This document shows positions 1 through 64,000 of a stretch of 64,000 bases of DNA, piece by piece. The stretch is from Treponema sp. (lineage in GTDB: Bacteria > Spirochaetota > Spirochaetia > Treponematales > Treponemataceae), in the NCBI GenBank assembly GCA_017934745.1, contig JAGBIY010000010.1, positions 49,491-113,490 of the forward strand. Direction: 5' to 3'. Position numbers and translations under genes: made by a program. The notes under the pieces were generated by a model. That model was not told the origin of the DNA, did not search any database, and saw only the letters and a list, made by a program, of their open reading frames with translations. The stretch's first letter is position 1, and each line of letters begins with the position of its first letter.

Positions 1-329
1 GCCAATGGGGCGAACTTCAAGCGGCTCTCCTTCGCGTCTTCCTCGTCGTCGTCTTTTTTCAGCAGAGTCGTGACTGCGAAGAAGATGAAGGCCCCCGCAG
101 CCACGAATTTCACTGCCCAGAGGAACGACTTCAGAACCTCGTTCAGCACGCTGCCGAGGAAGACCGCAAGAGCGTTCAGGACAGCGATGGCGACCAAGGT
201 GCCAATCATTATGTCCTTGAGCTTGTACTTGGAAGTCATGCCGACGAGCATCAGCTGCGTCTTGTCGCCGAATTCCGCCATGAACTCGGTCGCCAGCACC
301 GTCAAGAAAACCAATGAAAGTTGTTGCAT
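1..329 (-). CDS. UPF0016/GDT1-family cation (Mn2+) exporter, 3' end outside window
   Basis: Integral membrane protein of the UPF0016/TMEM165-Gdt1 family, whose bacterial members export Mn2+ across the inner membrane. The 109 visible residues contain the family signature EFGDKTQ (residues 19-25) followed by hydrophobic helices; the second, repeated half of the protein would lie before base 1. The ATG at 329 has an AGAGG ribosome-binding site. Upstream on the same strand are an intrinsic terminator and a closed-stem structure, suggesting control by attenuation. Family assignment is confident; Mn2+ as substrate is taken from the family. Confidence 0.85.
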   Translation of the reverse strand, partial: MQQLSLVFLTVLATEFMAEFGDKTQLMLVGMTSKYKLKDIMIGTLVAIAVLNALAVFLGSVLNEVLKSFLWAVKFVAAGAFIFFAVTTLLKKDDDEEDAKESRLKFAPL

Positions 330-363
330 ATTTGTACCTCTAAAAATAATTGCCAAAGTCAAG

Positions 364-400
364 CAAAAAAAATCGCGTACACGAGAGAATGCACGCGATT
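364..400 (-). terminator. Intrinsic terminator in the leader of the UPF0016 gene
   Basis: On the minus strand an 11-bp stem (AATCGCGTGCA with TGTACGCGATT, one G-U pair, 8-nt loop) runs straight into seven T. It ends about 35 nt before the start codon of the Mn2+-exporter-type gene. It could be the read-through terminator of rlmB, but its position after a second structured element fits transcription attenuation better. Confidence 0.75.
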
Positions 401-410
401 AGAGAAAAAT

Positions 411-472
411 AGATGTGCGATAATAAAATCACTTGTAAATTCAAAAGCAGGAGCCGTTGAAACTACACATCT
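411..472 (-). promoter_or_regulatory. Candidate leader RNA (aptamer-like closed stem) before the UPF0016 gene
   Basis: AGATGTG at 472-466 can pair with CACATCT at 417-411 on the minus-strand RNA, closing a 48-nt interior that contains a TTCAA/TTGAA hairpin. The terminator at 364-400 follows 10 nt later. Closed stem, terminator, then metal-exporter gene is riboswitch-like. The sequence does not match the yybP-ykoY Mn2+ aptamer or any other class I can recall, so ligand and function are unknown. Confidence 0.4.
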
Positions 473-510
473 TATAAGGATGCCCTCATTGTAAAAAAAA
501 TCTAAAGTTT

Positions 511-1308
511 TTACAACTTCTGCCGATACGATTCATACAAAAGAATTCCGGCCGCGACCGAAACATTCAGGCTGTCGATTTTTCCGCAGGTGGGAATCGA
601 GACAATCGTGTCGCACTGCTCCTCAAGAAGCTTGGCGATTCCGCTTCCCTCGCTCCCCATCACAATCACCGACTTGTCCGCGAAAGAGACGCTCTGCACG
701 CTCTCTCCGCCGGCATCCGCTCCGTACAGCCAGAAGCCGGCTTCCTTCAGGCTCTGGGCGGCGCGCACCAGGTTCGGAACGACGGCGACAGGAACGTAGG
801 CGGAAGCGCCGGCCGAACTGCGGGCGATTATTTCGTTGTCGGAGAAGTCGCTCGCTGAATGGCGGGACGGCATCACGACAAGTGACGCTCCGAACTGGTC
901 GCACGAGCGCAGTATCGCGCCGACATTGTGGGGGTCTGTTATGGAGTCGAGGAAGACGACGACTTTGCGCCCAGAAGCCTCCTTCGCCTCCAAGACCCAC
1001 TGGTCGAAATCCACGGCGTTCGCGCTGGACTTGAAGTCGCCCTCAATCTCAAGGACGATTCCGCGGTGGTCGCGCGCCACTTCCGGGAGCGTCTTCACGA
1101 GAGAATCGAGGCTGCGGCTGTCCGTAGTCTGCACGGATATGTTCGCCTTCTTCGCGAAGTCCAGAATCTTCTTGACACGGGGGCCGACCTTGGACACGCG
1201 CAACGTGAAGACGGCGCCGTCCTGCCCTTTTCTGCCCTTCCCGCTCTCATCAGCCAAGCGCCTCACCTTTTCCTCAATGGCGTGGAACCCTGTCACAATC
1301 TGTTTCAT
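511..1308 (-). CDS. rlmB: TrmH/SpoU-family rRNA 2'-O-methyltransferase (RlmB-like)
   Basis: 265-aa SPOUT methyltransferase that methylates the 2'-O of a guanosine in 23S rRNA using SAM. The three SpoU motifs are present: NVGAILRSCDQFGA (motif 1), VIVMGSEGSGI (motif 2) and DSLNVSVAAGILLYE (motif 3), after an N-terminal substrate-binding domain that begins MKQIVTGFHAIEE. The ATG at 1308 is preferred over an in-frame start at 1356 because GGGGG lies just upstream and family homology begins at MKQIV. An A/T-only stem at 489-516 overlaps the stop codon and may end the transcript. Confidence 0.88.
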   Translation of the reverse strand: MKQIVTGFHAIEEKVRRLADESGKGRKGQDGAVFTLRVSKVGPRVKKILDFAKKANISVQTTDSRSLDSLVKTLPEVARDHRGIVLEIEGDFKSSANAVDFDQWVLEAKEASGRKVVVFLDSITDPHNVGAILRSCDQFGASLVVMPSRHSASDFSDNEIIARSSAGASAYVPVAVVPNLVRAAQSLKEAGFWLYGADAGGESVQSVSFADKSVIVMGSEGSGIAKLLEEQCDTIVSIPTCGKIDSLNVSVAAGILLYESYRQKL

Positions 1309-1327
1309 ATCAACCCCCAAACCATGC

Positions 1328-1363
1328 AAAAAAAGACGGCGGAGAACGAATCCCACCGTCTTT
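1328..1363 (-). terminator. Intrinsic terminator between the SEC-C gene and rlmB
   Basis: Minus-strand stem AAAGACGGTGG / CCGCCGTCTTT followed by a run of seven T. It separates the transcript of the 1431-1934 gene from rlmB, so rlmB probably has its own promoter in the short gap. Confidence 0.8.
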
Positions 1364-1430
1364 CAAATTCCCTAAAACAAAATCAACTTATCGACCGCAG
1401 CAAGAATTTCCAATTCTTGTTCAAGGTCGC

Positions 1431-1934
1431 TTAGCGACCGCAACACTTCTTGTACTTCTTTCCAGAACCGCACGGGCACGGGTCGTTTCTTCCGACCTTC
1501 TCGCCCTCGCGGACGACAGTCATCGGCTTGACGCTTCCGACAGAGTACATCCAGTTTCCGTCGATTTTCTTGAAGTAGCCGATTTCGTGGTGGACTTCGC
1601 GGAGATTCTGCTTCGTCGTGTAGGTAGCCTCGAATTCCACGATTCCCTCATCGTCCTCTTCCTTTCCCTTCTCTGTGCGGAGAATCTTGAGGCCGTGCCA
1701 AGTAGAGTTCTTCGCCCAGTCCTCAGTCGCCTTCCTGTCGATTTCGGCGATTTTTTCGCCCTCCTCGCAAGAATTGATGATGAAGTCGATTTCCTGTTTC
1801 TCGTAGGAAGAATAGCGGGCGCGCATCAAAGCCTCGGCCGTAGGAGCCTTCGCTGTTCCCTTGATGATTGGCTCGCAGCATTCCTCGTATGTTTTTCCTG
1901 AGCCGCACGGGCACAAATTCTTTTTCTCTGCCAT
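1431..1934 (-). CDS. YchJ-like SEC-C motif protein (UPF0225)
   Basis: 167 aa. A zinc-binding SEC-C motif sits at each end ([13 protein letters not shown] near residue 9, and [15 protein letters not shown] at the C-terminus) with an NTF2-like YchJ core between ([18 protein letters not shown], then the TWHGLKIL region). This architecture is the UPF0225/YchJ family; its biochemical role is not established, and SEC-C motifs generally bind zinc and protein partners. The ATG at 1934 has an AAGGAA site at the right distance; a longer reading from 1985 adds a tail outside the family. Confidence 0.85.
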
Positions 1935-2128
1935 TTTGATTTCCTTTTTTGTGGGCAATCTTCGACATTTCTCTCCGATTCCCAAATTTCTTGTTTTAAA
2001 GTGATGAAATTATACCAAATGTGCCAAAGCGTTTTCAACGATTGGACAATTTCAGTAAAATTGAAGCGAACAGAAATACAGAAATTTTCAAAAGCAAACA
2101 ATTTTCACTAAATTTTCAGAGGACAAAA

Positions 2129-4189
2129 ATGTCAAACTTTTATTCATCATACGACGTCGCCGTAGTCGGAGGCGGGCACGCTGGTGTCGAGGCGGCTCTT
2201 TCATGCGCCAGAATGGGACTCCAGACCATCCTCATAACGCAGACAATCGACTCGATAGCGAGGCTGTCGTGCAACCCGTCCATCGGAGGAATCGCGAAGG
2301 GGAACATCGTCAGGGAAATCGACGCGCTCGGCGGTGAGATGGGGAAAATCATAGACAAATCGATGATTCAGTTCAGGATGCTCAACAAAAGCCGGGGGCC
2401 GGCAGTGCAGGCACCGCGCTCGCAGGCCGACAAAATCCTCTACTCGCAGATAGCGCGGCAGACCGTGGAGACCACCCCGAACCTGCACACGCTCATGGAC
2501 ACCGTGGTGGACGTCTTGACGACCGAGAGCGACGAGGAGCTGCCGCCGAACACGGAAAGCCAGCAGAAGGGACAGATTCCGGGAGAGCGCACAGAAGAAA
2601 AGTCTCTCACGAAAGCCGCAAAATCTGGAAAAAGGCAGAAAGTCACTGCCGTCGTGACGGAAAGGGGAAGAATCATACCGGTGAGAGCGGCGGTGCTGAC
2701 GACGGGCACCTTCCTCGGCGGGCGGATTTTCATCGGCGAATACGACGCTCCGTGCGGAAGGGTCGGAGAGCAGGGAGCGTTCGGACTCACACAGAGCCTG
2801 AACCGGCTCGGATTCACCACGGGAAGGCTCAAGACGGGAACGCCCCCCAGAATCCTCAGGCACACGATAGACTTCTCCAAACTCGAAGAGAATGCGGGAG
2901 ACAGCGAAATAATCCCTTTCAGCTTCGAGAACGAGAAAGTCGAGCGGCCGATGGTGCCGTGCCACATCGTCTACACGAACGAGGAGACGCACAGGATAAT
3001 CAGGGAGAACATCGGACGCTCGCCGCTCTACTCTGGAAAAATCAGCGGAGTCGGGCCGCGCTACTGCCCCTCAATCGAAGACAAGGTTATGAGATTCGCG
3101 GAAAGGGAGCGGCACCAGCTTTTCGTGGAGCCTGAGTCGCTGATGACGGACGAAATCTACTTGAACGGACTTTCGTCGTCGCTCCCGGAGGAAGTGCAGG
3201 ACGCTTTCCTTCGCACGATGCCGGGCTTCGAGAACTGCCACGTCGCGCGCCCGGGCTACGCCGTGGAATACGACTACGTGGAGCCGACGCAGCTTTTCGC
3301 CTCGCTCGAGACGAAGAGGGTCGCGGGACTTTTCGACGCAGGGCAGATAAACGGAACGTCGGGCTACGAGGAAGCCGCCGGACAGGGACTTGTCGCGGGC
3401 ATAAACGCAGGACTCTACGCGAGGGCGCACAAGGAGCTTTGCGGAAGCCTTCCGCCGTCGAGGAGCGGGCTTGGGCAGTCGCCGTCGTCGGCCGAAAAAG
3501 GCTGCTTCCAGCCGAAGCCGAACTTCACGGAGGAAGAACTCAAGCGTTTCGCGGAAATCTCTGACAGGGAGACGGAACTCGTGAACAAATACCTCGAAGA
3601 AAACGCGAAATCGAACGGAAACGGAAATTTCAGGAAGATACCGGAATGGAAGCCGCTCATCCTCGGACGCGACGAAGCGTACATCGGAGTCTTGATAGAC
3701 GATTTGGTGACACTCGGAACGAAGGAGCCGTACAGAATGTTCACCGCGAGGGCCGAGTACAGGCTCAAGCTCAGGCACGACACGGCCGACAGGAGGCTTT
3801 CGAAAAAGGCGTTCGATGTCGGAACAAAGACGGAGGCGCAGCTGAAGGCGACAGAGCTCAAGTACCAGCAGGTCGACGAGGCAGTGGAAATCATCCTCAA
3901 GAGACCGGACGCGGAGAACCCAGGATTCCCGCACCTCGTCTGGGAAATAGCGCAGGAGGACGCGAAGTACAAATACTACATCGAAAAGCAAGACGCGCGC
4001 GTCGAGAAGATGCACAAGATGGAGAAATTCCACATTCCGCTCGACTTCGACTACGGCAAGATTCCAGCGTTGAGCGCGGAAAGCCGGCAGAAGCTCGAAG
4101 CCGTGCGCCCGCTCACACTGGGGCAGGCGTCGAGGATTTCGGGCATCAGGAACAGCGACATAATGCTCTTGATGGTCTACCTGAAATAG
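2129..4189 (+). CDS. mnmG: tRNA uridine-34 5-carboxymethylaminomethyl modification enzyme MnmG (GidA)
   Basis: 686-aa FAD enzyme that works with MnmE to install cmnm5U at the wobble base of several tRNAs. Visible motifs: Rossmann GGGHAGVEAA (about residue 14), CNPSIGGIAKG, GPRYCPSIEDK and GQINGTSGYEEAAGQG, then the C-terminal helical tRNA-binding domain. It is about 60 aa longer than typical MnmG because of two hydrophilic insertions (about residues 130-175, between the VVDVLTTE and VTAVVTERG segments, and about residues 435-475 after ARAHKEL). The ATG at 2129 has a GAGGA site; the in-frame start at 2021 has none. Confidence 0.93.
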   Translation: MSNFYSSYDVAVVGGGHAGVEAALSCARMGLQTILITQTIDSIARLSCNPSIGGIAKGNIVREIDALGGEMGKIIDKSMIQFRMLNKSRGPAVQAPRSQADKILYSQIARQTVETTPNLHTLMDTVVDVLTTESDEELPPNTESQQKGQIPGERTEEKSLTKAAKSGKRQKVTAVVTERGRIIPVRAAVLTTGTFLGGRIFIGEYDAPCGRVGEQGAFGLTQSLNRLGFTTGRLKTGTPPRILRHTIDFSKLEENAGDSEIIPFSFENEKVERPMVPCHIVYTNEETHRIIRENIGRSPLYSGKISGVGPRYCPSIEDKVMRFAERERHQLFVEPESLMTDEIYLNGLSSSLPEEVQDAFLRTMPGFENCHVARPGYAVEYDYVEPTQLFASLETKRVAGLFDAGQINGTSGYEEAAGQGLVAGINAGLYARAHKELCGSLPPSRSGLGQSPSSAEKGCFQPKPNFTEEELKRFAEISDRETELVNKYLEENAKSNGNGNFRKIPEWKPLILGRDEAYIGVLIDDLVTLGTKEPYRMFTARAEYRLKLRHDTADRRLSKKAFDVGTKTEAQLKATELKYQQVDEAVEIILKRPDAENPGFPHLVWEIAQEDAKYKYYIEKQDARVEKMHKMEKFHIPLDFDYGKIPALSAESRQKLEAVRPLTLGQASRISGIRNSDIMLLMVYLK

Positions 4190-4206
4190 GATTTTTTACT
4201 GAAGAA

Positions 4207-5010
4207 TCAAAGCGATTCGGCGAAGTCGGAAAGGTTGATTCCGTGGAAGAGATAGTTCCCGGAACCGACCTTGACCTCGACCCCCGAATCGCGGAGGATG
4301 CGCATCCTGTTCAAAAGCTCGGAACCGGCAAGGCGGAAATTGTCGGGCGTGAAAATCGCCGCTATCCCCTGCTCGGCAAGGAAAGACTTGTTGGCGAGGA
4401 AAAAATCAGCGTCGAAAAGGGAATTTCCGACGACCTCGTTCGGCACCACCTTCTGAATAACCTGGTCGTCGATTGTCTTCATCTCCTCGAAAAGCGAGAA
4501 GTCAATCTTCACCTTCTGGTTGTGCCTCTTCACCGAATAGATGAACCTGTTGTATTTTTTCGGGTCGCAGAGAAAATCTACTCCCTTGAAGCAAACGCCG
4601 AGGAATTCTCCGCTTCCGAGCAGGGAAAAGGCCGCCGCCACCGAATCGTCGCTGAAATTCTCCTTTATGCCGCTGTCGATTTGGAGATAGAACTTCAGTT
4701 CCATGCCCTTCGAGCCGTATTCCTTCCGGATTTCCTGCACGACGGAGACGAGCGACTTCGGCGTGTCGAAGCCCTTCATGGCGTAAAGCGGAAGATTGCA
4801 CACGGCCTGTTCGACAAAATGTGAGTAAGACTCCGATATGGAGCCCTCAAAAAGACAACGCGCGTCGGCTTCAGAATTCATTCTGACAACGGAAAAACCC
4901 ATCGTCTCCTTCGGAGAAATTCCCGGAATGTAGAATCCAGACCATTTCTCGAACGCCATCTGGTTCATTCCCGCCTCAAGGTTCAGATTCGAATCAATTT
5001 TACCCGTCAT
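4207..5010 (-). CDS. Unknown protein paired with adenosine deaminase (possible degenerate deaminase-like barrel)
   Basis: 267 aa, not recognised with confidence. It starts 9 bp after the adenosine deaminase stop, behind an AGGGG site that overlaps that stop, so the two are co-translated. Length and segments such as VVGNSLFDADFFLANKSF and a C-terminal FTPDNFRL loosely recall the LEICPTSN and TDDP regions of the neighbouring deaminase. The metal-binding HxH, HAGE and TDDP residues are absent, so if it is a paralogue it should be inactive. A regulatory or heteromeric partner is only a guess. Confidence 0.5.
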   Translation of the reverse strand: MTGKIDSNLNLEAGMNQMAFEKWSGFYIPGISPKETMGFSVVRMNSEADARCLFEGSISESYSHFVEQAVCNLPLYAMKGFDTPKSLVSVVQEIRKEYGSKGMELKFYLQIDSGIKENFSDDSVAAAFSLLGSGEFLGVCFKGVDFLCDPKKYNRFIYSVKRHNQKVKIDFSLFEEMKTIDDQVIQKVVPNEVVGNSLFDADFFLANKSFLAEQGIAAIFTPDNFRLAGSELLNRMRILRDSGVEVKVGSGNYLFHGINLSDFAESL

Positions 5011-5019
5011 ACAAATCCC

Positions 5020-6045
5020 CTAAGCCCACTCGCCGTCGATTTTCTTCAAGAATTCCGACTTCTCGCCATCGGAAAGGAACGAAGCCCTGAAACTGTTCTT
5101 CACGATTTCCTTCAACTCGCTTTTTTTGAACCCTATTTTTGAATAGGCGTTCCAATACTCGTCGAGCAACTCGACCTTGAAGAAGAGCGGATCGTCGGTG
5201 TTCAGCGTCACGCAGATTCCCTTGTCGAAGAATTTGCGAATCGGATGCTCATTCAGTTTCTTCACGTATTTCTTCGTGAACACGTTGCTGGTGGGGCATA
5301 TCTCAAGCGGGATTTTTCTTTGCACAAGGGTGTCCATCAGCTTTTCGTCGAAGACGGACGATATTCCATGCCCGATTCTAGAAGCCTTGAGTATGTCGAT
5401 TGTGTCCCAGACGGATTCAGGCCCCACGTCCTCCCCCGCATGGGCTACGGCGACAAGCCCGTTCTCGACCGCCCTCTTGAAGACCGGCCCGAACTCGCGC
5501 GCGGGTCCCTTCGACTCCGCTCCACCAAGCCCGATTCCTATCACTTCGGGAATCTTGTTCGCCAGAATCAAATCAAGGTTGCTCTCGGAATTGGCCAGCC
5601 CGAAAGTCCTCGAAACGTCAAGGAGCATTTTCACGTCGACGCCGGTCTCCTCTTTGAGCTTCGCTATGTTCCTGTGGTAGCTTTCCATCATCGCCCCGAA
5701 CTCGAACCCCTTCTTGAGGAACGCGGACGGGGAAGCGAAGACCTCCGCATAGGAAATTCCGTTCCTGACGATGTAGTCCTTCAAATCATCGAATATCAAG
5801 TCGAAATCGTCGACGGACTCGTACAAGTCCTGCACCTTCAAGTATGCCTGTATGAATCCGTTCAAGTCGCTGTAGTCGAAAATGCACTTTATCTGCTCGG
5901 CGGCTTCCGCCTTGGACACTCCGGGGTACTTCTTCATATAAAGCCGGGTGATGGAATCAAAACTGATTACAGCCTCTATGTGCAGATGCAACTCCGCCTT
6001 GGGCACTTTCCTGAAAAAATCATAAAAATCAGATTTGACGATCAT
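5020..6045 (-). CDS. add: Adenosine deaminase (amidohydrolase family)
   Basis: 341-aa zinc enzyme converting adenosine (possibly adenine) to the inosine/hypoxanthine product. Motifs in order: KAELHLHIEA (metal-binding HxH), VAVAHAGED (metal His and neighbouring residues), SRIGHGI (catalytic His), LEICPTSNV, and NTDDPLFF (metal-binding Asp). The glycine that usually follows HLHxD/E is replaced (HLHIEAV), so substrate range may differ. The ATG at 6045 has a GGAG site 10 bp upstream; the reading from 6108 adds an unlikely tail. Likely operon with the unknown gene downstream. Confidence 0.87.
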   Translation of the reverse strand: MIVKSDFYDFFRKVPKAELHLHIEAVISFDSITRLYMKKYPGVSKAEAAEQIKCIFDYSDLNGFIQAYLKVQDLYESVDDFDLIFDDLKDYIVRNGISYAEVFASPSAFLKKGFEFGAMMESYHRNIAKLKEETGVDVKMLLDVSRTFGLANSESNLDLILANKIPEVIGIGLGGAESKGPAREFGPVFKRAVENGLVAVAHAGEDVGPESVWDTIDILKASRIGHGISSVFDEKLMDTLVQRKIPLEICPTSNVFTKKYVKKLNEHPIRKFFDKGICVTLNTDDPLFFKVELLDEYWNAYSKIGFKKSELKEIVKNSFRASFLSDGEKSEFLKKIDGEWA

Positions 6046-6138
6046 CACCAAGCTCCAGTCGATTCGATTTGACGATGGAAGGCTCTGGAAAACCGGAGAG
6101 TTTTTCAAAGTCTTCCATGTTGTTTTTGATTATCGGCA

Positions 6139-7941
6139 TTATTTCAAATTAAGTGAAGATTCAAGCTCGTCTACGAGACGAGCGAACACGTCCAACGCGC
6201 TCTGCACAGGCTCCGGGCTGGACATGTCCACGCCGGCGACCTTCAGGCTCTCGATAGGATACCTTGAGCCTCCCGACCTCAAGAACTTGAAGTAGTCCTC
6301 CCGCTCCTTCTCGCCGCCCTCGGTGACCCTCTTCGCGAGCGCGAGCGAAGCCGAGATTCCCGTGGCGTACTTGTAGACGTAGAACGAGCCGTAGAAGTGC
6401 GGAATACGCAGCCCCTCCATGTCGCTCGAATCCTCGAAGACCATCTCAGGCCCGAAGTACTGTTCCAAAAGACCCCTGTAGATTTTCCTGAGCACGTCCG
6501 CGGAAAGGGGGACGCCGTTCTCCACCGACTCGTGCGCCTTGAGCTCGAATTCCGCGAACATCGTCTGCCTGTGAAGCGTCGCGAGGATGTCGTTCGCCCT
6601 CATCGCGAGCAGGTAGTTCCTCATGTCCGCATCCTTCGCGTTCTTCAGAAGATGCTCGAACACAAGCTCCTCGTTGAAAGTCGAAGCGACCTCCGCCTCG
6701 AAAATCGTGTAGCCGTATTGCATGAAGGGGTTGCTGTTCTTGGAGTACCACGAGTGCATTGAGTGCCCGCCCTCGTGCGCCATCGTGAACACGTCCCTGA
6801 TATCGTCGTCCTTGTAGTTCAGGAGAATGTACGGATAGCCGGTGTAGACGCCGGAAGAGAACGCGCCGCTCCTCTTGCCCTTGTTCTCGTACCTGTCGAC
6901 CCAGCCGCCAAGAAGCCCTGAGCAGAGGGTGTCCGTGTACTCCTTTCCGAGAGGGGCGAGCGCGCCGCGGCAAATCTCCACGGCCTCGTCGTAGCTGGTC
7001 TTCGTCTTCACGTTCTTCACGAGGGGAACGTACACGTCGTAGTGCCTGAGCTCGTCCACGCCGAGCACCTTCTTCCTGAGAGAGTAGAATTTGTGCAGAG
7101 CCGGAAGGTTCTTGTGCACGGTGTCGATGAGGTTCTTGTAGACAGAGACGGGCACCTTGTCGCCGTAGAGCTTGGACTCAAGGGAAGAGCCGTATCCGCG
7201 GGCGCGCGCCACGAACACGTCGTGCTGGACGCTCCCGGAATAGAGCGCGGCGATGGTGTTCCGGTTCCTCACGAAGCCGTCGTAGAATTTGTCGTACGCC
7301 TCCTTCCTCACGCTCCTGTCGGGGTTCTGCATGAAGAGCGACCATGTGGACTGCGTGAGCGGCTGCTCCTCCCCGTCCACACTGACAAAGCCGAACTGCA
7401 GGTCGACGTTCGTGAGCATGCTGAAGGCGTTGTGCGCCGTCTGGGCGGACTCCGCCTGGAGGGAGAGGATGCGCTCCTCCTTTTCGCTGAGCGTATACGG
7501 CTTGTAGTGGAGCGACTTCCTCACATAAATCCTGTAGTCGTCGAATTCCTTCCTTGAGAGCCACTCGTCGATTTTCGCGTCGTCAATCGACATGAGCTCC
7601 GGGTCGAAGAAAGACGTCTCGGCGAGAGCCTTGGTATAGGCCATCGTAGCCCTTCCGTCCTTGTCCTGCGAGGCGGGGTCGCCCTCGTCGGCGGTGAGCT
7701 TGAGTCCGGCGTAGTTCGAGACCGTCTCAAGCACCCTGTACAAAGCCTCCAAAGCCTTCAAAGCCCCCAAAAGAGACTCAGCGGACTCGCCGAGCTTCCC
7801 CTTGAAAGCGGCCACGGCCCCGGAAAGAGACGGAATAGAGGCAAGCGCGGCCTCCCAGTCCGAATCCGATTTGTAGAGAGTGGTCAAATCCCACTTGTCG
7901 CCCTCAGGCACGTCCTTTCTTTCTGGAATGTTCTTAGCCAT
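6139..7941 (-). CDS. pepF: Oligoendopeptidase F (M3 family)
   Basis: 600-aa cytosolic zinc metallopeptidase that degrades short peptides. The M3 active site AHEGGHSMHSWY (HExxH-type) lies around residue 385, with the supporting Glu in IFEAEVASTFNEE about 25 residues on. The C-terminal substrate-binding part (HFYGSFYVYKYATG) is intact and the length is normal for the family. The start at 7941 has an AAGGAGAAA site. It lies downstream of the esterase on the same strand across a 51-bp gap. Confidence 0.93.
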   Translation of the reverse strand: MAKNIPERKDVPEGDKWDLTTLYKSDSDWEAALASIPSLSGAVAAFKGKLGESAESLLGALKALEALYRVLETVSNYAGLKLTADEGDPASQDKDGRATMAYTKALAETSFFDPELMSIDDAKIDEWLSRKEFDDYRIYVRKSLHYKPYTLSEKEERILSLQAESAQTAHNAFSMLTNVDLQFGFVSVDGEEQPLTQSTWSLFMQNPDRSVRKEAYDKFYDGFVRNRNTIAALYSGSVQHDVFVARARGYGSSLESKLYGDKVPVSVYKNLIDTVHKNLPALHKFYSLRKKVLGVDELRHYDVYVPLVKNVKTKTSYDEAVEICRGALAPLGKEYTDTLCSGLLGGWVDRYENKGKRSGAFSSGVYTGYPYILLNYKDDDIRDVFTMAHEGGHSMHSWYSKNSNPFMQYGYTIFEAEVASTFNEELVFEHLLKNAKDADMRNYLLAMRANDILATLHRQTMFAEFELKAHESVENGVPLSADVLRKIYRGLLEQYFGPEMVFEDSSDMEGLRIPHFYGSFYVYKYATGISASLALAKRVTEGGEKEREDYFKFLRSGGSRYPIESLKVAGVDMSSPEPVQSALDVFARLVDELESSLNLK

Positions 7942-7992
7942 TTTTCTAATTTCTCCTTGTTCTTCCTTCCTTTCTTTTCCTTATATTTCTCA

Positions 7993-8832
7993 TCAGGCCT
8001 TGTTCTCCGGCCTGCCCTCGAACCAGTTCCTGAAAAGCTCCGGCCAGACGCTGCACTCCTTCTCCTGGCAGCTTCCGTCAGCCTTCGCAGTCTTCGCGGT
8101 GGCGAGGGAAAGTCCGTGGCAGCCGCGCTCGAAAAGGTGGTACTCGAACGGAATGCCCGAAAGCCTGAGCGCGGACACGAGCCTGAACGAATTCTCCATC
8201 GGGACGGACTCGTCGGCGGTCGTGTGCCAGATGAACGAAGGCGGGAACGACTCGTCGATGTGCTCCTCGATGCTCACGAATTCCCTCACGTCGAGGTTGT
8301 TTTTTCCGAGGACGTTCCGAATTGAATCCTCGTGGCAGAAATTTATGTCGGAAGTTATGACCGGATAGCAGAGGATGAGGAAATTCGGCCGGGTCTCCTC
8401 GGGCGTGTACGGAAGAAGATCCTGGATTATCCCGGACCGCCAGTAACATCCGAGCGACGCGGCTAGATGCCCGCCCGCGCTGAAACCGCAGACGATTATC
8501 CTGTTTTCGTCGACGTTCCATTCATCCGCGTTCCGTCTGACGAGCGCGACAGCCTCGGCAAGGTCGCACATCGCGGCAGGGAACTCCATCGGAGCCAGTG
8601 AATAGCTCAGCACCATCGCGTGATAGCCGAGCGCATTCATCTTCTTCGCAACAGGCTCCGATTCCCGTTCCGAAAGATGCTCGTACCCTCCGCCGGGACA
8701 AACCACGACCATCGGAAGTTTCTTTTCCGTGTCGAGCATGAACGTCCTGACGAACGGCTTCTGATTCGAGTTGTCGATTTTACCCGAATAGTTTACCGGA
8801 AGTTGAATTGTCTCAGATTTTTTTTCACTCAT
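7993..8832 (-). CDS. Alpha/beta-hydrolase, acetyl-esterase type (cytoplasmic)
   Basis: 279 aa. Oxyanion-hole CPGGGYEHLS, nucleophile elbow GFSAGGHLA, catalytic Asp in HTTADESVP and His in RGCHGLS give a complete triad. This layout is that of small BD-FAE/acetylxylan-esterase-like hydrolases that remove acetyl or other short acyl groups from sugars or drugs. No signal peptide, so the substrate is probably an imported acetylated oligosaccharide. A secreted relative is encoded at 56576-57616. The start at 8832 has only a weak ribosome-binding site but follows a structured leader. Confidence 0.75.
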   Translation of the reverse strand: MSEKKSETIQLPVNYSGKIDNSNQKPFVRTFMLDTEKKLPMVVVCPGGGYEHLSERESEPVAKKMNALGYHAMVLSYSLAPMEFPAAMCDLAEAVALVRRNADEWNVDENRIIVCGFSAGGHLAASLGCYWRSGIIQDLLPYTPEETRPNFLILCYPVITSDINFCHEDSIRNVLGKNNLDVREFVSIEEHIDESFPPSFIWHTTADESVPMENSFRLVSALRLSGIPFEYHLFERGCHGLSLATAKTAKADGSCQEKECSVWPELFRNWFEGRPENKA

Positions 8833-8870
8833 TGTTCGATTCTAGCGCAAAAGGCTTTCGCGCAAAAGAC

Positions 8871-8944
8871 AAAAAAAAATCCGCGCTTAAAGGAGGAGAA
8901 ACTGCGCGGATTTTTATAGGAGGTCGCACCTGACAGATGCAACC
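8871..8944 (-). promoter_or_regulatory. Structured leader with terminator upstream of the esterase gene (candidate attenuator or sRNA 3' end)
   Basis: On the minus strand a 9-bp hairpin (GGTTGCATC/GGTGCGACC, 8944-8922, 5-nt loop) is followed by a terminator whose stem AATCCGCGC/GCGCGGATT (8879-8912) runs into nine T at 8871-8879. The first hairpin forms fully only as minus-strand RNA because it uses G-U pairs, which indicates the transcribed strand. The terminator ends about 40 nt before the esterase ATG, so it is either an attenuator or the end of a small RNA. Confidence 0.5.
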
Positions 8945-9255
8945 GAGAAACGTTAAAAACTGACGAAAGATTTTTGGCGTTTCTGTTTTTCTTGCTGCTG
9001 AGAAGTATATTAGACTTGAATATGATTTAAATCAATACCTTTTTGTGTTTTTTTCTGCTTTTTTCTGCTTTTTTTCGGAAATCTTTTGATTTTCATCACA
9101 TCGCACTGAAAACGCTTGAATATTTCGCAAACAATACAGTCCTTTACACAAATTTCATTGAGGCGAATCTGCAATTTTCTCGGCAATCTGATAGAATCAC
9201 ATCGGAACAAAAAACACGCGCCCGGAGAGAAAGGTCACGGGCGGAAGGGGAAAAA
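8945..9255. other. Divergent intergenic region before mtnN
   Basis: AT-rich divergent gap. A plausible -10 (TAGAAT, 9191-9196) for mtnN lies 60 bp before its ATG, without a convincing -35. Just before the ATG, CGCCCG and CGGGCG can form a 6-bp hairpin with a 13-nt loop next to the AAGGGG ribosome-binding site, which may modulate translation. Pyrimidine runs near 9045-9075 contain imperfect repeats of TTTTTTCTGC. No gene is visible. Confidence 0.4.
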
Positions 9256-9957
9256 ATGCAAAGAATCGGAATAATAGGGGCGATGGACGAGGAAGTCTCC
9301 TACCTCAAGTCGATAGCCGAGGACAAGACCGAGAAGGACGGTTTCGTCTCAGGGAAAATCGGAGGGAAGGAAGTCGTCATAGTGATGAGCGGAATCGGCA
9401 AGGTGAACGCGGCGTTGTGCGCGCAGAGGCTCATCAGGGAGTTCGGGGCGACGCGCGTCATCAACACGGGAATAGCGGGCGCGGCCGGAAAGGGGCTTAG
9501 CGTGCTGGACATGGTGGCTTCCACGGACGCGGTGTACCACGACTTCGACGTGACGGGATTCGGCTACAAGCCCACTGTGATACCCCGCATGGAGACTTCG
9601 GAATTCAAGGCGGACGAGCGCATGAGGAAGGCGGCACTGGAGTCGTTCAACGAGCTGAAGGACACGGAAGACTTCAGGAACCACAAAATCGTTGAGGGGA
9701 GGATAGCGTCCGGCGACCAGTTCATATCGAGCAGGGAGGTCAAGGACAGGATAATCGCCCTCTGCGCCCCGGCCTGCGTGGAGATGGAGGGCGCGGCCAT
9801 AGCGCACGCGTGCTTCGTCAACAAGACCCCGTTCCTCATCCTCAGATGCATGAGCGACTGCGCGGACGACGGCGAGGAGGCGACGTACAGCTTCAACGAC
9901 AAGACCGCCGCGAACATGAGCGCGCTCACAGTGAAAGGAATCATAGAACGCTTGTAA
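9256..9957 (+). CDS. mtnN: 5'-methylthioadenosine/S-adenosylhomocysteine nucleosidase
   Basis: 233-aa nucleosidase that cleaves adenine from SAH and MTA, feeding LuxS with S-ribosylhomocysteine. Recognised by the N-terminus RIGIIGAMDEEVSYLK, the MSGIGKVNAAL loop, NTGIAGAAG, the catalytic stretch VEMEGAAIAHAC and the late RCMSDCADDG with its catalytic Asp. The ATG at 9256 (AAGGGG site) is chosen over longer in-frame readings that start in AT-rich non-coding sequence. It is followed after 34 bp by luxS, forming a two-gene SAH detoxification/AI-2 operon. Confidence 0.95.
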   Translation: MQRIGIIGAMDEEVSYLKSIAEDKTEKDGFVSGKIGGKEVVIVMSGIGKVNAALCAQRLIREFGATRVINTGIAGAAGKGLSVLDMVASTDAVYHDFDVTGFGYKPTVIPRMETSEFKADERMRKAALESFNELKDTEDFRNHKIVEGRIASGDQFISSREVKDRIIALCAPACVEMEGAAIAHACFVNKTPFLILRCMSDCADDGEEATYSFNDKTAANMSALTVKGIIERL

Positions 9958-9991
9958 TATAGGAAGTTTTTAATTTTTGGAGGTGAAAAAC

Positions 9992-10468
9992 ATGCCAGAG
10001 CTGAAGAAGTACAATGTGGACTCGTTCAATTTGGACCACACGAAAGTGGTGGCTCCGTTCGTGAGGACGGCGGCGAATAAAGTCGGAGAGAAAGGCGACG
10101 TGGTGACGAAGTTCGACATAAGGATATGCCAGCCGAACAAGGAATTCATGCCAACTGGGGCGATACACACGATAGAGCACATAGTCGCGGAGTACCTGAG
10201 GGACGAGATAGACACGGTGATTGACTTCTCACCGATGGGATGCAGGACAGGATTCTACCTGACGGTCTGGGGCGACGTGGACGAGGAGTTCATCGCCAGC
10301 CACCTGCTTCCGGTCTTCAAGAAAGTCGCAGAATGGGAGGGAGACATACCGGCGGCGAACGAGATACAGTGCGGCAACTACCGCGACATGGACCTCGAAG
10401 GGGCGAAGCACTTCGCCAAGCAGTGGGTGGACGGAATAGAGAGCAAGGGCTGGAACTGCTACAAGTGA
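9992..10468 (+). CDS. luxS: S-ribosylhomocysteine lyase LuxS
   Basis: 158-aa metalloenzyme that splits S-ribosylhomocysteine to homocysteine and DPD, the autoinducer-2 precursor. The metal-binding HTIEH motif (usually HTLEH), the SPMGCRTGFYL segment with the catalytic Cys, and the CGNYRDMDLEGAK segment with the third metal ligand are all present. The start at 9992 has a perfect GGAGGTG site; the in-frame codon at 9977 lies upstream of that site. Second gene of the mtnN-luxS operon. Confidence 0.96.
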   Translation: MPELKKYNVDSFNLDHTKVVAPFVRTAANKVGEKGDVVTKFDIRICQPNKEFMPTGAIHTIEHIVAEYLRDEIDTVIDFSPMGCRTGFYLTVWGDVDEEFIASHLLPVFKKVAEWEGDIPAANEIQCGNYRDMDLEGAKHFAKQWVDGIESKGWNCYK

Positions 10469-10486
10469 CCGACACGGAATAAAAAC

Positions 10487-10521
10487 AGACCTGTCCGACC
10501 GCTTAGGCACCGCTCAGGTCT
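10487..10521. repeat. Intergenic hairpin between luxS and the DUF1538 gene
   Basis: AGACCTG (10487-10493) pairs with CAGGTCT (10515-10521) around a 21-nt interior. There is no T-run, so it is not a classical terminator. The CCTGT...CAGGTCTA ends resemble the larger hairpin elements at 19460-19489 and 56173-56202, and it may be a degenerate member of that family. Confidence 0.4.
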
Positions 10522-10539
10522 AATCAGGAGTTTCTCTGA

Positions 10540-12126
10540 ATGAACTGGTATCTCAAACTCAAGGAGACGATATCGTCGGTCGCACCGATAATGCTCCTCG
10601 TATTCATCCTTGGAAACACGATTGCGCCGATTGGGGGCGAAACAATGTCCCGGTTCCTTGTCGGCGGAGTTCTCGTCATCCTCGGACTCACAATTTTCTT
10701 GATGGGAGTCGACATAGGAATACTCCCGATTGGAGAAAGGGCAGGAGCCGCCCTCACTTCAAAGCGCAACCTGCCGCTGCTTCTGGCGGCGTCGTTCTTC
10801 ATCGGCTTCATGATAACGATAGCGGAGCCGGACGTCCAAGTCCTCGCCGACCAGGTGAAGGGCATAGCGCAGGGCGTGTCCAAATGGGGGCTGATTCTCT
10901 TCATCGCGGCGGGAATCGGCCTTTTCGTCACTCTCGGAATACTGAGGACGGTGCTCTCGATTCCGCTCAGGATAGTGCTCATAGTCTCGTACATAGCGGT
11001 CTTCGCAATGGCGTTCGCGACACCGGAGACGTTCCAGGGGGTCGCGTTCGACTCGGGCGGAGCCACCACGGGGCCTATGACCGTCCCGTTCATCATGGCT
11101 CTCGGAGTCGGAGTCGCGGCAGTCAGGGCAAAGAAGGCGAAGGACAGCGGAGACCACTCAAGCGACGACTCGTTCGGACTCACGGGAATCGCGTCCATAG
11201 GGCCTGTGGCGGCTGTCTGCCTCTACGGCATGGTGGCGGGGAATTCAGGCGGAGCGGCGGAAGGCGCGATTGAGGAAGCCGCGGGACACGGAGCGGCGGA
11301 GGGGCTTTCGATATTCGCGGCCCTACTTCCTCCGATACTCAAGGAAGTCGCGAGCGCGCTCTCCCCTCTCGTGCTGATGGCGGCGGTGTTCCAGATCTTC
11401 CTCATAAAGATGCCGCCTTTCCAGGTCATAAGGATGGTGCGTGGTCTCGTGTTCAGTTTCGCGGGGCTTGTGCTGTTCCTTTTGGGCGCGCAGGGCGGAT
11501 TCATGCCGGCGGGGGAGAGGCTCGGCGAGGTTCTCGGAGAATTCGCCGTTTCAGGAGACAAATTCGTGAAAGTGTTCAACTCGGCGGGGGAAGTCACAAG
11601 CTCACTCGACATTCCGGGAATCGTGCAGGTCGTCCTGCTGATACTCGTCGGCTGCGTCTTCGGGGCCGTGGTCGTGTCGGCGGAGCCTGCCGTGTGGGTT
11701 TTGACCGACCAAGTGGAAAGCGTGTCGGGCGGAACGATAAAGAGGAAGGTAATGCTCGCCGCGTTGAGCTCGGGCGTCGCGATATCGATAGGAATATCCA
11801 TGGCGAGGGTGCTGTTCGGATTCTCTCTCTGGTACATACTCATTCCGGGATACGCAATCGCGCTCGTCATGACGCTCTTCTGCCCTAAGCTCTTCACGGG
11901 CATAGCGTTCGACTCAGGCGGCGTCGCGTCGGGGCCGATGACCAGCACGTTCGTGCTCTCATTTACGCTCGGTGCGAGCGCGGCGTCGGGGGGAAACCCG
12001 GCGGTGGACGCGTTCGGAGTGATAGCCCTCGTCGCGATGACACCGCTCATAGCGATACAGGTGCTCGGAATTTTCTACAAGCTCAAGACAGCGGCGGCCA
12101 AGAAGCAGCCGGGAGGCGAGAAATGA
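10540..12126 (+). CDS. DUF1538 integral membrane transporter-like protein, two repeats
   Basis: 528 aa, about 12 predicted membrane helices in two tandem DUF1538 domains (residues about 5-235 and 260-515). Each carries the paired motifs AEPDVQVLADQV / AEPAVWVLTDQV and FDSGGATTGPMTVPF / FDSGGVASGPMTSTF, which look like an inverted-repeat transporter fold. Substrate is unknown. It overlaps the next gene by 4 bp (ATGA), and that gene encodes PII-like domains, so transport is probably gated by a PII-type sensor. Confidence 0.8.
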   Translation: MNWYLKLKETISSVAPIMLLVFILGNTIAPIGGETMSRFLVGGVLVILGLTIFLMGVDIGILPIGERAGAALTSKRNLPLLLAASFFIGFMITIAEPDVQVLADQVKGIAQGVSKWGLILFIAAGIGLFVTLGILRTVLSIPLRIVLIVSYIAVFAMAFATPETFQGVAFDSGGATTGPMTVPFIMALGVGVAAVRAKKAKDSGDHSSDDSFGLTGIASIGPVAAVCLYGMVAGNSGGAAEGAIEEAAGHGAAEGLSIFAALLPPILKEVASALSPLVLMAAVFQIFLIKMPPFQVIRMVRGLVFSFAGLVLFLLGAQGGFMPAGERLGEVLGEFAVSGDKFVKVFNSAGEVTSSLDIPGIVQVVLLILVGCVFGAVVVSAEPAVWVLTDQVESVSGGTIKRKVMLAALSSGVAISIGISMARVLFGFSLWYILIPGYAIALVMTLFCPKLFTGIAFDSGGVASGPMTSTFVLSFTLGASAASGGNPAVDAFGVIALVAMTPLIAIQVLGIFYKLKTAAAKKQPGGEK

Positions 12127-12788
12127 AGCTCATCACAAGCATAGTCCCGCACGACAAGGGGGAGCGGCTCACGAAAGCGGCGATGGAGAGCGGCTGCAGG
12201 GGCGGAACGGTGCTCATAGGCCGCGGACTGGCGAAATCGAACCTGATGGCGGTCCTTGGGCTAGGAGAATCGACTAAGGACGTCATCATGATGATTCTTG
12301 AGGACTCGGTGATGGAGCCGGTCTTCAACACGATACTCCGGGCGACATCGAAGGAGAAGCGCAATTTCGGAGAGATTTTCGTGACGGACGTGGACGCGTT
12401 CTTCAGGAGCGGAAACGACGGAATAAAGAGAGACGAAAAAGGCGACAACAACGATGGAACGGAGAGGAAGGGCAAGACCATGAACGAGATGATTTGCGCG
12501 ATAGTGAACAAGGGATACGCCGACGACGTTATGGCGGCGGCACGGAAAGCGGGCGCGGGCGGCGGCACGGTCGTCAGCGCGAGGGGAACGGCAAGGGAGA
12601 CGGACGAGCAGTTCTTCGGAACCCACATCGTCCCGGAAAAGGAAATGCTCATCATAATCGTCCCGGCAGAGAAGAAGGATTCCGTCCTCCAGTCGATACG
12701 GGAGCTGAAATGCCTCAAGGAACCGGGAATGGGAATAGCGTACTCAACTCCGGTGGAGAATTTCGGGCTTCTTGGCAAGCGGGGATAG
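12123..12788 (+). CDS. Double PII-like regulator partnered with the DUF1538 transporter
   Basis: 221 aa with two PII-type alpha/beta domains: residues 1-100 (KLITSIVPHDKGERLTKAA, GCRGGTVLIGRG, IMMILEDSVMEPVFNTI) and about 121-217 (EMICAIVNKGYADDVMAAA, AGAGGGTVVSARGTA, IIIVPAEKKDSVL). Both keep the glycine-rich ligand loop, but the classical uridylylation Tyr is not seen. Linked by a charged segment (residues 100-118) and translationally coupled to the transporter. Sensing of a nucleotide or small anion is inferred from the fold only. Confidence 0.75.
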   Translation: MKLITSIVPHDKGERLTKAAMESGCRGGTVLIGRGLAKSNLMAVLGLGESTKDVIMMILEDSVMEPVFNTILRATSKEKRNFGEIFVTDVDAFFRSGNDGIKRDEKGDNNDGTERKGKTMNEMICAIVNKGYADDVMAAARKAGAGGGTVVSARGTARETDEQFFGTHIVPEKEMLIIIVPAEKKDSVLQSIRELKCLKEPGMGIAYSTPVENFGLLGKRG

Positions 12789-12791
12789 CAG

Positions 12792-13880
12792 ATGACAACG
12801 AAAGAGACTGCTCTCGCACTTCTGGGCGGGAACGGCTTCGTCTCGGGAGAGTCGCTCGCAAAGGAGTGCGCCGTCAGCAGGGCGGCCGTGAACAAGGCGA
12901 TAAAGGCTCTCCGCGACGACGGATATTCGATAGAAGCCGTGACGAACAAAGGCTACAGGCTCGTCTCGGAGCCGGACAGGATTTCGGCGGACGCGATACG
13001 GCAGGCGATGGAGTCGATGGGCGCGAATCCGGGGGAAATCACCGTGTTCGACAGAATCGACTCCACGAACACGGAGGCGAAGCGCAGGTGCGCGTCATCG
13101 GGAGCGTTCAGGCTCGAAAACGGAACGCTGACCGGGAACGGAGAGAAGCTGCACCGGTCGCTTCTCGTCGCAGGAGCGCAGACGGCCGGCAGGGGACGCA
13201 TGGGAAGGGTCTTCTCATCCCCAGCGAATTCCGGCATCTACTTCACGCTGGTCTACTCACCAAAGAACGGAATAACGAACCCGGCCCTTCTAACGGCGGC
13301 GGCCGCGGTGGCCGTCTCGGAGTCGATAGACGGGCTGTACGCCCTTTCCGGGGAATACGCCACCAGAATCAAGTGGGTCAACGACGTCTTCCTTCCGGCG
13401 GGGGAATACTCGCAGAAGAAAATAGCGGGAATTCTGACCGAGGGAATCAGCAACTTCGAGACGGGAACGATAGAGTCGGCAATCGTGGGAATCGGAATCA
13501 ACGTGAGGAACGGAGGATTTTCGGGAGAGCTTTCGAAAATCGCGGGAAGCGTAGAGGACATTCTGAAGGAAAGGGGACGGACGGAGACCGCAAGCAGGAA
13601 CGCAATCGTCGCGAATGTGGCGGGAAGGCTCCTCTCGATATATGACCGCATGGACAACGGAACGCCCGACGGGAAAATGATGGAGACGTACAAGGCGAAA
13701 TCGATGCTGGTTGGGAAAAAAGTCCGGGTGAACCCCGCCGCAGGGCTTGAGGGCGAATCATACGAGGCGGAAGTCCTGGACATAACGGACCAGGCGGAAC
13801 TCGTCGTAAAAGACGGCGGCGGAAAGACGCACACGCTGAGTTCGGGGGAAGTGAGCCTCCACTCCTACGATTTTGTGTGA
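12792..13880 (+). CDS. birA: Biotin-protein ligase/biotin operon repressor BirA
   Basis: 362-aa enzyme that adenylates biotin and attaches it to carboxylase carrier proteins. An N-terminal winged helix (residues 1-60, AKECAVSRAAVNKAIKALRD) precedes the catalytic domain with DRIDSTNTEAKR, AGRGRMGRVFSSP (biotin/AMP loop), IKWVNDVF and KIAGILTE, then the SH3-like C-terminal domain. The HTH indicates it may also repress biotin genes. A 20-residue insert (about residues 103-122) precedes the biotin loop. It starts 3 bp after the PII-like gene. Confidence 0.93.
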   Translation: MTTKETALALLGGNGFVSGESLAKECAVSRAAVNKAIKALRDDGYSIEAVTNKGYRLVSEPDRISADAIRQAMESMGANPGEITVFDRIDSTNTEAKRRCASSGAFRLENGTLTGNGEKLHRSLLVAGAQTAGRGRMGRVFSSPANSGIYFTLVYSPKNGITNPALLTAAAAVAVSESIDGLYALSGEYATRIKWVNDVFLPAGEYSQKKIAGILTEGISNFETGTIESAIVGIGINVRNGGFSGELSKIAGSVEDILKERGRTETASRNAIVANVAGRLLSIYDRMDNGTPDGKMMETYKAKSMLVGKKVRVNPAAGLEGESYEAEVLDITDQAELVVKDGGGKTHTLSSGEVSLHSYDFV

Positions 13881-13888
13881 TTCCATGT

Positions 13889-13894
13889 TATAAT
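13889..13894 (+). promoter_or_regulatory. Extended -10 promoter for the 13925 gene
   Basis: TGTTATAAT (TGn plus a perfect TATAAT) lies 30 bp before the ATG at 13925, and a TAGGAGAAAG ribosome-binding site sits between. The -35 region is not recognisable, as expected of an extended -10 promoter. Confidence 0.6.
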
Positions 13895-13924
13895 TTCTAG
13901 TTGATTTTTTTGTAGGAGAAAGAT

Positions 13925-15727
13925 ATGGACTTTTTGAACAACGACGACATCGACCCGACGATAGCGGCAATGCTTGCCGACGTGAACGACTCGAAACCGG
14001 GCTACTCTTCATACGACGACGGCTCGGACAGCGGAAACATGTTCGACTTCTCTACGGACAACATAGGAACTACGGCCGTCGATTTGGACGGCAACCCGAA
14101 CGCGGCCCCGCACAAAGTCGACATGAGAAGGGAGAAATTCCTCCCAATAGAGAAGACGCACTCCGACGAACCGACAGGATATTTCGACGACAAGACATAC
14201 GACAACGGAAGCTACTACAAGACCGCGCTCGAAGGCGAAGGACCTGCGGGGCAGAGGGTCAACCAGATTCTGAAAAAATACCTCACATGCCAGGATCCGA
14301 AAGAGAAAAGCCAGTACAGGATGCAGATTGTCAACGCATGGTGGGAGCTTCTCCGGGTGATAAGCTCGAAAGTCGTGGACAAGCACCTTCCGATGGCGAA
14401 AAGGATGCTCGTCAGGTACGGAGTCGCGCTCCCGTCGCTCTTCACGCCAGAACAGAAGAAACTCTTCTCCACGGCGTTCTTCGAGAACGAGACTGGAGAG
14501 CCTGTCTACTACCTCGACGAATGGCTCTCGGAGATAGCGAAGAACCACATCGCCCCTTCGGCGACGGACGAGAAGAGAGTCAGGATCGAGTCCGGCGAGA
14601 ACGGAGAGAAGCAGAAGCTCCTCCAGCTCAAGGCCAAGAACGACGGAAGAATACAGGCCGCGGAAGGATTCGCGAATTCGAAGATTGCCGAGAGGCAGAG
14701 CCTTGAGAGCGAGTTGAAGAACAGAATCGAGTCCATCTGCGAGCACGAGAAGGTCATCGGACTCGACGGAAACATAACGAGGTCGTACACGGACGCCCAG
14801 AAGAGCCTCTTCTCCGACATCTTCGAGCGTCTCAGGGGACTGCAGAGAATCGACAAGGACCTCTCGAAATTCATAGCGGACCTTGAGGAAGCGAAGGAAA
14901 TCGGAATCTCCCTCGAACAGAAGCTCGGAAACGCGGGCGAAGGCGACTCGGACATCGACTCGTCGCTCATCGAGGACGAATTCTCCACAATCAGGCAGAT
15001 GGCGAAGATGGCGTGCGGAAGGCGCGGAAATCCGTTCCCGATGTACTCCAGGGAATTCTACCACTGCACACCGGCCGGAACCGGGTTCAGGGAGGAAGTC
15101 ATCAAGATACTCCGCGAAATCGAAATGGAGGACAGGAGCGTCTTCAGGAAAAAGGCGAGGGGCATCACGAACAGAATCGTGCCTTTCGTCATCCTCATTC
15201 CGTCATACGGAGACTTCGGATTCTGCTGGCAGCCGTTCGACAGGCTCAACCGCTCGTCAAGCCGAGGCCGCCTCGTAATCCCGATGTATCCGAAGAACCT
15301 GCGCGTCTCGCTCCTCATGGCGGTGGCGGACTACCGCTGGCAGTACGCGAAGGAAAGGGCGATAGACTGGACGGATCCGGAGGACGGAATCACAGGACAG
15401 TACTACCAGTACATAGACGCGAAGAAGCTCAAGGGTGAAATCAAGTCGTACTTCATCGCCGACTATGTTACATGGATGACGAAGGAAATCAACGGAACGC
15501 AGGTCATGGAGAAGGAACTCCGCGGAATTTTCTGGAGGAACATTCCGTTCTGCAAGGAGACGAGGGAGAAGCTCAGCAAGAGAAGCATGGTCTACCTCGA
15601 CCTCTACAGGAAGGACGATGTCCGCATGAGCACGTTCACGAAAGAGGAAGTGAGGGAATACCAGAAGGTGAACTCCCCATACGACGATTTGAACTTCCCA
15701 GGAGAAAGGAAGCCGAAGAAGCTGTAG
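13925..15727 (+). CDS. Large soluble protein of unknown function
   Basis: 600 aa, not recognised. An acidic, low-complexity N-terminus (residues 1-60, rich in D, S and G) precedes a helical domain (about 95-170). A charged coiled-coil-like section (about 215-340) follows, then a basic/aromatic region (about 355-590) with GNPFPMYSREFYHC, FGFCWQPFDRLNRS and many W/Y/F residues. No signal peptide or membrane helix. It has its own extended -10 promoter, a strong ribosome-binding site and a bidirectional terminator, so it is expressed alone. Confidence 0.8.
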   Translation: MDFLNNDDIDPTIAAMLADVNDSKPGYSSYDDGSDSGNMFDFSTDNIGTTAVDLDGNPNAAPHKVDMRREKFLPIEKTHSDEPTGYFDDKTYDNGSYYKTALEGEGPAGQRVNQILKKYLTCQDPKEKSQYRMQIVNAWWELLRVISSKVVDKHLPMAKRMLVRYGVALPSLFTPEQKKLFSTAFFENETGEPVYYLDEWLSEIAKNHIAPSATDEKRVRIESGENGEKQKLLQLKAKNDGRIQAAEGFANSKIAERQSLESELKNRIESICEHEKVIGLDGNITRSYTDAQKSLFSDIFERLRGLQRIDKDLSKFIADLEEAKEIGISLEQKLGNAGEGDSDIDSSLIEDEFSTIRQMAKMACGRRGNPFPMYSREFYHCTPAGTGFREEVIKILREIEMEDRSVFRKKARGITNRIVPFVILIPSYGDFGFCWQPFDRLNRSSSRGRLVIPMYPKNLRVSLLMAVADYRWQYAKERAIDWTDPEDGITGQYYQYIDAKKLKGEIKSYFIADYVTWMTKEINGTQVMEKELRGIFWRNIPFCKETREKLSKRSMVYLDLYRKDDVRMSTFTKEEVREYQKVNSPYDDLNFPGERKPKKL

Positions 15728-15747
15728 AAGCCCTTTCTTCCTAAAAA

Positions 15748-15817
15748 CAAAAAGCCGCGCCTGTCTTGGAGTGCCGAAGCAATTTCGGCTTTTCCTAACA
15801 AGCGCGGCTTTTTTTGT
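15748..15817. terminator. Bidirectional terminator between convergent genes
   Basis: Outer stem AAAGCCGCGC (15751-15760) / GCGCGGCTTT (15802-15811), with a nested hairpin GCCGAA/TTCGGC at 15773-15789. T-runs on both strands serve the 600-aa gene (+) and the ACT-domain gene (-). Confidence 0.8.
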
Positions 15818-15841
15818 CCACGAAAGTCCGAGGACAGTTTT

Positions 15842-16111
15842 TCAAATACGGTGCATCGAGGAGAAGACCTTCTCGGACATGACGTTTATCTCCACGCCCA
15901 TCTTCTCGCCCTCGTCGGTCAGGATTTTTCTCATCTCGTCTATCGAGACATCCGCCGAATCGAGGCTCACCATCATCATCATCACGAAGTTGCCCGAAAG
16001 AATCGACTGCGTGATGTCCGAAATATTGATTTTGTGGGATGAGAGCAGCGCGCTCACACCCGCTATAATGCCCACTTTGTCGCTTCCGACAACCGTTATA
16101 ATTGCGTTCAT
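15842..16111 (-). CDS. ACT-domain protein (UPF0237 type)
   Basis: 89 aa consisting of a single extended ACT fold: NAIITVVGSDKVGIIAGVSALL, then HKINISDITQSIL, then MMMMVSLD. This matches the stand-alone UPF0237 ACT proteins, probable small-molecule (amino-acid) sensors of unknown target. The start at 16111 lies 7 nt after a -10 (TAGAAT) that is 17 bp from TTGAAC, so the mRNA would be leaderless; the apparent GAAGG site lies in the promoter gap. Divergent from the phosphatase gene. Confidence 0.82.
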   Translation of the reverse strand: MNAIITVVGSDKVGIIAGVSALLSSHKINISDITQSILSGNFVMMMMVSLDSADVSIDEMRKILTDEGEKMGVEINVMSEKVFSSMHRI

Positions 16112-16116
16112 GCCTT

Positions 16117-16145
16117 CAATTCTAGTGAAATGGCGGAGCGCGTTC
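16117..16145 (-). promoter_or_regulatory. Sigma70-type promoter giving a leaderless ACT-gene transcript
   Basis: On the minus strand TTGAAC, 17 bp, then TAGAAT, with the -10 ending 7 nt before the ATG at 16111. The expected transcription start falls on or next to the start codon. Confidence 0.6.
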
Positions 16146-16181
16146 AACAAAACCGCGATTTCTGCCCTCCCCTCCATGTGC

Positions 16182-16187
16182 TATAAT
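16182..16187 (+). promoter_or_regulatory. Extended -10 giving a near-leaderless phosphatase transcript
   Basis: TGCTATAAT: the TATAAT ends 9 nt before the ATG at 16197, so RNA would begin 0-3 nt before the start codon and could carry no ribosome-binding site. Confidence 0.6.
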
Positions 16188-16196
16188 CATCGAATC

Positions 16197-16811
16197 ATGA
16201 AGATATACATAACACGCCACGGACAGACAGATTGGAACACGAAGTGGAAGCTCCAGGGAAGGACGGACACGGAACTGAACGACTTCGGAAGGGAGCAGGC
16301 GAGAAAAACGGGAGAGGGGCTGCGGCGGACAGGAATAAGGTTCGACAGGGTGTACTCAAGCCCGCTCAAGAGGGCTTTGGAGACGGCGGCAATAATAAGC
16401 GATTTCGCGCAGGAAGCGGTCATGAAGGACGACAGACTCATAGAGCTTTCATTCGGGCAGGCGGAGGGGACGACGGGCGAGGAGCGGAAGTCCATTCCAG
16501 AGCTTTCCGGCTTCGACAACTTCTTCACGGACCCGGAAAAATACGTCGCGAAAGAGGGGGCGGAGAGCTTCGAGTCGGTACTGGCGCGGACGGCGGATTT
16601 CTGGGAAAACGAGATAAGGCCGCTCGAAAAAGAAGTTTCAAACATACTTGTAGTGACGCACGGCGGAACACTCCAGTCATTGCTGCTGCACATAGACCAC
16701 AGGGAACTCCGCGACTACTGGAAAGTCCGGTTTCCCAACTGCTCGATGAACCTCGTGTCGCTCAAGAACGGCTCGTTCAAGCTTGAATGGAACAGCAGGC
16801 TCTTCTATTGA
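16197..16811 (+). CDS. Histidine phosphatase family (phosphoglycerate mutase-like) protein
   Basis: 204 aa. The N-terminal RHGQTDWN motif with the phospho-accepting His, YSSPLKRALETA, the acid residue in LIELSFGQAEG, and VVTHGGTLQ with the second His define the family. The length suits a cofactor-dependent phosphatase such as alpha-ribazole phosphatase (CobC) or a broad phosphoglycerate-mutase-like enzyme; sequence alone does not separate these. The ATG at 16197 sits immediately after an extended -10 element, so translation is probably leaderless. Confidence 0.85.
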   Translation: MKIYITRHGQTDWNTKWKLQGRTDTELNDFGREQARKTGEGLRRTGIRFDRVYSSPLKRALETAAIISDFAQEAVMKDDRLIELSFGQAEGTTGEERKSIPELSGFDNFFTDPEKYVAKEGAESFESVLARTADFWENEIRPLEKEVSNILVVTHGGTLQSLLLHIDHRELRDYWKVRFPNCSMNLVSLKNGSFKLEWNSRLFY

Positions 16812-16890
16812 GCGGAACGGCGCACAAAAGGCATTTTTCTGTTTAAAAATTTGAAATTAGTGTTAAAATGGAAAAAGAACTGCAAACAAA

Positions 16891-17265
16891 ATGAAACTTT
16901 CACGATTCGCTAAATGTTTCATCTCCTCGCTCGTCTCGGCGGGACTTGATTTTCTGATATTCTATCTGGTGAACAAATTCCTCTCGATAACACTGGCGAC
17001 AATCATAGCCAGGGTCGCGTCGACTACGGTCAACTTCATCATAAACAAATTCTGGGCGTTCGAGAGCCAAAAAAAATCAGCGAAGGAACCGATTTTCTTC
17101 GGCATCCTCTTCGTCTGCAAGATGGCGGCAAGCGCGGCATTGGTCACGCTCTTCCGCAATCTCCTCTTGGAAACGCCGATTCCTACAATCGTCATAAAAA
17201 TATGCGTAGACGGCACGCTCTTCTTCGTGAGCTACCTCGTGCAGAAAAAATTCATATTCGTCTGA
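16891..17265 (+). CDS. GtrA-family small membrane protein
   Basis: 124 aa with four membrane helices and the GtrA-type pattern: [34 protein letters not shown] with conserved NF..NK.W.F, and a final helix ending YLVQKKFIF. GtrA proteins help move lipid-linked sugars (for example undecaprenyl-phosphate glucose) across the membrane for surface polysaccharide modification. No glycosyltransferase partner is adjacent. A TAAAAT -10 lies about 20 bp before the ATG. Confidence 0.85.
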
Positions 17266-17284
17266 TTTCAGACAGGGGGTTTTT

Positions 17285-19366
17285 ATGTTTTTCAAAAGTC
17301 TTCAATTCAAATTGATGGCTATGGTTCTTTCGATCGTCGTCTTGTCGAACGTGGCGATGGAGATTCTTGCGTCCAAGCTCTCCTCGTCCACGTTCACGGA
17401 CACAGTCCACAACTTGATGGACTCCACAACGGAGAACGTCGAGAGCAAAATCATCTCGGACCTGGAAAAGAGCTTCCGGCTCATCGAGGGTGTCGCCGCG
17501 TCCGACACGGCGAGGAACCCGGACATGGAGCTGCAGGAGAGGTGCGAAGCGATTTCCGAGATAAAATCGATAAACGAAATCTACGAGAACATCTGCTACT
17601 ACGACGCGGAGGGGAATTCCTACTCGGCGGCGGGACAAGCGATAAACATGGGCGACAGCGAGTTCTTCCGGGAAACGATAAAAGGGAAGAGGTTCGTCGA
17701 CGAGCCTGCGATAAGCCGCGTTTCGGGAGAGCTTCTGCAGCACTTCTGCGTGCCAATCTACGACAGGAGCAGGAGAATCACGGGAATCATAGTCGCGAAC
17801 GTCAGGGGAGACGTGCTCTCCAAGCAGCTTTCGACGGTCAAATTCGGAAAATCGTCCGACATCGTGGTGTTCGACAGGGCGGACGGAAAAGTCGTGGCTT
17901 CCACGAACGTCGAGGAAGTGAAGGCGGGAAACACGGTAAACAGCAAGGACGACGACGGAATCACGCCAATCATCGAGAAGGTGATGGCGGGAGAGAGAGG
18001 CGGGCAGAGCTTCATCGACTCGCACACGGGTGTGAAGATGGTTTCGGCATTCTCGCCAATCGAGGGGACTTCATGGTCGGTGCTCTGCGTGTGCCCGTAT
18101 TCGGACTTCTACGCGGGACTCACCCACATGCTCAGGATAATGACAATCGTTCTCATAGTCGTCCTGGTCATAGCCGGGGTCGCGAGCGGAGCGGTAGTGT
18201 CCAAATCGATCAAGCCTCTCAAGGAAGTCAAGGCGGCCATCGAGGACATCGCAAACGGAGACGCGGACCTCACGAAGAGGATAAAGGCAAAGAGCAAGGA
18301 CGAAATCGGAGACGTGGTGAGGGGATTCAACACGTTCACGGAAAAACTCCAGACGATAATCTCCCGCGTGAAAGACTCCAAGGCCGTTCTTGGAGAGGCC
18401 GGAACGAACCTCGCGGCATGCACCGACGACACAAGCACGTCGATAACGGAAATCCTCGCGAACATAGAATCGGTCCACGGGCAGGTCACGAACCAGAGCA
18501 ACAGCGTCCACGAGACTGCCGGAGCCGTGAACGAGATAGCGTCGAACATAGAATCGCTCGAACGCATGATTTCAACGCAGAGCGCGAGCGTCTCGCAGGC
18601 TTCGGCGGCGGTCGAGCAGATGATTGGAAACATCGGCTCCGTGAACAACTCCGTTGAGAAGATGACATCATCGTTCGACGCCCTATCGTCGAGCGCGCAC
18701 ACAGGTTCGGGACTGATGGCGGAGCTAACCGAGAGAATAACAAGGATAACGAACATGAGCGAGACGCTGCAGGAGGCGAACACGGCAATCGCGGCGATAG
18801 CGGAGCAGACGAACCTTCTCGCTATGAACGCCGCAATCGAAGCGGCTCATGCGGGCGAGGCGGGAAAGGGATTCTCGGTCGTCGCAGACGAAATCAGGAA
18901 GCTTTCCGAGACTTCAGGGCAGCAGTCGAACACAATCGGAGAGCAGCTGACGAGCATGAAGAACGCAATCACGGAAGTCGTGGAGGTGTCGGAGAAATCG
19001 AACCACGCGTTCGTGGAAGTCACCAACAGGATTTCAGAGACCGACCAGCTCGTTCACCAGATCCAGTCGGCGATGGAAGAGCAGAACGAAGGCTCCATGC
19101 AGATAAGCGAGGCGCTGCACTCGATGAACGACAGCACGTCTGAAGTGCGCACCGCGAGCCACGAGATGGCCGAAGGAAACAAGGCGATTCTCGAAGGAGT
19201 CAGGAACCTGCAGGACGCGACAGGCGTAATCCAGGACAGCATGGACGAGATGGGAATCGGAGCCAGAAAAATCAACGAGACGGGGGCCGCCCTCACGGAA
19301 ATCGCGGGCAACATGAGCACCTCAATCGACAGCATCGGACGGGAAATCGACCAGTTCAAAGTCTGA
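17285..19366 (+). CDS. Methyl-accepting chemotaxis protein with Cache-type sensor
   Basis: 693 aa. Membrane helix at about 10-30, a periplasmic Cache-type ligand-binding region (about 33-280, with [15 protein letters not shown] and [13 protein letters not shown] segments), a second helix (about 285-310), a HAMP domain, and a long cytoplasmic coiled coil. The highly conserved hairpin tip ([19 protein letters not shown]) binds CheA/CheW. It controls flagellar swimming in response to an unknown small molecule. GGGGG precedes the ATG, and a strong terminator follows the stop. Confidence 0.93.
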
Positions 19367-19386
19367 GCCGACCAGAACAAAAAGCG

Positions 19387-19431
19387 AAAAGCCGCGCAAG
19401 CCATTTTTACATGGGCACGCGCGGCCTTTTT
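19387..19431. terminator. Terminator after the MCP gene
   Basis: Stem GCCGCGC (19391-19397) / GCGCGGC (19419-19425) with an inner CCAT/ATGG pair and flanking A- and T-runs. It can serve the MCP (+) and the convergent GGDEF gene (-). Confidence 0.8.
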
Positions 19432-19459
19432 GTTGCCGACAGCGGAAAAACAGATTAAA

Positions 19460-19489
19460 CCTGTTCGGAAAATTCAGTTTCGGAACAGG
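19460..19489. repeat. 30-bp REP-like hairpin element, copy 1
   Basis: Arms CCTGTTCGGAAA and TTTCGGAACAGG with a 6-nt loop (ATTCAG). The reverse complement of the element at 56173-56202 is the same in 28 of 30 bases, differing only in the loop. It lies between convergent genes just beyond the MCP terminator. Confidence 0.65.
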
Positions 19490-19509
19490 TCTATCTGCTC
19501 CGTCAAAAA

Positions 19510-21099
19510 TCAAATGCGCACGACCGGGTCGGTTCCGTGGCAGAGACCGTTTCTTCCGCTTTCCTTAACGGAATAGACGGACTTGTCCGCGACAGAGAAG
19601 AGTGAATCGTAGTCCACGCCGTGCTGCGGAGTCGAGGCCATGCCAACGCTCGCGCTTATCCTCACTGTATCGGAGCCGGTGCTAGTCTCGCAGGCGGCCT
19701 CCACTATGCGCTTCGCCTTCTGTACGGCGATTTCCTTTCCGGGAATGTCGTTCAGCAAAACAACGAACTCGTCGCCGCCGAAACGTCCCACCAAGTCCGT
19801 CGGCCTGAAAAGCTTCCTGAGCACATCGCCGAACGAATGCAGGAGAGCGTCGCCCGCCTGGTGTCCGAGGGTGTCGTTGACTTCCTTGAAGTGGTCCAAA
19901 TCAACGACTATCAAAGTGGAGAACACGCCAATCCTGTTCTCCGAAAGTTTTCCCCGGCACAGCCGCTCGAAAGTGGCCTTGTTCAAAAGCCCGGTCAACT
20001 TGTCCACCTCAGCGTCTTTGCGGTACGAGTCGCGGGAAGAGCGGATTTTGTTTATGGCGACAGCCATCTGGCCAAGTTCGTCGTCCTCCAGTTCGGAAAA
20101 TGAAAGAGAATCCTCCGAGCCTTTCGCGGCGCGGTCCACAAGGCTCGATATGGCGCGGATTTTCCTTGTGGCCTTCTCGGCGATGAAGGCGGAGACGAGG
20201 GCCAACACGAAAAGCATTATTCCGCCTATGACGACGGCGGCCAACGCGTCTATGACGACCTCCTGCCAGATGTACTTGTACGACTTCTCCGTTATGACGA
20301 CCCACCCCGAAATCTCGTTTTTGGAATAGCAGACCAGCATCCTCTCTTTCTTCCCGCTTCCGTCCTCCGACATGACGACGTCTATGGAGCCGGTCTTTCC
20401 TGCGAGGGCCGCGGCCACGGCCGGGTTCGCGCTCATGGAGACAAGCTGGTTGCTCTCGAAGTTCCTTGACGAATGGGCGACGATGTTCCCCACGCTGTCC
20501 GTTATCATGACGCGGGTGCGGGGTGTGGAAAACGCCTGAATGTATTTTTGGAGGGCTACGAGGTCGTAGTCGCGCTGCACCATGCCGACGACGTTGTTCT
20601 TCTCGTCGAACACAGGAACCTCCAGCACGGTAATCATCCTGTTGTTCGCAAGGCTTATCAGCACGTCCGAGATGTATTCCTCACCCTGCATAGCCTCGTG
20701 GAAATATCGGCGGTGCTCCACGTTTATGAGCGGATATGTGTCCGTCCTCGCAACCTGGTCTCCTTTTCGGTCGGTCACAATCATGTTGTCGGTGTCGTTG
20801 AAGACATCGTTCGTGCGGCTCAAAGTCTGGGCCATGAGGGGGTCGCGGGAATCAGGGGAAGATACAACGAACTGCTGAGTCATAGGATTCCGGGCAATCG
20901 TTCTCAGAACCGCCAGGCTCCGCTCGAAATGCTCGCTTATGTGTTCGTTGACTATGGAATTTCGCAGGATTCCGTCCGATTTCTCGTTCGCGATGGAGCT
21001 TGCGATGTTGTTCATCAGATAGAAGACGATGACAATCAAAAGCGGAATGAGAGCGATAAAAAAAAGCAGAAGCGTGAGCTTTGTTCGTATAGATTTCAT
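19510..21099 (-). CDS. Membrane diguanylate cyclase (Cache sensor + HAMP + GGDEF)
   Basis: 529 aa. Membrane helix at 8-30, a periplasmic Cache-type domain (about 40-255), a second helix (about 265-290), HAMP (about 295-345) and a C-terminal GGDEF domain with GRFGGDEFVVLLND intact, so active c-di-GMP synthesis is expected. I-site: RNAHR-type RxxD is not obvious. The start at 21099 directly follows an extended -10 (TGGTATAAT, ending 6 nt before ATG), implying a leaderless mRNA; the reading from 21135 would begin upstream of the promoter. Confidence 0.92.
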   Translation of the reverse strand: MKSIRTKLTLLLFFIALIPLLIVIVFYLMNNIASSIANEKSDGILRNSIVNEHISEHFERSLAVLRTIARNPMTQQFVVSSPDSRDPLMAQTLSRTNDVFNDTDNMIVTDRKGDQVARTDTYPLINVEHRRYFHEAMQGEEYISDVLISLANNRMITVLEVPVFDEKNNVVGMVQRDYDLVALQKYIQAFSTPRTRVMITDSVGNIVAHSSRNFESNQLVSMSANPAVAAALAGKTGSIDVVMSEDGSGKKERMLVCYSKNEISGWVVITEKSYKYIWQEVVIDALAAVVIGGIMLFVLALVSAFIAEKATRKIRAISSLVDRAAKGSEDSLSFSELEDDELGQMAVAINKIRSSRDSYRKDAEVDKLTGLLNKATFERLCRGKLSENRIGVFSTLIVVDLDHFKEVNDTLGHQAGDALLHSFGDVLRKLFRPTDLVGRFGGDEFVVLLNDIPGKEIAVQKAKRIVEAACETSTGSDTVRISASVGMASTPQHGVDYDSLFSVADKSVYSVKESGRNGLCHGTDPVVRI

Positions 21100-21105
21100 A
21101 CTGCG

Positions 21106-21114
21106 ATTATACCA
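21106..21114 (-). promoter_or_regulatory. Extended -10 giving a leaderless GGDEF transcript
   Basis: Minus-strand TGGTATAAT with six bases between the hexamer and the ATG at 21099. No recognisable -35. Confidence 0.6.
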
Positions 21115-21141
21115 CAAACAATCCGCATTTTGCACAAAACG

Positions 21142-22713
21142 TCAATAAAGGTAGTTCGACTGTCTCGCCTTCTTGATTCCGTCCTGCTCCCACTTTTCGC
21201 CGCCCATGCGGTCGAATTCCGAAAGCCATGAAGCCCACTCCTCCTTTGTGAGTGGCTTCTTTCCAGTGACGAAATCCAAAACGCCCTGCTCGTAGAACCG
21301 CTTCAAATCAGTTTCGGGGACGGGGAGCGTGTCGGAGCCGGTCGCGTTCACCCACTCCTTCTTCTGCATCTCGCGGAGGACCGTCAGCGCGCTCATCGTC
21401 TTGCGACTCACCTCGGTCGTGTAGGTCGGGTAGCGGCTCACGAGTTCGGCGTCGCTGTGGTAGAAAACCATGTTCCTAAGCTGGGTGAGCGGCTGCTGCG
21501 CGCTCTTGGCGAAGCTCTTGGACGGGTCGGGGATTCCATCGGCGACAGGAATGTGGTTCTCGTTGAAGACGAAATTCACGCCCTCCTCTCCCCACCCCAA
21601 AAGATAGTAGCCTTCGTCGCTGACCATCCATTCGAGGAGTTTGGCAATCAGTGGAGCCTTGCCCTCCTTCTCCGCGCGCTTTGATATTACGAGAGTCGTG
21701 TACGGAATCGTGTAAACGCCCACCGCGCTCTTTCCGTCGGGCCCCACAGGCGGGTCTACGACAATCCAGGAACCGTCGGGGAAATTCCTGTCGAAAGGAG
21801 CGTAGTTCGACTCGGAAGCGTACGCGCTGTTCTGCTCGCGCATGATTCCGAACCGGCCGCGCTTCCATGCCGCGCGGAAGTCGTCCTTCTTGTAGCCGAG
21901 CCAGTTCGGGTCCATGAGCCCCTCGCCATGCATCGTGGCGACAGTGCGCAAGGCGTCGAAATACGCAGGCTTTCGGACGTTCAAGCCGGCTCCTGTCTCG
22001 GTCATGTTCCAGGTTCCCGCCACGCCGAACGCGCCGAAAATCGGGTCCAGACGGCGGCCGAGGCCTTCCTCGTAGTTGTTTATCTCAAGGAACGCTCCGT
22101 AGCCGTAAGTGTCGTCCTTTCCGTTTCCGTCCGGGTCATTGTGAGTGAACGCGCGCATGACCTCGAGGTATTCGTCCATCGTCCTCGGAACGGAAAGCCC
22201 AAGCTTGTCCAGCCAGTCCTTCCTTATGAGAACGCCCTCGTTCTTCTGGATTTTTCCTCCGGGAGTCGAAAATCCATAGCACTTTCCTTTCACCGTCGCG
22301 AACCTGCGGGAAGTCTCGTTGTACATTTTCTCGGTCCTGTTAGGCATGAGCGGGTACAAGTCGTCCACCTGCATGACAAGGCCCTTGTCTATCAAATTGA
22401 GGAGCGGCTCCCTGTTGACGACAACCATGTCGGGAAGGAATCCTCCATCGGCGGCCGCGTTCACCTTCACGTCGCGGTCGGTCGCGTTCAAAGGAAGCAT
22501 CGTAAGCTCAAGGTCGATGCCGAATTTCTCACGGATTATCTTGTAGGCAACCCAATCGGCGGGCGGCGCGCCGGCTTCTGTGACGGATGCGTCGTACCAA
22601 AGCGATATTTTCACGGGATTGTCAGCGGTGGGATGGAGCACGGGCGTCTTGTTGCCGCACGCTGAAAGAAAAAAAACGCAGGAAATGGCTGAAAGAAAAA
22701 TTCTTAGTTTCAT
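21142..22713 (-). CDS. Extracellular solute-binding lipoprotein (family 1)
   Basis: 523-aa periplasm-facing lipoprotein of the family 1 ABC sugar/oligosaccharide-binding type. The signal peptide ends in lipobox LSACG (about residues 15-19); domain features include VKISLWYDASVT, DMVVVNREPLLNLIDKGLV, IRKDWLDKLGLSVPRTMDEYLE and YYLLGWGEEGVNFVF. No permease or ATPase gene is adjacent, so it is either an orphan receptor or served by a remote transporter. The second ATG (22713) is preferred: it lies 8 nt after a TATAAT that has TTTACA 16 bp upstream. Confidence 0.85.
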   Translation of the reverse strand: MKLRIFLSAISCVFFLSACGNKTPVLHPTADNPVKISLWYDASVTEAGAPPADWVAYKIIREKFGIDLELTMLPLNATDRDVKVNAAADGGFLPDMVVVNREPLLNLIDKGLVMQVDDLYPLMPNRTEKMYNETSRRFATVKGKCYGFSTPGGKIQKNEGVLIRKDWLDKLGLSVPRTMDEYLEVMRAFTHNDPDGNGKDDTYGYGAFLEINNYEEGLGRRLDPIFGAFGVAGTWNMTETGAGLNVRKPAYFDALRTVATMHGEGLMDPNWLGYKKDDFRAAWKRGRFGIMREQNSAYASESNYAPFDRNFPDGSWIVVDPPVGPDGKSAVGVYTIPYTTLVISKRAEKEGKAPLIAKLLEWMVSDEGYYLLGWGEEGVNFVFNENHIPVADGIPDPSKSFAKSAQQPLTQLRNMVFYHSDAELVSRYPTYTTEVSRKTMSALTVLREMQKKEWVNATGSDTLPVPETDLKRFYEQGVLDFVTGKKPLTKEEWASWLSEFDRMGGEKWEQDGIKKARQSNYLY

Positions 22714-22721
22714 AGCCATTG

Positions 22722-22749
22722 ATTATAAAAGATAAAGGTCATTTGTAAA
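22722..22749 (-). promoter_or_regulatory. Promoter giving a leaderless solute-binding-protein transcript
   Basis: Minus-strand TTTACA, 16 bp, TATAAT; the -10 ends 8 nt before the ATG at 22713 and only 2 nt before the alternative ATG at 22719, which therefore should not be the start. Confidence 0.6.
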
Positions 22750-22793
22750 GGAAAGAGTTTCCATAATCGCAGGCGGAAATTCCGCCCGGGATT

Positions 22794-23054
22794 TCATTTC
22801 GCCGCGCCGGACAGAAGCGCCTCGAACCTCTCAGCCGTCGGAAGCGACTCGGTGACGAAATAGTCGGGATATTCGCTCATGATTCGCTGGACCTGCCCTT
22901 CCAGCTGGTGCAGGTGCGACTTCATGAATTCTTTTGCGTAGGATGGATTCCGCTCCTGGACAGCGGAGAGAATCTGCTGGTGCTGGAGCACATTCTCCCG
23001 CATGACATCCTTGTTCCACACGGCGATGAACCTTATCCTTGAATAGATGATGAA
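22794..23054 (-). pseudogene. Remnant of a GntR-family (FCD-domain) regulator
   Basis: About 85 codons remain open up to the stop at 22794. The segment (IRFIAVWNKDVM, then HQQILSAVQERNPSYAKEFM, then KSHLHQLEG) matches the C-terminal helices of the FCD ligand-binding domain. The DNA-binding winged helix and the first FCD half are missing; in their place lies the gdhA terminator. No start codon with a ribosome-binding site is present, so this is best read as a decayed regulator. Confidence 0.65.
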
Positions 23055-23060
23055 AAGTGC

Positions 23061-23103
23061 AAAAAAAACGCCCGCACGATTCGCAAAAAAAGTCGTGCGG
23101 GCG
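23061..23103 (-). terminator. gdhA terminator
   Basis: Minus-strand stem CGCCCGCACGA / TCGTGCGGGCG (11 bp, 13-nt loop) followed by eight T. It lies 45 bp after the gdhA stop. Confidence 0.85.
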
Positions 23104-23147
23104 GTTCCGGCGGCTTCGACTGCGCTCAGCCACCAGAAAGATTCATA

Positions 23148-24518
23148 TTAGACCAATCCCTGAGCCATCATAGCGCGGGCGACTTTCAAGAAGCCGTAGA
23201 TGTTCGCGCCAGAAACGTAGTCTGGAGTTGCGCTTGGAGCGTACTTTTTGGCTGTTTCGTAGGCGTTGTCGTGGATGTTCGTCATGATCTGCTTGAGTTT
23301 CGCATCGACTTCTTCGCGAGTCCATGAGAGTCTCTCAGAGTTCTGTGACATCTCAAGGCCGGAAACAGCGACGCCACCAGCGTTAGACGCTTTTCCTGGA
23401 GCGAAGAGAACGCCCTTCGACTGGAGGAACGCGATTGCGTCGGCGCGGGTCGGCATGTTGGCACCCTCTGCGACGAGCTTCACTCCGTTCTTCACGAGCT
23501 TCTCGGCATCTTCCATGTAGATTTCGTCCTGAGTTGCGCATGGGAAAGCGCAGTCGGCCTTGACTCCCCATGGCTTCTCGCCCTTGAAGAATTTTGCCTT
23601 TGGATATTTCTTGACGTAAGCGTCGATTTTCTCTTTGCGGCCGCGGAATTCCATAACATAAGCGAGCTTTTCAGCATCGATTCCGTCCTCGTCGAGGATG
23701 TAGCCAGTTGAGTCAGACAATGTGATGACTTTTCCGCCCAACTGAGTAACTTTCTGACAAGCGTACTGGGCGACGTTTCCGTCACCAGAGATGATTGCTG
23801 TCTTTCCTTTGAAGTCTGTTCCGGCAGCCTTGAGCATGCATTCGGCGAAGTAGATGAGGCCGTATCCTGTAGCCTCCGGGCGAATCAAAGAACCGCCGAA
23901 GTCCAATCCCTTTCCTGTGAGAACGCCTGTGAAGTTGTTGACGATTCTCTTGTACTGTCCGAACATCCAAGCGACTTCGCGTCCGCCAACGCCCTTGTCT
24001 CCGGCTGGAACGTCGGTGTCGGCTCCGATGTGGCGGTAAAGCTCAGTCATGAACGACTGGCAGAACCTCATGACTTCGCCGTCTGATTTTCCGTGCGGAT
24101 CGAAGTCCGAACCACCCTTTCCACCGCCCATCGGGAGGGTTGTCAAAGAATTCTTCAAGACCTGCTCGAATCCCAAGAATTTGAGAACATCAAGACCGAC
24201 CTCTGGAGAGAAGCGCAAGCCTCCTTTGTAAGGTCCAATCGCAGAGTTGAACTGAACGCGGAAACCACGGTTCACGTGAGGTTTTCCCTGGTCGTCTGTC
24301 CAAGGAACACGGAACATGATGATTCTCTCCGGCTCAACGAAGCGTTCGAGAACGGCTGTGTTCTCAAGCTCCGGCATTGTGTCCACGACCGGGGAGAGCG
24401 TCTCCAAAACGAGGCCGGCAGCCTGAAGGAAGTGCTCCTGATCAGCATAACGAGTCTTGAGCTCGTCCCAAACGCGCTTGCAATAAGCGTTCTTAACGTT
24501 AAATTCTTTGATTGCCAT
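23148..24518 (-). CDS. gdhA: Glutamate dehydrogenase
   Basis: 456-aa hexameric enzyme interconverting glutamate and 2-oxoglutarate plus ammonium. Motifs: GPYKGGLRFSPEVGLD, LPMGGGKGGSDFDPHGKSD with the catalytic Lys, VPAGDKGVGGREVAWM and the Rossmann SGDGNVAQYA. The length and N-terminus suit the assimilatory (often NADPH) class, but cofactor cannot be fixed by eye. The start at 24518 has an AAGGGG site. Codon choice is noticeably different from neighbours (more TCT, GTC, AAG, CCA), consistent with high expression. Confidence 0.94.
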   Translation of the reverse strand: MAIKEFNVKNAYCKRVWDELKTRYADQEHFLQAAGLVLETLSPVVDTMPELENTAVLERFVEPERIIMFRVPWTDDQGKPHVNRGFRVQFNSAIGPYKGGLRFSPEVGLDVLKFLGFEQVLKNSLTTLPMGGGKGGSDFDPHGKSDGEVMRFCQSFMTELYRHIGADTDVPAGDKGVGGREVAWMFGQYKRIVNNFTGVLTGKGLDFGGSLIRPEATGYGLIYFAECMLKAAGTDFKGKTAIISGDGNVAQYACQKVTQLGGKVITLSDSTGYILDEDGIDAEKLAYVMEFRGRKEKIDAYVKKYPKAKFFKGEKPWGVKADCAFPCATQDEIYMEDAEKLVKNGVKLVAEGANMPTRADAIAFLQSKGVLFAPGKASNAGGVAVSGLEMSQNSERLSWTREEVDAKLKQIMTNIHDNAYETAKKYAPSATPDYVSGANIYGFLKVARAMMAQGLV

Positions 24519-25025
24519 AAAGCATAACCCCTTATTTTCATTCCGCCTGCGACTTTCCGCCACCAACGGACATTGAAATCAAAAAAAAAGACAAAAATGC
24601 CTCGGACAAGATTCCATCGATTCATTTTCGAACAAACCAATAGCATTTTGTCTCAGACACCTTTGTCTTGCCCATACTCTAGCGGAATTCAAAAACAATG
24701 TCCATAGGAAAAAGGCCAAAAAAATCCACGAAAAATTTCATTTTTCTGATTTCGAACATGACAGTAAATTACAAAATTTTTTTTCATGAATCCGAAAACG
24801 CTAATCAGCATTGACTTCGGAGGACTTTTCCACAAGGTTTTCCACAAGTTGTCCACAGAAAGATTTATTGACACCTCATTTTTTCCACTCTATATTTTAT
24901 CTGTTCTGAAAAACGCTATATCTAGTGTTTTTCAGGCATTTTTTTGAAAAATGACACAAACAAAGAAACGGGAGTGTCAAGAGCTTTTTTCAAAAAAATC
25001 ATAAAAAAACGGGATGGGAAAGCCA
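24519..25025. promoter_or_regulatory. Divergent gdhA-nrdD control region with DnaA-box-like repeats, promoter and NrdR-like box
   Basis: 507 bp without a gene. Three head-to-tail DnaA-box-like 9-mers lie at 24826-24834 and 24838-24846 (TTTTCCACA) and 24849-24857 (TTGTCCACA). They are followed by a textbook promoter, TTGACA (24868-24873), 17 bp, TATATT (24891-24896), and a near-palindromic NrdR-like box ACGCTATATCTAGTGT (24913-24928). All point towards nrdD. The rest is AT-rich sequence on the gdhA side without an obvious feature. Confidence 0.6.
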
Positions 25026-27227
25026 ATGAAAATCATCAAGAGAAACGGTGAAGAAGTCATTTTCGACGCACAAAAAATCGTCAAGGCAATAAAAGGAGCG
25101 AACAAGGAAGTTCCCCTCACAGAACAGCTCAGCGAAGAGACAATCCAGAAAATCTCAGAAAACATAGAAAGAAAGTGCGAGGAGGAGAACCACGAGATGA
25201 ACGTGGAGGCAATCCAGGACCTCGTGGAAGACGAAATCATGAAGGCGAGCGCGTTCACGGTCGCCAAAAAGTACATCACATACCGCTACCAGCACGCCCT
25301 GAACCGCAAGGCGAATTCCACCGACGACCAGATAATGTCGCTCATCGAATGCCAGAACGAGGAAGTGAAGCAGGAGAATTCCAACAAGAATTCCACCGTC
25401 GTCTCGGTCCAGCGCGACTACATGGCGGGCGAAGTCTCCAAGGACATCACAAAGCGTTTCCTCCTCACGCCTGAAATCGTGGAGGCGCACAACGAAGGCA
25501 TCATCCACTTCCACGACGCGGACTACTTCGCGCAGCACATGCATAACTGCGACCTCGTGAACCTTGAGGACATGCTGCAGAACGGAACGGTAATCTCAGG
25601 CACGAAAATCGACAAGCCGCACAGTTTCTCAACGGCGTGCAACATCGCAACGCAGATAATCGCGCAGGTGGCTTCAAGCCAGTACGGCGGACAGTCGATT
25701 TCGCTCACGCACCTCGTTCCGTTCGTGGAAATCTCAAGGCAGAAATTCAGGAAGGAACTGAAGAAGATTGAGGAAATCTCAGGGATAAAATACACGGAAG
25801 AGCAGATTGACGAAATCGTCGAGATGCGCGTGAAGGAAGAAATCAACAGGGGCGTGCAGATTATCCAGTACCAGGTCGTCACGCTCATGACGACGAACGG
25901 ACAGTCTCCGTTCATCACGGTCTTCATGTACCTGAACGAGACGAAGAACGAGCGCGAGAAGGCCGACCTCGCGATGATAATCGAGGAAGTGCTGAACCAG
26001 CGGTACAAGGGCGTGAAGAACGAATCGGGCTACTGGGTCGCGCCGGCATTCCCCAAACTCATCTACGTTTTGGAAGAGGACAACATCACGCCGGGCTCCA
26101 AGTACTACTACTTGACGGAACTTGCGGCGAAATGCACTTCAAGGAGGCTCGTCCCCGACTACATCTCCGAGAAGAAGATGAAGGAACTGAAGGGCGACGT
26201 GTACACATGCATGGGCTGCCGCTCTTTCCTCACGCCTGACCGCTTCACCGAGGCCGGAGTCGGAAACGTGGCGAACGCGGGCAACTACGAGCCTGGAAAG
26301 CACAAGTATTACGGAAGGTTCAACCAGGGAGTCGTCACGATAAACCTCGTCGACGTCGCGTGCTCGTCGGGCGGCGACATGGACGCGTTCTGGAGGATTT
26401 TCGACGAAAGGCTGGAGCTTTGCCACAGGGCGCTCATGCTCAGGCACCAGCGCCTTCTCGGCACACCAAGCGACGTGGCTCCGATTCTCTGGCAGAACGG
26501 CGCGCTCGCGCGGTTGAACAAGGGCGAGACAATCGACAAGCTCCTCTTCAACGGCTACTCGACAATCTCGCTCGGATACGCGGGTCTCTGCGAATGCGTC
26601 AAGTACATGACGGGAAAGAGCCACACCGACCCGAGCGCGACACCGTTCGCAATCGAAGTGATGAAGAAGATGAACGAGAAGTGCGCCGTCTGGAAAAAGG
26701 AGAGCAACATCGACTTCTCCCTCTACGGAACTCCGCTTGAATCCACGACCTACAAGTTCGCGAAGTGCCTCAAGAAACGCTTCGGGGAAATCAAGGGAGT
26801 GACGGACAAGAACTACATCACGAACTCATACCACGTCCACGTCACGGAACCAATCGACGCGTTCACGAAGCTCACGTTCGAGAGCCAGTTCCAGGAACTC
26901 AGTCCGGGCGGAGCCGTGAGCTACGTGGAAGTCCCGAACATGGAGAACAACATTCCGGCCGTCATGGCGTTGCTCAAGCACATCTACGACAACATCATGT
27001 ACGCGGAGCTGAACACAAAGAGCGACTGCTGCCAGAAGTGCGGCTACACGGGCGAAATCAGAATCGTCACCGACAGCGAGAACAAGCTCGTCTGGAAGTG
27101 CCCGAACTGCGGCAACACCGACCAGTCAACGATGAACGTCGCGCGAAGGACCTGCGGCTACATCGGCACCCAGTACTGGAACCAGGGCCGCACCCAGGAA
27201 ATCAAGGAAAGGGTCTTGCACTTGTAG
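25026..27227 (+). CDS. nrdD: Anaerobic ribonucleoside-triphosphate reductase (class III)
   Basis: 733-aa glycyl-radical enzyme that makes dNTPs without oxygen. N-terminal ATP-cone (KIIKRNGEEVIFDAQKIVKAI), catalytic barrel, C-terminal zinc site with two CxxC pairs (CCQKCGYTG and CPNCGNTD) and the glycyl-radical segment RRTCGYIGTQYW. The start at 25026 (GGGAA site) is preferred to the ATG at 25014. Controlled by the strong promoter and NrdR/DnaA-like sites upstream; its activase nrdG is 3.2 kb downstream, beyond an opposite-strand TRAP operon. Confidence 0.96.
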   Translation: MKIIKRNGEEVIFDAQKIVKAIKGANKEVPLTEQLSEETIQKISENIERKCEEENHEMNVEAIQDLVEDEIMKASAFTVAKKYITYRYQHALNRKANSTDDQIMSLIECQNEEVKQENSNKNSTVVSVQRDYMAGEVSKDITKRFLLTPEIVEAHNEGIIHFHDADYFAQHMHNCDLVNLEDMLQNGTVISGTKIDKPHSFSTACNIATQIIAQVASSQYGGQSISLTHLVPFVEISRQKFRKELKKIEEISGIKYTEEQIDEIVEMRVKEEINRGVQIIQYQVVTLMTTNGQSPFITVFMYLNETKNEREKADLAMIIEEVLNQRYKGVKNESGYWVAPAFPKLIYVLEEDNITPGSKYYYLTELAAKCTSRRLVPDYISEKKMKELKGDVYTCMGCRSFLTPDRFTEAGVGNVANAGNYEPGKHKYYGRFNQGVVTINLVDVACSSGGDMDAFWRIFDERLELCHRALMLRHQRLLGTPSDVAPILWQNGALARLNKGETIDKLLFNGYSTISLGYAGLCECVKYMTGKSHTDPSATPFAIEVMKKMNEKCAVWKKESNIDFSLYGTPLESTTYKFAKCLKKRFGEIKGVTDKNYITNSYHVHVTEPIDAFTKLTFESQFQELSPGGAVSYVEVPNMENNIPAVMALLKHIYDNIMYAELNTKSDCCQKCGYTGEIRIVTDSENKLVWKCPNCGNTDQSTMNVARRTCGYIGTQYWNQGRTQEIKERVLHL

Positions 27228-27275
27228 AAAAAAATGCGGGAAACGGGACAGAATCCGGTTTTCCGCATTTTTTTT
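27228..27275. terminator. Bidirectional terminator between nrdD and dctM
   Basis: AAAAATGCGG...CCGCATTTTTTTT stem beginning directly after the nrdD stop and reaching the dctM stop. It carries A/T runs for both directions. Confidence 0.8.
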
Positions 27276-28557
27276 AGTTGAACAACGCCGGGAAAAGGAC
27301 CGTAGGAATCGCAATCCACATGTCGGGAAAAACGACCATAAAAAGCAGGATGACAAGCGATGATATCAAATACGGAAGAGTCCCCTTGAACGCGTCCTCG
27401 ATTCTCATCTTGTTGATTGAAGCCGAAAGGAGAAGGCACAGTCCATACGGAGGGGTCACAAGCCCAAGAGCCAAAGTCACAACGATTATGAGACCGAGCA
27501 TTATCGGATTCACGCCGAGCGACAGGGCGGTAGGAAGGATGACCGGCACGAACAGAATCATCGCAGGAACAGCGTCCATGAAGGTTCCGACGAACAGGAA
27601 GAACAACACGATTATGAGGGTGAACGCTATCTTTCCTGCGGCAAGTCCAGAGAAGAAATCCTGAATGGCCACGTTCAACTGGTAATAGCTCAGAAGCTCG
27701 CCGAGCGCACATGCGGAAGCCAAGGCGAAGAGAGAAAGAGAGCTGAGTTTCATAGTGTCGACGAGGATGCGTGGAATATCCCTGAGAGTTATAGACTTGT
27801 AGTAGAATATGCTTATCGAGAACGCATACAAGCTGGCAATCGCACTCGACTCCGTAGGTGTGAAAAGACCAGAGCAAATTCCACCTATGAGAAGTATCGG
27901 TGTGAACAAGGCAGGAACAGACTCTTTCGTGAGGGAGAGCATCTCCTTCGCACTGACCTTTTTCCCTGCAGGAAAACGGCTGCGCTGCCACCAGACAATC
28001 GCCATCATCGCAAGCCCAAGAAGGATTCCAGGAACGAGACCTGTCATGAAAAGAGCGCCAGTGCTCACGTTAGCTATTCCAGAATACACGACCATTATGA
28101 TGCTTGGAGGAATTATCGAGCCGAGAGTGGAAGAGGCGGCAGTCACGCCGACGCTCGTCCCATCGTCATACCCCTCCTTCTTCATTGCAGGAATGAAGAC
28201 AGAGCCTATTCCGGCAGTGTCGGCCTGGGAGCTTCCCGATATTCCCGCGAAAATCATGGAGACAAGGATGTTAGAATACGCAAGTCCTCCCCTTCTGTGT
28301 CCGACAAGCGCGTTGCACCACCTTATGAGCCTGTCCGTTATGTTGCCTTCGTTCATGATGTTCGCTGCGAGAATGAACAGAGGTACTGCAAGAAGTGTGA
28401 AGCTGTTCAGTCCGTTGAACATCTTCGTAAACACAATCATGTTCGGTATGTCGGGAAGGGCGAAAATTCCGACAAAGGAAACAAGCCCAAGGGAAAACGA
28501 AATCGGTACGCCAATCGCCACGAAAAGAATGAAAAGAACGACAAGAATCGCCGCCAT
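27274..28557 (-). CDS. dctM: TRAP transporter large permease subunit DctM
   Basis: 427-aa, about 12-helix permease of a TRAP transporter, which imports organic acids or similar solutes using the sodium gradient. Recognised by FVAIGVPISFSLGLV near the start, the signature region AGISGSSQADTAGIGSVFIPAMKKEGY, and SIIPPSIIMVVYSG. Its ATG overlaps the dctQ stop (TGATG), so translation is coupled. Substrate unknown. Confidence 0.93.
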   Translation of the reverse strand: MAAILVVLFILFVAIGVPISFSLGLVSFVGIFALPDIPNMIVFTKMFNGLNSFTLLAVPLFILAANIMNEGNITDRLIRWCNALVGHRRGGLAYSNILVSMIFAGISGSSQADTAGIGSVFIPAMKKEGYDDGTSVGVTAASSTLGSIIPPSIIMVVYSGIANVSTGALFMTGLVPGILLGLAMMAIVWWQRSRFPAGKKVSAKEMLSLTKESVPALFTPILLIGGICSGLFTPTESSAIASLYAFSISIFYYKSITLRDIPRILVDTMKLSSLSLFALASACALGELLSYYQLNVAIQDFFSGLAAGKIAFTLIIVLFFLFVGTFMDAVPAMILFVPVILPTALSLGVNPIMLGLIIVVTLALGLVTPPYGLCLLLSASINKMRIEDAFKGTLPYLISSLVILLFMVVFPDMWIAIPTVLFPALFN

Positions 28558-29081
28558 CAGTTTGCCTCCACTTTACCAAAAATCCTACAAAAGTCATGCG
28601 AAATCTTCTGGACAAGATAGACACATCCGAACGCACCGCTCACGGGAAGACACAGCCACGTCCATCCGCGTTTGAGCGCTGGGAGACTTGTCCCGCGATA
28701 GTTCCAGAATTTTTTCGTCACGATGCATCCGTAGTACACGAGCAGGCACATGAATACGAGAACAAGAGCCATTATTGCAAGATGGATGGCGGCTTTCGCC
28801 CGCTCATTCTTTACGTTGTCGATTATCGACGTGAACGCGAAATGCCTTTCGGGATAAATCATCGCGGACGCGCCAAGGAACACGGACCAAATGAACGAGT
28901 ACATTGTGACATCCTCAGTCCATATCATTGAAACGGGAGCGATGTCGGGGAACAGAAGCGGAAGCACCCTGAACAAGAGGCGAACGCACACCTGCACGAC
29001 GATTGTCACGAAGAAAATCGACAGGAAAACTCCGCTTACCGCTATGTGAATCTTGTTTAGTTTTTCTATTGCTTTGTCCAT
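28557..29081 (-). CDS. dctQ: TRAP transporter small permease subunit DctQ
   Basis: 174 aa with four membrane helices and the DctQ-type pattern (VSMIWTEDVTMYSFIWSVFLGASAM, then RHFAFTSIIDNV). It partners DctM in the membrane. Start at 29081 with a GAGGG site; the reading from 29147 runs back into the intercistronic hairpin. Second gene of the dctP-dctQ-dctM operon, separated from dctP by a strong stem-loop. Confidence 0.88.
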   Translation of the reverse strand: MDKAIEKLNKIHIAVSGVFLSIFFVTIVVQVCVRLLFRVLPLLFPDIAPVSMIWTEDVTMYSFIWSVFLGASAMIYPERHFAFTSIIDNVKNERAKAAIHLAIMALVLVFMCLLVYYGCIVTKKFWNYRGTSLPALKRGWTWLCLPVSGAFGCVYLVQKISHDFCRIFGKVEAN

Positions 29082-29105
29082 AATAAAGAAGCCCTCAACG
29101 ATAAA

Positions 29106-29144
29106 AACGAAAGCTGCGGAACAAGAAAATCCGCAGCCTTCGTT
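29106..29144 (-). promoter_or_regulatory. Intercistronic stem-loop between dctP and dctQ
   Basis: 15-bp stem (29106-29120 with 29130-29144, one G-U pair, 9-nt loop) followed on the minus strand by a short T-run. A partial terminator or 3'-end stabiliser at this point would let the binding protein be made in excess over the permeases. Confidence 0.65.
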
Positions 29145-29167
29145 CACGAAATGAAAAAAACGGCGAA

Positions 29168-30214
29168 CTACTTCGTATCGCGAACCATTTGTATATACCT
29201 TTCCATACCGGTCTTCTTCGCGAATTCGTCCTGGATGGGAACCGCTATTGCGACGAAAGCATCGATGTCGATGTCCTTGTTGTCGACGATTTCAGCTCCG
29301 TCGGCGATGACTTTAGCCTTGGAAGATGAAGCCTGCTCGAACGTTTTCTGCCGCTCTACCTGGGTAGCGTACTTAGAAGCCTGATCGACCCAAGCTTTCT
29401 GCTGGTCCGTGAGCTTGTCGTAGAAACTACCGTCAATCAGCATCAAGCGCGTGGTGAAATCGTGTTCGGTCTCGCAGATGAAATGGCCGTTCTTCGTCTT
29501 GTGGTGTTCTTTGAGCATGAAGTTCGTGTAGTCGTTCTCGGCGGAATCAACGACCCCCTGCTGCAAAGCCTGGTACAGTTCACCCCAGGCGACAGAAGTC
29601 GGAACTGCTCCGCACGCCTTCCAGAACTGTTGCTGCACAGCCGCCGATTGGATTCGGATTGTCATCCCCTTCAAATCGGCAGGGGTACGAATCGGTTTTT
29701 TACCATAATAGTCGCGGACGGCAGCAGACCAATACCCCAAAATGCGGAAATTGTTTCCACTCTTCTTGTTTATTAGGTCGGCAAGTTCTGTTCCGAACTG
29801 GCCATCGAGGCAGTTTCTCCAATGGTCGAAGCTCTTGAACAGGTACTCAAGCGAAAACACGTCAACTTCGGGAACTCCTACAGAAGCCATGAAGCCAGGA
29901 GAGACGACGACGATTGAAGCGGCTCCCATCTGCAATTTTTCGACAAGCTCGTTCTCGTTCTCACCGAGCGTTCCATGATGGCAAGTCACAGTGATTTGTC
30001 CGCCCGAGATGTCCTCCAATTTCTCTTTGAATGCGTTTATTCCGTAGGCATACGGATTCTCAAGAGACGTCTGATTGTGGGCGATTATCAAGTTGAGCGG
30101 CTTCGAAGCGGCTCCAGACGAAGAAGCTTCGCCCCCCGTCTTCTCTTTTTTGCATCCGATGAACACCGCTGAAAAAGCGATGGCAATAGCGACGATGCGA
30201 CTGATTTTTTTCAT
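29168..30214 (-). CDS. dctP: TRAP transporter substrate-binding protein DctP (lipoprotein)
   Basis: 348 aa. Signal peptide with lipobox VFIGC (about residue 21) and a Ser/Ala/Gly tether, then a DctP domain with YWSAAVRDYYGKKPIRTPADLKGMTIRI containing the conserved substrate-binding Arg region and VSPGFMASVGVPEVDVFSL. It delivers solute to DctQM. Promoter on the minus strand: TTGAAT, 17 bp, TATATC about 60 bp before the ATG; AGAGG ribosome-binding site. Confidence 0.93.
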   Translation of the reverse strand: MKKISRIVAIAIAFSAVFIGCKKEKTGGEASSSGAASKPLNLIIAHNQTSLENPYAYGINAFKEKLEDISGGQITVTCHHGTLGENENELVEKLQMGAASIVVVSPGFMASVGVPEVDVFSLEYLFKSFDHWRNCLDGQFGTELADLINKKSGNNFRILGYWSAAVRDYYGKKPIRTPADLKGMTIRIQSAAVQQQFWKACGAVPTSVAWGELYQALQQGVVDSAENDYTNFMLKEHHKTKNGHFICETEHDFTTRLMLIDGSFYDKLTDQQKAWVDQASKYATQVERQKTFEQASSSKAKVIADGAEIVDNKDIDIDAFVAIAVPIQDEFAKKTGMERYIQMVRDTK

Positions 30215-30393
30215 AAAAACCTCTTTGATTTGTTGATTTTTAGGTGAAGCGATTTTTCCGCGACACCCGATATAAGAGTGTAAATGCTATCATTCAAAAC
30301 ACAATAATATCATCTTAAAATATATGTAAAATATGTGTAAAGCCAAAACAAAAGCCCACAAAAAAACACTTTTTTCGCACCACGCGTTCGGAT

Positions 30394-30399
30394 TATACT
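30394..30399 (+). promoter_or_regulatory. -10 element giving a leaderless nrdG transcript
   Basis: TATACT ends 7 nt before the ATG at 30407 and no ribosome-binding site is present, so the mRNA should begin at or beside the start codon. Confidence 0.5.
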
Positions 30400-30406
30400 T
30401 ACTTCA

Positions 30407-30919
30407 ATGAATTATGCGGAAATAAAAAACTTGGATATCGCAAACGGACTCGGAATCAGGGTGTCGCTTTTCGTCTCCGGCTGCCGCAACCACTGCAAGG
30501 GCTGCTTCAACTACATGACGTGGGACTTCGATTACGGAGAACCTTTCACGGAGAAAGTCGAAGAGAAGATTCTGTCGCTTTTAGCTCCGAGCCACATAAG
30601 CGGGCTTTCGCTGCTGGGCGGAGAGCCTTTCGAGGAGGAGAACCAGGCAGTACTGGCACCGTTCCTTGAGAAAGTGAAAGCGCGATTCCCCCAAAAGGAC
30701 ATCTGGGCGTGGAGCGGCTACCTTTTGGACGCGGATTTGCTGAACGAGAACGGCAGAAAGCGCACCGAACACACGCAGCGGATGCTCGACTGTCTGGACT
30801 ACTTGATAGACGGAAGGTTCGTCGAGGAAAAGAAGAATCTCGCTCTTGAATTCAGAGGCTCGGAAAACCAAAGAATATGGAAGAAAACCGACGGCGAATG
30901 GAAGGTGATTTCAAAATAA
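30407..30919 (+). CDS. nrdG: Anaerobic ribonucleotide reductase activating protein
   Basis: 170-aa radical SAM activase that makes the glycyl radical on NrdD. The 4Fe-4S/SAM motif CRNHCKGC (CxxxCxxC) is at residues 26-33, after IANGLGIRVSLFVSG, and the SAM-binding LSLLGGEPF follows. Not in one operon with nrdD: it has its own, apparently leaderless, promoter and lies beyond the TRAP genes, transcribed away from them. Confidence 0.94.
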   Translation: MNYAEIKNLDIANGLGIRVSLFVSGCRNHCKGCFNYMTWDFDYGEPFTEKVEEKILSLLAPSHISGLSLLGGEPFEEENQAVLAPFLEKVKARFPQKDIWAWSGYLLDADLLNENGRKRTEHTQRMLDCLDYLIDGRFVEEKKNLALEFRGSENQRIWKKTDGEWKVISK

Positions 30920-30945
30920 GCAGCCCCAGTTGGACAACGGCAAGC

Positions 30946-32196
30946 TCATTTTGCATCTAGCGTTTCCACAGCGTTCAAAAGTTCGTCGGCGACGCTGTTT
31001 TTGTCGACGCTCTTCATATCGCTGTTTTTGTTTTCCGAATCCGAAATCAAAAAGCAGTCCACGGAAACGCCTTTTTCGGCAAGGATTTTTGACACACCGT
31101 CAAAGCCCATGTCGAATTTCGCGTTCGGCTCCGGGTGCGGCGGCGCGTCGCCAATCAGGATTATCTTTTTTTTGGCGTCGCTTCTCCAGTCGAAAGCCTC
31201 CGAGCACGCATACAAAGCTTCAAAGACAGCTTCCTCCCGGTCTCCCCCACCCTTCACGGAAACATTCTTCACGCTTTTTGAAAACGCAGCCGCATTTTTC
31301 AGAAAGCCCAGATTCTTGACGGGTAGCCCGCCGGAACTGTATTCATCGCCGTAATCCTTGTACAAAAGAAGCCCGATTCGTGCGTCCCGGAATTTCTTCA
31401 TCTGCTTTTCGAATTTTGAAAGCCAGTTCTTCTTCAATTCGGCAAAATCGTCTTTCATGCTCTCGGTGGCGTCGATTGCGAACACAAGGTCGATTTTTTC
31501 GGCGACATCGAACTCTTCTATTTTTTCCACAAGCTTCTGCGGAAGATTCTTCGCCGATGAAATGTGCCCGACCTTTCCGTCTGAAGCAGATGCGATTTTG
31601 AAGAACGATTCCTCGGTCTGCCAATCGGAAAGATTCAGATTCAGCTTGTTATCATGGAATTTTCCACCCGCGTCGCAGTGCTTTTCCGCGAACGCCCTCA
31701 CGGACACCCTCATTCCGTCCTCGAAAACGCACTCGTTCTGGGTCTGTATGACATAGCCGTAGTACATTTCCTTTGGAATGTAGATGTGGAAGCAGTCGCC
31801 GAAGAAAGTCTTCTCTACGGTGGAAGAGATGAGCGCATTCGGAGTGCGTTCCATCCTGAACGAGGATTTAGAGCCGTAAGCGTAGCGGACTTCGTTTCCG
31901 TTCACGCTGTTGAATTCCTTAGCGCGCATGAGCGACAAATCCGGGTCATTGTAGTTGTCGCTGTCCACAAGAAGAGAAACGCTCTGGATGTCGCCCCGCT
32001 TCCGCACAAAAAGATGAACGCCTCCGCAATCCTTGACGCGATGCGCCTCGTCTTCCGGCAGAACGACGATATCGTCGGCAGAAAGCTCAAGGTCATAGAC
32101 TCTATCGTCTTTTACAGGAGCCTTGCTTTTTTTCTTAGCAAAAAGCGGCGAAACAACGAGGGCAACAAAGAAAAGCCCAAAAAGCACTCTTTTCAT
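30946..32196 (-). CDS. Secreted von Willebrand factor A domain protein
   Basis: 416 aa. Signal peptide (MKRVLFGLFFVALVVSPLFA) then a domain of unknown type (about 25-215), and a VWA domain (about 220-400) with MIDAS-like DATES (DxTxS in place of DxSxS), GGGDREEAVFEAL and IILIGDAPPHP. Probably a periplasmic or surface adhesion/assembly protein. The ATG at 32196 is favoured because it opens directly into the signal peptide; an upstream TTG (32211) is possible. No neighbour suggests its partner. Confidence 0.8.
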   Translation of the reverse strand: MKRVLFGLFFVALVVSPLFAKKKSKAPVKDDRVYDLELSADDIVVLPEDEAHRVKDCGGVHLFVRKRGDIQSVSLLVDSDNYNDPDLSLMRAKEFNSVNGNEVRYAYGSKSSFRMERTPNALISSTVEKTFFGDCFHIYIPKEMYYGYVIQTQNECVFEDGMRVSVRAFAEKHCDAGGKFHDNKLNLNLSDWQTEESFFKIASASDGKVGHISSAKNLPQKLVEKIEEFDVAEKIDLVFAIDATESMKDDFAELKKNWLSKFEKQMKKFRDARIGLLLYKDYGDEYSSGGLPVKNLGFLKNAAAFSKSVKNVSVKGGGDREEAVFEALYACSEAFDWRSDAKKKIILIGDAPPHPEPNAKFDMGFDGVSKILAEKGVSVDCFLISDSENKNSDMKSVDKNSVADELLNAVETLDAK

Positions 32197-32247
32197 CGGC
32201 GAAAATCTCAAATGGCAGCAAAAAGCGATATTCTCATAGCGCGAACG

Positions 32248-32520
32248 TCAATCGCCCTCAAGCATTTTCTGAATTTCAGATTCGGGCATTCCCAACTTGA
32301 CCGAGGCATCCTTTACCGAAAGCAAATTCGACTTTATCAAATCAATATACGCATCGACTTTCCCCTGCTGAAGTCCCTGCTGAAGCCCTTGCTGTAGTCC
32401 TTGCTGAAGTCCTTGCTGTAGCCCCTGCTCGGTCGCACGTTTCCGCAAATCACGCTCGTGGAGATTTATCGCGAGATACTCGTTTATGAACGTGTTCTGG
32501 AATTTTTTTGTCTGTACCAT
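32248..32520 (-). CDS. Candidate internal product (90-aa C-terminal Rpn fragment)
   Basis: In-frame ATG at 32520 is preceded by AAGGAG (32535-32530) with a 9-nt gap, a better ribosome-binding site than many real starts here. It would give a 90-residue protein beginning MVQTKKFQNTF that contains the QGLQ repeats and C-terminal helices but no nuclease residues. RpnA-type genes of E. coli are reported to make a small inhibitor from such an internal start. Expression is unproven. Confidence 0.45.
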   Translation of the reverse strand: MVQTKKFQNTFINEYLAINLHERDLRKRATEQGLQQGLQQGLQQGLQQGLQQGKVDAYIDLIKSNLLSVKDASVKLGMPESEIQKMLEGD

Positions 32521-33099
32521 GGTCTCAATCTCCTTCGTAAAATTGGAATCTGCTGAATTTCCGCGGACAAAAGACAGAAAAGCCTTTATTCCGGGATTGT
32601 CTTCTTTGTTGTAGGCTGCGCAGTTGAAAATCAGGTGGTGGGTCTGGTCGTTCAAGTCGACATCCGCCTTTTCCTTGCATTTCCGCTCGAACGTGTACAA
32701 CGGAAGATCCTTCCCGAACGGGTCGTTCAGACAGATGAAGATGATGTAACTCTCCTTCAATTCCGAATAGTCGGCTCCCTTCAACAGGCTGTCCACGTCC
32801 AGCATCGACTGGTAATAGCGGGTCCGCTTGCCGATTGTCTCAATCTTGTACGACTGGATTTCAACGTCGAATATCTTGTCGCTGCCGGCCACATACACGT
32901 CCAAACGGACCCCCTTCGTGTTGTAGTACGGGCTTATGGTCTTCTGCAGTTCAGGATAATCTATGTGGTCTATCTTTATCCCAAGCAAAAGCTCAATTAC
33001 CCCTTTGCAAATTTCAGGCTCGTGCATCACCGCTCCGAACATGAAATCGTCCGCGAAAACCAAATCCTCAATCGGCTTGAAACTGTAACTTCTCTCCAT
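32248..33099 (-). CDS. Rpn/PD-(D/E)XK nuclease family protein 1, with Q-G-L-Q repeats and an internal start
   Basis: 283 aa. The N-terminus (SFKPIEDLVFADDFMFGAVM) and catalytic strand RLDVYVAGSDKIFDVEIQ (D...E-x-Q) place it in the PDDEXK_2/Rpn recombination-promoting nuclease group. The C-terminal third has a 4-residue repeat (QGLQ x5, residues about 225-245) from a 12-bp DNA repeat near 32364-32430. A second ATG at 32520 with an ideal AAGGAG site lies inside the gene. AAAGGG precedes the main ATG. Related gene at 34956-35894. Confidence 0.85.
   Translation of the reverse strand: MERSYSFKPIEDLVFADDFMFGAVMHEPEICKGVIELLLGIKIDHIDYPELQKTISPYYNTKGVRLDVYVAGSDKIFDVEIQSYKIETIGKRTRYYQSMLDVDSLLKGADYSELKESYIIFICLNDPFGKDLPLYTFERKCKEKADVDLNDQTHHLIFNCAAYNKEDNPGIKAFLSFVRGNSADSNFTKEIETMVQTKKFQNTFINEYLAINLHERDLRKRATEQGLQQGLQQGLQQGLQQGLQQGKVDAYIDLIKSNLLSVKDASVKLGMPESEIQKMLEGD
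32364..32430 (-). repeat. 12-bp in-frame tandem repeat in Rpn gene 1
   Basis: About five imperfect copies of a 12-bp unit (plus-strand CTTGCTGAAGTC-like, with GTAG/GAAG variants), encoding Gln-Gly-Leu-Gln. A change in copy number would lengthen or shorten the linker without a frameshift. Confidence 0.75.
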
Positions 33100-33142
33100 A
33101 TCGACATCCCTTTAGAATATAGCACAGTTGAGCACATTTGAC

Positions 33143-33196
33143 AAAAAAGCCCGGTTGCCTCGTCCGTTTTTCACGGACAAAGCAGCCGGGCTTTCT
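33143..33196 (-). terminator. Terminator-type hairpin upstream of Rpn gene 1
   Basis: Stem AAAGCCCGG/CCGGGCTTT with an inner GTCCGTG/CACGGAC-type pair and six T on the minus strand. It ends about 45 bp before the Rpn gene and shields it from transcription of the genes at 33444-34817. Confidence 0.75.
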
Positions 33197-33261
33197 TTTC
33201 TCTCCGCCGAGCCGCCGTTCAAGAGAACTCACGCGGGAGTTTGGTGTAAAATTTTAGGTCG

Positions 33262-33436
33262 AATGTCGAGTTTATACATACCGTAGTTGCCGAAACGCGC
33301 TCCCAGCGGGAACCCACAGCCGAATACGGCAGTACCGCTTTGCGGTGGCGTTAACATCGCTTGCGATGTTTAGTGTATTAGACAGTGGAACCCCGCTTCC
33401 GCTCGTTTCGGCCATTTCTCTGTAAAACTCGACTTT
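33262..33436. mobile_element. MITE-like inverted-repeat element
   Basis: About 175 bp with terminal inverted repeats (left AATGTCGAGTTTATACA at 33262-33278; right complement AAAGTCGAGTTTTACA at 33436-33421) and further matching inner arms (GCCGAAACG and GCGGGAACCC blocks). It contains small palindromes such as AACATCGC/GCGATGTT and CCGC/GCGG. No transposase; a 74-codon minus-strand reading frame through it looks accidental. It begins 8 bp beyond the stop of the 33444 gene. Confidence 0.5.
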
Positions 33437-33443
33437 CGCCCTT

Positions 33444-33809
33444 TTATTTAGCGTCGATTGTTGAAGTTCCAGATGCGGCGTTTTCAGAGGTTTCAAACTC
33501 CAAAGCGTTGTTGCGAACTGCTGTTATTGTAAGTTTCTTCTCCGCCATTGATTTCGCTTTCGCTGAAGTCTTTGTGTAAAGGGAAATTTTCTCGCCTTCC
33601 GAAACTGCGTATGAGTATGAAACGTTGTTCGCCAAAAGGACGAGTTCGTATGTTCCGTTTGCGGCAAGCGCGATTTTTGTTACGACAGAGACGGAATCCT
33701 TTCCGTTTGCGGTCGGCAAGTAGGCGAACGAATCACCAACCTTGAGCGACAACGCGAACGACGGAATGGCGAATGCGGCGGCAAGCGCGAATGCGATGAT
33801 TTTCTTCAT
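33444..33809 (-). CDS. Small secreted protein of unknown function
   Basis: 121 aa. Signal peptide (MKKIIAFALAAAFAIPSFA) followed by a short beta-rich domain with VGDSFAYLPTANGK, YELVLLANNVSYSY and LTITAVRNNALEFET, ending in a Ser/Thr/Ala-rich tail. Not recognised. A perfect AAGGAGA site precedes the ATG at 33809; a longer reading from 33848 has none. Probably periplasmic. A MITE-like element lies directly after its stop. Confidence 0.7.
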   Translation of the reverse strand: MKKIIAFALAAAFAIPSFALSLKVGDSFAYLPTANGKDSVSVVTKIALAANGTYELVLLANNVSYSYAVSEGEKISLYTKTSAKAKSMAEKKLTITAVRNNALEFETSENAASGTSTIDAK

Positions 33810-33941
33810 GAATGTCTCCTTGAAATATTGTGTGGCAGAATCGGGCACTTTCTTGTACCCACCTATTAAAAAGCACTTTCAAGCCCGACTATTGCAGAAC
33901 CCGAAAGTGCTTCCGTTTTTTTAGAAACTAGCTAGGAAAAA

Positions 33942-34817
33942 TTACTCTTCGACAGTCTCGTCCTGGAATGAACCAGTGATGCTGTCCTTAGATGTTTCGT
34001 AGAGTGCAACTATTTTTGTTCCGACAGGAGCGTTTCCATACACTCCGATTCCACCAATTGCAAGTGTCTTCGTTTCGCTGCCGACAGTGATTTCTTTTGT
34101 CGCATATCCAGAAGAGTTCTCGCTTGTCGCTGTCCATGTACCAAGAAGTGTGCTTGTTGTGGCAGAACCGCCATCTTTGTACATATAAACTTTGTAAACA
34201 CCTGTTGTAGACTGCTGAACCTCAATATTGAAAACAATATTTCCATCAGAGTCTGTCGCATAGTTTGTTCCAGATGTTGTAGCTGCCCAGCTGCCATCGC
34301 CGAAGATTTTGTCAGAAGCAGACAATGCGTATGTTCCTGTATCCTGAAGAGCACCTGCTGTTGTGTAACCAGAGGCTGCTGAGTTTTTCTCTACGGAATT
34401 GTAGTGTTCGACATATGCCTTTCCGTCTGCAGGTTTGAATCCAAAAACGACCATGTCATAGAATTCATTTTGAGAATCATCTTTGTATGCATTTTCAGCA
34501 AAAAACATTCCAACTACAGCGTTTTTTGAATCACTGGTATATGTCGATTCAGCTTTATTGATAGTTACTTTTGTTGTGAATGCTGCAACACCATTTTTTG
34601 AACCAAGCTGGCTAAAGTAGCGTGAGTATGCAGCGATGTTTCCGTCGGAATCCTTATTTGTCGTTCCATCTGGACCTGTAAGGGTCATAGTTGTGCTTGT
34701 CTTTGAACCACTTGTATCGCCCTCTCCCTCTTCATCCGAGCAAGATGTGAAGAACGATGCTGTCGCCAACAATGCTGTCGCGGACATTGCAGCGAGAATT
34801 TTCTTAGAAAGTTTCAT
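33942..34817 (-). CDS. Surface/periplasmic lipoprotein, paralogue A
   Basis: 291 aa. The lipoprotein signal (MKLSKKILAAMSATALL, lipobox FFTSC at about residue 27) is nearly identical to that of the gene at 36368, while the rest has diverged. The mature part starts with an acidic Asp/Glu/Gly tether and is rich in T, S, G, Y and N, suggesting a beta-structured exposed domain. Codons are AT-richer than surrounding genes (ACA, TCA, GTT), as expected for a highly expressed surface protein or for transfer. It shares a 5' stem-loop with the paralogue. Confidence 0.75.
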   Translation of the reverse strand: MKLSKKILAAMSATALLATASFFTSCSDEEGEGDTSGSKTSTTMTLTGPDGTTNKDSDGNIAAYSRYFSQLGSKNGVAAFTTKVTINKAESTYTSDSKNAVVGMFFAENAYKDDSQNEFYDMVVFGFKPADGKAYVEHYNSVEKNSAASGYTTAGALQDTGTYALSASDKIFGDGSWAATTSGTNYATDSDGNIVFNIEVQQSTTGVYKVYMYKDGGSATTSTLLGTWTATSENSSGYATKEITVGSETKTLAIGGIGVYGNAPVGTKIVALYETSKDSITGSFQDETVEE

Positions 34818-34834
34818 TTGCAAACTCCTTTTTT

Positions 34835-34857
34835 CGGTGGGTGATTTAAACCACCGA
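34835..34857 (-). promoter_or_regulatory. Shared 5' stem-loop/palindrome of the lipoprotein pair, copy A
   Basis: On the minus strand TCGGTGG and CCACCGA enclose TTTAAATCAC (7-bp perfect stem), ending a few bases before the AAAGGAG site of the 34817 start. The same 22 bases occur at 36327-36348 before the paralogue. The core GGTGGTTTAAATCACC is itself almost a palindrome, so it could act as DNA operator or RNA. Confidence 0.65.
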
Positions 34858-34955
34858 TTTTTTTAACCACCTATTTTCCTGCTCAGAAAAATGAAAATCA
34901 TCCGCTTTTTTTGCAGAAAATGAAAATTTCGCGATAAATACGATGTGGAGCATTT

Positions 34956-35894
34956 ATGAAAAAAATTGAATTCGACACAGAGAATCCTACGGCGGACGAG
35001 CTTGCGTACATAGAATCGCACAAGGGAAAAATCCTGAACCCAAGGCTCGACAGTACGTTCAAGGCGATTTTCACGCAGCCGACGGACGAGTCAAGAATTG
35101 CGCTGCACGATTTCTTGGAAGCGGCAATCGGAGAGGACATCGCCGATGTCAGCTTTGAGCCGAACGATGCCGTTCAGGATTTCGCAGGGCAAAGGGATGT
35201 TGACTACGACATAAACGTCCATTTTTCCACAGGCGAAGCCGCAGAGATAGAAATGCAGGCGTGGCAACAGAAATACGACTTTGGGAAGCGCGCGGAATAC
35301 CAAGCGGCGAGGCTGCTGGGCGCATACCTCAACAAGGGGGAGTCGTGGGGCAGCGTCAAAAAAGTCTACCAAATCTCCATTTTGGACTATAATTACAAAC
35401 AGGAGAGCGATGCCGACAAGGAAAACGATTCCGTGCTGACTCGGTACACGATGAAAGGAGAGCGCGGAGAGAGACTTGCCGACAGACTGAACGTAATCTT
35501 CATCGAACTCACAAAACTCGGCTCGGCGAAGAAGTACTCGAAAAACGAAATCGCGAAACTGACGAAAGCGGAAAAGTGGGCGCTGTTCTTCAAGAAAGCC
35601 GACAACTCCAGATCGTCGGGCATCGTCAACGAAATAGCGAAAACGGAGGTCGGAATCATGAACGCGCAGAAAGTTTTATCATCAATCAGCAGCGACAGGG
35701 CGTTGCTTCTCGCCCAATACCACGCAGAAGTCCGCGAGCGCGACATGCTCTCGAACATCGAAGGAAGCTTCAAGCAAGGTGTCTCAAAGGGAATCGATGA
35801 ACTCGAACAGCTTCTTGATTCGGGAATGTCATTGAAAGAGGCTATAAAAAAAGTGAGGGAGCAAAATGCTTGCCGAGGTCCGAGTGAGTCCTAG
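34956..35894 (+). CDS. Rpn/PD-(D/E)XK nuclease family protein 2, with internal start
   Basis: 312 aa. The family N-terminus NPRLDSTFKAIFTQP and catalytic region DVDYDINVHFSTGEAAEIEMQ (D...E-x-Q) mark a PDDEXK_2/Rpn protein; the C-terminus (FKQGVSKGIDELEQLLDSG) is the usual helical tail. Divergently transcribed from lipoprotein A. Its last five to seven codons and stop come from the repeat array that begins near 35878. An internal ATG at 35658 carries a GGAGG site. Confidence 0.85.
   Translation: MKKIEFDTENPTADELAYIESHKGKILNPRLDSTFKAIFTQPTDESRIALHDFLEAAIGEDIADVSFEPNDAVQDFAGQRDVDYDINVHFSTGEAAEIEMQAWQQKYDFGKRAEYQAARLLGAYLNKGESWGSVKKVYQISILDYNYKQESDADKENDSVLTRYTMKGERGERLADRLNVIFIELTKLGSAKKYSKNEIAKLTKAEKWALFFKKADNSRSSGIVNEIAKTEVGIMNAQKVLSSISSDRALLLAQYHAEVRERDMLSNIEGSFKQGVSKGIDELEQLLDSGMSLKEAIKKVREQNACRGPSES
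35658..35894 (+). CDS. Candidate internal product (78-aa C-terminal Rpn fragment)
   Basis: In-frame ATG at 35658 preceded by GGAGG (35645-35649) at 8-nt spacing. The product (MNAQKVLSSISSD... to the natural stop) lacks the nuclease core. The same arrangement occurs in the other Rpn gene of this window, which argues against chance, but expression is untested. Confidence 0.45.
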   Translation: MNAQKVLSSISSDRALLLAQYHAEVRERDMLSNIEGSFKQGVSKGIDELEQLLDSGMSLKEAIKKVREQNACRGPSES

Positions 35895-36153
35895 GAGGTT
35901 GCTGGTTGGATGCAAGCACGCCAAGAATTGCGAGGCAATTCTTGCGCATGGGTGGATTGGTGGGGATTGCCGTTGTCCGAATGAGTCCTAGGAGATTGTC
36001 TTTTGACTGCAAGCACGCTGAGAATGGGACGCTGCCAGGGGCTTTGTGAGTCCTAGGAGGTTGCTGGTTGGCGGCAAGCACGCCAAGAATTGCATGGCAA
36101 TTCTTGCGCATTGGTGGATTGGTGGGAAATTCCGCTGTCCGAGTGAGTCCTAA
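35878..36153. repeat. Three-unit imperfect tandem repeat array
   Basis: Units start near 35878, 35977 and 36045 and share GTGAGTCCTAGGAG, then GCAAGCACGC; a final partial GTGAGTCCTAA lies at 36143-36153. Units 1 and 3 also carry the inverted pair CAAGAATTGC/GCAATTCTTG and GGTGGATTGGTGGG; unit 2 is shorter and diverged. Spacers are not unique, so it is not CRISPR. The first unit forms the 3' end of Rpn gene 2. Confidence 0.7.
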
Positions 36154-36326
36154 TCGTTTCTTTTCAAAAATAACAAAAAATTAGAATTTTCTAAGAGCAA
36201 AAAAGGATTTTTCTCATATTTGTAAAAACTTTAGTTTTTTTTCACCTACGAATAGAATTTTTTTGAACCCTAAGTTAGAATTGAAAATATCTGACGGTAG
36301 GTCGGATAAAACAATATTCAATTTAA
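36154..36326. other. AT-rich region before lipoprotein B
   Basis: No gene. Very AT-rich, with a possible promoter TTGAAA, 18 bp, GATAAA ending near 36310, which would start an mRNA containing the shared stem-loop at 36327-36355. The -10 is weak. Confidence 0.3.
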
Positions 36327-36355
36327 TCGGTGGTTTAAATCACCCACCCGATTGA
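36327..36355 (+). promoter_or_regulatory. Shared 5' stem-loop/palindrome of the lipoprotein pair, copy B
   Basis: AATCGGTGG pairs with CCACCCGATT around TTTAAATCAC (one bulged C). The first 22 bases are identical to those upstream of paralogue A. The AAAGGAG ribosome-binding site follows at once. Confidence 0.65.
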
Positions 36356-36367
36356 AAGGAGATTACA

Positions 36368-37228
36368 ATGAAACTTTCAAAAAAAGTACTCGCTGCAATG
36401 TCTGCTTCAGCATTGCTCTTGACTGCTGGAATCTTCACATCATGTGGAGAAGAAGATGATGATCCAGAAGGAGCTATCACTGGTTCAAACAACAAATACA
36501 CTTTGTCTTACACAAACTCAAGCACTACTGACACTTACAGATGCTACAATTCAACAACAGCTAAGCATCGTGGTGCTATGGCTGTAATCACATTGAACAA
36601 AGACGGAACTTCTGGTTCTGGTGCTGCAATGGGATTCATCTGGGACTTGCACACAACAGATGCAAGTGCAAGTGCTGAGGAAGTCGCTCGCGAAGTTTCT
36701 TCTAGCCCAAGGTCACTTTGCATTGTAGCATTCGCAAACAATAATGGTACGTTTAAACCTTACGTTTCTCGCTTCACAAACGTTTATGACCTTCAGGCAA
36801 AAAATTTTGGTACTGATGGTGTAACAGTAAACGGTGCAGAGCAGAAAGCTGTTGAGAAAGAATACATCGGCTGGACATCTACATCAGAGAAAGACACCTC
36901 CCCATTGACAGCGGATGCAAATGGCAACTATGTCATGACCGTAAATGTTTACCCAGAATTTAACACTGAGAATGAAACGACAACTTACACTGGTGGATAT
37001 GTCGTAGACATCTACAATGGTGCCCTCACAAAAGCTGAAGTGGAGAGTGGAGAAAAAACAGCTGATCTCACGACAACAATTAGTGCAGAGGACCTTGGAT
37101 ATGAAGCAGGTTCAAAACCAACTCAGCAGACAAATGCTGTCTATGCGAATGTTTACACATCAAGCTCAGCTTCTGGAACTTGGCAGTATCTCGATACTTA
37201 CTCAGCTGCCGAAGCTGTTGAGGAGTAA
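36368..37228 (+). CDS. Surface/periplasmic lipoprotein, paralogue B
   Basis: 286 aa. Lipoprotein signal (MKLSKKVLAAMSASALL, lipobox GIFTSC) almost the same as paralogue A, then an acidic tether (GEEDDDPEGA) and a T/S/Y/N-rich beta-type domain of unknown function. The two share signal peptide, leader element and Glu-Glu end (VEE), but little of the central sequence. Codon use is again unlike neighbours (AAC/ACA/TCA/GCA). Followed by its own terminator. Confidence 0.75.
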   Translation: MKLSKKVLAAMSASALLLTAGIFTSCGEEDDDPEGAITGSNNKYTLSYTNSSTTDTYRCYNSTTAKHRGAMAVITLNKDGTSGSGAAMGFIWDLHTTDASASAEEVAREVSSSPRSLCIVAFANNNGTFKPYVSRFTNVYDLQAKNFGTDGVTVNGAEQKAVEKEYIGWTSTSEKDTSPLTADANGNYVMTVNVYPEFNTENETTTYTGGYVVDIYNGALTKAEVESGEKTADLTTTISAEDLGYEAGSKPTQQTNAVYANVYTSSSASGTWQYLDTYSAAEAVEE

Positions 37229-37275
37229 CCACTGATTGACGTTGTTCGGGAGAGTAATCTTCAGGACAGGTCGCT

Positions 37276-37326
37276 CTAATCAAAAGAAAAGCGCACCGGG
37301 ACGAACGGCTCTCGGTGCGCTTTTTT
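37276..37326 (+). terminator. Terminator of lipoprotein B
   Basis: Stem AAGCGCACCG / CGGTGCGCTT with an 11-12-nt loop region, followed by six T. Confidence 0.85.
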
Positions 37327-37399
37327 GTCACCCGCACCGCAAGCAACGTCTCTAAAATTCCGCTCTGAAAACACCGAAAATTCTAAATGCGCAGTCATA

Positions 37400-37463
37400 G
37401 GGAGAAATCCCGAAGGAAACTGGCGGTTGCTCTTCAAAGCTCACCGATGTTGAAAAACGTCGG
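37400..37463 (+). promoter_or_regulatory. Conserved structured leader of module A (same in B at 37815-37878)
   Basis: Two GAAA-capped hairpins: GGGA-GAAA-TCCC (37400-37411) and CCGATGTT-GAAA-AACGTCGG (37444-37463). Both lie in sequence unchanged between the copies. They precede the GGAGGG site by about 12 nt. Could be a regulatory RNA domain or antisense target; I could not match it to a known riboswitch. Confidence 0.5.
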
Positions 37464-37486
37464 AATTTACTTCTGGAGGGCGTGCA

Positions 37487-37555
37487 ATGACAGCAAGAAT
37501 CGTATTTACAATTGCGATTGTCTGCTTTTTCTTGGCAGGCTATATTGCTTGGTAG
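37487..37555 (+). CDS. 22-aa hydrophobic peptide, module A (type I toxin-like)
   Basis: ATG at 37487 behind GGAGGG (6-nt gap). The peptide starts MTARI, is hydrophobic throughout its middle and ends LAGYIAW; it is one membrane helix long. Module B encodes a homologue; of 13 changed codons (stop codon included), seven are synonymous and the rest exchange hydrophobic residues or T for I. That pattern suggests selection on the protein. Small hydrophobic peptides in tandem copies with long leaders are typical of type I toxins (Ibs, Ldr), but no antisense RNA has been identified. Confidence 0.6.
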   Translation: MTARIVFTIAIVCFFLAGYIAW

Positions 37556-37591
37556 TTGCACTCTTCTTGCAATCTTGTAAGGAGTAAAAGG

Positions 37592-37624
37592 AAAGCCGCC
37601 TAAGTCTTTGCTTGGCGGCTTTTT
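37592..37624 (+). terminator. Terminator of module A
   Basis: AAAGCCGCC / GGCGGCTTTTT with a 14-nt loop. In module B the outer G-C pair is an A-T pair, a compensatory change that supports a real RNA stem. Confidence 0.8.
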
Positions 37625-37655
37625 CGCAATCAATCGAAGACCAACCGAGTTTCTT

Positions 37656-37676
37656 GGAAACGTTAGCAGCGTTTCC
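37656..37676. promoter_or_regulatory. Conserved stem downstream of module A terminator
   Basis: GGAAACG/CGTTTCC. The module B equivalent (38070-38089) is GGAAATG/CATTTCC, so one C-G pair has become T-A. The stem is therefore probably transcribed, either by read-through or from the opposite strand. Confidence 0.5.
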
Positions 37677-37901
37677 GTGGCTGTGCTTCTTTTTTACTAT
37701 ATCGGAAAATCATCAAAAAATCCACAATCTCAATCGGACTTTTCACCCGCACCGCAACCAACGTCTCTAAAATTCCTCTCCGAAAACGCCGAAAATTTAA
37801 ACTGCGCAGTCATAGGGAGAAATCCCGAAGGAAACTGGCGGTTGCTCTTCAAAGCTCACCGATGTTGAAAAACGTCGGAATTTACTTCTGGAGGGCGTGC
37901 A

Positions 37902-37970
37902 ATGACAGCAAGAATCATTTTGATTTTGGCTATCGTCTGCCTCTTTTTGGCGGGCTACATAGCCTGGTAA
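37902..37970 (+). CDS. 22-aa hydrophobic peptide, module B (type I toxin-like)
   Basis: Second copy: ATG at 37902 with the same GGAGGG site; starts MTARI, ends LAGYIAW, and its central part has more Leu/Ile than copy A. The stop codon also differs (TAA versus TAG). See module A for reasoning. An alternative role as a small membrane-protein subunit or regulator (KdpF- or CydX-like) cannot be excluded. Confidence 0.6.
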   Translation: MTARIILILAIVCLFLAGYIAW

Positions 37971-38008
37971 ATTGCACACTCTCTTGCGTTGATGTAGGAG
38001 AGTAAAAG

Positions 38009-38040
38009 AAAACCGCCTAAGTCTTTGCTTGGCGGTTTTT
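38009..38040 (+). terminator. Terminator of module B
   Basis: AACCGCC / GGCGGTT stem with the same 14-base loop as module A and five T. Confidence 0.8.
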
Positions 38041-38242
38041 CACCCAAAACGAAGACAACCGTGTTTCTTGGAAATGTTGACGCATTTCCGTGGCTGTGCT
38101 TCTTTTTTACTATATCGGAAAATCCTCAAAAAATCCACACCGAATCCAGGGCAACAGGATGCGCAAGAATGCACGAGTCTCCGCGGCATGATTTTTTCAA
38201 ACGGCATTTTCTCAACTTGTGGCAAATTCCTTTGATAATACA

Positions 38243-38248
38243 TAGAAT
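38243..38248 (+). promoter_or_regulatory. -10 element giving a leaderless thioredoxin-fold lipoprotein transcript
   Basis: TAGAAT ends 7 nt before the ATG at 38256; no ribosome-binding site. A second possible hexamer, GATAAT, lies 10 bp upstream. Confidence 0.45.
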
Positions 38249-38255
38249 CATTTAT

Positions 38256-39290
38256 ATGAAGAAAATATTTGTTTTTATTGCGGCGTTTTTTGCCGTGGTG
38301 TTTTTCAATTCTTGTTCACAGAAAAAATGGATTTCGAATTTTGACGAAGGGAAGAAGCTGGCGGAGAAGAGCGGCAAGGGCATTTTCCTCGACTTCTGCG
38401 CGGAGACGGACGAAGTTTCCGAGAGGCTTGAGAAGAGCGGCTTCGGAAGCGCGGATTTCATCAAGAAATTCGGGAACGACCTCGTGTTCGTAAAGCTGGA
38501 TTTGACGGACAGGCTAAACGCCGAGAACCTGAACCCGGACGCAAGCGAGGAGGAGCGAGCGGCGGCCGAGAAGACAATCAAGGAGACGGAGAAGTCGGTG
38601 GAGCTGGCGGAGAAATACGCGGTCAGGACGCTTCCGTCGATGTTCGTGCTCACAAAAGAAGGGTATGTCGTTTCCGCACTGGAATTCTATTCGGTGAGGG
38701 AAGATTTCGACCCGAACAGAAAAGACGCGGACACAGCTCCGTTCGATGAAATCATAAAGGTCGACGGAGAGGACGAATTCACAAAGAAGATGGACGACGC
38801 AATCGTGCTCCTTAAGGACTTCGACAGCAACATGAAAATCGCGATGTCGGACGGAAGCGTGAAGGACAGGGTGGCCGCGGTGGATGAAATTTTCGACAGC
38901 ACAGATTTCGTCTACAGATACCTCATCAAGGAATTGAGCGCGCTCGTCGTGGAAATCGACAAGGAAAACGTGTCCGGTTCGGTTCCGCGGCACACCATGG
39001 CTTTGGCATCGGCGGAAGCGGTGGATGCGGGCGACGATTTTTCCAAAGTCGCGAAAATTTTCGAGAGCGCAGCGGAAAGGAAATTCCTGACGGGTGACGA
39101 CAAGCAGCTTCTCTATTATCAGGCGGCGCTCGCTTCGATGAAAGTCAAGGACTACGTGAACGCGAAAAAGGACGTGCAAAAATCCATAGACGCGTCTCCC
39201 CAAAGCGAGCAGATTTTCCTTTTGAACGCGATGATAGAAAACATCGAGAGTCTCGCGAAAAACGAAAGCGAGCAAAACAATCAAAATTAG
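38256..39290 (+). CDS. Thioredoxin-fold lipoprotein lacking CxxC
   Basis: 344 aa. Lipoprotein signal with lipobox FFNSC (about residue 20). Residues 25-150 resemble the thioredoxin/DsbD-gamma fold (GKGIFLDFCAETDEV, NDLVFVKLDLTD, cis-Pro loop VRTLPSMFVLTKEGYV), but the redox CxxC is replaced by CAETD, so disulfide chemistry is unlikely. The C-terminal half is helical and TPR-like (YYQAALASMKVKDYVNAKKDVQKSI). Probably a periplasmic scaffold or chaperone. Confidence 0.75.
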   Translation: MKKIFVFIAAFFAVVFFNSCSQKKWISNFDEGKKLAEKSGKGIFLDFCAETDEVSERLEKSGFGSADFIKKFGNDLVFVKLDLTDRLNAENLNPDASEEERAAAEKTIKETEKSVELAEKYAVRTLPSMFVLTKEGYVVSALEFYSVREDFDPNRKDADTAPFDEIIKVDGEDEFTKKMDDAIVLLKDFDSNMKIAMSDGSVKDRVAAVDEIFDSTDFVYRYLIKELSALVVEIDKENVSGSVPRHTMALASAEAVDAGDDFSKVAKIFESAAERKFLTGDDKQLLYYQAALASMKVKDYVNAKKDVQKSIDASPQSEQIFLLNAMIENIESLAKNESEQNNQN

Positions 39291-39309
39291 GATAAAATAA
39301 ACTTCTTGC

Positions 39310-39342
39310 GAAACTGTATTTTTTCGACTGAAATACAGTTTC
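39310..39342. promoter_or_regulatory. 12-bp inverted repeat before the CNNM gene
   Basis: GAAACTGTATTT / AAATACAGTTTC, perfect, with a 9-nt gap and no T-run. A TAAAAT hexamer lies just upstream (about 39293), so it would be at the 5' end of the mRNA or act as an operator. Confidence 0.5.
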
Positions 39343-39380
39343 CAAAAGCAAAACTCTACAAATACAGGATTGACAATCTT

Positions 39381-40733
39381 ATGGATGACCCCTCGTCGAG
39401 TCCGTTGGGACTCATTGTTCTAATAGCCGCGGCTGCGACATTCGTCACGCTTTCGCTGCTTTTTTCGGCAAGCGAGAGCGCGTTTTTGGCACTCAACAAA
39501 CTCCGTGTACATTTCCTACGCGAAAAAGGCGACAAAAAGGCAATCAGGGTGGGAAAGCTGCTCGACCAGAAAGAGGAGCTCCTGAACATGCTCCTTGTCG
39601 GGAACGAAATCGTGAATGTCGCCTTGTCCGTCGTTCTCACATCCGTCTTTCTTGAAGTTTTCGGTCCGAAGGGGTTGGGAATCGCGACGGGAATCTCGAC
39701 CGTCCTCCTGCTCGTCTTCGGGGAAATCACGCCGAAAAGCGTCACCACAAGGCACCCGGAGAGCATCGCTTTCGGGCTTTCGGGCTTCGTCACGCTGTTC
39801 TTCTGGCTGCTCCGGCCGCTTGTCCTTTTCTTCACTTTCATATCGCGCTCGATTCTGCGGATTTTCGGAATCGACACGCAGAAGAAGAAGGTCTCCTTCA
39901 CGGAGGACGAGATAAAGACGTTCATAGACGTGGGCGGAGAAGAGGGCGTGCTTGAGAACGACGAGAAGAAGATGATGAGCCGTGTATTCAAGTTCACGGA
40001 CCTTGCGGCGGTCGACATCATGGTGCCTAGACGCAACGTAATCGGCGTCACGGCGGACGCTTCGTTCAGGGACATCATACTGCTTTCGGAGACGAGGATG
40101 CTCTCCCGTTTTCCCGTCTACAACGGCGACCTGGACAACATCGTCGGGGTCATCTATGTGAAGGACATGCTCTCTTTTTCCGGCAGCCAGGAAAAATTCT
40201 CTGTGGAAAAAGTCATGCGCCCTCCCCTTTTCATTCCGGGAAGCACAAAGATGAGCCAGATTCAGGCTTTGCTCAACGAAAAGAGGCAGAACTTCGCCAT
40301 CGTCATAGACGAATACTCTGGAACCGACGGAATTTTGACGACCGAGGACATCGCAAGGGAAATCTTCGGGGGAATAGCGGACGATTTCGAGAAGAAAGGC
40401 TGGTCCACGTCCATAGAATCGGAGAAAATCGAGGATTTCGACGACGCGCTCATCGACGGGCAGACGAGGCTCATCGATTTGGAAGAGAACATGCACATCA
40501 CTTTCGACACGCACATGAACGAGACAATCGCGGGATTCATTCTTGAGAAGCTCGACAGAATGGCGGTTCCGGGCGACGAAATCGAAGAGGGCGGCTACGT
40601 CTTCAAAGTGGAGGAGCTTGACGGAATGAGGATATCGAAGGTCAGATGCGTGAAAACACCGCAGGAAGAGTCGGAGGAAGACGACTACATCTTCGACGAC
40701 ACCGAGGAGGAACAGAATGCAAGCGCTGACTGA
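39381..40733 (+). CDS. CNNM/CorC-type transporter with CBS pair (TlyC/HlyC-like), copy 1
   Basis: 450 aa. Four-helix CNNM (DUF21) membrane domain (about 10-190: SASESAFLALNKLR, VFGEITPKSVTTRHPE), two CBS domains (MVPRRNVIGVTADAS..., RFPVYNGDLDNIVGVIYVKD, AIVIDEYSGTDGILTTEDI) and a C-terminal CorC/HlyC domain (ETIAGFILEKLDRMAVPGDEI). Family members handle Mg2+/Co2+ or Na+ exchange; older names call them hemolysins. ATG at 39381 has only a distant AGGA. It overlaps copy 2 by 17 bp. Confidence 0.9.
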   Translation: MDDPSSSPLGLIVLIAAAATFVTLSLLFSASESAFLALNKLRVHFLREKGDKKAIRVGKLLDQKEELLNMLLVGNEIVNVALSVVLTSVFLEVFGPKGLGIATGISTVLLLVFGEITPKSVTTRHPESIAFGLSGFVTLFFWLLRPLVLFFTFISRSILRIFGIDTQKKKVSFTEDEIKTFIDVGGEEGVLENDEKKMMSRVFKFTDLAAVDIMVPRRNVIGVTADASFRDIILLSETRMLSRFPVYNGDLDNIVGVIYVKDMLSFSGSQEKFSVEKVMRPPLFIPGSTKMSQIQALLNEKRQNFAIVIDEYSGTDGILTTEDIAREIFGGIADDFEKKGWSTSIESEKIEDFDDALIDGQTRLIDLEENMHITFDTHMNETIAGFILEKLDRMAVPGDEIEEGGYVFKVEELDGMRISKVRCVKTPQEESEEDDYIFDDTEEEQNASAD

Positions 40734-42018
40734 CATCGTGCTCCCCTCAATCATCGTGGCGATTTTGGTCTGCTGCGTCGCCTTTTTCGCTTCGAGCGAG
40801 ACGGCTTTCCTTTCAATAACGAAGATGACGCTCCGCCAAATGCTCAAGAAAGACGACCCCGGCAAAAAATCGACACCAGCGAAGAGAATCGCGTTCCTCA
40901 AAAGGGATACGGACAAGCTCCTTTCACTGATATTGATTGGAATCAACTTCATCACGTCGCTCGCGTCGGGATTGGCCACGACCGTCGCCGTCAAAATCGC
41001 GGGGGAAGCGGGAAGCGTGGCGGCCACATTCATAATGGCGTTCGTCCTGATAATATTCGGCGAGATAACGCCAAAGACATTCTCGGCAGTGTACCCGGTA
41101 GAGGCGGCATCACGTTTCGCACGGCCGCTGATTTGGCTGGAGAGGATTTTGTACCCGGTCGTTTTCGTCTTCGCGAAAATTTCCGGGGGAATCACAATCG
41201 TCTTGAATTCGCTTTGGAAGAACGACAAGAACCTCATAACGGAAGAGGAACTGAAATCTCTCATAGAAGTCGGGGAAAACGAAGGGACACTCGAACACAG
41301 TGAAAAGAAGATGCTCTACAAGATTTTCGACTTCACGGATTTGCGGGTGCACGACATAATGAGGCACCGCTCTTCCGTAAAATTCATTCCAGCGAACGCC
41401 TCGTTCGACGAAATCGTGGGCATATTCACCGAGACAGGATTCTCCAGAATTCCTGTATGCGACGGAGAATTCGACAACGTTCTCGGAATGATTTACTACA
41501 AGCATATTCTGATGAACAGCCGGTTCAAGGATTCGAAGAATTTCATCTCGAAAGTCATGCAGAACGTCATCTACATTCCCGAAACGCTGATGGCGACCGA
41601 CCTTCTCGCCCGGTTCAAGAAAGAGCAGACGAATTTCGCGATAGCGATAGACGAGAACGGCTCCAACATCGGAATCGTGACGATAGACGACATAATGCGC
41701 GCCGTTTTTGGACGCAGCGTCCACGAAGACTCCGACGAGATTTCACCGGAGAACAGGATAACGCCGATTTCGCTCGTTGAATACCTCGTGCCGGGGGACA
41801 TGAAGATAGACGACGTGAACGACATTTTCGATTTGGATTTGGATTCCGAAGACTACCACACGATAGCGGGATGGCTTTTGGAGCAGTTCGACGATTTGCC
41901 GGAAGAGGGAGAGTCGAAGAAGATAGACAGAATCACCTATAAAATAGAAGAAATCGAACGACGGCGCATAAAGCTCATACGAATAAAGCTCGACACGCCG
42001 CCGCAAAAGAGAAGCTAG
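40717..42018 (+). CDS. CNNM/CorC-type transporter with CBS pair, copy 2
   Basis: 433 aa, same order of domains as copy 1 (SSETAFLSITKMTLRQ, IFGEITPKTFSAVYPVEA, then RIPVCDGEFDNVLGMIYYKHIL and AIAIDENGSNIGIVTIDDI, then YHTIAGWLLEQFDDLPEEGE). In the second CBS domain the usual DEYG is DENG. The start lies within the end of copy 1, so the two are translationally coupled and may form a heteromer. Its stop overlaps the convergent kinase-like gene by 4 bp. Confidence 0.9.
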   Translation: MQALTDIVLPSIIVAILVCCVAFFASSETAFLSITKMTLRQMLKKDDPGKKSTPAKRIAFLKRDTDKLLSLILIGINFITSLASGLATTVAVKIAGEAGSVAATFIMAFVLIIFGEITPKTFSAVYPVEAASRFARPLIWLERILYPVVFVFAKISGGITIVLNSLWKNDKNLITEEELKSLIEVGENEGTLEHSEKKMLYKIFDFTDLRVHDIMRHRSSVKFIPANASFDEIVGIFTETGFSRIPVCDGEFDNVLGMIYYKHILMNSRFKDSKNFISKVMQNVIYIPETLMATDLLARFKKEQTNFAIAIDENGSNIGIVTIDDIMRAVFGRSVHEDSDEISPENRITPISLVEYLVPGDMKIDDVNDIFDLDLDSEDYHTIAGWLLEQFDDLPEEGESKKIDRITYKIEEIERRRIKLIRIKLDTPPQKRS

Positions 42019-42656
42019 GCCTTTTTGATGAACGAAGTGAGCATTTCCACAGTCTGCTCGATTCCGAGCGTGGACGAATTCACGATGAGGTCGTAGTTCT
42101 GCCTGTCGCCCCAGGTGTCCTCGGTGAAGGTGTTGTAGTGGTTCGCCCTCCTCTTGTCCACCTGGGTCACGGTCTTTGCCGCCTCTTTCTCGTCGATGCC
42201 GAGCCTTTCGGCAACCCTCTTCACTTTGTCGTCGAAATCCGCGTAGATGAATATGTTGAGAAGCTCCTTCTTTTCGACTTCCTCGCTCGTCCTGAAAATA
42301 TAGTCGGCGCACCGACCGACAATGACGCACGGCTTATCCGCAAGTCCAAGGATTATCTTCCGCTCGGCGTTGAACACCTGGTCCGCGAGGGGAAGACTGT
42401 GCGCGCCAATCTGCTGCACGCCGGAGCCGAACGATGTCCCGGAATAGCTCGTCCCCAAGAGAAGATTGTAGAGCCAGCCTGAAGAGATGTTCTGCTCTGT
42501 CTTTTCGATGAAATCCGCCGAAAGTCCGCTGTCCTTCGCCGCCATGTCGATTATCTCCCTGTCGAAGAATTCGTAGCCGAGGTTCTCCGCGACCTTCTTT
42601 CCGATTATCCTTCCGCCAGAGCCGAATTCGCGGCTTATCGTTATTATCTTTCTCAT
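42015..42656 (-). CDS. Cytidylate-kinase-like family protein
   Basis: 213 aa. P-loop variant TISREFGSGGRIIGKKVAE at the N-terminus, then the Cmk-like core FDREIIDMAAKDSGLS, CVIVGRCADYIF, and the HYNTFTEDTWGDRQNYDLIVNS LID/base region. This is the stand-alone cytidylate kinase-like (AAA_26) group common in anaerobes, whose substrate is not settled; canonical CMP kinase is a different subfamily. ATG at 42656 with an AAGGTG site; an in-frame GTG three codons earlier is less likely. Confidence 0.85.
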   Translation of the reverse strand: MRKIITISREFGSGGRIIGKKVAENLGYEFFDREIIDMAAKDSGLSADFIEKTEQNISSGWLYNLLLGTSYSGTSFGSGVQQIGAHSLPLADQVFNAERKIILGLADKPCVIVGRCADYIFRTSEEVEKKELLNIFIYADFDDKVKRVAERLGIDEKEAAKTVTQVDKRRANHYNTFTEDTWGDRQNYDLIVNSSTLGIEQTVEMLTSFIKKA

Positions 42657-42773
42657 AGTCCACACCTTCTTTTCAAGTAATCAACGGGAACAGCCTCGCT
42701 CCCGGACAAACTGATTATATCATGTTTTTTGAGGAACTTCGAAAGACTATGGAGTTTTTGGAGGTGCAATTGA

Positions 42774-42779
42774 TATAAT
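42774..42779 (+). promoter_or_regulatory. Extended -10 giving a leaderless transcript for the aryl-polyene-type cluster
   Basis: TGATATAAT; the TATAAT ends 6 nt before the ATG at 42786. This is the likely promoter of the first transcription unit (42786-48031). Confidence 0.55.
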
Positions 42780-42785
42780 CGAAAC

Positions 42786-43892
42786 ATGAAAATTGAGAAC
42801 AAATCGTATTACACCGACAAAATCCGCGCAATCGACGCAAAAGTCGAGGCAATCAAAATAGCCTTTTCACCAATGACATTCCAGGCAATCCGCGCGCTCA
42901 TCGAACTCGGTCTTCTGCAAATGATTTCGGATTCGGAAGACGAGGGAATCACGATAAAGGGACTTTCGGAAAAATCAGGCATCTCGGAGTATGGAGTCGG
43001 AGTGCTTGTGGAGATGGCGCTTGGAATGGGCGTCGTCAAATTCAACGAGAAAGAGGCTGAGAACGGAACTGAAAAAATCGTCCTCGGAAAGATAGGCTGG
43101 TTCCTGCTCGAAGACGACTGCACGCGCGTCAACTTCAACTTCACAAACGACATCTGCTACAAGGGCGCGTTCAACCTGCTCGAATCCGTGAAGAACGGAA
43201 AGCCGGAGGGGCTGAGGCAGTTCGGAGACAAATGGACGACCGTCTACGAAGCCCTCTCCACACTGCCGGAGCGTGAGAAAAAGTCCTGGTTCGAATTCGA
43301 CCATTTCTACTCCGATGTCGCGTTCCCGGAAGCGTTGCCAATCGTCTACGCGAAAAAACCGAAAAAACTCTTCGACATAGGAGGCAACACGGCCAAATGG
43401 GCGATAGCCTCCTGCAAACACGACAGCGACGTGAACGTGACCATAGTCGATTTGCCGGGCCAGACGAAAGTCGCCGAGGAAAACGCGAAGAAGGCTGGAT
43501 TCTCGGACAGGATATCTTTCGTAAGCGGAAACGTGCTCGACGAGACGACAAGACTCCCGGAAGGCGCGGACGCCGTGTGGATGAGCCAGTTCCTCGACTG
43601 TTTCAGCCTCAAGCAGATAACGAAGATTCTGACGAAGATACACGATTCCGTGGACGAGAAGTGCGACGTGTGGGTTCTCGAACCGCTTTGGGACATGCAG
43701 AAGTTCGAGGGGGAGAGCTACGCGCTGCAGGCGACGAGCCTCTACTTCACATGCATCGCGAATGGAAACAGCAAGATGTACAGGTTCGGGGAGCTTGTGG
43801 AGGCGATTGAGCGGGCCGGATTCAAGCTGGAGACTGCGCACCACAATCTCGGAACGAATTTCTATTCTCTTTTGAATTTCAAGAAAGCGTGA
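42786..43892 (+). CDS. SAM-dependent methyltransferase of the aryl-polyene-type cluster (ApeB-like)
   Basis: 368 aa. A helical dimerisation/winged-helix region (about 30-110: AIRALIELGLLQMI, GISEYGVGVLVEMALGM) is followed by a Rossmann methyltransferase domain (about 195-365: LFDIGGNTAKWAIASC, VTIVDLPGQTKVAEENAK, DRISFVSGNVLDE). This plant-type O-methyltransferase layout suits methylation of the aryl head group of an aryl polyene. First gene of the cluster; the next gene starts at its stop. Confidence 0.75.
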   Translation: MKIENKSYYTDKIRAIDAKVEAIKIAFSPMTFQAIRALIELGLLQMISDSEDEGITIKGLSEKSGISEYGVGVLVEMALGMGVVKFNEKEAENGTEKIVLGKIGWFLLEDDCTRVNFNFTNDICYKGAFNLLESVKNGKPEGLRQFGDKWTTVYEALSTLPEREKKSWFEFDHFYSDVAFPEALPIVYAKKPKKLFDIGGNTAKWAIASCKHDSDVNVTIVDLPGQTKVAEENAKKAGFSDRISFVSGNVLDETTRLPEGADAVWMSQFLDCFSLKQITKILTKIHDSVDEKCDVWVLEPLWDMQKFEGESYALQATSLYFTCIANGNSKMYRFGELVEAIERAGFKLETAHHNLGTNFYSLLNFKKA

Positions 43893-43897
43893 AGGCG

Positions 43898-44506
43898 ATG
43901 GAACTTTATCTTACAAAATTCGAAAAATACGAGCCTTGCGAAGAAAACTTGGCGGAGTCGCCGAAGCTTCCGTATGTCGACCCGCTTTTCAAACGCAGGC
44001 TCAGCCAAATCTCAAAGATGACGATAGAAGTCGTCCACAACGTCATTGACGGCGACGAATCCTTGAAGGACGCGAAACTCGTATTCGCTTCGTTCAGGGG
44101 GGAAATCGCCCGTCAGCTCAAAATCAACAAAGGCATTGTCGAAGACGCAGAGGTCATGCCCGCGCAGTTCTCGATATCCGTGTTCAACACACCGCCTGCG
44201 GTCGCGACAATCGCGCTCGGAATGAAGGCCGGCTACACGGCGGTCTACCCGGCGGGACGCGATTTTTCAGCGGCTCTCTCTTCGGCCGCCGCGGCTGTCA
44301 TATCCGGCAGGGAAAAAAGGGTCGTTTTCGCATACGCGGACGAGCGCGTTCCTGCCGAATACGAAGGAACATCCTCCTCTGCCCTTTCGGAGAAGCCAAT
44401 GGCGATGGCGTGCGTGCTGTCGTCGGAAAGAACGGAGGGCGCGTCGGAAATCGGAAGCCTCGACTTCCACTCCCCTGCCGATTTCATGGCAAAATTCAGC
44501 AGGTAG
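43898..44506 (+). CDS. Beta-ketoacyl-synthase-like protein (ApeC-like, N-terminal domain only)
   Basis: 202 aa, roughly half a ketosynthase. It matches the short KS-like proteins (PF13723 type) found at this position in aryl-polyene loci (VFASFRGEIARQLKINKGI, EVMPAQFSISVFNTPPAVATIALGM). No catalytic Cys-His-His set is present, so it probably acts as a structural or chain-length partner of the full synthase at 52015. Start either ATG 43898 or the GTG at 43889 that overlaps the previous stop (GTGA). Confidence 0.7.
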   Translation: MELYLTKFEKYEPCEENLAESPKLPYVDPLFKRRLSQISKMTIEVVHNVIDGDESLKDAKLVFASFRGEIARQLKINKGIVEDAEVMPAQFSISVFNTPPAVATIALGMKAGYTAVYPAGRDFSAALSSAAAAVISGREKRVVFAYADERVPAEYEGTSSSALSEKPMAMACVLSSERTEGASEIGSLDFHSPADFMAKFSR

Positions 44507-44519
44507 ACTGAGGGAAGAC

Positions 44520-45320
44520 ATGCGAAGGATAATCTACATATACAGAATAGTCTGCAAACTGCTCACATTCGCCTATTTCGGAATCGGAATCTCGCTTGAG
44601 ATAGTCATGCTGCCTTTCGTGAAACTGTTCTCCAAGACGCAGCAGGATTTCCAGAGGAGAGCCAGGAAACTCGCGAACCCGATAATCAGGGGCGGAATCG
44701 GATTCACGCAGATTGTCGGGCTTGTGAAAATCAACATCTCCAAAGAGGACAGGAAAAAGCTCCGGACAGCGGCAGGCGTCGTCGTAGCGGCGAACCACCC
44801 GGCGTTCTTCGATTCGGTCCTCATGCTTTCGCTGCTTCCGTGGAGCGACATCGTGGCGAAAGGCTCCCTGTCGAAGTCGAACCCGCTCTCTCCGCTCATA
44901 AACTCGCTTTTCATGACGAATTCGTTCGATTTTGGAAAGATGATGGAGCGGACGAGGACGAACCTGGACGACGGAGGAACGATTCTCTTCTTCGCGGAAG
45001 GGACGAGGAGCTTTCCCGACGGGACACTGCGTCCGTTCAAGAAAGGCGCGGCAAGGCTCTCGATTGGGACAGGACATCCGATTCTTCCGGTGTACCTCGG
45101 CGGAAACCTGAAAATCGGGATGAGGAAAGGCGACAAAGTTCTGCAGGTGAACCCAAACGAGCGTTTCATCTACGACATACGCGTCATGGACGAGATTTCC
45201 CCGGAGGAATTCGCCGGATTTCCAAACGCGATTGCGGTGAGAAAATGCACCGACAAACTGCAGAAGACAATCCGCGAAGAAAAAGAAAGGGCGGACGAAG
45301 CCAACATGAAAAACCTCTAA
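44520..45320 (+). CDS. 1-acyl-glycerol-3-phosphate-acyltransferase-like enzyme (ApeD-like)
   Basis: 266 aa. Hydrophobic N-terminus and the LPLAT motifs NHPAFFDSV (HxxxxD) and FFAEGTRSFPDG, then HPILPVYLGG. In aryl-polyene loci this enzyme is thought to move a fatty or aryl acyl chain onto a lipid anchor. GAGGGAAG site before the ATG. Membrane-associated. Confidence 0.82.
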   Translation: MRRIIYIYRIVCKLLTFAYFGIGISLEIVMLPFVKLFSKTQQDFQRRARKLANPIIRGGIGFTQIVGLVKINISKEDRKKLRTAAGVVVAANHPAFFDSVLMLSLLPWSDIVAKGSLSKSNPLSPLINSLFMTNSFDFGKMMERTRTNLDDGGTILFFAEGTRSFPDGTLRPFKKGAARLSIGTGHPILPVYLGGNLKIGMRKGDKVLQVNPNERFIYDIRVMDEISPEEFAGFPNAIAVRKCTDKLQKTIREEKERADEANMKNL

Positions 45321-45348
45321 TGAAAAACGCTTTTGAAAAAGGTATAAT

Positions 45349-45354
45349 GAAAAA
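45349..45354 (+). promoter_or_regulatory. Possible internal promoter before the carrier-protein gene
   Basis: TATAAT 36 bp before the ATG at 45391, with a normal AAGGAAA ribosome-binding site downstream. The -35 region is unclear. Confidence 0.35.
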
Positions 45355-45390
45355 ACAACGGCTAATTTTTTGAATTACAAGGAAAACAAA

Positions 45391-45660
45391 ATGGACGAAC
45401 TCAAACAGCAAATCAAAGAATGCATCATCTCCTCTCTCGAACTTGAGGATGTCACACCGGAAAAAATCGTCGACTCGGAGCCTCTTTTCGGAACGGGACT
45501 CGGACTCGACTCCATAGACGCGCTCGAGCTCGGAGTCGCGCTCAAGAAAAGGTTCGGTGTCAAATTCAACGCGGAAAACGCGGACACAAGACAGCACTTC
45601 GCGTCGATAGACGCTTTGGCCGCCTACATTTCAGCGGAGCAGGCGAAAGCTTCAAAATAG
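45391..45660 (+). CDS. Acyl carrier protein (ApeE-like)
   Basis: 89 aa. The phosphopantetheine attachment site GLGLDSIDALELGVAL (Ser in DSI) and acidic helices are clear. It carries the growing polyene chain between the ketosynthase, ketoreductase and dehydratases of this cluster. Only one carrier protein is seen here; proteobacterial ape loci normally have two. The ATG at 45391 is chosen over a TTG at 45370 because of the AAGGAAA site. Confidence 0.9.
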   Translation: MDELKQQIKECIISSLELEDVTPEKIVDSEPLFGTGLGLDSIDALELGVALKKRFGVKFNAENADTRQHFASIDALAAYISAEQAKASK

Positions 45661-45677
45661 CGAGAGCGACAAAGGCA

Positions 45678-47705
45678 ATGCCTCTCGTATCTAAAATACT
45701 TTTCACAGCAGCGTCGATAATCTATCCGCTCATCGTCTTCTCCTGCCTCGTAGTCTTCAAGGTGCCGTTGAAGGTCTTTTCGCTTTTCGTCGTCTTCATC
45801 GCGCTTCTCTACATGCTTTTCGCCACGAGCGGAAAAGGGGACTTTCGGGAGAAGGCGAAGAGGAACGCGAAATTCCTGTTGTCGGCGGCACTGCTTCTGG
45901 CGGCGGGAGTCGTCTGTCTTGCGACAGGGCAGTCGCTTTTCATAAAGCTGTATCCCGTCGTCATGAACGGAATCTTTTTGTTCACGTTCGCTTCGACGCT
46001 GTTCATGCGGCCGAACATCTGCTTCCGGTTCGCGTGTCTTTCCGACAAAAAGCTTGAAGGCTCGCTCATATCAAGCCGCGTCGAGAGGTACTGCTTCCGT
46101 GTCACTGTCGTGTGGTGCGTCTTCTTCATTCTGAATGGAGCCGCGGCTTTCGCCACGGTTCTTTTCGGGAACGACAAAACCTGGTCGATTTACAACGGCG
46201 GAATCTCCTACGCTTTGATGGGGGTTCTTTTCGCTGTCGAATTTTTTATAAGAATGGTGGTCAACTCTAAAATGCCAAAATCAATTCCAATCACTCGATT
46301 CAATTCTTCGTCCAGACCAATGGACACTGTAATCTGCTACGAAAGGAAGTGGACGGACAACCGCTTCCTCACATGGGGCGATTTCCTCCGGGACTCGGCG
46401 AAGATGAGGAAATTCATAAAGAGCCACGACAGCGCGGACAAATGGATTCTGCACTGCGAAGACTACTATCTTTTTCTCTGTTCGTTCGTCGCTCTCCTCC
46501 AGTGCAAAAAGGAGGTTCTCCTGACGGCGAACATATCGCCTTCGTTCATCGCCGAGATAAAATCGACAAGCGACGGAATCGTGTTCATCACCGACCAGAG
46601 CGAAATCGAGGGCAAGCCGATAGAGGGCGCGGAATTCATTCCGTCGATAGCCGAAAAGACAGAAGTCGCGGAAGACGAAATCATGGAGACCCCTCCAATC
46701 GATTCCGAGGAGACGAGAATCGTGATGTACACGTCAGGCTCCACAGGGCATCCAAAAGCTGTGCGGCAGAGAATGAAGGAATTCGAAGAGGACAACGCGT
46801 TCATAATGAAAAAATGGGGGGACGAATTCCTTTCAAGAAAACTCTGCGCCACCGTGAGCCAGCACCACATCTACGGATTCCTTTTCACCATAAGCCTTCC
46901 GTTTTCTTTGGCTGTTCCTTTCAGGAGGAAGAGAATCGAGTTTCCAGAGGAATTCAACTCGCTCGACGACGAAGAGTACATGATAATCGCGGTTCCGGCG
47001 TTCCTCAAACGGACGAACATGGAATTCGACGAGGGAATCCACGATGCGAAAAAGCTTCCGCTCAAGAATCCGTGGATTTTCACTTCCGGGGGCGTTCTTT
47101 TGCCGGAAGTCGCCATGAGGACGCTCGACGTGTTCGGATTCTGCCCGCTCGAAGTCTACGGCTCGACGGAGACCAGCGGAATAGCGTACAGGCAGAGGAC
47201 GAAGGACGGAGACGAGTGGACACCGTTCGACAACGCAAAAATCTGGGCGGACAAGGACGACGGCTGCCTGACGATAATATCTCCGTACATAAAGACCCCG
47301 GAAGGGTTCAAGACCGGGGATTTGGTCGACATACACGAAGACGGGCGGTTCATCCTCAAGGGAAGGGCGGACTCAATCGTGAAAATCGAGGAGAAGAGAA
47401 TCAGCGTGGTGGAAGTCGAGAACAGAATCGGGCAGACAGGGCTTGTCGCCGACTGCTGTGTCGTTCCGATGAGCGACAGGAGACAGTACCTCGCGGCCGC
47501 AATCGTGCTGAACAAAGACGGGCAGGAAAAGTTCAGGGGAATGGACAAATTCGACATCAACAAGTTTTTCCACGACTATCTTCTCCAGTATTTCGAGAAT
47601 GTGGTGATTCCCAAAAAGTACCGCTACCTCGACAAGATTCCTTGCGACGTGCAGGGAAAAAAGCACAAGCCGGAAATCCAGTCGCTTTTTTCGGGTGAGA
47701 AATGA
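45678..47705 (+). CDS. Membrane domain fused to AMP-dependent acyl/aryl-ACP ligase (ApeG-ApeH fusion)
   Basis: 675 aa. Residues 1-200 hold about six membrane helices like the COG4648/ApeG protein (SLFIKLYPVVMNGIFLFTFA). Residues 215-675 are an adenylating ligase with MYTSGSTGHPKAV, EVYGSTETSGIAYR, FKTGDLVDIHEDGRFILKGR and a C-terminal GKKHKPE carrying the catalytic Lys. It should activate the aryl starter acid and load it on the ACP at the membrane. In proteobacterial ape clusters the two parts are separate genes. Confidence 0.85.
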   Translation: MPLVSKILFTAASIIYPLIVFSCLVVFKVPLKVFSLFVVFIALLYMLFATSGKGDFREKAKRNAKFLLSAALLLAAGVVCLATGQSLFIKLYPVVMNGIFLFTFASTLFMRPNICFRFACLSDKKLEGSLISSRVERYCFRVTVVWCVFFILNGAAAFATVLFGNDKTWSIYNGGISYALMGVLFAVEFFIRMVVNSKMPKSIPITRFNSSSRPMDTVICYERKWTDNRFLTWGDFLRDSAKMRKFIKSHDSADKWILHCEDYYLFLCSFVALLQCKKEVLLTANISPSFIAEIKSTSDGIVFITDQSEIEGKPIEGAEFIPSIAEKTEVAEDEIMETPPIDSEETRIVMYTSGSTGHPKAVRQRMKEFEEDNAFIMKKWGDEFLSRKLCATVSQHHIYGFLFTISLPFSLAVPFRRKRIEFPEEFNSLDDEEYMIIAVPAFLKRTNMEFDEGIHDAKKLPLKNPWIFTSGGVLLPEVAMRTLDVFGFCPLEVYGSTETSGIAYRQRTKDGDEWTPFDNAKIWADKDDGCLTIISPYIKTPEGFKTGDLVDIHEDGRFILKGRADSIVKIEEKRISVVEVENRIGQTGLVADCCVVPMSDRRQYLAAAIVLNKDGQEKFRGMDKFDINKFFHDYLLQYFENVVIPKKYRYLDKIPCDVQGKKHKPEIQSLFSGEK

Positions 47706-48031
47706 TGGAACTTGAAAGAGCAGTGAGAATCGGGAAGGACTCGCCATTCTTCGACGGGCACTTCCCCTCGTTCAAGCTTTTTCCGGCGGTCGCCCAATTG
47801 GACATGGTCGTGCGCATGGCGGGCGAGGCCTTGAAGTGTCCAATCGCGGTGAAGTCGATAAAGCGCGTGAAATTCATCGGGAAGATTCTGCCCGACACCG
47901 ACGCAAAGGCATCTGTAAAAATCTCCCCGCGACAAGAAAACGGTGAATGGAAGATGTCTTTCACATTGGGAAGCGGAGACGGAAGCGTAGTCTACTCGCA
48001 GGGGACGGCCTTTCTCGTCCCAAAAAGCTAG
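47702..48031 (+). CDS. Hot-dog thioester dehydratase (ApeI-like)
   Basis: 109 aa. FFDGHFPSFKLFPAVAQLD is the FabZ/FabA-like active-site segment with catalytic His. It would dehydrate the 3-hydroxyacyl-ACP intermediate, probably with the second dehydratase at 53214. Overlaps the ligase stop by 4 bp (ATGA). Last gene of the first transcription unit; its stop lies 4 bp from the stop of the convergent repeat protein. Confidence 0.85.
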   Translation: MMELERAVRIGKDSPFFDGHFPSFKLFPAVAQLDMVVRMAGEALKCPIAVKSIKRVKFIGKILPDTDAKASVKISPRQENGEWKMSFTLGSGDGSVVYSQGTAFLVPKS

Positions 48032-48035
48032 ACCG

Positions 48036-49781
48036 TCACTTTTTGTTCTTGGACTGGCTGACGGACGCTTTCATCGACTCGGCCGCTATCGTATTGACGA
48101 GGACGACCTCGGAATCCACCACGTCGAACACGTGCCACTTGAAGCCGACCATGTTTTTCGGCGGCTTTATCGTCGTGTAGTATTCGTTGTTCAGCCAAAT
48201 CGTGACTTTCGCGTCTGAATTCGAGAGCTTGTTCGAGGTGTTCGAGTTGTAGTTCGCGAAATCGGTGACGTAGAACGAATATATTTTCTCGGAGTCGACT
48301 TTCTCTATCGAAATGGTCTCGACTCCAGGAGACGAGCGCGAATCCCTGTCCAGGTGCACGTTCTCGAATTTCCTGTTTTTGTAGTAGATTTGATTTCCTT
48401 CCACGACTATCCTCGCATCCAAGTCGGAAACGCCCTGGCTCCACTCGACGGAGATTTTTATCCGCTCATAGTCGACCGCTTTCGGGATGGAGAACTGGTT
48501 TATGCTTGAGATGTTGTCCTTCCTCACAGTGAATGACTGCTCGACAGAGACGTACCCTTCCTTGGATATCTCCACGAAATGCTCCCCGTCCGTTATCTCG
48601 TCTGGAATGCGCGCCTCTCCCTCGGAATCAGTGGCAATCTCGAAACCGTCGTCGATGGATATCGCCGCGGCTTCGATTGCCTCTCCAGTGTCGCTGTCGC
48701 GGACGACGAGAGTGCGCTTTTTGGCCTTGAGCTTATTTGCGCGCTCGGCCTTCTCCATTGCGGCACGCTCCTCATCGGAAAGTTCAGGCTCTTCTTCCCG
48801 CCCGTCCACTTCTTCGTTTTCCGCATCTGTTGGACTCGGCCGGGAATTCTTTTCGGAAGCGGAGGCTGTATCGGAAGACGAGGCCGGGGACGGAACTTCC
48901 TTCACGACTTCGACGATTTTTTCGACAGGAACTTCCTTGACGACCTCTACGATTTTCTCGACGGGAACCTCTTTCACAACCTCTTTGACGACTTCCTTTT
49001 CGACCGGGACTTCCTTGACGACTTCCTTCACGACCTCGCGCACGACCTCGACAGGCTTCTCGACTTCCTCGATGACGACGACGGGAACTTCACGGACGAC
49101 TTCCTTCACGACCTCTTTGACGACTTCCACGCGCTTCTCGACTTCCTCGATGACGATTGTGGGCACTTCCCGCACGACTTCCTTCACGACCTCGCGCTGT
49201 TCGATTACGGTGACGGGAACCTCCACAGGGACTTCGACCGGCACTTCCTTGACGACCTCGACTTTCTTCTCGACAGGAACTTCCTCTATGACGACCACAG
49301 GAATTTCATTGACGACTTCTGTTTTGCGCTCGATTTCGACGACTTTCTCGACAGGAATTTCTGGAGTGTGGCGCGTGAACGGGACTTCGGCAACCGATTC
49401 TCTTTCCCCAAGCGACTTTTCGTAATCGGGATTCGCCTTGAACATATCGCCGGAATAGGGAACGCACCAGAAATTCTTTTGGGGAAGGAAATCCAACTGC
49501 GGCGAGGACTCAAGCTTGTTCTTGAACTGGATTGCCGACGACTGGCTTTTGAATTTCCTGGAATAAAAAACGCGTATCAACTCGCCGCTTTCGGTCTGCA
49601 CTTTTCCCGCGAATGCCGGACAGCCGTGCGACTCAAGCGAATTGAGCTGCTTCATCGCGCTCTTCTCATCCCGGTAGGATGCGAGACAGACATACCAATC
49701 CTCCGCGGCCAAAGCCACCAGACAAAACGAGAAAATCAGGAATGTCGAAAGAAAGAGTCTCACCAGCCTGAACGAATTCAT
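48036..49781 (-). CDS. SPOR-domain protein with V-P-V-E-K repeats and PEGA/DUF2135-like C-terminus
   Basis: 581 aa, secreted (signal peptide to about residue 25). A SPOR-like domain (about 27-112, WYVCLASYRDEKSAMKQL, ending FWCVPYSG) suggests peptidoglycan binding. Residues about 150-305 are nearly all V, K, E, P and I in units such as EVVKEVPVEKIVEVVKEVPV. An acidic Ser-rich linker, a PEGA/carboxypeptidase-regulatory-like domain (about 355-420: LVVRDSDTGEAIEAAAI) and a C-terminal domain with WSQGVSDLDARIVV (DUF2135/YfaP-like) follow. Opposite strand inside the aryl-polyene-type cluster. Confidence 0.75.
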   Translation of the reverse strand: MNSFRLVRLFLSTFLIFSFCLVALAAEDWYVCLASYRDEKSAMKQLNSLESHGCPAFAGKVQTESGELIRVFYSRKFKSQSSAIQFKNKLESSPQLDFLPQKNFWCVPYSGDMFKANPDYEKSLGERESVAEVPFTRHTPEIPVEKVVEIERKTEVVNEIPVVVIEEVPVEKKVEVVKEVPVEVPVEVPVTVIEQREVVKEVVREVPTIVIEEVEKRVEVVKEVVKEVVREVPVVVIEEVEKPVEVVREVVKEVVKEVPVEKEVVKEVVKEVPVEKIVEVVKEVPVEKIVEVVKEVPSPASSSDTASASEKNSRPSPTDAENEEVDGREEEPELSDEERAAMEKAERANKLKAKKRTLVVRDSDTGEAIEAAAISIDDGFEIATDSEGEARIPDEITDGEHFVEISKEGYVSVEQSFTVRKDNISSINQFSIPKAVDYERIKISVEWSQGVSDLDARIVVEGNQIYYKNRKFENVHLDRDSRSSPGVETISIEKVDSEKIYSFYVTDFANYNSNTSNKLSNSDAKVTIWLNNEYYTTIKPPKNMVGFKWHVFDVVDSEVVLVNTIAAESMKASVSQSKNKK

Positions 49782-49868
49782 TTTATTTTATAGTATCGGC
49801 CCGAACCACGGATTTCAACAATCGGGAAGCGCCTGCCAAAAAGGGCAGTGTCGATTCGTGTTTTCGTG

Positions 49869-49874
49869 TATAAT
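49869..49874 (+). promoter_or_regulatory. -10 element giving a leaderless transcript for the second half of the cluster
   Basis: TATAAT ends 7 nt before the ATG at 49882, with no ribosome-binding site. Likely promoter for the unit 49882-56171. Confidence 0.55.
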
Positions 49875-49881
49875 CGATTTC

Positions 49882-50640
49882 ATGGATTACCGACAAGCGA
49901 TATTGATTCCGGTGTACAAGCACGGAAAAGCATGTGAACGCGTAGTGGAGAATTTGAAGCCGTTCTGTGAAGAGAGCCAGACGAAAATAATACTGGTGGA
50001 CGACGGCAACGACGAGGACACGAAGAACATATTGAGGGAAACGGCCGGAAAAAACAGCGGCTTCGTCACGCTCATCGAAAACGAGAGGAACAGGGGAAAG
50101 GGAGTCGCGTTCAGAATCGGAATGGAGAAGGCGAAGGAGATGGGCTTCACGCACGTCCTCCAGCTGGACGCGGACGGCCAGCACGACATCGGACGGTGTC
50201 CATTCTTCTTCGAAAAATCAAAGGAAAGCCCGGAAAAACTCATCTGCGGCTACCCGGAATTCGACGAGACGGCGCCTGGACACAGGAAGGGCGGACACAA
50301 ATTCGCGAACACATGGTGCGCAATCGTCACATGGTCGGGCGGAATCGTGGACTCGCTCTGCGGATTCAGGATATATCCGGTCGAATCGACGTGCGCATTC
50401 TTGAGAAAAGGACACATCGACTCGCGGATGGGATTCGACATCGACATCCTCATAAAACTCATCTGGCGTGGAGTGAAATACGAGTTCTACCCGGTCAAAG
50501 TCACCTACCCAATCGACGGAATAAGCAATTTCCATCCGTTCAGGGACAACGTGCGGATTTCCTGGGTGTTCACGAAATTCTTCTGCGGAATGATTGTAAG
50601 AAGCCCGATATTGCTGTGGAGAAAAATCCGTGGCAGATAA
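49882..50640 (+). CDS. Glycosyltransferase family 2 (ApeJ N-half-like)
   Basis: 252 aa. GT-A fold: AILIPVYKHGK, KIILVDDGNDE, NRGKGVAFRIGM and LQLDADGQHD (metal-binding DxD type), then GFDIDILIKLIWRG. In several ape loci this domain is fused to the acyltransferase that here is the next gene (overlap 11 bp). It could glycosylate the polyene or its lipid anchor. Leaderless promoter. Confidence 0.85.
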   Translation: MDYRQAILIPVYKHGKACERVVENLKPFCEESQTKIILVDDGNDEDTKNILRETAGKNSGFVTLIENERNRGKGVAFRIGMEKAKEMGFTHVLQLDADGQHDIGRCPFFFEKSKESPEKLICGYPEFDETAPGHRKGGHKFANTWCAIVTWSGGIVDSLCGFRIYPVESTCAFLRKGHIDSRMGFDIDILIKLIWRGVKYEFYPVKVTYPIDGISNFHPFRDNVRISWVFTKFFCGMIVRSPILLWRKIRGR

Positions 50641-51553
50641 TTGGTACGAACAGAAGCAGAACAACTCCCTCGGCTATTTTCTCATGCTAAAATGCCTGAA
50701 AATTCTGCCTTCGTGGCTCTTCAGGTTCTTCGCGCTATTCGTGGGATTCTTCTATTGGACGTTCTCGAAAAACGCCAGGCGTTTCTCAAGGATGTACTTC
50801 TCGAATCTTGGGCGAAGGGGCAGTTCCCTGAAGCACATAGCGTGCTTCGCCGTGAATCTCGTGGAGGACGTCCAGTCGTGGGCGGGAAAACTCAACTTCT
50901 CGAACGTGGAATGGCAGGGAACGGACGTGCACAACCTCGTCTCGGACATCGACACTGGGAAGGGGGCGGTCATCGTCATCTCGCACCTCGGAAACGCGCA
51001 GATGCTCAAAGGGCTGGCGAGCATGGGCGAATCCGGGACAAAGCGGAGGATGTCCATAACGACAATCTCGGACGCGAACATATCGGCGGGATTCAACGCA
51101 CTGCTGAACCAGGTGAATTCCGACTCCAGTTTCCACATCGTAAGCTCCAACGACATCGGCCCGGAGACGATTCTTCTGCTGCAGGAACGTCTTGAGAACG
51201 GGGAAGTCGTCGTCATCGCGGGCGACAGAGTGAGCGCGCACACGGACAGGAACATCAAAATCAATTTTCTCGGCAAGGAAGCAAACTTTCCATACGGAGT
51301 CTTCCTTATGATTTCGCTTTTGAATTCCCCCACGTATTTCGTCAACGGCATGAGACACAAGGATTTCGCCCTCGACGCGAAGTACGACATGTATGTAAAG
51401 AAATGCCCGGTCGATTTCGGCTGCAAGCGGAGCGAGCGCGACGGAAGAATAAGAGAGGCGGCGGAATGCTACGCGCGGAACCTTGAGGAACTGTGCAGAA
51501 TCCACCCGTATCAATGGTACAATTTTTTTGATTTCTGGGGCGGACAGGACTAA
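50630..51553 (+). CDS. LPLAT-superfamily (HtrB/COG4261-like) acyltransferase (ApeJ C-half-like)
   Basis: 307 aa. N-terminal membrane anchor and LpxL/HtrB-like core (YFLMLKCLKILPSWLFRFF, AVIVISHLGNAQMLKG, VVVIAGDRVSAH). The HX4E/D catalytic motif reads HLGNAQ, with Gln at the acidic position, which is unusual and could reduce activity. Starts at GTG (GGAG, 8-nt spacing), overlapping the glycosyltransferase stop. Likely attaches a second acyl chain to the membrane anchor. Confidence 0.78.
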   Translation: MADNWYEQKQNNSLGYFLMLKCLKILPSWLFRFFALFVGFFYWTFSKNARRFSRMYFSNLGRRGSSLKHIACFAVNLVEDVQSWAGKLNFSNVEWQGTDVHNLVSDIDTGKGAVIVISHLGNAQMLKGLASMGESGTKRRMSITTISDANISAGFNALLNQVNSDSSFHIVSSNDIGPETILLLQERLENGEVVVIAGDRVSAHTDRNIKINFLGKEANFPYGVFLMISLLNSPTYFVNGMRHKDFALDAKYDMYVKKCPVDFGCKRSERDGRIREAAECYARNLEELCRIHPYQWYNFFDFWGGQD

Positions 51554-51571
51554 TTTTTTTGAGGGAAAAGA

Positions 51572-52018
51572 ATGGAAAACACGATGAGACACACGAACGA
51601 AGAAAAAACGCTGACGGAGGAGACGGAATTCAAAGTCGACTTCAACGACTGCGACCCCATGGGAATCGTCTGGCACGGGAACTACATCAACTATTTCGAG
51701 AGGGCACGGTGCGCGCTCTTGGACAGAATCGGCTACAACTACATCGAAATGGAAAAATCCGGCTACATGTTCCCGGTGACGGAGGTCAAGGCGAAGTACA
51801 TGAAGTCGCTCAGGTTCGGGGACGTGTGCAGGGCCAAGGCCATCCTTGTGGAATACGAGAACATGATTCAGATGAAATTCGAGCTTTACAACAAGAAGAC
51901 AGGGGAATTGACGACGAAAGGAAGCGTCAGCCAGATGTGCGTCAAGGCGGACACGAACGAGACACAGTTCTTCTGCCCGAAATGTTTCACGGAAAAAGTG
52001 GAGGCTGCTTTAAAATGA
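51572..52018 (+). CDS. Hot-dog acyl-thioesterase (ApeK/YbgC-like)
   Basis: 148 aa. The 4HBT active-site pattern DFNDCDPMGIVWHGNYINYFERAR is complete. It would release or proof-read acyl chains from the carrier protein. A strong GAGGGAAAAG site precedes the ATG and the stop overlaps the ketosynthase ATG (ATGA). An extra C-terminal Cys pair (CPKC) is noted. Confidence 0.87.
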   Translation: MENTMRHTNEEKTLTEETEFKVDFNDCDPMGIVWHGNYINYFERARCALLDRIGYNYIEMEKSGYMFPVTEVKAKYMKSLRFGDVCRAKAILVEYENMIQMKFELYNKKTGELTTKGSVSQMCVKADTNETQFFCPKCFTEKVEAALK

Positions 52019-53217
52019 GATTCTTTCTTTCAAAACCGGGCTTGATTTGCGCGTGCGGCACAAACCCAGACGAATTTTCCGAGGCGATTGAAAGAGGCGA
52101 CCAGTCTGGCATAAAGAGCATCACGCTCGGAAAGACAGAAGACGGAGAGGACAGGAAATTCTTCGTCGGAAAAATAGACGACTCAAAGCTCAAAAAGACG
52201 GGCGACAAATACGAAATGCGGCTTCTCCAGATTTTCCAGGCCGCGTTGGACGAAATCGCGCCGACGGTGGAGAAAGCGGTCGCCAAATTCGGCAGGGAGA
52301 GGGTCGGAGTCTGCATAGGGAGCTGCGACAACGGCTCGGAGCTTTCGCTCAAGGCGCACAAGGATTTTTTCGAGAAGGGCGCGTTTCCAAAAGAATACGA
52401 CTTGGAGATTCAGGGCGCGGACTATCCGGCATCTTTCTGCGCAAAAAAATTCGGCATAAAGGGGCTTTCCCTCGCGTTCTCCACGGCGTGCTCGTCGAGC
52501 GCGAGCGCAATCGCAAAGGCGAGGGAGCTTTTGCAGGCGGGAATGCTCGACGCGGTAGTGTGCGGAGGCGTGGATGTCGCGTCCGAAACGGTTCTTCTGG
52601 GATTCGGCTCGCTTGGGGCTGTCTCGGACGAAATAACGACCCCCATGAGCCGGAACCGGCACGGAATCACGCTCGGAGAAGGGGCGGCCGTCTTCGTGCT
52701 TTCAAAAGAGGATTTGGACGGAACTGGAATCGAACTTCTGGGCGCGGGCGAAAGCTCGGACGCGTCGCACATGACGGCGCCACTCGAAGACGGAAGCGGA
52801 GCGGCAGCGGCGATGGAAAGCGCATTGAAGGACGCTGGAATCGGCGCGGACAAAATCGACTATGTGAACCTGCACGCGACAGGCACGAAACTCAACGACT
52901 CGATGGAAGCGAAGGCGGTGGACAAGGTTTTCTCCGGCAGGAAAGTCCCCGTGAGCGGAACGAAGCCGATGACAGGACACACTCTGGGGGCTGCAGGCTC
53001 GCTCGAACTTGCCGCGTGCTTCCTTGCGATTGAAAAGCAGAAACTTCCAATCCACTTGAACGACGGAGCCAAAGACGAAGCGATGCCGGAACTGAACCTG
53101 GTGAGAAAAGCCGAGACCGCAAGCGAAATCAGAACCTGCATGTCCAACTCGTTCGCTTTCGGCGGCTGCAACGTGAGTTTGGTCATCGGAAAAAGAAACG
53201 GAGAAGAATGCAGATGA
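52015..53217 (+). CDS. Beta-ketoacyl-ACP synthase (ApeO-like)
   Basis: 400 aa. Complete KAS I/II catalytic set: Cys in STACSSSAS, His in HATGTKLND, His in KPMTGHTLGAAG, and the GFGG-like FAFGGCN end. It is the only full ketosynthase in the cluster and should extend the polyene with malonyl-ACP. Translationally coupled to the thioesterase and to the next dehydratase. Confidence 0.9.
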   Translation: MRFFLSKPGLICACGTNPDEFSEAIERGDQSGIKSITLGKTEDGEDRKFFVGKIDDSKLKKTGDKYEMRLLQIFQAALDEIAPTVEKAVAKFGRERVGVCIGSCDNGSELSLKAHKDFFEKGAFPKEYDLEIQGADYPASFCAKKFGIKGLSLAFSTACSSSASAIAKARELLQAGMLDAVVCGGVDVASETVLLGFGSLGAVSDEITTPMSRNRHGITLGEGAAVFVLSKEDLDGTGIELLGAGESSDASHMTAPLEDGSGAAAAMESALKDAGIGADKIDYVNLHATGTKLNDSMEAKAVDKVFSGRKVPVSGTKPMTGHTLGAAGSLELAACFLAIEKQKLPIHLNDGAKDEAMPELNLVRKAETASEIRTCMSNSFAFGGCNVSLVIGKRNGEECR

Positions 53218-53651
53218 AAATCGCATACGACGAGCTGACAGGGCTTCTGCCGCAAAAAGGCAAGATGCGCTTGATTGACGAAATCACCGAATGCGACAGT
53301 GAAAACTTTTTGGTGGAGTCGCGCACAGAGATTCGGGACAGCTGCATCTTTTTCGACAAGGAATCGGGCGGACTTCCAAACTACGTCCTCTTCGAGTTCG
53401 CCGCGCAGTCGGTGGCGGCCCTCATGGCGAAAAAGGCGGAAGAATCGGGCGGAAAAGGCAAAATCGGCTTCGTCCTGAGCGTGTCGAACATGGCGTTCGA
53501 TTCCGATGTCGTGGAAGCAGGCTCGGCAGTGAACGTGAAGGCGACACTGGAATCGCAGATGGACAACGTGCTTTCGTTCCAGGCAGAATTTTTCGCAGAC
53601 GACAAAAAAATCGGCAGCGGAAAACTCACACTGATGGAAAGCGAGAAATGA
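53214..53651 (+). CDS. Hot-dog 3-hydroxyacyl-ACP dehydratase (ApeP-like)
   Basis: 145 aa. FabA/FabZ-type hot-dog fold beginning LLPQKGKMRLIDEI and continuing LFEFAAQSVAALMAKK, the pattern of ApeP-type dehydratases. It probably pairs with the 109-aa dehydratase at 47702 as a heteromer. The ATG at 53214 overlaps the synthase stop (ATGA); an ATG two codons earlier is also possible. Confidence 0.8.
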   Translation: MKIAYDELTGLLPQKGKMRLIDEITECDSENFLVESRTEIRDSCIFFDKESGGLPNYVLFEFAAQSVAALMAKKAEESGGKGKIGFVLSVSNMAFDSDVVEAGSAVNVKATLESQMDNVLSFQAEFFADDKKIGSGKLTLMESEK

Positions 53652-53661
53652 AAAAGGAAAA

Positions 53662-55182
53662 ATGGAGGAGAAAATGGAGAACAACAGGCCAAAGCTTTTG
53701 ATTGTGGGCGCAGGAATCGCAGGACTCGGCGCGGGTGTTTACGCGCAGAGGTCGGGGTTCGACGTGACGATACTCGAACAGCACATCGTGCCGGGGGGGC
53801 TTTCTGCGAGCTGGAGCCGCAAGGGATATTACTTCGAGGGCGGACTGCACTGGCTCACAGGCTCATCTGAGAAGATTCCGCTCTATCAGATTTGGAAGGA
53901 AGTGGGCGCGCTGCAGGACAACAATCCGGTGTTCTACAAGGACCCAATCTACACGCTCATGATTGGCGGCGGAAAAAAGCTCTGCCTCTACCGGGACACG
54001 GAAAAACTCCGCGAAGAGCTTTTGAACCACGCGCCAGAGGACAAAAAGATGATTGACCGGCTCTGCAGGGACATTTCATATTACAAAAACGTGCATCTTC
54101 TCATAAAGGACAAGGGCGGACTCAAGTGCAAGAACCCCAAATCCCCAAAAATCGGAGAAGTCCTGAAGATGTGGACGGCGGCACTCAGGGTGCTCTACCT
54201 AAAGAACACGTCGGGTCGCGAATACGTCAACAAATTCAAGAACAAGGACGTTCGGAACCTCATCGGCGGCATGATAAACCAGGACTACAACGCGCTCTCG
54301 CTCATCTACACGCTCGGCTCGTTCTCGTCGGGGGACTGCGGCTACCCGGAAGGCGGCTCCGCGAGGATGGCGAAGAACATGGCGGAGACGTTCACCAGTC
54401 TCGGCGGAAAAATCGAATACAGGCAGAATGTCGAAAAAATCAGAATCGAAAAGGACGCAAACGGAAGGAAAAAAGTGAAGGGCGTCGTGGCGAACGGCAA
54501 GGAAATCGACGCGGACGCCGTAATCGTGACGCAGGACGCGAGACAGGCGATAGACGACCTCTTCAAGGACGAGCCGCTTGAGGAGAAATGGGTTCCAAAA
54601 ATGCGGAAGATTTCAATCTCGGAGCAGGACATGTTCTTCGGATTTGGAATCAAGGCGAACTTGAAGGATTATCCGCGCTCAATGCTCATTCCGCTTGAGA
54701 AGCCGTTCGTGGCGGGCGGCAAGGAATTCTACGTCCTTCCTGTGAACAACTACGCGCTCTACCCGAACCATGCGCCTGAAGGCTGCTCCACAGTCTCATG
54801 CCTGCTGCTCGGAGAATTCTACGATTATTGGAAGAAGGCGAAGGAAGACGGAACGTACAAAGAGAAAAAAGAGAAGGCGATAGCGGATTTGACCTCGATT
54901 CTCGAAGAAAAAATACCGGAATTCAAAGGCAACATCGAAGTCACCGATTTGGCGACATCGATTACGAACGAGCGGTTCTGCAAGACATTCGAAGGCGGCT
55001 ACATGAACCTGATGAAGGCCGGCATGATGACCACATCGTTCCCGTCGAAGGCGAAGACCGTGGACGGCCTGTATTTCGCGGGCCAGAGGATGATTATGCC
55101 GGGCGGACTTCCGATGGCGGTGAAGTCGGCATGGAATGCTGCGCAGGAATTGTGCTATGATTTTGGCTTTGAATTCGAATAG
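53662..55182 (+). CDS. FAD-dependent phytoene-desaturase/retinol-saturase-like oxidoreductase
   Basis: 506 aa. N-terminal dinucleotide fold LLIVGAGIAGLGAGVYAQRSG with LEQHIVPGGLSASW, CGYPEGGSARMAKNM in the middle, and C-terminal GLYFAGQRMIMPGGLPMA. These define the CrtI/NAD(P)-FAD amine-oxidase-like family acting on conjugated hydrocarbon chains. Such a gene is not part of the standard proteobacterial ape set, so it may desaturate, saturate or isomerise the polyene here. Starts within a purine-rich AAGGAAAAATGG context; ATG 53674 is an alternative. Confidence 0.85.
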   Translation: MEEKMENNRPKLLIVGAGIAGLGAGVYAQRSGFDVTILEQHIVPGGLSASWSRKGYYFEGGLHWLTGSSEKIPLYQIWKEVGALQDNNPVFYKDPIYTLMIGGGKKLCLYRDTEKLREELLNHAPEDKKMIDRLCRDISYYKNVHLLIKDKGGLKCKNPKSPKIGEVLKMWTAALRVLYLKNTSGREYVNKFKNKDVRNLIGGMINQDYNALSLIYTLGSFSSGDCGYPEGGSARMAKNMAETFTSLGGKIEYRQNVEKIRIEKDANGRKKVKGVVANGKEIDADAVIVTQDARQAIDDLFKDEPLEEKWVPKMRKISISEQDMFFGFGIKANLKDYPRSMLIPLEKPFVAGGKEFYVLPVNNYALYPNHAPEGCSTVSCLLLGEFYDYWKKAKEDGTYKEKKEKAIADLTSILEEKIPEFKGNIEVTDLATSITNERFCKTFEGGYMNLMKAGMMTTSFPSKAKTVDGLYFAGQRMIMPGGLPMAVKSAWNAAQELCYDFGFEFE

Positions 55183-55194
55183 GCGGAAAAGAAA

Positions 55195-55938
55195 TTGATT
55201 TTTGAAACAGAAAACGCAGGGAAAAAAGTTTTGGTGACAGGCGCGAGCGGCGGAATCGGACGGGCGATTGCCATTGCCGCCGCGAAAGACGGATACGAAA
55301 TCGTGGCGCACTACAACTCAGGCGCGGAAAAAGCCGAAGCCCTCAAAAGCGAAATCGAAGGGAGCGGAGGAAAGTGCTCGCTCATCCAGTTCAACATCGC
55401 GGACAGGGAAGACTGCAGAAAAAAGCTTGAAGCGTGGTCGGAAGAGAACGGAGCCTTCTACGGCGTCGTCCTGAACGCGGGAATCTGCCGAGACAACATC
55501 TTCCCGGCGATGACGGACGACGACTGGGACGGCGTGCTCCACACGAACCTCGACGGCTTCTACAACGTGCTGCGCCCGCTCGTCATGCCGATGTGCAAGA
55601 AGCGCAAGGGCAGAATCATCACGATATCGTCAGTTTCGGGAGTCGTGGGCAACAAGGGACAGGTGAACTATTCGGCGAGCAAGGCCGGCATCATCGGAGC
55701 GACAAAGGCACTCGCGCTGGAACTCGCCGGCAGGAAAATCACAGTGAACTGCATCGCGCCCGGAATAATCGAGACCGACATGATAAAGGGAGCGCCAATC
55801 GAAGAGATAGTGTCCGGCGTGCCGATGAAGCGCGCGGGAAAGCCGGAGGAAGTCGCGGCTTTGGCAGTCTTCCTCCTCGGCGAGCAGGCCGGCTACATCA
55901 CACGGCAGGTCATCAGCGTGAACGGAGGCTTGGCATGA
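55195..55938 (+). CDS. 3-oxoacyl-ACP reductase, FabG-like SDR (ApeQ-like)
   Basis: 247 aa. NADPH-binding TGASGGIGRAIA, NAG (LNAGICRDN), catalytic Ser in ISSVSGVVG and YSASKAG (YxxxK). It reduces the 3-oxo intermediate of polyene elongation. The start appears to be TTG at 55195, 12 bp after the oxidoreductase stop with GGCGGAAAAG before it. Its stop overlaps the next ATG. Confidence 0.9.
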   Translation: MIFETENAGKKVLVTGASGGIGRAIAIAAAKDGYEIVAHYNSGAEKAEALKSEIEGSGGKCSLIQFNIADREDCRKKLEAWSEENGAFYGVVLNAGICRDNIFPAMTDDDWDGVLHTNLDGFYNVLRPLVMPMCKKRKGRIITISSVSGVVGNKGQVNYSASKAGIIGATKALALELAGRKITVNCIAPGIIETDMIKGAPIEEIVSGVPMKRAGKPEEVAALAVFLLGEQAGYITRQVISVNGGLA

Positions 55939-56171
55939 GTTTCCATGCGCTTTATGTCTTCGCGTTCCTTTTGTTCGCGATTTTCCTTTTCGTCTCTCTA
56001 TTCGTCCACACCGACTTCAAATTCTATGTGATGGATTTCATCGAAGGAATAATCGAAAAGCTTGAGATGGAGATGGACGAAGTCGACAGGGAAATCGCGG
56101 AAGACGAAAAAGAGCTTGAGCGTCTGAAAGCAGAAAAAGAGGAGCTCAAGAAAAAAAACGATGAGAAGTAG
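55935..56171 (+). CDS. Small membrane protein with a charged coiled coil
   Basis: 78 aa. One membrane helix (about 6-26), then a Glu/Lys coiled coil (about 38-78, LERLKAEKEELKKK). Coupled to the FabG-like gene by an ATGA overlap, so it belongs to the cluster transcript. It could tether or organise the enzyme complex at the membrane; no family recognised. Confidence 0.7.
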   Translation: MSFHALYVFAFLLFAIFLFVSLFVHTDFKFYVMDFIEGIIEKLEMEMDEVDREIAEDEKELERLKAEKEELKKKNDEK

Positions 56172-56172
56172 A

Positions 56173-56202
56173 CCTGTTCCGAAATTGAAGTTTCCGAACA
56201 GG
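56173..56202. repeat. 30-bp REP-like hairpin element, copy 2 (inverted)
   Basis: Arms CCTGTTCCGAAA and TTTCCGAACAGG around TTGAAG. Opposite orientation to the copy at 19460-19489 with two differences, both in the loop. It begins 2 bp after the last cluster gene, so it may also act as the transcript end. Confidence 0.65.
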
Positions 56203-56213
56203 CTTACCAAAAA

Positions 56214-56561
56214 TCACCGAACGCCGAAGAATTTCAAAAAGCCGTATGCCACGAGGACAGTCCCGCAGATGATTTTGAGCGCGAGGCTCCTCTTCAAAGC
56301 CGTTGCCGCCTTCCGCTTGGATTCAGAGTCCGGGTCCTTGGCGCGCTCGGCTTCGTCGGCCTCCTTCGACTTCTCGTTCAGCCTGAACATCGAAAGCGGC
56401 GTGTAGCAGATTATTCCAAAACCGAGCACCCACAAAAGAATCGCATGGTGGATTTTCGTTATCGACATCTGCCGAAAATAAATCACGGCGAAAAACGCGG
56501 CACCGCACACGATGATGCCGGCGCCAATCCATTCAAAAACCTTGGAAACTTTCTCGTTCAT
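56214..56561 (-). CDS. Small membrane protein of unknown function
   Basis: 115 aa with three hydrophobic helices (about 10-28, 38-56 and 93-112) and a charged loop (NEKSKEADEAERAKDPDSES) between the second and third. Not recognised. GAGG site before the ATG at 56561; lies 14 bp after the esterase stop, probably co-transcribed with it. Confidence 0.65.
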   Translation of the reverse strand: MNEKVSKVFEWIGAGIIVCGAAFFAVIYFRQMSITKIHHAILLWVLGFGIICYTPLSMFRLNEKSKEADEAERAKDPDSESKRKAATALKRSLALKIICGTVLVAYGFLKFFGVR

Positions 56562-56575
56562 CTAAAAACCTCGTT

Positions 56576-57616
56576 TTATTTCAAAATTCCGATTTTCTTC
56601 AACCACGGAAGAAGATTATTCTCGTTCCAGCCATACGTTTTTATCGCATACGAAGACGGATTCATGCCAAAACCGTGCCCGCCTTTCGGGAAGCTGACGA
56701 AGACGTGCTCCACTCCCCTTTCGGCCAGAGTCTTGTCCAATCGCACGGAATTCTCGTAAATCACCACGGGGTCGTCCTCGCAGGCCAAAAGAAAAACCGG
56801 CGGCATGTCGTCTGGAACGTTTGCAGGATTCTCCATGGAAAAAGCGTCTTTCATCTCATCAGAATATTTGAAACCGCGGATGTTGAAAAGCGAAAAGCCC
56901 TTCACAGCCGTCGGAATCGAGAACTGCCTCGAAATGAAATTCTTTGAAGAGACGGACGTCGAATACTGGTGCCCCAAAAGGCTCGTTCGGCTCCACTTGT
57001 GCCCGATGTCGTCCTGCATCGAAACGACAGGATAAATCGGCATGACAAAATCCGGGCGCACGCTCTCGGCGGTCTTGATTTCATCGATTCCAAGCAGATT
57101 GAGCTGGTTGCGGGACGAAAATTCCCCAGCCATCGTCACCAAATGCCCGCCCGCCGAGAACCCGATTGCTCCGATTCTGTTTCTGTCGATTCCGAACCTC
57201 GAAGAATTTTCACGGAGAAAGGAAATCGCCCTCTGGAAATCCACGAGCTGGTCGGGGAAGTGGTGCTCGTTGTAGGCGACACGGTACTGCAGGACGAACG
57301 CGGCGAATCCCTTCGAGGAGAACCATCTGGCAGTGTCGAAGCCTTCGTGCTTCATGCCGAGATGGTGGTAGCTTCCGCCCGGGCAGATTATGACGGCGGG
57401 TCTCTTTTCGTTTTCCGAATCAGAATCGAAATCTTTTGAAGGCGGAAAGACGTGAAGAATCGTGTCCCTTTTCTGCGTCTCCATTTTGGGGATTCCGTCC
57501 CAAAGGTAGATTTTCTCGCTCCTGCCTTTGGAAGAAGCGAACGAGGGCTGAACAAAGACAAAGAAAAGCGCAATCGCGCTGCAAATCAAAACAACACAAG
57601 CTGATTTTTTTTCCAT
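56576..57616 (-). CDS. Secreted alpha/beta-hydrolase (acetyl-esterase type)
   Basis: 346 aa. Signal peptide (to about residue 28), then the same core as the cytoplasmic enzyme at 7993: IICPGGSYHHLG oxyanion hole, GFSAGGHLV nucleophile elbow, ACEDDPVV catalytic Asp, KGGHGFGM catalytic His. Probably deacetylates or hydrolyses plant-derived oligosaccharides outside the cytoplasm. Its ATG follows an extended -10 (TGTTAGAAT) by 6 nt, so the mRNA is likely leaderless. Confidence 0.8.
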   Translation of the reverse strand: MEKKSACVVLICSAIALFFVFVQPSFASSKGRSEKIYLWDGIPKMETQKRDTILHVFPPSKDFDSDSENEKRPAVIICPGGSYHHLGMKHEGFDTARWFSSKGFAAFVLQYRVAYNEHHFPDQLVDFQRAISFLRENSSRFGIDRNRIGAIGFSAGGHLVTMAGEFSSRNQLNLLGIDEIKTAESVRPDFVMPIYPVVSMQDDIGHKWSRTSLLGHQYSTSVSSKNFISRQFSIPTAVKGFSLFNIRGFKYSDEMKDAFSMENPANVPDDMPPVFLLACEDDPVVIYENSVRLDKTLAERGVEHVFVSFPKGGHGFGMNPSSYAIKTYGWNENNLLPWLKKIGILK

Positions 57617-57622
57617 GAGGTC

Positions 57623-57653
57623 ATTCTAACAAAATATTGAAACGTGGTATTCT
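57623..57653. promoter_or_regulatory. Divergent leaderless promoter pair (esterase and POTRA protein)
   Basis: Minus strand: TGTTAGAAT, with TAGAAT (57628-57623) ending 6 nt before the ATG at 57616. Plus strand: TGGTATTCT, with TATTCT (57648-57653) ending 6 nt before the ATG at 57660. Both are extended -10 types and both genes lack ribosome-binding sites. Confidence 0.55.
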
Positions 57654-57659
57654 CCTAAA

Positions 57660-59054
57660 ATGAGAAAATCAATTTTACTTACAGTCTTCGCGTTTTTTGT
57701 TTTCTTTTCATACGCCGAAGATTTTGAAGAGACTCCACAAGAACAGCAGTCTACAGAACAGCAGCAGATTACAGAACAGACAGCACAGGAAGCGGATTCA
57801 GGAAGGATTGTGTCCAAAATCGATTTCATTGGGCTGACAAAGACGAGGGATTCCTACCTGCAACTGCGCTACAAAAAGTACATCGGAATGAGAGTGGACG
57901 AGATAGACCTTCACGAGCTTGAGACGCAGCTCCAGTCGGAAGGAGTCTTCGAAAGCATTGTGATAGACGTAATCGACGGAACTGAAGACGGAAGTTCGCC
58001 AACGTTCGACGAGGACGGAAACCCGACAGCTAGAATCGAAGTGAGCGTGTCGGAGAAAATCACGTTCATTCCGCTGCCGTTCGCGATGTACTCCTCGTCG
58101 GGCTTGATAGCGGGCGGAATGGTCATGGACACGAACGCGTTCGGCGTGAAGGACACGCTCATGCTCGGAGGCTTTTTCGCGTCGACCTCGCTCACGGGCA
58201 TGGGAATGTTCTCGAAACCCGCAATCGAGCGTGTCCGCCCTGGCTTCCAGTTCTTCACCTCGATTTCAAAAAACACCCCGAACGTGCGGAACCTGAAAAA
58301 CGAGGAGGTCCTGGATTTCGAAAACTTCGCGGTCTCCTGCTCGCTCGGCATCTTCAACAAAATCGACAAATTCAACACGTTCGGCCTTTCCCTAGGCTTC
58401 AACTACCTGAAAAACGATGCCGAAGGCAATTTCGAATCAATCGGCTCGGCCACAATCGGCTCGGCCGGACTCGCCTATTCACTTTCAAAAAGCGACTGGA
58501 ACGGCTTCTTCATGTCCACTTCATCCATAAACCTCTCCGCGTCGCTGTCAAAATACTTCGAGCTCGACGACGAAGCGTCATTGGCCTCGGTCGTGCAGAA
58601 CTACGCGGCGGCATTTTCGACCCAGAAACCGTTCCTTTCCGACAGATTCCGCCTGCTCGCCCAGGTCTCCGGAGCCTGCGTCGTCGCTCCCGAAAAGAAG
58701 TCCGCGCACATCGCGGAGGCAAAGAAACGCTCGGCGGCGGGTGTCTCAATTCTCTCGGGCGACTTCAAGACCGACATTATTTTCGGCGGAACTGCGGGGT
58801 TCGAGGCGGCTTTGGCGACGTTCAAATTCGGCTTGATTTCGCTCATCGGAAAATACGAAGTCGTCTGGACAGAGGATTTTTCAAAGAACCTCGCCTTCTA
58901 CGAGCTTGACGACGTGGAATTCTGCCACGGACCGAGCGCGGGACTCTGCCTGTACCTTTCGAAGATTGCGTTCCCGGCGTTGTCGATGAACGTCTCGTAC
59001 AACGTCTCTGAAAGCTACTGGCAGTATTCGTTCTCGCTCGGAATGAGCATGTGA
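57660..59054 (+). CDS. Omp85-type outer-membrane protein with one POTRA domain
   Basis: 464 aa. Signal peptide (to about residue 19), a Gln/Glu/Thr-rich linker, one POTRA domain (about 48-135: IVSKIDFIGLTKTRDSYLQLR, LETQLQSEGVFESIVIDV) and a C-terminal beta-barrel region (about 140-464) with alternating aromatic/polar strands ending YSFSLGMSM. Shorter than BamA (five POTRAs), closer to single-POTRA Omp85 relatives. Function in outer-membrane assembly or secretion is inferred. Leaderless promoter. Confidence 0.8.
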   Translation: MRKSILLTVFAFFVFFSYAEDFEETPQEQQSTEQQQITEQTAQEADSGRIVSKIDFIGLTKTRDSYLQLRYKKYIGMRVDEIDLHELETQLQSEGVFESIVIDVIDGTEDGSSPTFDEDGNPTARIEVSVSEKITFIPLPFAMYSSSGLIAGGMVMDTNAFGVKDTLMLGGFFASTSLTGMGMFSKPAIERVRPGFQFFTSISKNTPNVRNLKNEEVLDFENFAVSCSLGIFNKIDKFNTFGLSLGFNYLKNDAEGNFESIGSATIGSAGLAYSLSKSDWNGFFMSTSSINLSASLSKYFELDDEASLASVVQNYAAAFSTQKPFLSDRFRLLAQVSGACVVAPEKKSAHIAEAKKRSAAGVSILSGDFKTDIIFGGTAGFEAALATFKFGLISLIGKYEVVWTEDFSKNLAFYELDDVEFCHGPSAGLCLYLSKIAFPALSMNVSYNVSESYWQYSFSLGMSM

Positions 59055-59059
59055 GTCGT

Positions 59060-60784
59060 TCATCGCACGGTCTTCCAGTCCACGCCGTTCTTCCCTTCAA
59101 AGACGAGGACGCGGCACTTCTGCTTTCCGGCGTTCTTGGCGAAGAAATGCAAGTCCATGGCGTACTCGCTCATCACGTCGTCGGGGTGGTAGTTCGTCGT
59201 GAAAGTCGATTCGCTTCCGTCGAAGGTGCATCTTCCGAGCGCGCCGTGCATGGAAATCAAGTCCTCGGCGATTGGAACGAGCTTATCCAGATGCGCATTC
59301 CTGTATTTTCTCCTGACGAACGCTTTCTGCATCTCGGTGATTTCCTCCGAAGAAAAATCGAAGCGGTCGAGCGTCTCTGAAAATTCCCACAAAAAGTCGC
59401 TCGCCTTTTCCTTGAGCGGATGGAGGACGGCATTGAACCACGGAACGGCGCGCCCCTGCGTGTAGAAGATGTTCGTGGCGCGGGAAAGTCTTTCCGCCTT
59501 CGCAAGGTCGCTTTCTGAAAATTCGGGCGTTCGGACGACGTGGTAGGGCGGTTTCTCGTCCCAGACCATTCCGTAGCCCGCGGCGTCGTCGTGCAGGTTC
59601 GTGCCTGGGAGGACAGAGAGGCAGAAAAGCTCAAGGTTGTTCGGATAGAGGGAAAGCGCGAAGTCGATTGAATTTTTGAACCCCTGCAGATTGTCGGTCG
59701 GAAGCCCGTAAATCAAGTCGAATCCGAATGTGACACCGGCCTCGTTCAAAAATCCGATGTTGCGGGCGAAAAGTTTTCTGTCGAGGGTGCGGTGGACTTT
59801 CTTGAGAACGTCCGGGTTCGAGCTTTGAAGCCCGAACTGGATGCAGCACGGAACGCGGGAGAACGCGGAAGCGAGTTCCCTGTCGATGAATTCAGCGCGC
59901 GCCTCGAAGTAGAAGAACATTCCGGGAGCCTTTTTCTGTATGGTCTTGAGCATCTTCATCGCCCGCTCTTTGGAAGCGTTGTAGGTGGGGTCGAGGACGA
60001 AGACCTGCGCGATTTTCTTCTTCGCGAAAAGCTCGATTTCCTTTTCGAGCCGCTCCATCGGGAAATAGGCGATTTTCTTTTCGCCCTTGCTCTCGTAGCA
60101 GTAGGAGCATTTGAACGGACAGCCGCGGGCAAGTTCCCAGAGCGCACCTCCGTATTTTGCAGGGTCGAGAGTCCCGTCCAGATAAGGAGACGGCGTGAGT
60201 TCGGGCGAGCAAGGAACTGCGCGCGTGACAGTGCCGGGAGCGCATTTTGAAGACGAGCAGTAGATGCCGGGTATTTCGACTTTTCCGTTTTTCCCTGACT
60301 CAACAATCCGCTCCAAGAGCGCGGGCACGGCGATTTCCCCCTGGCCCGCCACTGTGTAGTCGAAATTCTTGAAATTCTGCGGATTCGCGGTGACCTCTGG
60401 TCCTCCAGCGATGCAGACGACATTCGGAATGATTTTTTTCAATTCAAAAGCGGCCTTGTCGAGTATGGTGTGGTTCCAGACATAGACCGAGAAGCACACG
60501 GCGAACGGCTTTTCCTTGGAAAGCTTTTCCGCTATCATGCGCGCGGCTGCTGTCTCTCCGCCCTCTCCGCCCTTCTCGCCGGCAGCGAACGCTTTCGTAT
60601 ATGAATCTTCCTCGCGCGAAAAATCCACGAGTTGGACATCAAATGTTTTCAGATTCGGATTCGCCTTTATGGCGGAGGCAATGCAGGCGGCTCCGAGCGG
60701 CATCGCCTGCGGAGAAGTCTCGACAAGGACGGTCGTGCAGACGATGGTCAGCGATTCTCCAGTTTTTCCACTCTTTTCATTCAT
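59060..60784 (-). CDS. B12-binding-domain radical SAM protein
   Basis: 574 aa. N-terminal cobalamin-binding-like domain (about 10-150, MPLGAACIASAIKANPN, VVCIAGGPEVTANP) and a radical SAM domain with CPFKCSYC (CxxxCxxC) near residue 228 and FGFDLIYGLPTDN. A C-terminal DUF4080-like extension follows. This class includes methyltransferases and other C-C or C-S bond-forming enzymes; the substrate is not evident. Only 5 bp separates its stop from the stop of the convergent POTRA gene. The ATG at 60784 follows TGCTATATT by 6 nt. Confidence 0.85.
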   Translation of the reverse strand: MNEKSGKTGESLTIVCTTVLVETSPQAMPLGAACIASAIKANPNLKTFDVQLVDFSREEDSYTKAFAAGEKGGEGGETAAARMIAEKLSKEKPFAVCFSVYVWNHTILDKAAFELKKIIPNVVCIAGGPEVTANPQNFKNFDYTVAGQGEIAVPALLERIVESGKNGKVEIPGIYCSSSKCAPGTVTRAVPCSPELTPSPYLDGTLDPAKYGGALWELARGCPFKCSYCYESKGEKKIAYFPMERLEKEIELFAKKKIAQVFVLDPTYNASKERAMKMLKTIQKKAPGMFFYFEARAEFIDRELASAFSRVPCCIQFGLQSSNPDVLKKVHRTLDRKLFARNIGFLNEAGVTFGFDLIYGLPTDNLQGFKNSIDFALSLYPNNLELFCLSVLPGTNLHDDAAGYGMVWDEKPPYHVVRTPEFSESDLAKAERLSRATNIFYTQGRAVPWFNAVLHPLKEKASDFLWEFSETLDRFDFSSEEITEMQKAFVRRKYRNAHLDKLVPIAEDLISMHGALGRCTFDGSESTFTTNYHPDDVMSEYAMDLHFFAKNAGKQKCRVLVFEGKNGVDWKTVR

Positions 60785-60867
60785 CAGAAAAATATAGCAC
60801 AAATACAGGAAAACTCTCAGCGGGGGGAGCGTTCTGGGGGAAGGTAGCTAAATTTCTGAAGGGATTT

Positions 60868-61272
60868 TCACTCCTTGGTCCAGTCTTCAACTTTTATCCA
60901 AGGGATTCTTATAAATTCATCGTAATTGTTTGTTACCACAGTAAGATTTCTGGTCATTGCTTGCGCCGCAATCTGCATATCATAAGGACCGATTACTTTA
61001 CCTTCTTTTTCAAGATATGCCCGTATCAAACCATAGGCTTCTGTATCTTCTGCGGTAAAATCGATGATATTGTTGAAATCCGTGCAAAAATCCAATAGAG
61101 CATGGCGATTCTTTTCACGATTCTGACTTTTTGAAGCTCCATATTCCATTTCTGCAATTGAAACAGATGACAAAAACAGTTCATCACTATCCGACGAGAG
61201 AATTTTATTTGTGAGATTTGGAAATTTGTTCTTTATCAAAAAAATACAGATATTCGTGTCCAAAAGATACAT
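60868..61272 (-). CDS. vapC: PIN-domain toxin VapC
   Basis: 134 aa. PIN ribonuclease fold with the acidic residues in LLDTNICI (D5), the SIAEMEYGA Glu, and IGPYDMQIAAQA plus TNNYDEF near the C-terminus. VapC toxins cut tRNA or rRNA and are held inactive by VapB. Overlaps vapB by one base. Confidence 0.93.
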   Translation of the reverse strand: MYLLDTNICIFLIKNKFPNLTNKILSSDSDELFLSSVSIAEMEYGASKSQNREKNRHALLDFCTDFNNIIDFTAEDTEAYGLIRAYLEKEGKVIGPYDMQIAAQAMTRNLTVVTNNYDEFIRIPWIKVEDWTKE

Positions 61273-61502
61273 TAAAATTCTTCCCTATTTTCAAGCATTG
61301 GTTGATTTCTGCCTTCCGACATAAAATCATCGGTGAATTCTGAAAGACTTCTTTTAAGGTTTTCCCAAGGACGGTTCCGAGGATAGAGAATAATTGTATT
61401 TCCAATTTTTTTTATGAACATTTCAGAGTAATCAATGTGATATTCTTTTGGAATTCTTACAGCCTGACTGTTTCCACTTGTAAACACCTTTGTACTATGC
61501 AT
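61272..61502 (-). CDS. vapB: Antitoxin VapB (AbrB/MazE-type DNA-binding domain)
   Basis: 76 aa. The N-terminal swapped-hairpin DNA-binding domain STKVFTSGNSQAVRIPKEY is typical of VapB; the C-terminal tail (WENLKRSLSEFTDDF) should wrap the toxin. The ATG at 61502 has AAGGAG at 7-nt spacing and is preferred to the ATG at 61505. Confidence 0.93.
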   Translation of the reverse strand: MHSTKVFTSGNSQAVRIPKEYHIDYSEMFIKKIGNTIILYPRNRPWENLKRSLSEFTDDFMSEGRNQPMLENREEF

Positions 61503-61522
61503 CATGCAACTCCTTGCGGCTT

Positions 61523-61552
61523 AGTATATACACAAGTATCTACACATGTCAA
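61523..61552 (-). promoter_or_regulatory. vapBC promoter with operator-like repeats
   Basis: Minus-strand TTGACA (61552-61547), 18 bp, TATACT (61528-61523). The spacer contains two direct repeats, GTGTAGATAC and GTGTATATAC, the second overlapping the -10; a likely VapBC autoregulation site. Confidence 0.65.
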
Positions 61553-61888
61553 ATAAGAAAAGAGCGTCGGAGCATGAAAATCCGATACATGGGAACGGAA
61601 GAAATGGCAACTGTTATAATATTTGCTTTTGTCAACGACTTTCTGGCAGCCCGCTTGCGCTACGATGACTTAATTCAACTTAAGAATGTCATATGCAATG
61701 AAACAACAAGAGATGCAATGAAGCGAGTTACAATACTTGCAATATGCGACTGTTAGCAGTTTTCGACAGGCAAAATAGCTGCACGCAGACACGCCCCCGC
61801 GAAGGATTTTTCCTTTGCGGGGGCGGGGAAATGCCCTTGGCGCAGCCGTGCGGCTGTGCGGGACGAAGTGCATAGGATTACAGCGCGT
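61553..61888. other. Intergenic region with GC-rich hairpins (REP-like)
   Basis: No convincing gene; a 61-codon frame from 61574 lacks a proper ribosome-binding site and a recognisable product. A 15-bp GC-rich hairpin (61792-61825, CGCCCCCGCGAAGGA and its partner, TTTT loop) is followed by a second (61841-61860, CGCAGCCG/CGGCTGTGCG). Neither has a T-run. The pair looks like a repetitive extragenic element. Confidence 0.5.
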
Positions 61889-63112
61889 TCAATAAGAACT
61901 ATACTTACAATCGTCTCGCCATTTTTGGTAGTCCTTCCAAGTGACTATGTAGTCGGGTTTGTCGGTTTCTTCGAATTTGCAGTCTTTGAGTTTCTTCTGC
62001 ATCAGAATTGAATCAAATTTGCCAAATAAATATGCCAATGTCTTACGAGTAGTTGTTGAACCATCTAGATAATAGTTGTGGTCTGCAGGAATTACGACAT
62101 CTTCTACCCACAGTTGTTCAAAGAAATTAACATCTGAACCTCCTACAAAAGACATTTTCTTGGGAAGAACAACTTTTTTAACCGAGCCTCTTAAACTTGC
62201 ATTCAAAACGAGATTTTCGGGAAATGAAAGCTCCTCAACAGTTTTGGGAATCCTCAAACTGCCAGAAATTACTTTTAATGTGGACGGAAAATTATCGACT
62301 GTGATGTCAGAACAGTCCAAGTATAACAATCCTTCGGGAAGCTGCACGGAACCACAATCAATAGAGGCATATTTTACACCTTCAGGCACGACAATAATAT
62401 CACGTTCACTAAATGAATTATAATCTATATTCACCGCAAGCACGGGCATCCCCTGTATTGTCGGGGGGATAATGACAGACCTGCGACCTCTCACCCCTTC
62501 TTTAGAAGTGTCGAGAGCTGTGACGCACACGCCCGTGTCATTGGCACAAAGCTTGACCTTAAAGAAGTTTTCGGGCATTGCTGGTGCGGTTTTGAACGCG
62601 GCATCTTTCCGAGCCTTGAGTTCAGCGCATTTTGCGCGTTGCGTGTCGTTCAAGTTTCTGTCGGCAGCTTCCTCCGAAATTAGATAGATGGCTTTCAGTG
62701 CGGAGTCAAACGCAGCCCAGTCCTTATCAGCGCACGCCTTTTCCACCGCCGCCACCTGCGTTTCGTAATCGGAAACGAGCTTGTCCTTTAACGCGGCATC
62801 TTTCCGAGCCTTGAGTTCAGCGCATTTTGCGCGTTGTGTGTCGTTCAAGTTTCTGACGGCATCTCGCCTTGAAATTTCATCGATGGCTTTCAGTGCGGAG
62901 TCAAACGCAGCCCAGTCCTTATCAGCGCACGCCTTTTCCACCGCCGCCACCTGCGTTTCGTAATCGGAAACGAGCTTGTCCTCTTCGGTGGCTGTCACCG
63001 ACTTCAAAAAACCTTTCAGGCTGGGCTTTGCCGTCGCAGTCGAAACCGCCACTACTCCAGCCAAAAGCGCAAGCGCGATTCTGGCGACCAGTTTTGTAGA
63101 CTTCTTTTCCAT
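61889..63112 (-). CDS. Secreted BspA-like leucine-rich-repeat protein with duplicated N-terminal module
   Basis: 407 aa. Signal peptide (to about residue 28); two consecutive 65-residue helical modules (about 45-109 and 110-174) sharing KLVSDYETQVAAVEKACADK and RNLNDTQRAKCAELKARKDA; then an LRR_5/BspA-like domain (about 195-370, with IIPPTIQGMPVLAV, VVPEGVKYASIDCG, IPKTVEELSFPENL). Such domains mediate adhesion in host-associated anaerobes. AAGGAGG precedes the ATG at 63112. Confidence 0.78.
   Translation of the reverse strand: MEKKSTKLVARIALALLAGVVAVSTATAKPSLKGFLKSVTATEEDKLVSDYETQVAAVEKACADKDWAAFDSALKAIDEISRRDAVRNLNDTQRAKCAELKARKDAALKDKLVSDYETQVAAVEKACADKDWAAFDSALKAIYLISEEAADRNLNDTQRAKCAELKARKDAAFKTAPAMPENFFKVKLCANDTGVCVTALDTSKEGVRGRRSVIIPPTIQGMPVLAVNIDYNSFSERDIIVVPEGVKYASIDCGSVQLPEGLLYLDCSDITVDNFPSTLKVISGSLRIPKTVEELSFPENLVLNASLRGSVKKVVLPKKMSFVGGSDVNFFEQLWVEDVVIPADHNYYLDGSTTTRKTLAYLFGKFDSILMQKKLKDCKFEETDKPDYIVTWKDYQKWRDDCKYSSY
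62595..62984 (-). repeat. 195-bp intragenic tandem duplication
   Basis: Two nearly identical 195-bp units (62595-62789 and 62790-62984), in frame (65 codons). Differences cluster in a short stretch encoding the segment between ALKAI and NLNDTQ, so the duplication is recent or maintained by gene conversion. Confidence 0.8.
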
Positions 63113-63192
63113 TGTGAAGTCCTCCTTGTAATTCATTCAGAAAGCCGTACGGCTCTCCGTTGTATGTGCTCGGGCAAAACCTTGCCCGCTCA

Positions 63193-63672
63193 TCACCACA
63201 GTTTGTTTGCTTCTTCCAAGACTTTTTTCCAGTCCTTGAAATTGGCGATGTCCTTATGCTCCTGCTCAATCCTTTGTTTTCGCCAATTCTTGTTCGCAGC
63301 CTCGTAGCCTGGAATGAATTTTTCAATTCCTTTGCCAGGGAGGTTCGTGTCACCACTTACAACCAAAGCCATTAGCTGCGGAATTTTTATGCCCAGCACA
63401 GAAGCGACTTTGCCGAGCATATCGCCCACTTTCTCAAGGATTTTTGCCATTTTGGTCGCAAAAACATATCCTTGATGCTCACCCTCAAGCTTGATTTCTT
63501 CTGCCAGTTTCTTGTAGGTAAGTGTCGGAAACCTCATTACCGTAGCGTTCTGCTTGTCCATCCCATCTTGTTTCTCAGACGGACAGGCAACGCCATTGCC
63601 CTGATGTTCAAGCACCCATTTGACCAACTTTTCCAACGCATCTTGTGCGTATTCTTCCAGTGTCTTTTCCAT
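63193..63672 (-). CDS. Hypothetical protein with a winged-helix-like TYKKLAEEI...LVVS segment
   Basis: 159 aa, not firmly recognised. Residues about 50-115 follow a pattern seen in small domains of many defence/phage-linked proteins: TLTYKKLAEEIK, then FATKMAKILEKVGDML, then IPQLMALVVSGDTNLPGKGIEKF. The C-terminus is Trp/Lys-rich and helical. AAGGAG precedes the ATG. Same strand as, and just upstream of, the BspA-like gene (80-bp gap). Confidence 0.6.
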   Translation of the reverse strand: MEKTLEEYAQDALEKLVKWVLEHQGNGVACPSEKQDGMDKQNATVMRFPTLTYKKLAEEIKLEGEHQGYVFATKMAKILEKVGDMLGKVASVLGIKIPQLMALVVSGDTNLPGKGIEKFIPGYEAANKNWRKQRIEQEHKDIANFKDWKKVLEEANKLW

Positions 63673-63770
63673 TTTTGTTGCTCCTTATGGTTATATTTTC
63701 ATCCGTATACGGATTTACTCCCAATCTCTACGCGACAGTTACTGATTTCTCGAAACGGGCGATTTTTTTC

Positions 63771-63850
63771 TGTCATGCTGAACTTGTTTCAGCATCTGGT
63801 TGCTGAGCGAAGCCGAAGCACAGATTCCGAAACAAGTTCGGAATGACGCA
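63771..63850. repeat. Inverted pair of GAACTTGTTTC palindromic repeats
   Basis: Two related units face each other: TGCTGAACTTGTTTCAGCA (in 63771-63798) and the complement of TTCCGAACTTGTTTCGGAA (in 63821-63850). Each unit is itself a hairpin, and the whole is a larger inverted repeat. The TCATTCCGAACTTGTTTCGG-type motif is a common extragenic repeat in several bacteria. Confidence 0.65.
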
Positions 63851-63869
63851 GTGCCTCTCCTTGCTGACG

Positions 63870-63916
63870 CAAAAAGCCCGCGCCGACGCGAAAAATCGCG
63901 CCGTCACGGGCTTTCA
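63870..63916. terminator. Hairpin upstream of the last partial gene
   Basis: AAAGCCCG...CGGGCTTT with an inner GACGCGA/TCGCGCC-type stem. A-run on the left and a short T-run on the right; it may end a transcript in either direction. Confidence 0.5.
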
Positions 63917-63970
63917 GGTGAGAACCGATTGATTATGTCGATTGGATTGACGCTTTTTTAAAAGGAGACT

Positions 63971-64000
63971 ATGCGCCCCTTTGTTCTTTGTTCTTTGTTC
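63971..64000 (+). CDS. Possible start of a gene with a 7-bp repeat, cut off by the window end
   Basis: ATG at 63971 follows AAAGGAG (short 3-nt gap). The reading MRPFVLCSLF is made by three copies of TTTGTTC (63980-64000). Only ten codons are visible, so neither the gene nor its product can be confirmed. Confidence 0.3.
   Translation, partial: MRPFVLCSLF

Follow-up and report, generated by a model that had tools for sequence, protein, structure and literature searches.

Tandem modules and their hydrophobic peptides

The window, that is, the whole 64,000-nt stretch of Treponema sp. DNA that we analyzed, carries two tandem 415-bp modules at 37.33 to 38.15 kb, as the original prediction had described. 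They form direct repeats 415 bp apart (D1 of 230 nt with 90% identity, and D2, D3, and D5 further downstream). The parts that it assigned to each module, namely a leader, the Shine-Dalgarno (SD) sequence GGAGGG, a 22-codon hydrophobic ORF, and stems, are all present in the sequence, and so are the GAAA-capped hairpins GGGA-GAAA-TCCC and CGATGTT-GAAA-AACGTCG, with the leader hairpin of module 1 at 37444-37463 (+ strand). By eye, the leader is identical between the copies over 114 nt (37388-37501 and 37803-37916). The ORFs differ in 13 of 23 codons, stop included; seven differences are synonymous and five are replacements. The earlier statement that the replacements preserve hydrophobicity holds for V/I, F/L, I/L, and F/L, but not for T/I, which involves one threonine. 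Compensatory changes, G-C to A-T in the terminator and C-G to T-A in the downstream stem, could likewise be recognized by eye. The interval proposed at the outset ends just beyond the predicted antisense promoter of module 2 (38109-38137). Further upstream, the ORFs at 32248-33099 (- strand) and 34956-35894 (+ strand) presumably belong to the PD-(D/E)XK/Rpn-type nuclease family, judging by eye, and the former has a QGLQ repeat tail.

The toxin-like ORFs encode MTARIVFTIAIVCFFLAGYIAW in module 1 (37487-37555, + strand) and MTARIILILAIVCLFLAGYIAW in module 2 (37902-37970, + strand). We represented the family by two sequence-only models, R1 for the toxin half and R2 for the half with the stems T1 and T2 and the promoter. 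In a search of Treponema genomes, which the original prediction had proposed as a check, R1 matched 60 places spread over 12 of the 201 genus genomes, and 49 of these matches contain a readable peptide ORF (including two exact duplicates and one ORF shortened to 15 aa). The pN/pS ratio was 0.33 in frame against 1.19 and 0.92 in the two shifted frames, as calculated from 26 distinct 22-aa ORFs in 197 nonindependent pairs. Judged by these substitution patterns, the toxin-like ORF is under coding selection.

Family peptides are 21 to 23 aa long and highly variable in sequence, and they keep, with few exceptions, one plan: a basic residue, about 12 to 14 mostly hydrophobic residues, and a C-terminal G-[YF]-x-x-[WF]. 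The hydrophobic run suggests a membrane location. A Pfam profile search with both window peptides gave no match, PF16935 (Hol_Tox, cut-off 23.3 bits) included. Searches of a defence library with four peptides and of solved structures with one peptide gave no match either.

Predictions of mRNA closure and of a convergent antisense unit

Two stems follow the ORF. T1 (CCGCC...GGCGG) lies at 37593-37624 in module 1, with T-rich flanks on either strand, and at 38010-38041 in module 2. T2 (GAAGACCAACC...GGCTGTGCTTC) together with a T-run occupies 37636-37696 and 38051-38109, and would form both the 3′ end of the predicted mRNA and the 5′ hairpin of a predicted antisense RNA. The predicted mRNAs fold with −127.0 and −126.8 kcal/mol (z −7.4 and −9.7, from 100 dinucleotide shuffles each). 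Since both outfold their shuffles and 12 of the 201 genus genomes contain the module, the modules are not a product of chance.

Three long-range helices, LDI-1, LDI-2, and the SD helix, are predicted within the mRNA. LDI-1 (8-9 bp) joins the mRNA 5′ end to the 3′ arm of T2: the predicted 5′ end of module 1 (GCGCAGTCA, 37389-37397, + strand) pairs with 37678-37686, and the corresponding strand of module 2 (37804-37812, + strand) with 38091-38099. Its letter pairs co-change across the family (GCACAGUC/GGCUGUGC, GCGCGACC/GGUUGCGC, GUGCGGCCG/CGGUCGCAC, GUGCAACUA/UAGUUGCAC, and GGCGCAAUC/GAUUGCGUC). Cognate strands reach −17.65 kcal/mol versus −13.61 kcal/mol for non-cognate ones, and 0 of 50,000 permutations was as good, with 43 modules reduced to 20 representatives, including G013:C16, G028:C73, and G167:C59. 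LDI-2 (12-13 bp) joins the leader element CGGUUGGUCUUC to the T2 5′ arm GAAGACCAACCG. In module 1, CGGTTGCTCTTC (37424-37435, + strand) pairs with 37636-37647 around an internal C-C mismatch, and in module 2, 37839-37850 (+ strand) pairs with 38051-38061. A mismatch at the inner pair occurs in seven of 17 sequences, the window's included. This helix is mostly invariant, the exception being a clean double exchange within one subfamily, and it therefore offers little covariation of its own (two covarying pairs). The permutation of matched pairing gave p 0.063, short of significance (20 of 21 representatives, one, G013:C16, with a misplaced leader).

The SD helix pairs the SD sequence and the start codon with bases at and 3′ of the stop codon. 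In module 1, the stretch from GGAGGG through the spacer to the start codon (37475-37489, + strand) pairs with 37554-37567, a pairing that RNAalifold also returns; the anti-SD proper (37556-37567, + strand) directly follows the stop codon. In module 2, the SD stretch is at 37890-37904 and the anti-SD, again directly 3′ of the stop, at 37971-37985 (both + strand); the latter (module G000:C61:87327) is in the scored SD-pairing set. That set consists of 45 of the 49 modules, two duplicates and two modules whose flanks are short having been removed, and 21 representatives with <85% identity were taken from it. Their cognate pairing averaged −15.6 kcal/mol versus −14.7 kcal/mol for non-cognate (p 0.008) and −10.9 kcal/mol for shuffled partners. 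The helix is weak in G028:C40, whose −9.8 kcal/mol is no improvement on the shuffled mean.

In an alignment of 17 modules, 93.4% of the cells in the four named helices are paired. Fourteen of 38 pairs are altered on both sides, versus 6.5 in shuffles, with 0 of 500 shuffles as high and slid versions giving 0 to 4; this shuffle control ignores the relatedness of the sequences. The alignment covers 17 of 20 sequences. The other three agree less closely with the model or show decay: the leader of G013:C16 is replaced by a different hairpin, no 5′ end was recognized in G028:C73, and the ORF of G167:C59 has 15 aa. An unguided RNAalifold run recovered LDI-1, LDI-2, and six SD pairs. The mRNA is thus predicted to be closed on itself, with its SD sequence hidden. 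A short ORF behind a long, structured leader might also be read as a cis-regulatory RNA, that is, a riboswitch or a leader peptide acting on a downstream gene. We consider this highly improbable, since the unit has a terminal stem and T-run of its own, its helices connect its own two ends, and the window gave nothing at gathering level in Rfam. The five weak sub-gathering Rfam matches in 37200-38250 were judged to be chance.

The original prediction had left a regulatory RNA still to be found. We now predict an antisense unit that is convergent with the toxin gene and lies over its 3′ UTR. On the opposite strand, to the right of T2, a −10 box and a −35-like box stand 17 bp apart: TGGATT (37719-37724) and TATAGT (37696-37701) in module 1 (37696-37724, - strand), and the same two hexamers at the same spacing in module 2 (38109-38137, - strand). 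From this promoter to the reverse terminator at T1, the predicted antisense RNA of module 1, a putative antitoxin, would span about 105 nt (37583-37690, - strand); its counterpart in module 2 would span 38000-38104 (- strand). The A-rich stretch of the + strand to the left of T1 (37584-37594 in module 1) would be the T-rich terminator tail of the antisense RNA, and the T-run to the right of T2 serves the predicted mRNA. With these tails, each RNA would end in the first hairpin of the other, with an overlap of about 100 nt. The reverse promoter and terminator enclose T1 and T2 only, so the conserved antisense unit appears restricted to the 3′ UTR.

For the promoter test, 58 of the 62 R2 matches were parsed (in four, the script did not recognize the T2 3′ arm), leaving 34 nonredundant modules. 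The best −10 hexamer had at most one mismatch in 29 of the 34, against 31.6% of shuffles. In 29 modules, the −10 box lies 11 to 14 nt from T2 with a recognizable −35-like box at exactly 17 bp; in the remaining five, the script chose a hexamer at another place. Among 48 intact-ORF modules with enough sequence, 47 possess the T2 arm and the antisense promoter (37 TGGATT-like and 10 TTGACA-like), at a score attained by 3.3% of shuffles; the sole exception, G068:C7:22967, has a weaker −10 box. Two −35 classes can be distinguished, TGGATT in most modules and TTGACA/TTGACG at the same position in others (G152, G000:C71:29962, G037, G144:C4, G000:C13, and, by eye, G028:C9). We take the replacement of TGGATT by TTGACA/TTGACG at the same place as the strongest sign that the element is really a promoter. 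TGGATT was both defined in and scored on the same family, which is circular, and the −10 box and the TTGACA class are free of this circularity. The usual −35-like element, TGTGGATTTTTT (37719-37725 and homologues), is strongly conserved and unlike TTGACA, and could also be a protein site.

Several R2 copies are without an intact peptide ORF, some of them with inserted palindromes. The antisense promoter was present in 16 of 16 such places that were scored, a count that is partly by construction because the R2 model contains the promoter. These 16 include two modules with exchanged cargo, one 15-aa ORF, and two places where no ORF was read, and contig ends truncate some of the copies. Loss thus looks one-sided in the sequences, the peptide ORF disappearing and the antisense side being kept. 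Short palindromic repeats of the GCGAGTTTTGCTTCGCAAAACTC type were seen within the toxin ORF or the T2 loop at G167:C81:1708-1856, G047:C95, and G047:C66.

Upstream of many modules, we recognized by eye a conserved and unusual box, TNAA-N16-NCCGAWAAT, as a putative toxin promoter (37353-37381, TAAA ... CCGAAAAT, in module 1 and 37768-37796 in module 2, both + strand, and homologues). It resembles the sigma-28 consensus. Control by sigma-28 was considered and found no support: the strict pattern occurs four times in the own genome versus six times in the reversed control, the four sites precede genes that are non-flagellar by eye, and the box is not clear in the 170 nt upstream of flagellin-like ORFs.

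Distribution of the family and exchange of its cargo

Beside the R1 matches described above, R2 gave 62 matches in 10 of the 201 genus genomes. R1 matches number 11 in G000, the window's own genome, 10 in G167, 9 in G096, and 8 in G028. A DNA search of the window's own genome gave 11 matches, some of which are fragments of one module. The R1 matches in G101:C2, G132, and G106 (20 to 22 bits) are without an R2 match and were treated as chance. Since 189 of the 201 genus genomes are without an R1 match, the family is patchy. Extending R1 to 275 genomes of the taxonomic family gave 13 genomes, the added one being G272 from another genus, and four of 393 phylum genomes matched R2, each within the same taxonomic family. 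The exact leader-SD pattern was found in 14 stretches of named genomes, from T. saccharophilum DSM 2985 and uncultured Treponema (ruminants and other samples). It found no match in IMG/VR, and module 1 had none in the phage and plasmid collections searched.

Copies that are dispersed, tandem, and fragmentary could suggest a small mobile repeat of the MITE type with an incidental ORF. Purifying selection in frame, compensatory changes in the helices, and the lack of any inverted repeat of at least 20 nt in 36500-39200 make that very improbable. Near several modules (L009, L010, and L012), we noted by eye a dispersed repeat whose core resembles AGCAATGCTTAGAACACA...GCAGCGTTC.

In G272 (locus L152), two tandem modules share the common promoter, leader, T2, and antisense promoter (TTGACG, 17 bp, TATATT). 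One carries MKKIVIVLILAIIIFLLGYPAF, a peptide of the window's type, and the other carries MTLYEIISLVISIAMLIIALLTYLKK, which matches PF16935 (Hol_Tox) with 30.3 bits. LDI-1 and LDI-2 fold in both modules, with different letters. A third cargo, MDLMLCIAVVSCLASVVSAIVAVLSYLKK, without a Pfam match above cut-off, sits on the same leader and antisense unit in G152 and G068, which belong to the window's own group. In G000:C71:75828 and G000:C3:58474 (L012 and L011), a similar insert of about 180 nt (AGCTTGCCAAGGTCC...GCAGCAT) replaces the ORF, and 3′ of it lies an apparent end of the third cargo (..SYLKK).

Among the 275 genomes, 14 have a Hol_Tox match, nine of them above cut-off. We examined duplexes between leader and 3′ UTR at nine of the 14 Hol_Tox loci (four of eight Hol_Tox loci read are below the Pfam cut-off) and at L161, which matches R2 but encodes a peptide that Hol_Tox does not match. 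Nine of the ten loci were readable and gave −42 to −62 kcal/mol, values that include promoter sequence and stand without a shuffle control. The scan for an antisense promoter scored one with a 17-bp spacing and two mismatches in L161, L163, and L174, one with a 16-bp spacing in L168, and one with three mismatches in L164 and L170; none was scored in L172, L173, and L175, the last of which ends at a contig edge. Of the five further Hol_Tox loci, L166, L167, and L169 look different. By comparison of the sequences, the shared chassis is firm for Hol_Tox in G272 and likely in other Hol_Tox loci. Because the same chassis can carry Hol_Tox, toxin and RNA switch may be regarded as separable parts.

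One-helix membrane peptides are common, and the modules might encode a small regulatory or structural peptide of this kind (KdpF-like), under elaborate RNA control and without toxicity. NCBIfam profiles echo this idea far below their cut-offs (Ecr-type small membrane protein, 18.3 against 33 bits; KdpF, 12 against 56 bits). The many copies per genome argue against it, and so do the substitution of Hol_Tox for the peptide on the G272 chassis and the maintenance of the antisense unit in copies without a peptide ORF. We regard a non-toxin role as unlikely.

Relation to known type I systems

The proposal of a candidate new type I toxin-like system fits the general sequence tests for this type, with a small hydrophobic peptide, a predicted antisense gene, and a probably hidden SD sequence. 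The toxins of txpA/RatA and bsrG/SR4 in B. subtilis are of the Hol_Tox type, and the G272 Hol_Tox peptide on the chassis of a window-type peptide is one likeness to them. Convergent genes, an antisense RNA over the mRNA 3′ end, and a ribosome-binding site (RBS) held in a helix are further likenesses; for B. subtilis type I systems, PMC6562991 and PMC4147584 describe overlap at the 3′ end together with RNase III and sequestration of the RBS. In contrast to these toxins, the window peptide has 22 aa, no charged C-terminus, and no Hol_Tox match, and the family differs further in its mRNA, predicted to be closed by LDI-1 and LDI-2, and in its spirochete host.

The Ibs peptides, to which the original prediction had likened the modules, have a C-terminus of the SFPTY type. 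The comparison stands for peptide shape, as both are tiny and combine a single basic residue with a hydrophobic stretch and an aromatic C-terminus (GYPAW/GYPAF in the family), but it fails for layout. Sib runs antisense across the ibs ORF and its RBS (PMC4147584), whereas the conserved antisense unit of the family lies over the 3′ UTR only. With the Ibs_toxin profile PF13956, two of 20 family members match at all, and the best reaches 16.2 bits against a cut-off of 27. Given this score and the layout, membership in Ibs/Sib was rejected. The C-terminal residue of IbsC is described as uncharged in the part of PMC8309996 concerned.

The 5′-3′ closure of the mRNA, here by prediction and covariation, recalls aapA/IsoA of H. 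pylori and hok/Sok. In the text of PMC6733600 relevant here, the full-length aapA mRNA is untranslatable through a 5′-3′ long-distance interaction and an anti-SD, and several aapA copies exist per chromosome. The family differs in that the SD partner lies just 3′ of the stop codon and the 5′-3′ helix excludes the SD itself. Rfam and Pfam, the two collections in which a sequence relation was sought, gave no match above cut-off for the modules of the window.

The Fst peptide of par/Fst (E. faecalis pAD1) is, by eye, presumably unrelated to the window peptide. The systems resemble each other in convergent RNAs that overlap at their 3′ ends and share a terminator, as outlined in a section of PMC4147584. 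A type I pair whose antisense RNA also blocks the leader, as in par/Fst, would be compatible with our best explanation. The leader motif GGTTGCTCTTC resembles the T2 3′ arm, and the antisense 5′ end could therefore pair with the leader; over 19 of 21 representatives (two had no recognized leader motif), matched duplexes reached −33.1 versus −31.6 kcal/mol for mismatched ones (permutation p 0.031). In contrast to par/Fst, this pairing lacks clear support in the family: one of the 19 was at p < 0.05 against dinucleotide shuffles of the leader (mean z −0.8), and the letter changes of one subfamily (GGTTAGCCTTC/GAAGGCTAACC) agree with pairing in cis. Such additional blocking of the leader has, in our opinion, a small but real chance.

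Each module is, very probably, a complete type I toxin-antitoxin locus. Our best reading is a spirochete type I family in which an exchangeable, putatively toxic peptide sits on a conserved RNA switch. Selection on the ORF, the covarying helices, the layout of promoters and terminators, and the exchange of peptides are read in the sequences themselves; from them we infer transcription, toxicity, a role of RNase III, and a trigger. The + strand would yield an mRNA of about 305 nt that encodes the putative toxin, a membrane peptide of 22 residues with a single helix. The new mRNA would be shut by pairing of its 5′ with its 3′ end, of the leader with the last stem, and of the SD sequence and start codon with the stop region. 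An antisense RNA of about 105 nt, starting just right of T2 and ending at T1, would complement the last 100 nt of the mRNA, and the resulting duplex would probably expose the mRNA to RNase III, in the manner of RatA. Synthesis of the toxin would require both a drop in the antisense RNA and an opening of the mRNA, for instance by 3′ trimming. The peptide would then insert in the membrane and halt growth.

Annotation commonly overlooks ORFs this short, and members of the family may therefore have escaped notice in genomes already sequenced. Type I systems are stated to be known only in Proteobacteria, Firmicutes, and Tenericutes, with Cyanobacteria added in 2025, in the part of PMC12390103 that deals with their range. 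Our literature search, over titles and abstract openings of open-licence papers, found no spirochete type I system. If our reading is true, a multi-copy Treponema family, with a copy in the culture-collection strain T. saccharophilum DSM 2985, would add Spirochaetota to this range. Covariation for the closed-mRNA fold was obtained here without probing. Furthermore, a natural exchange of toxins on one RNA switch lets one ask which part evolution retains. On the boldest reading, which we hold to be somewhat more likely than not, classification would go by the RNA switch and not by the toxin.
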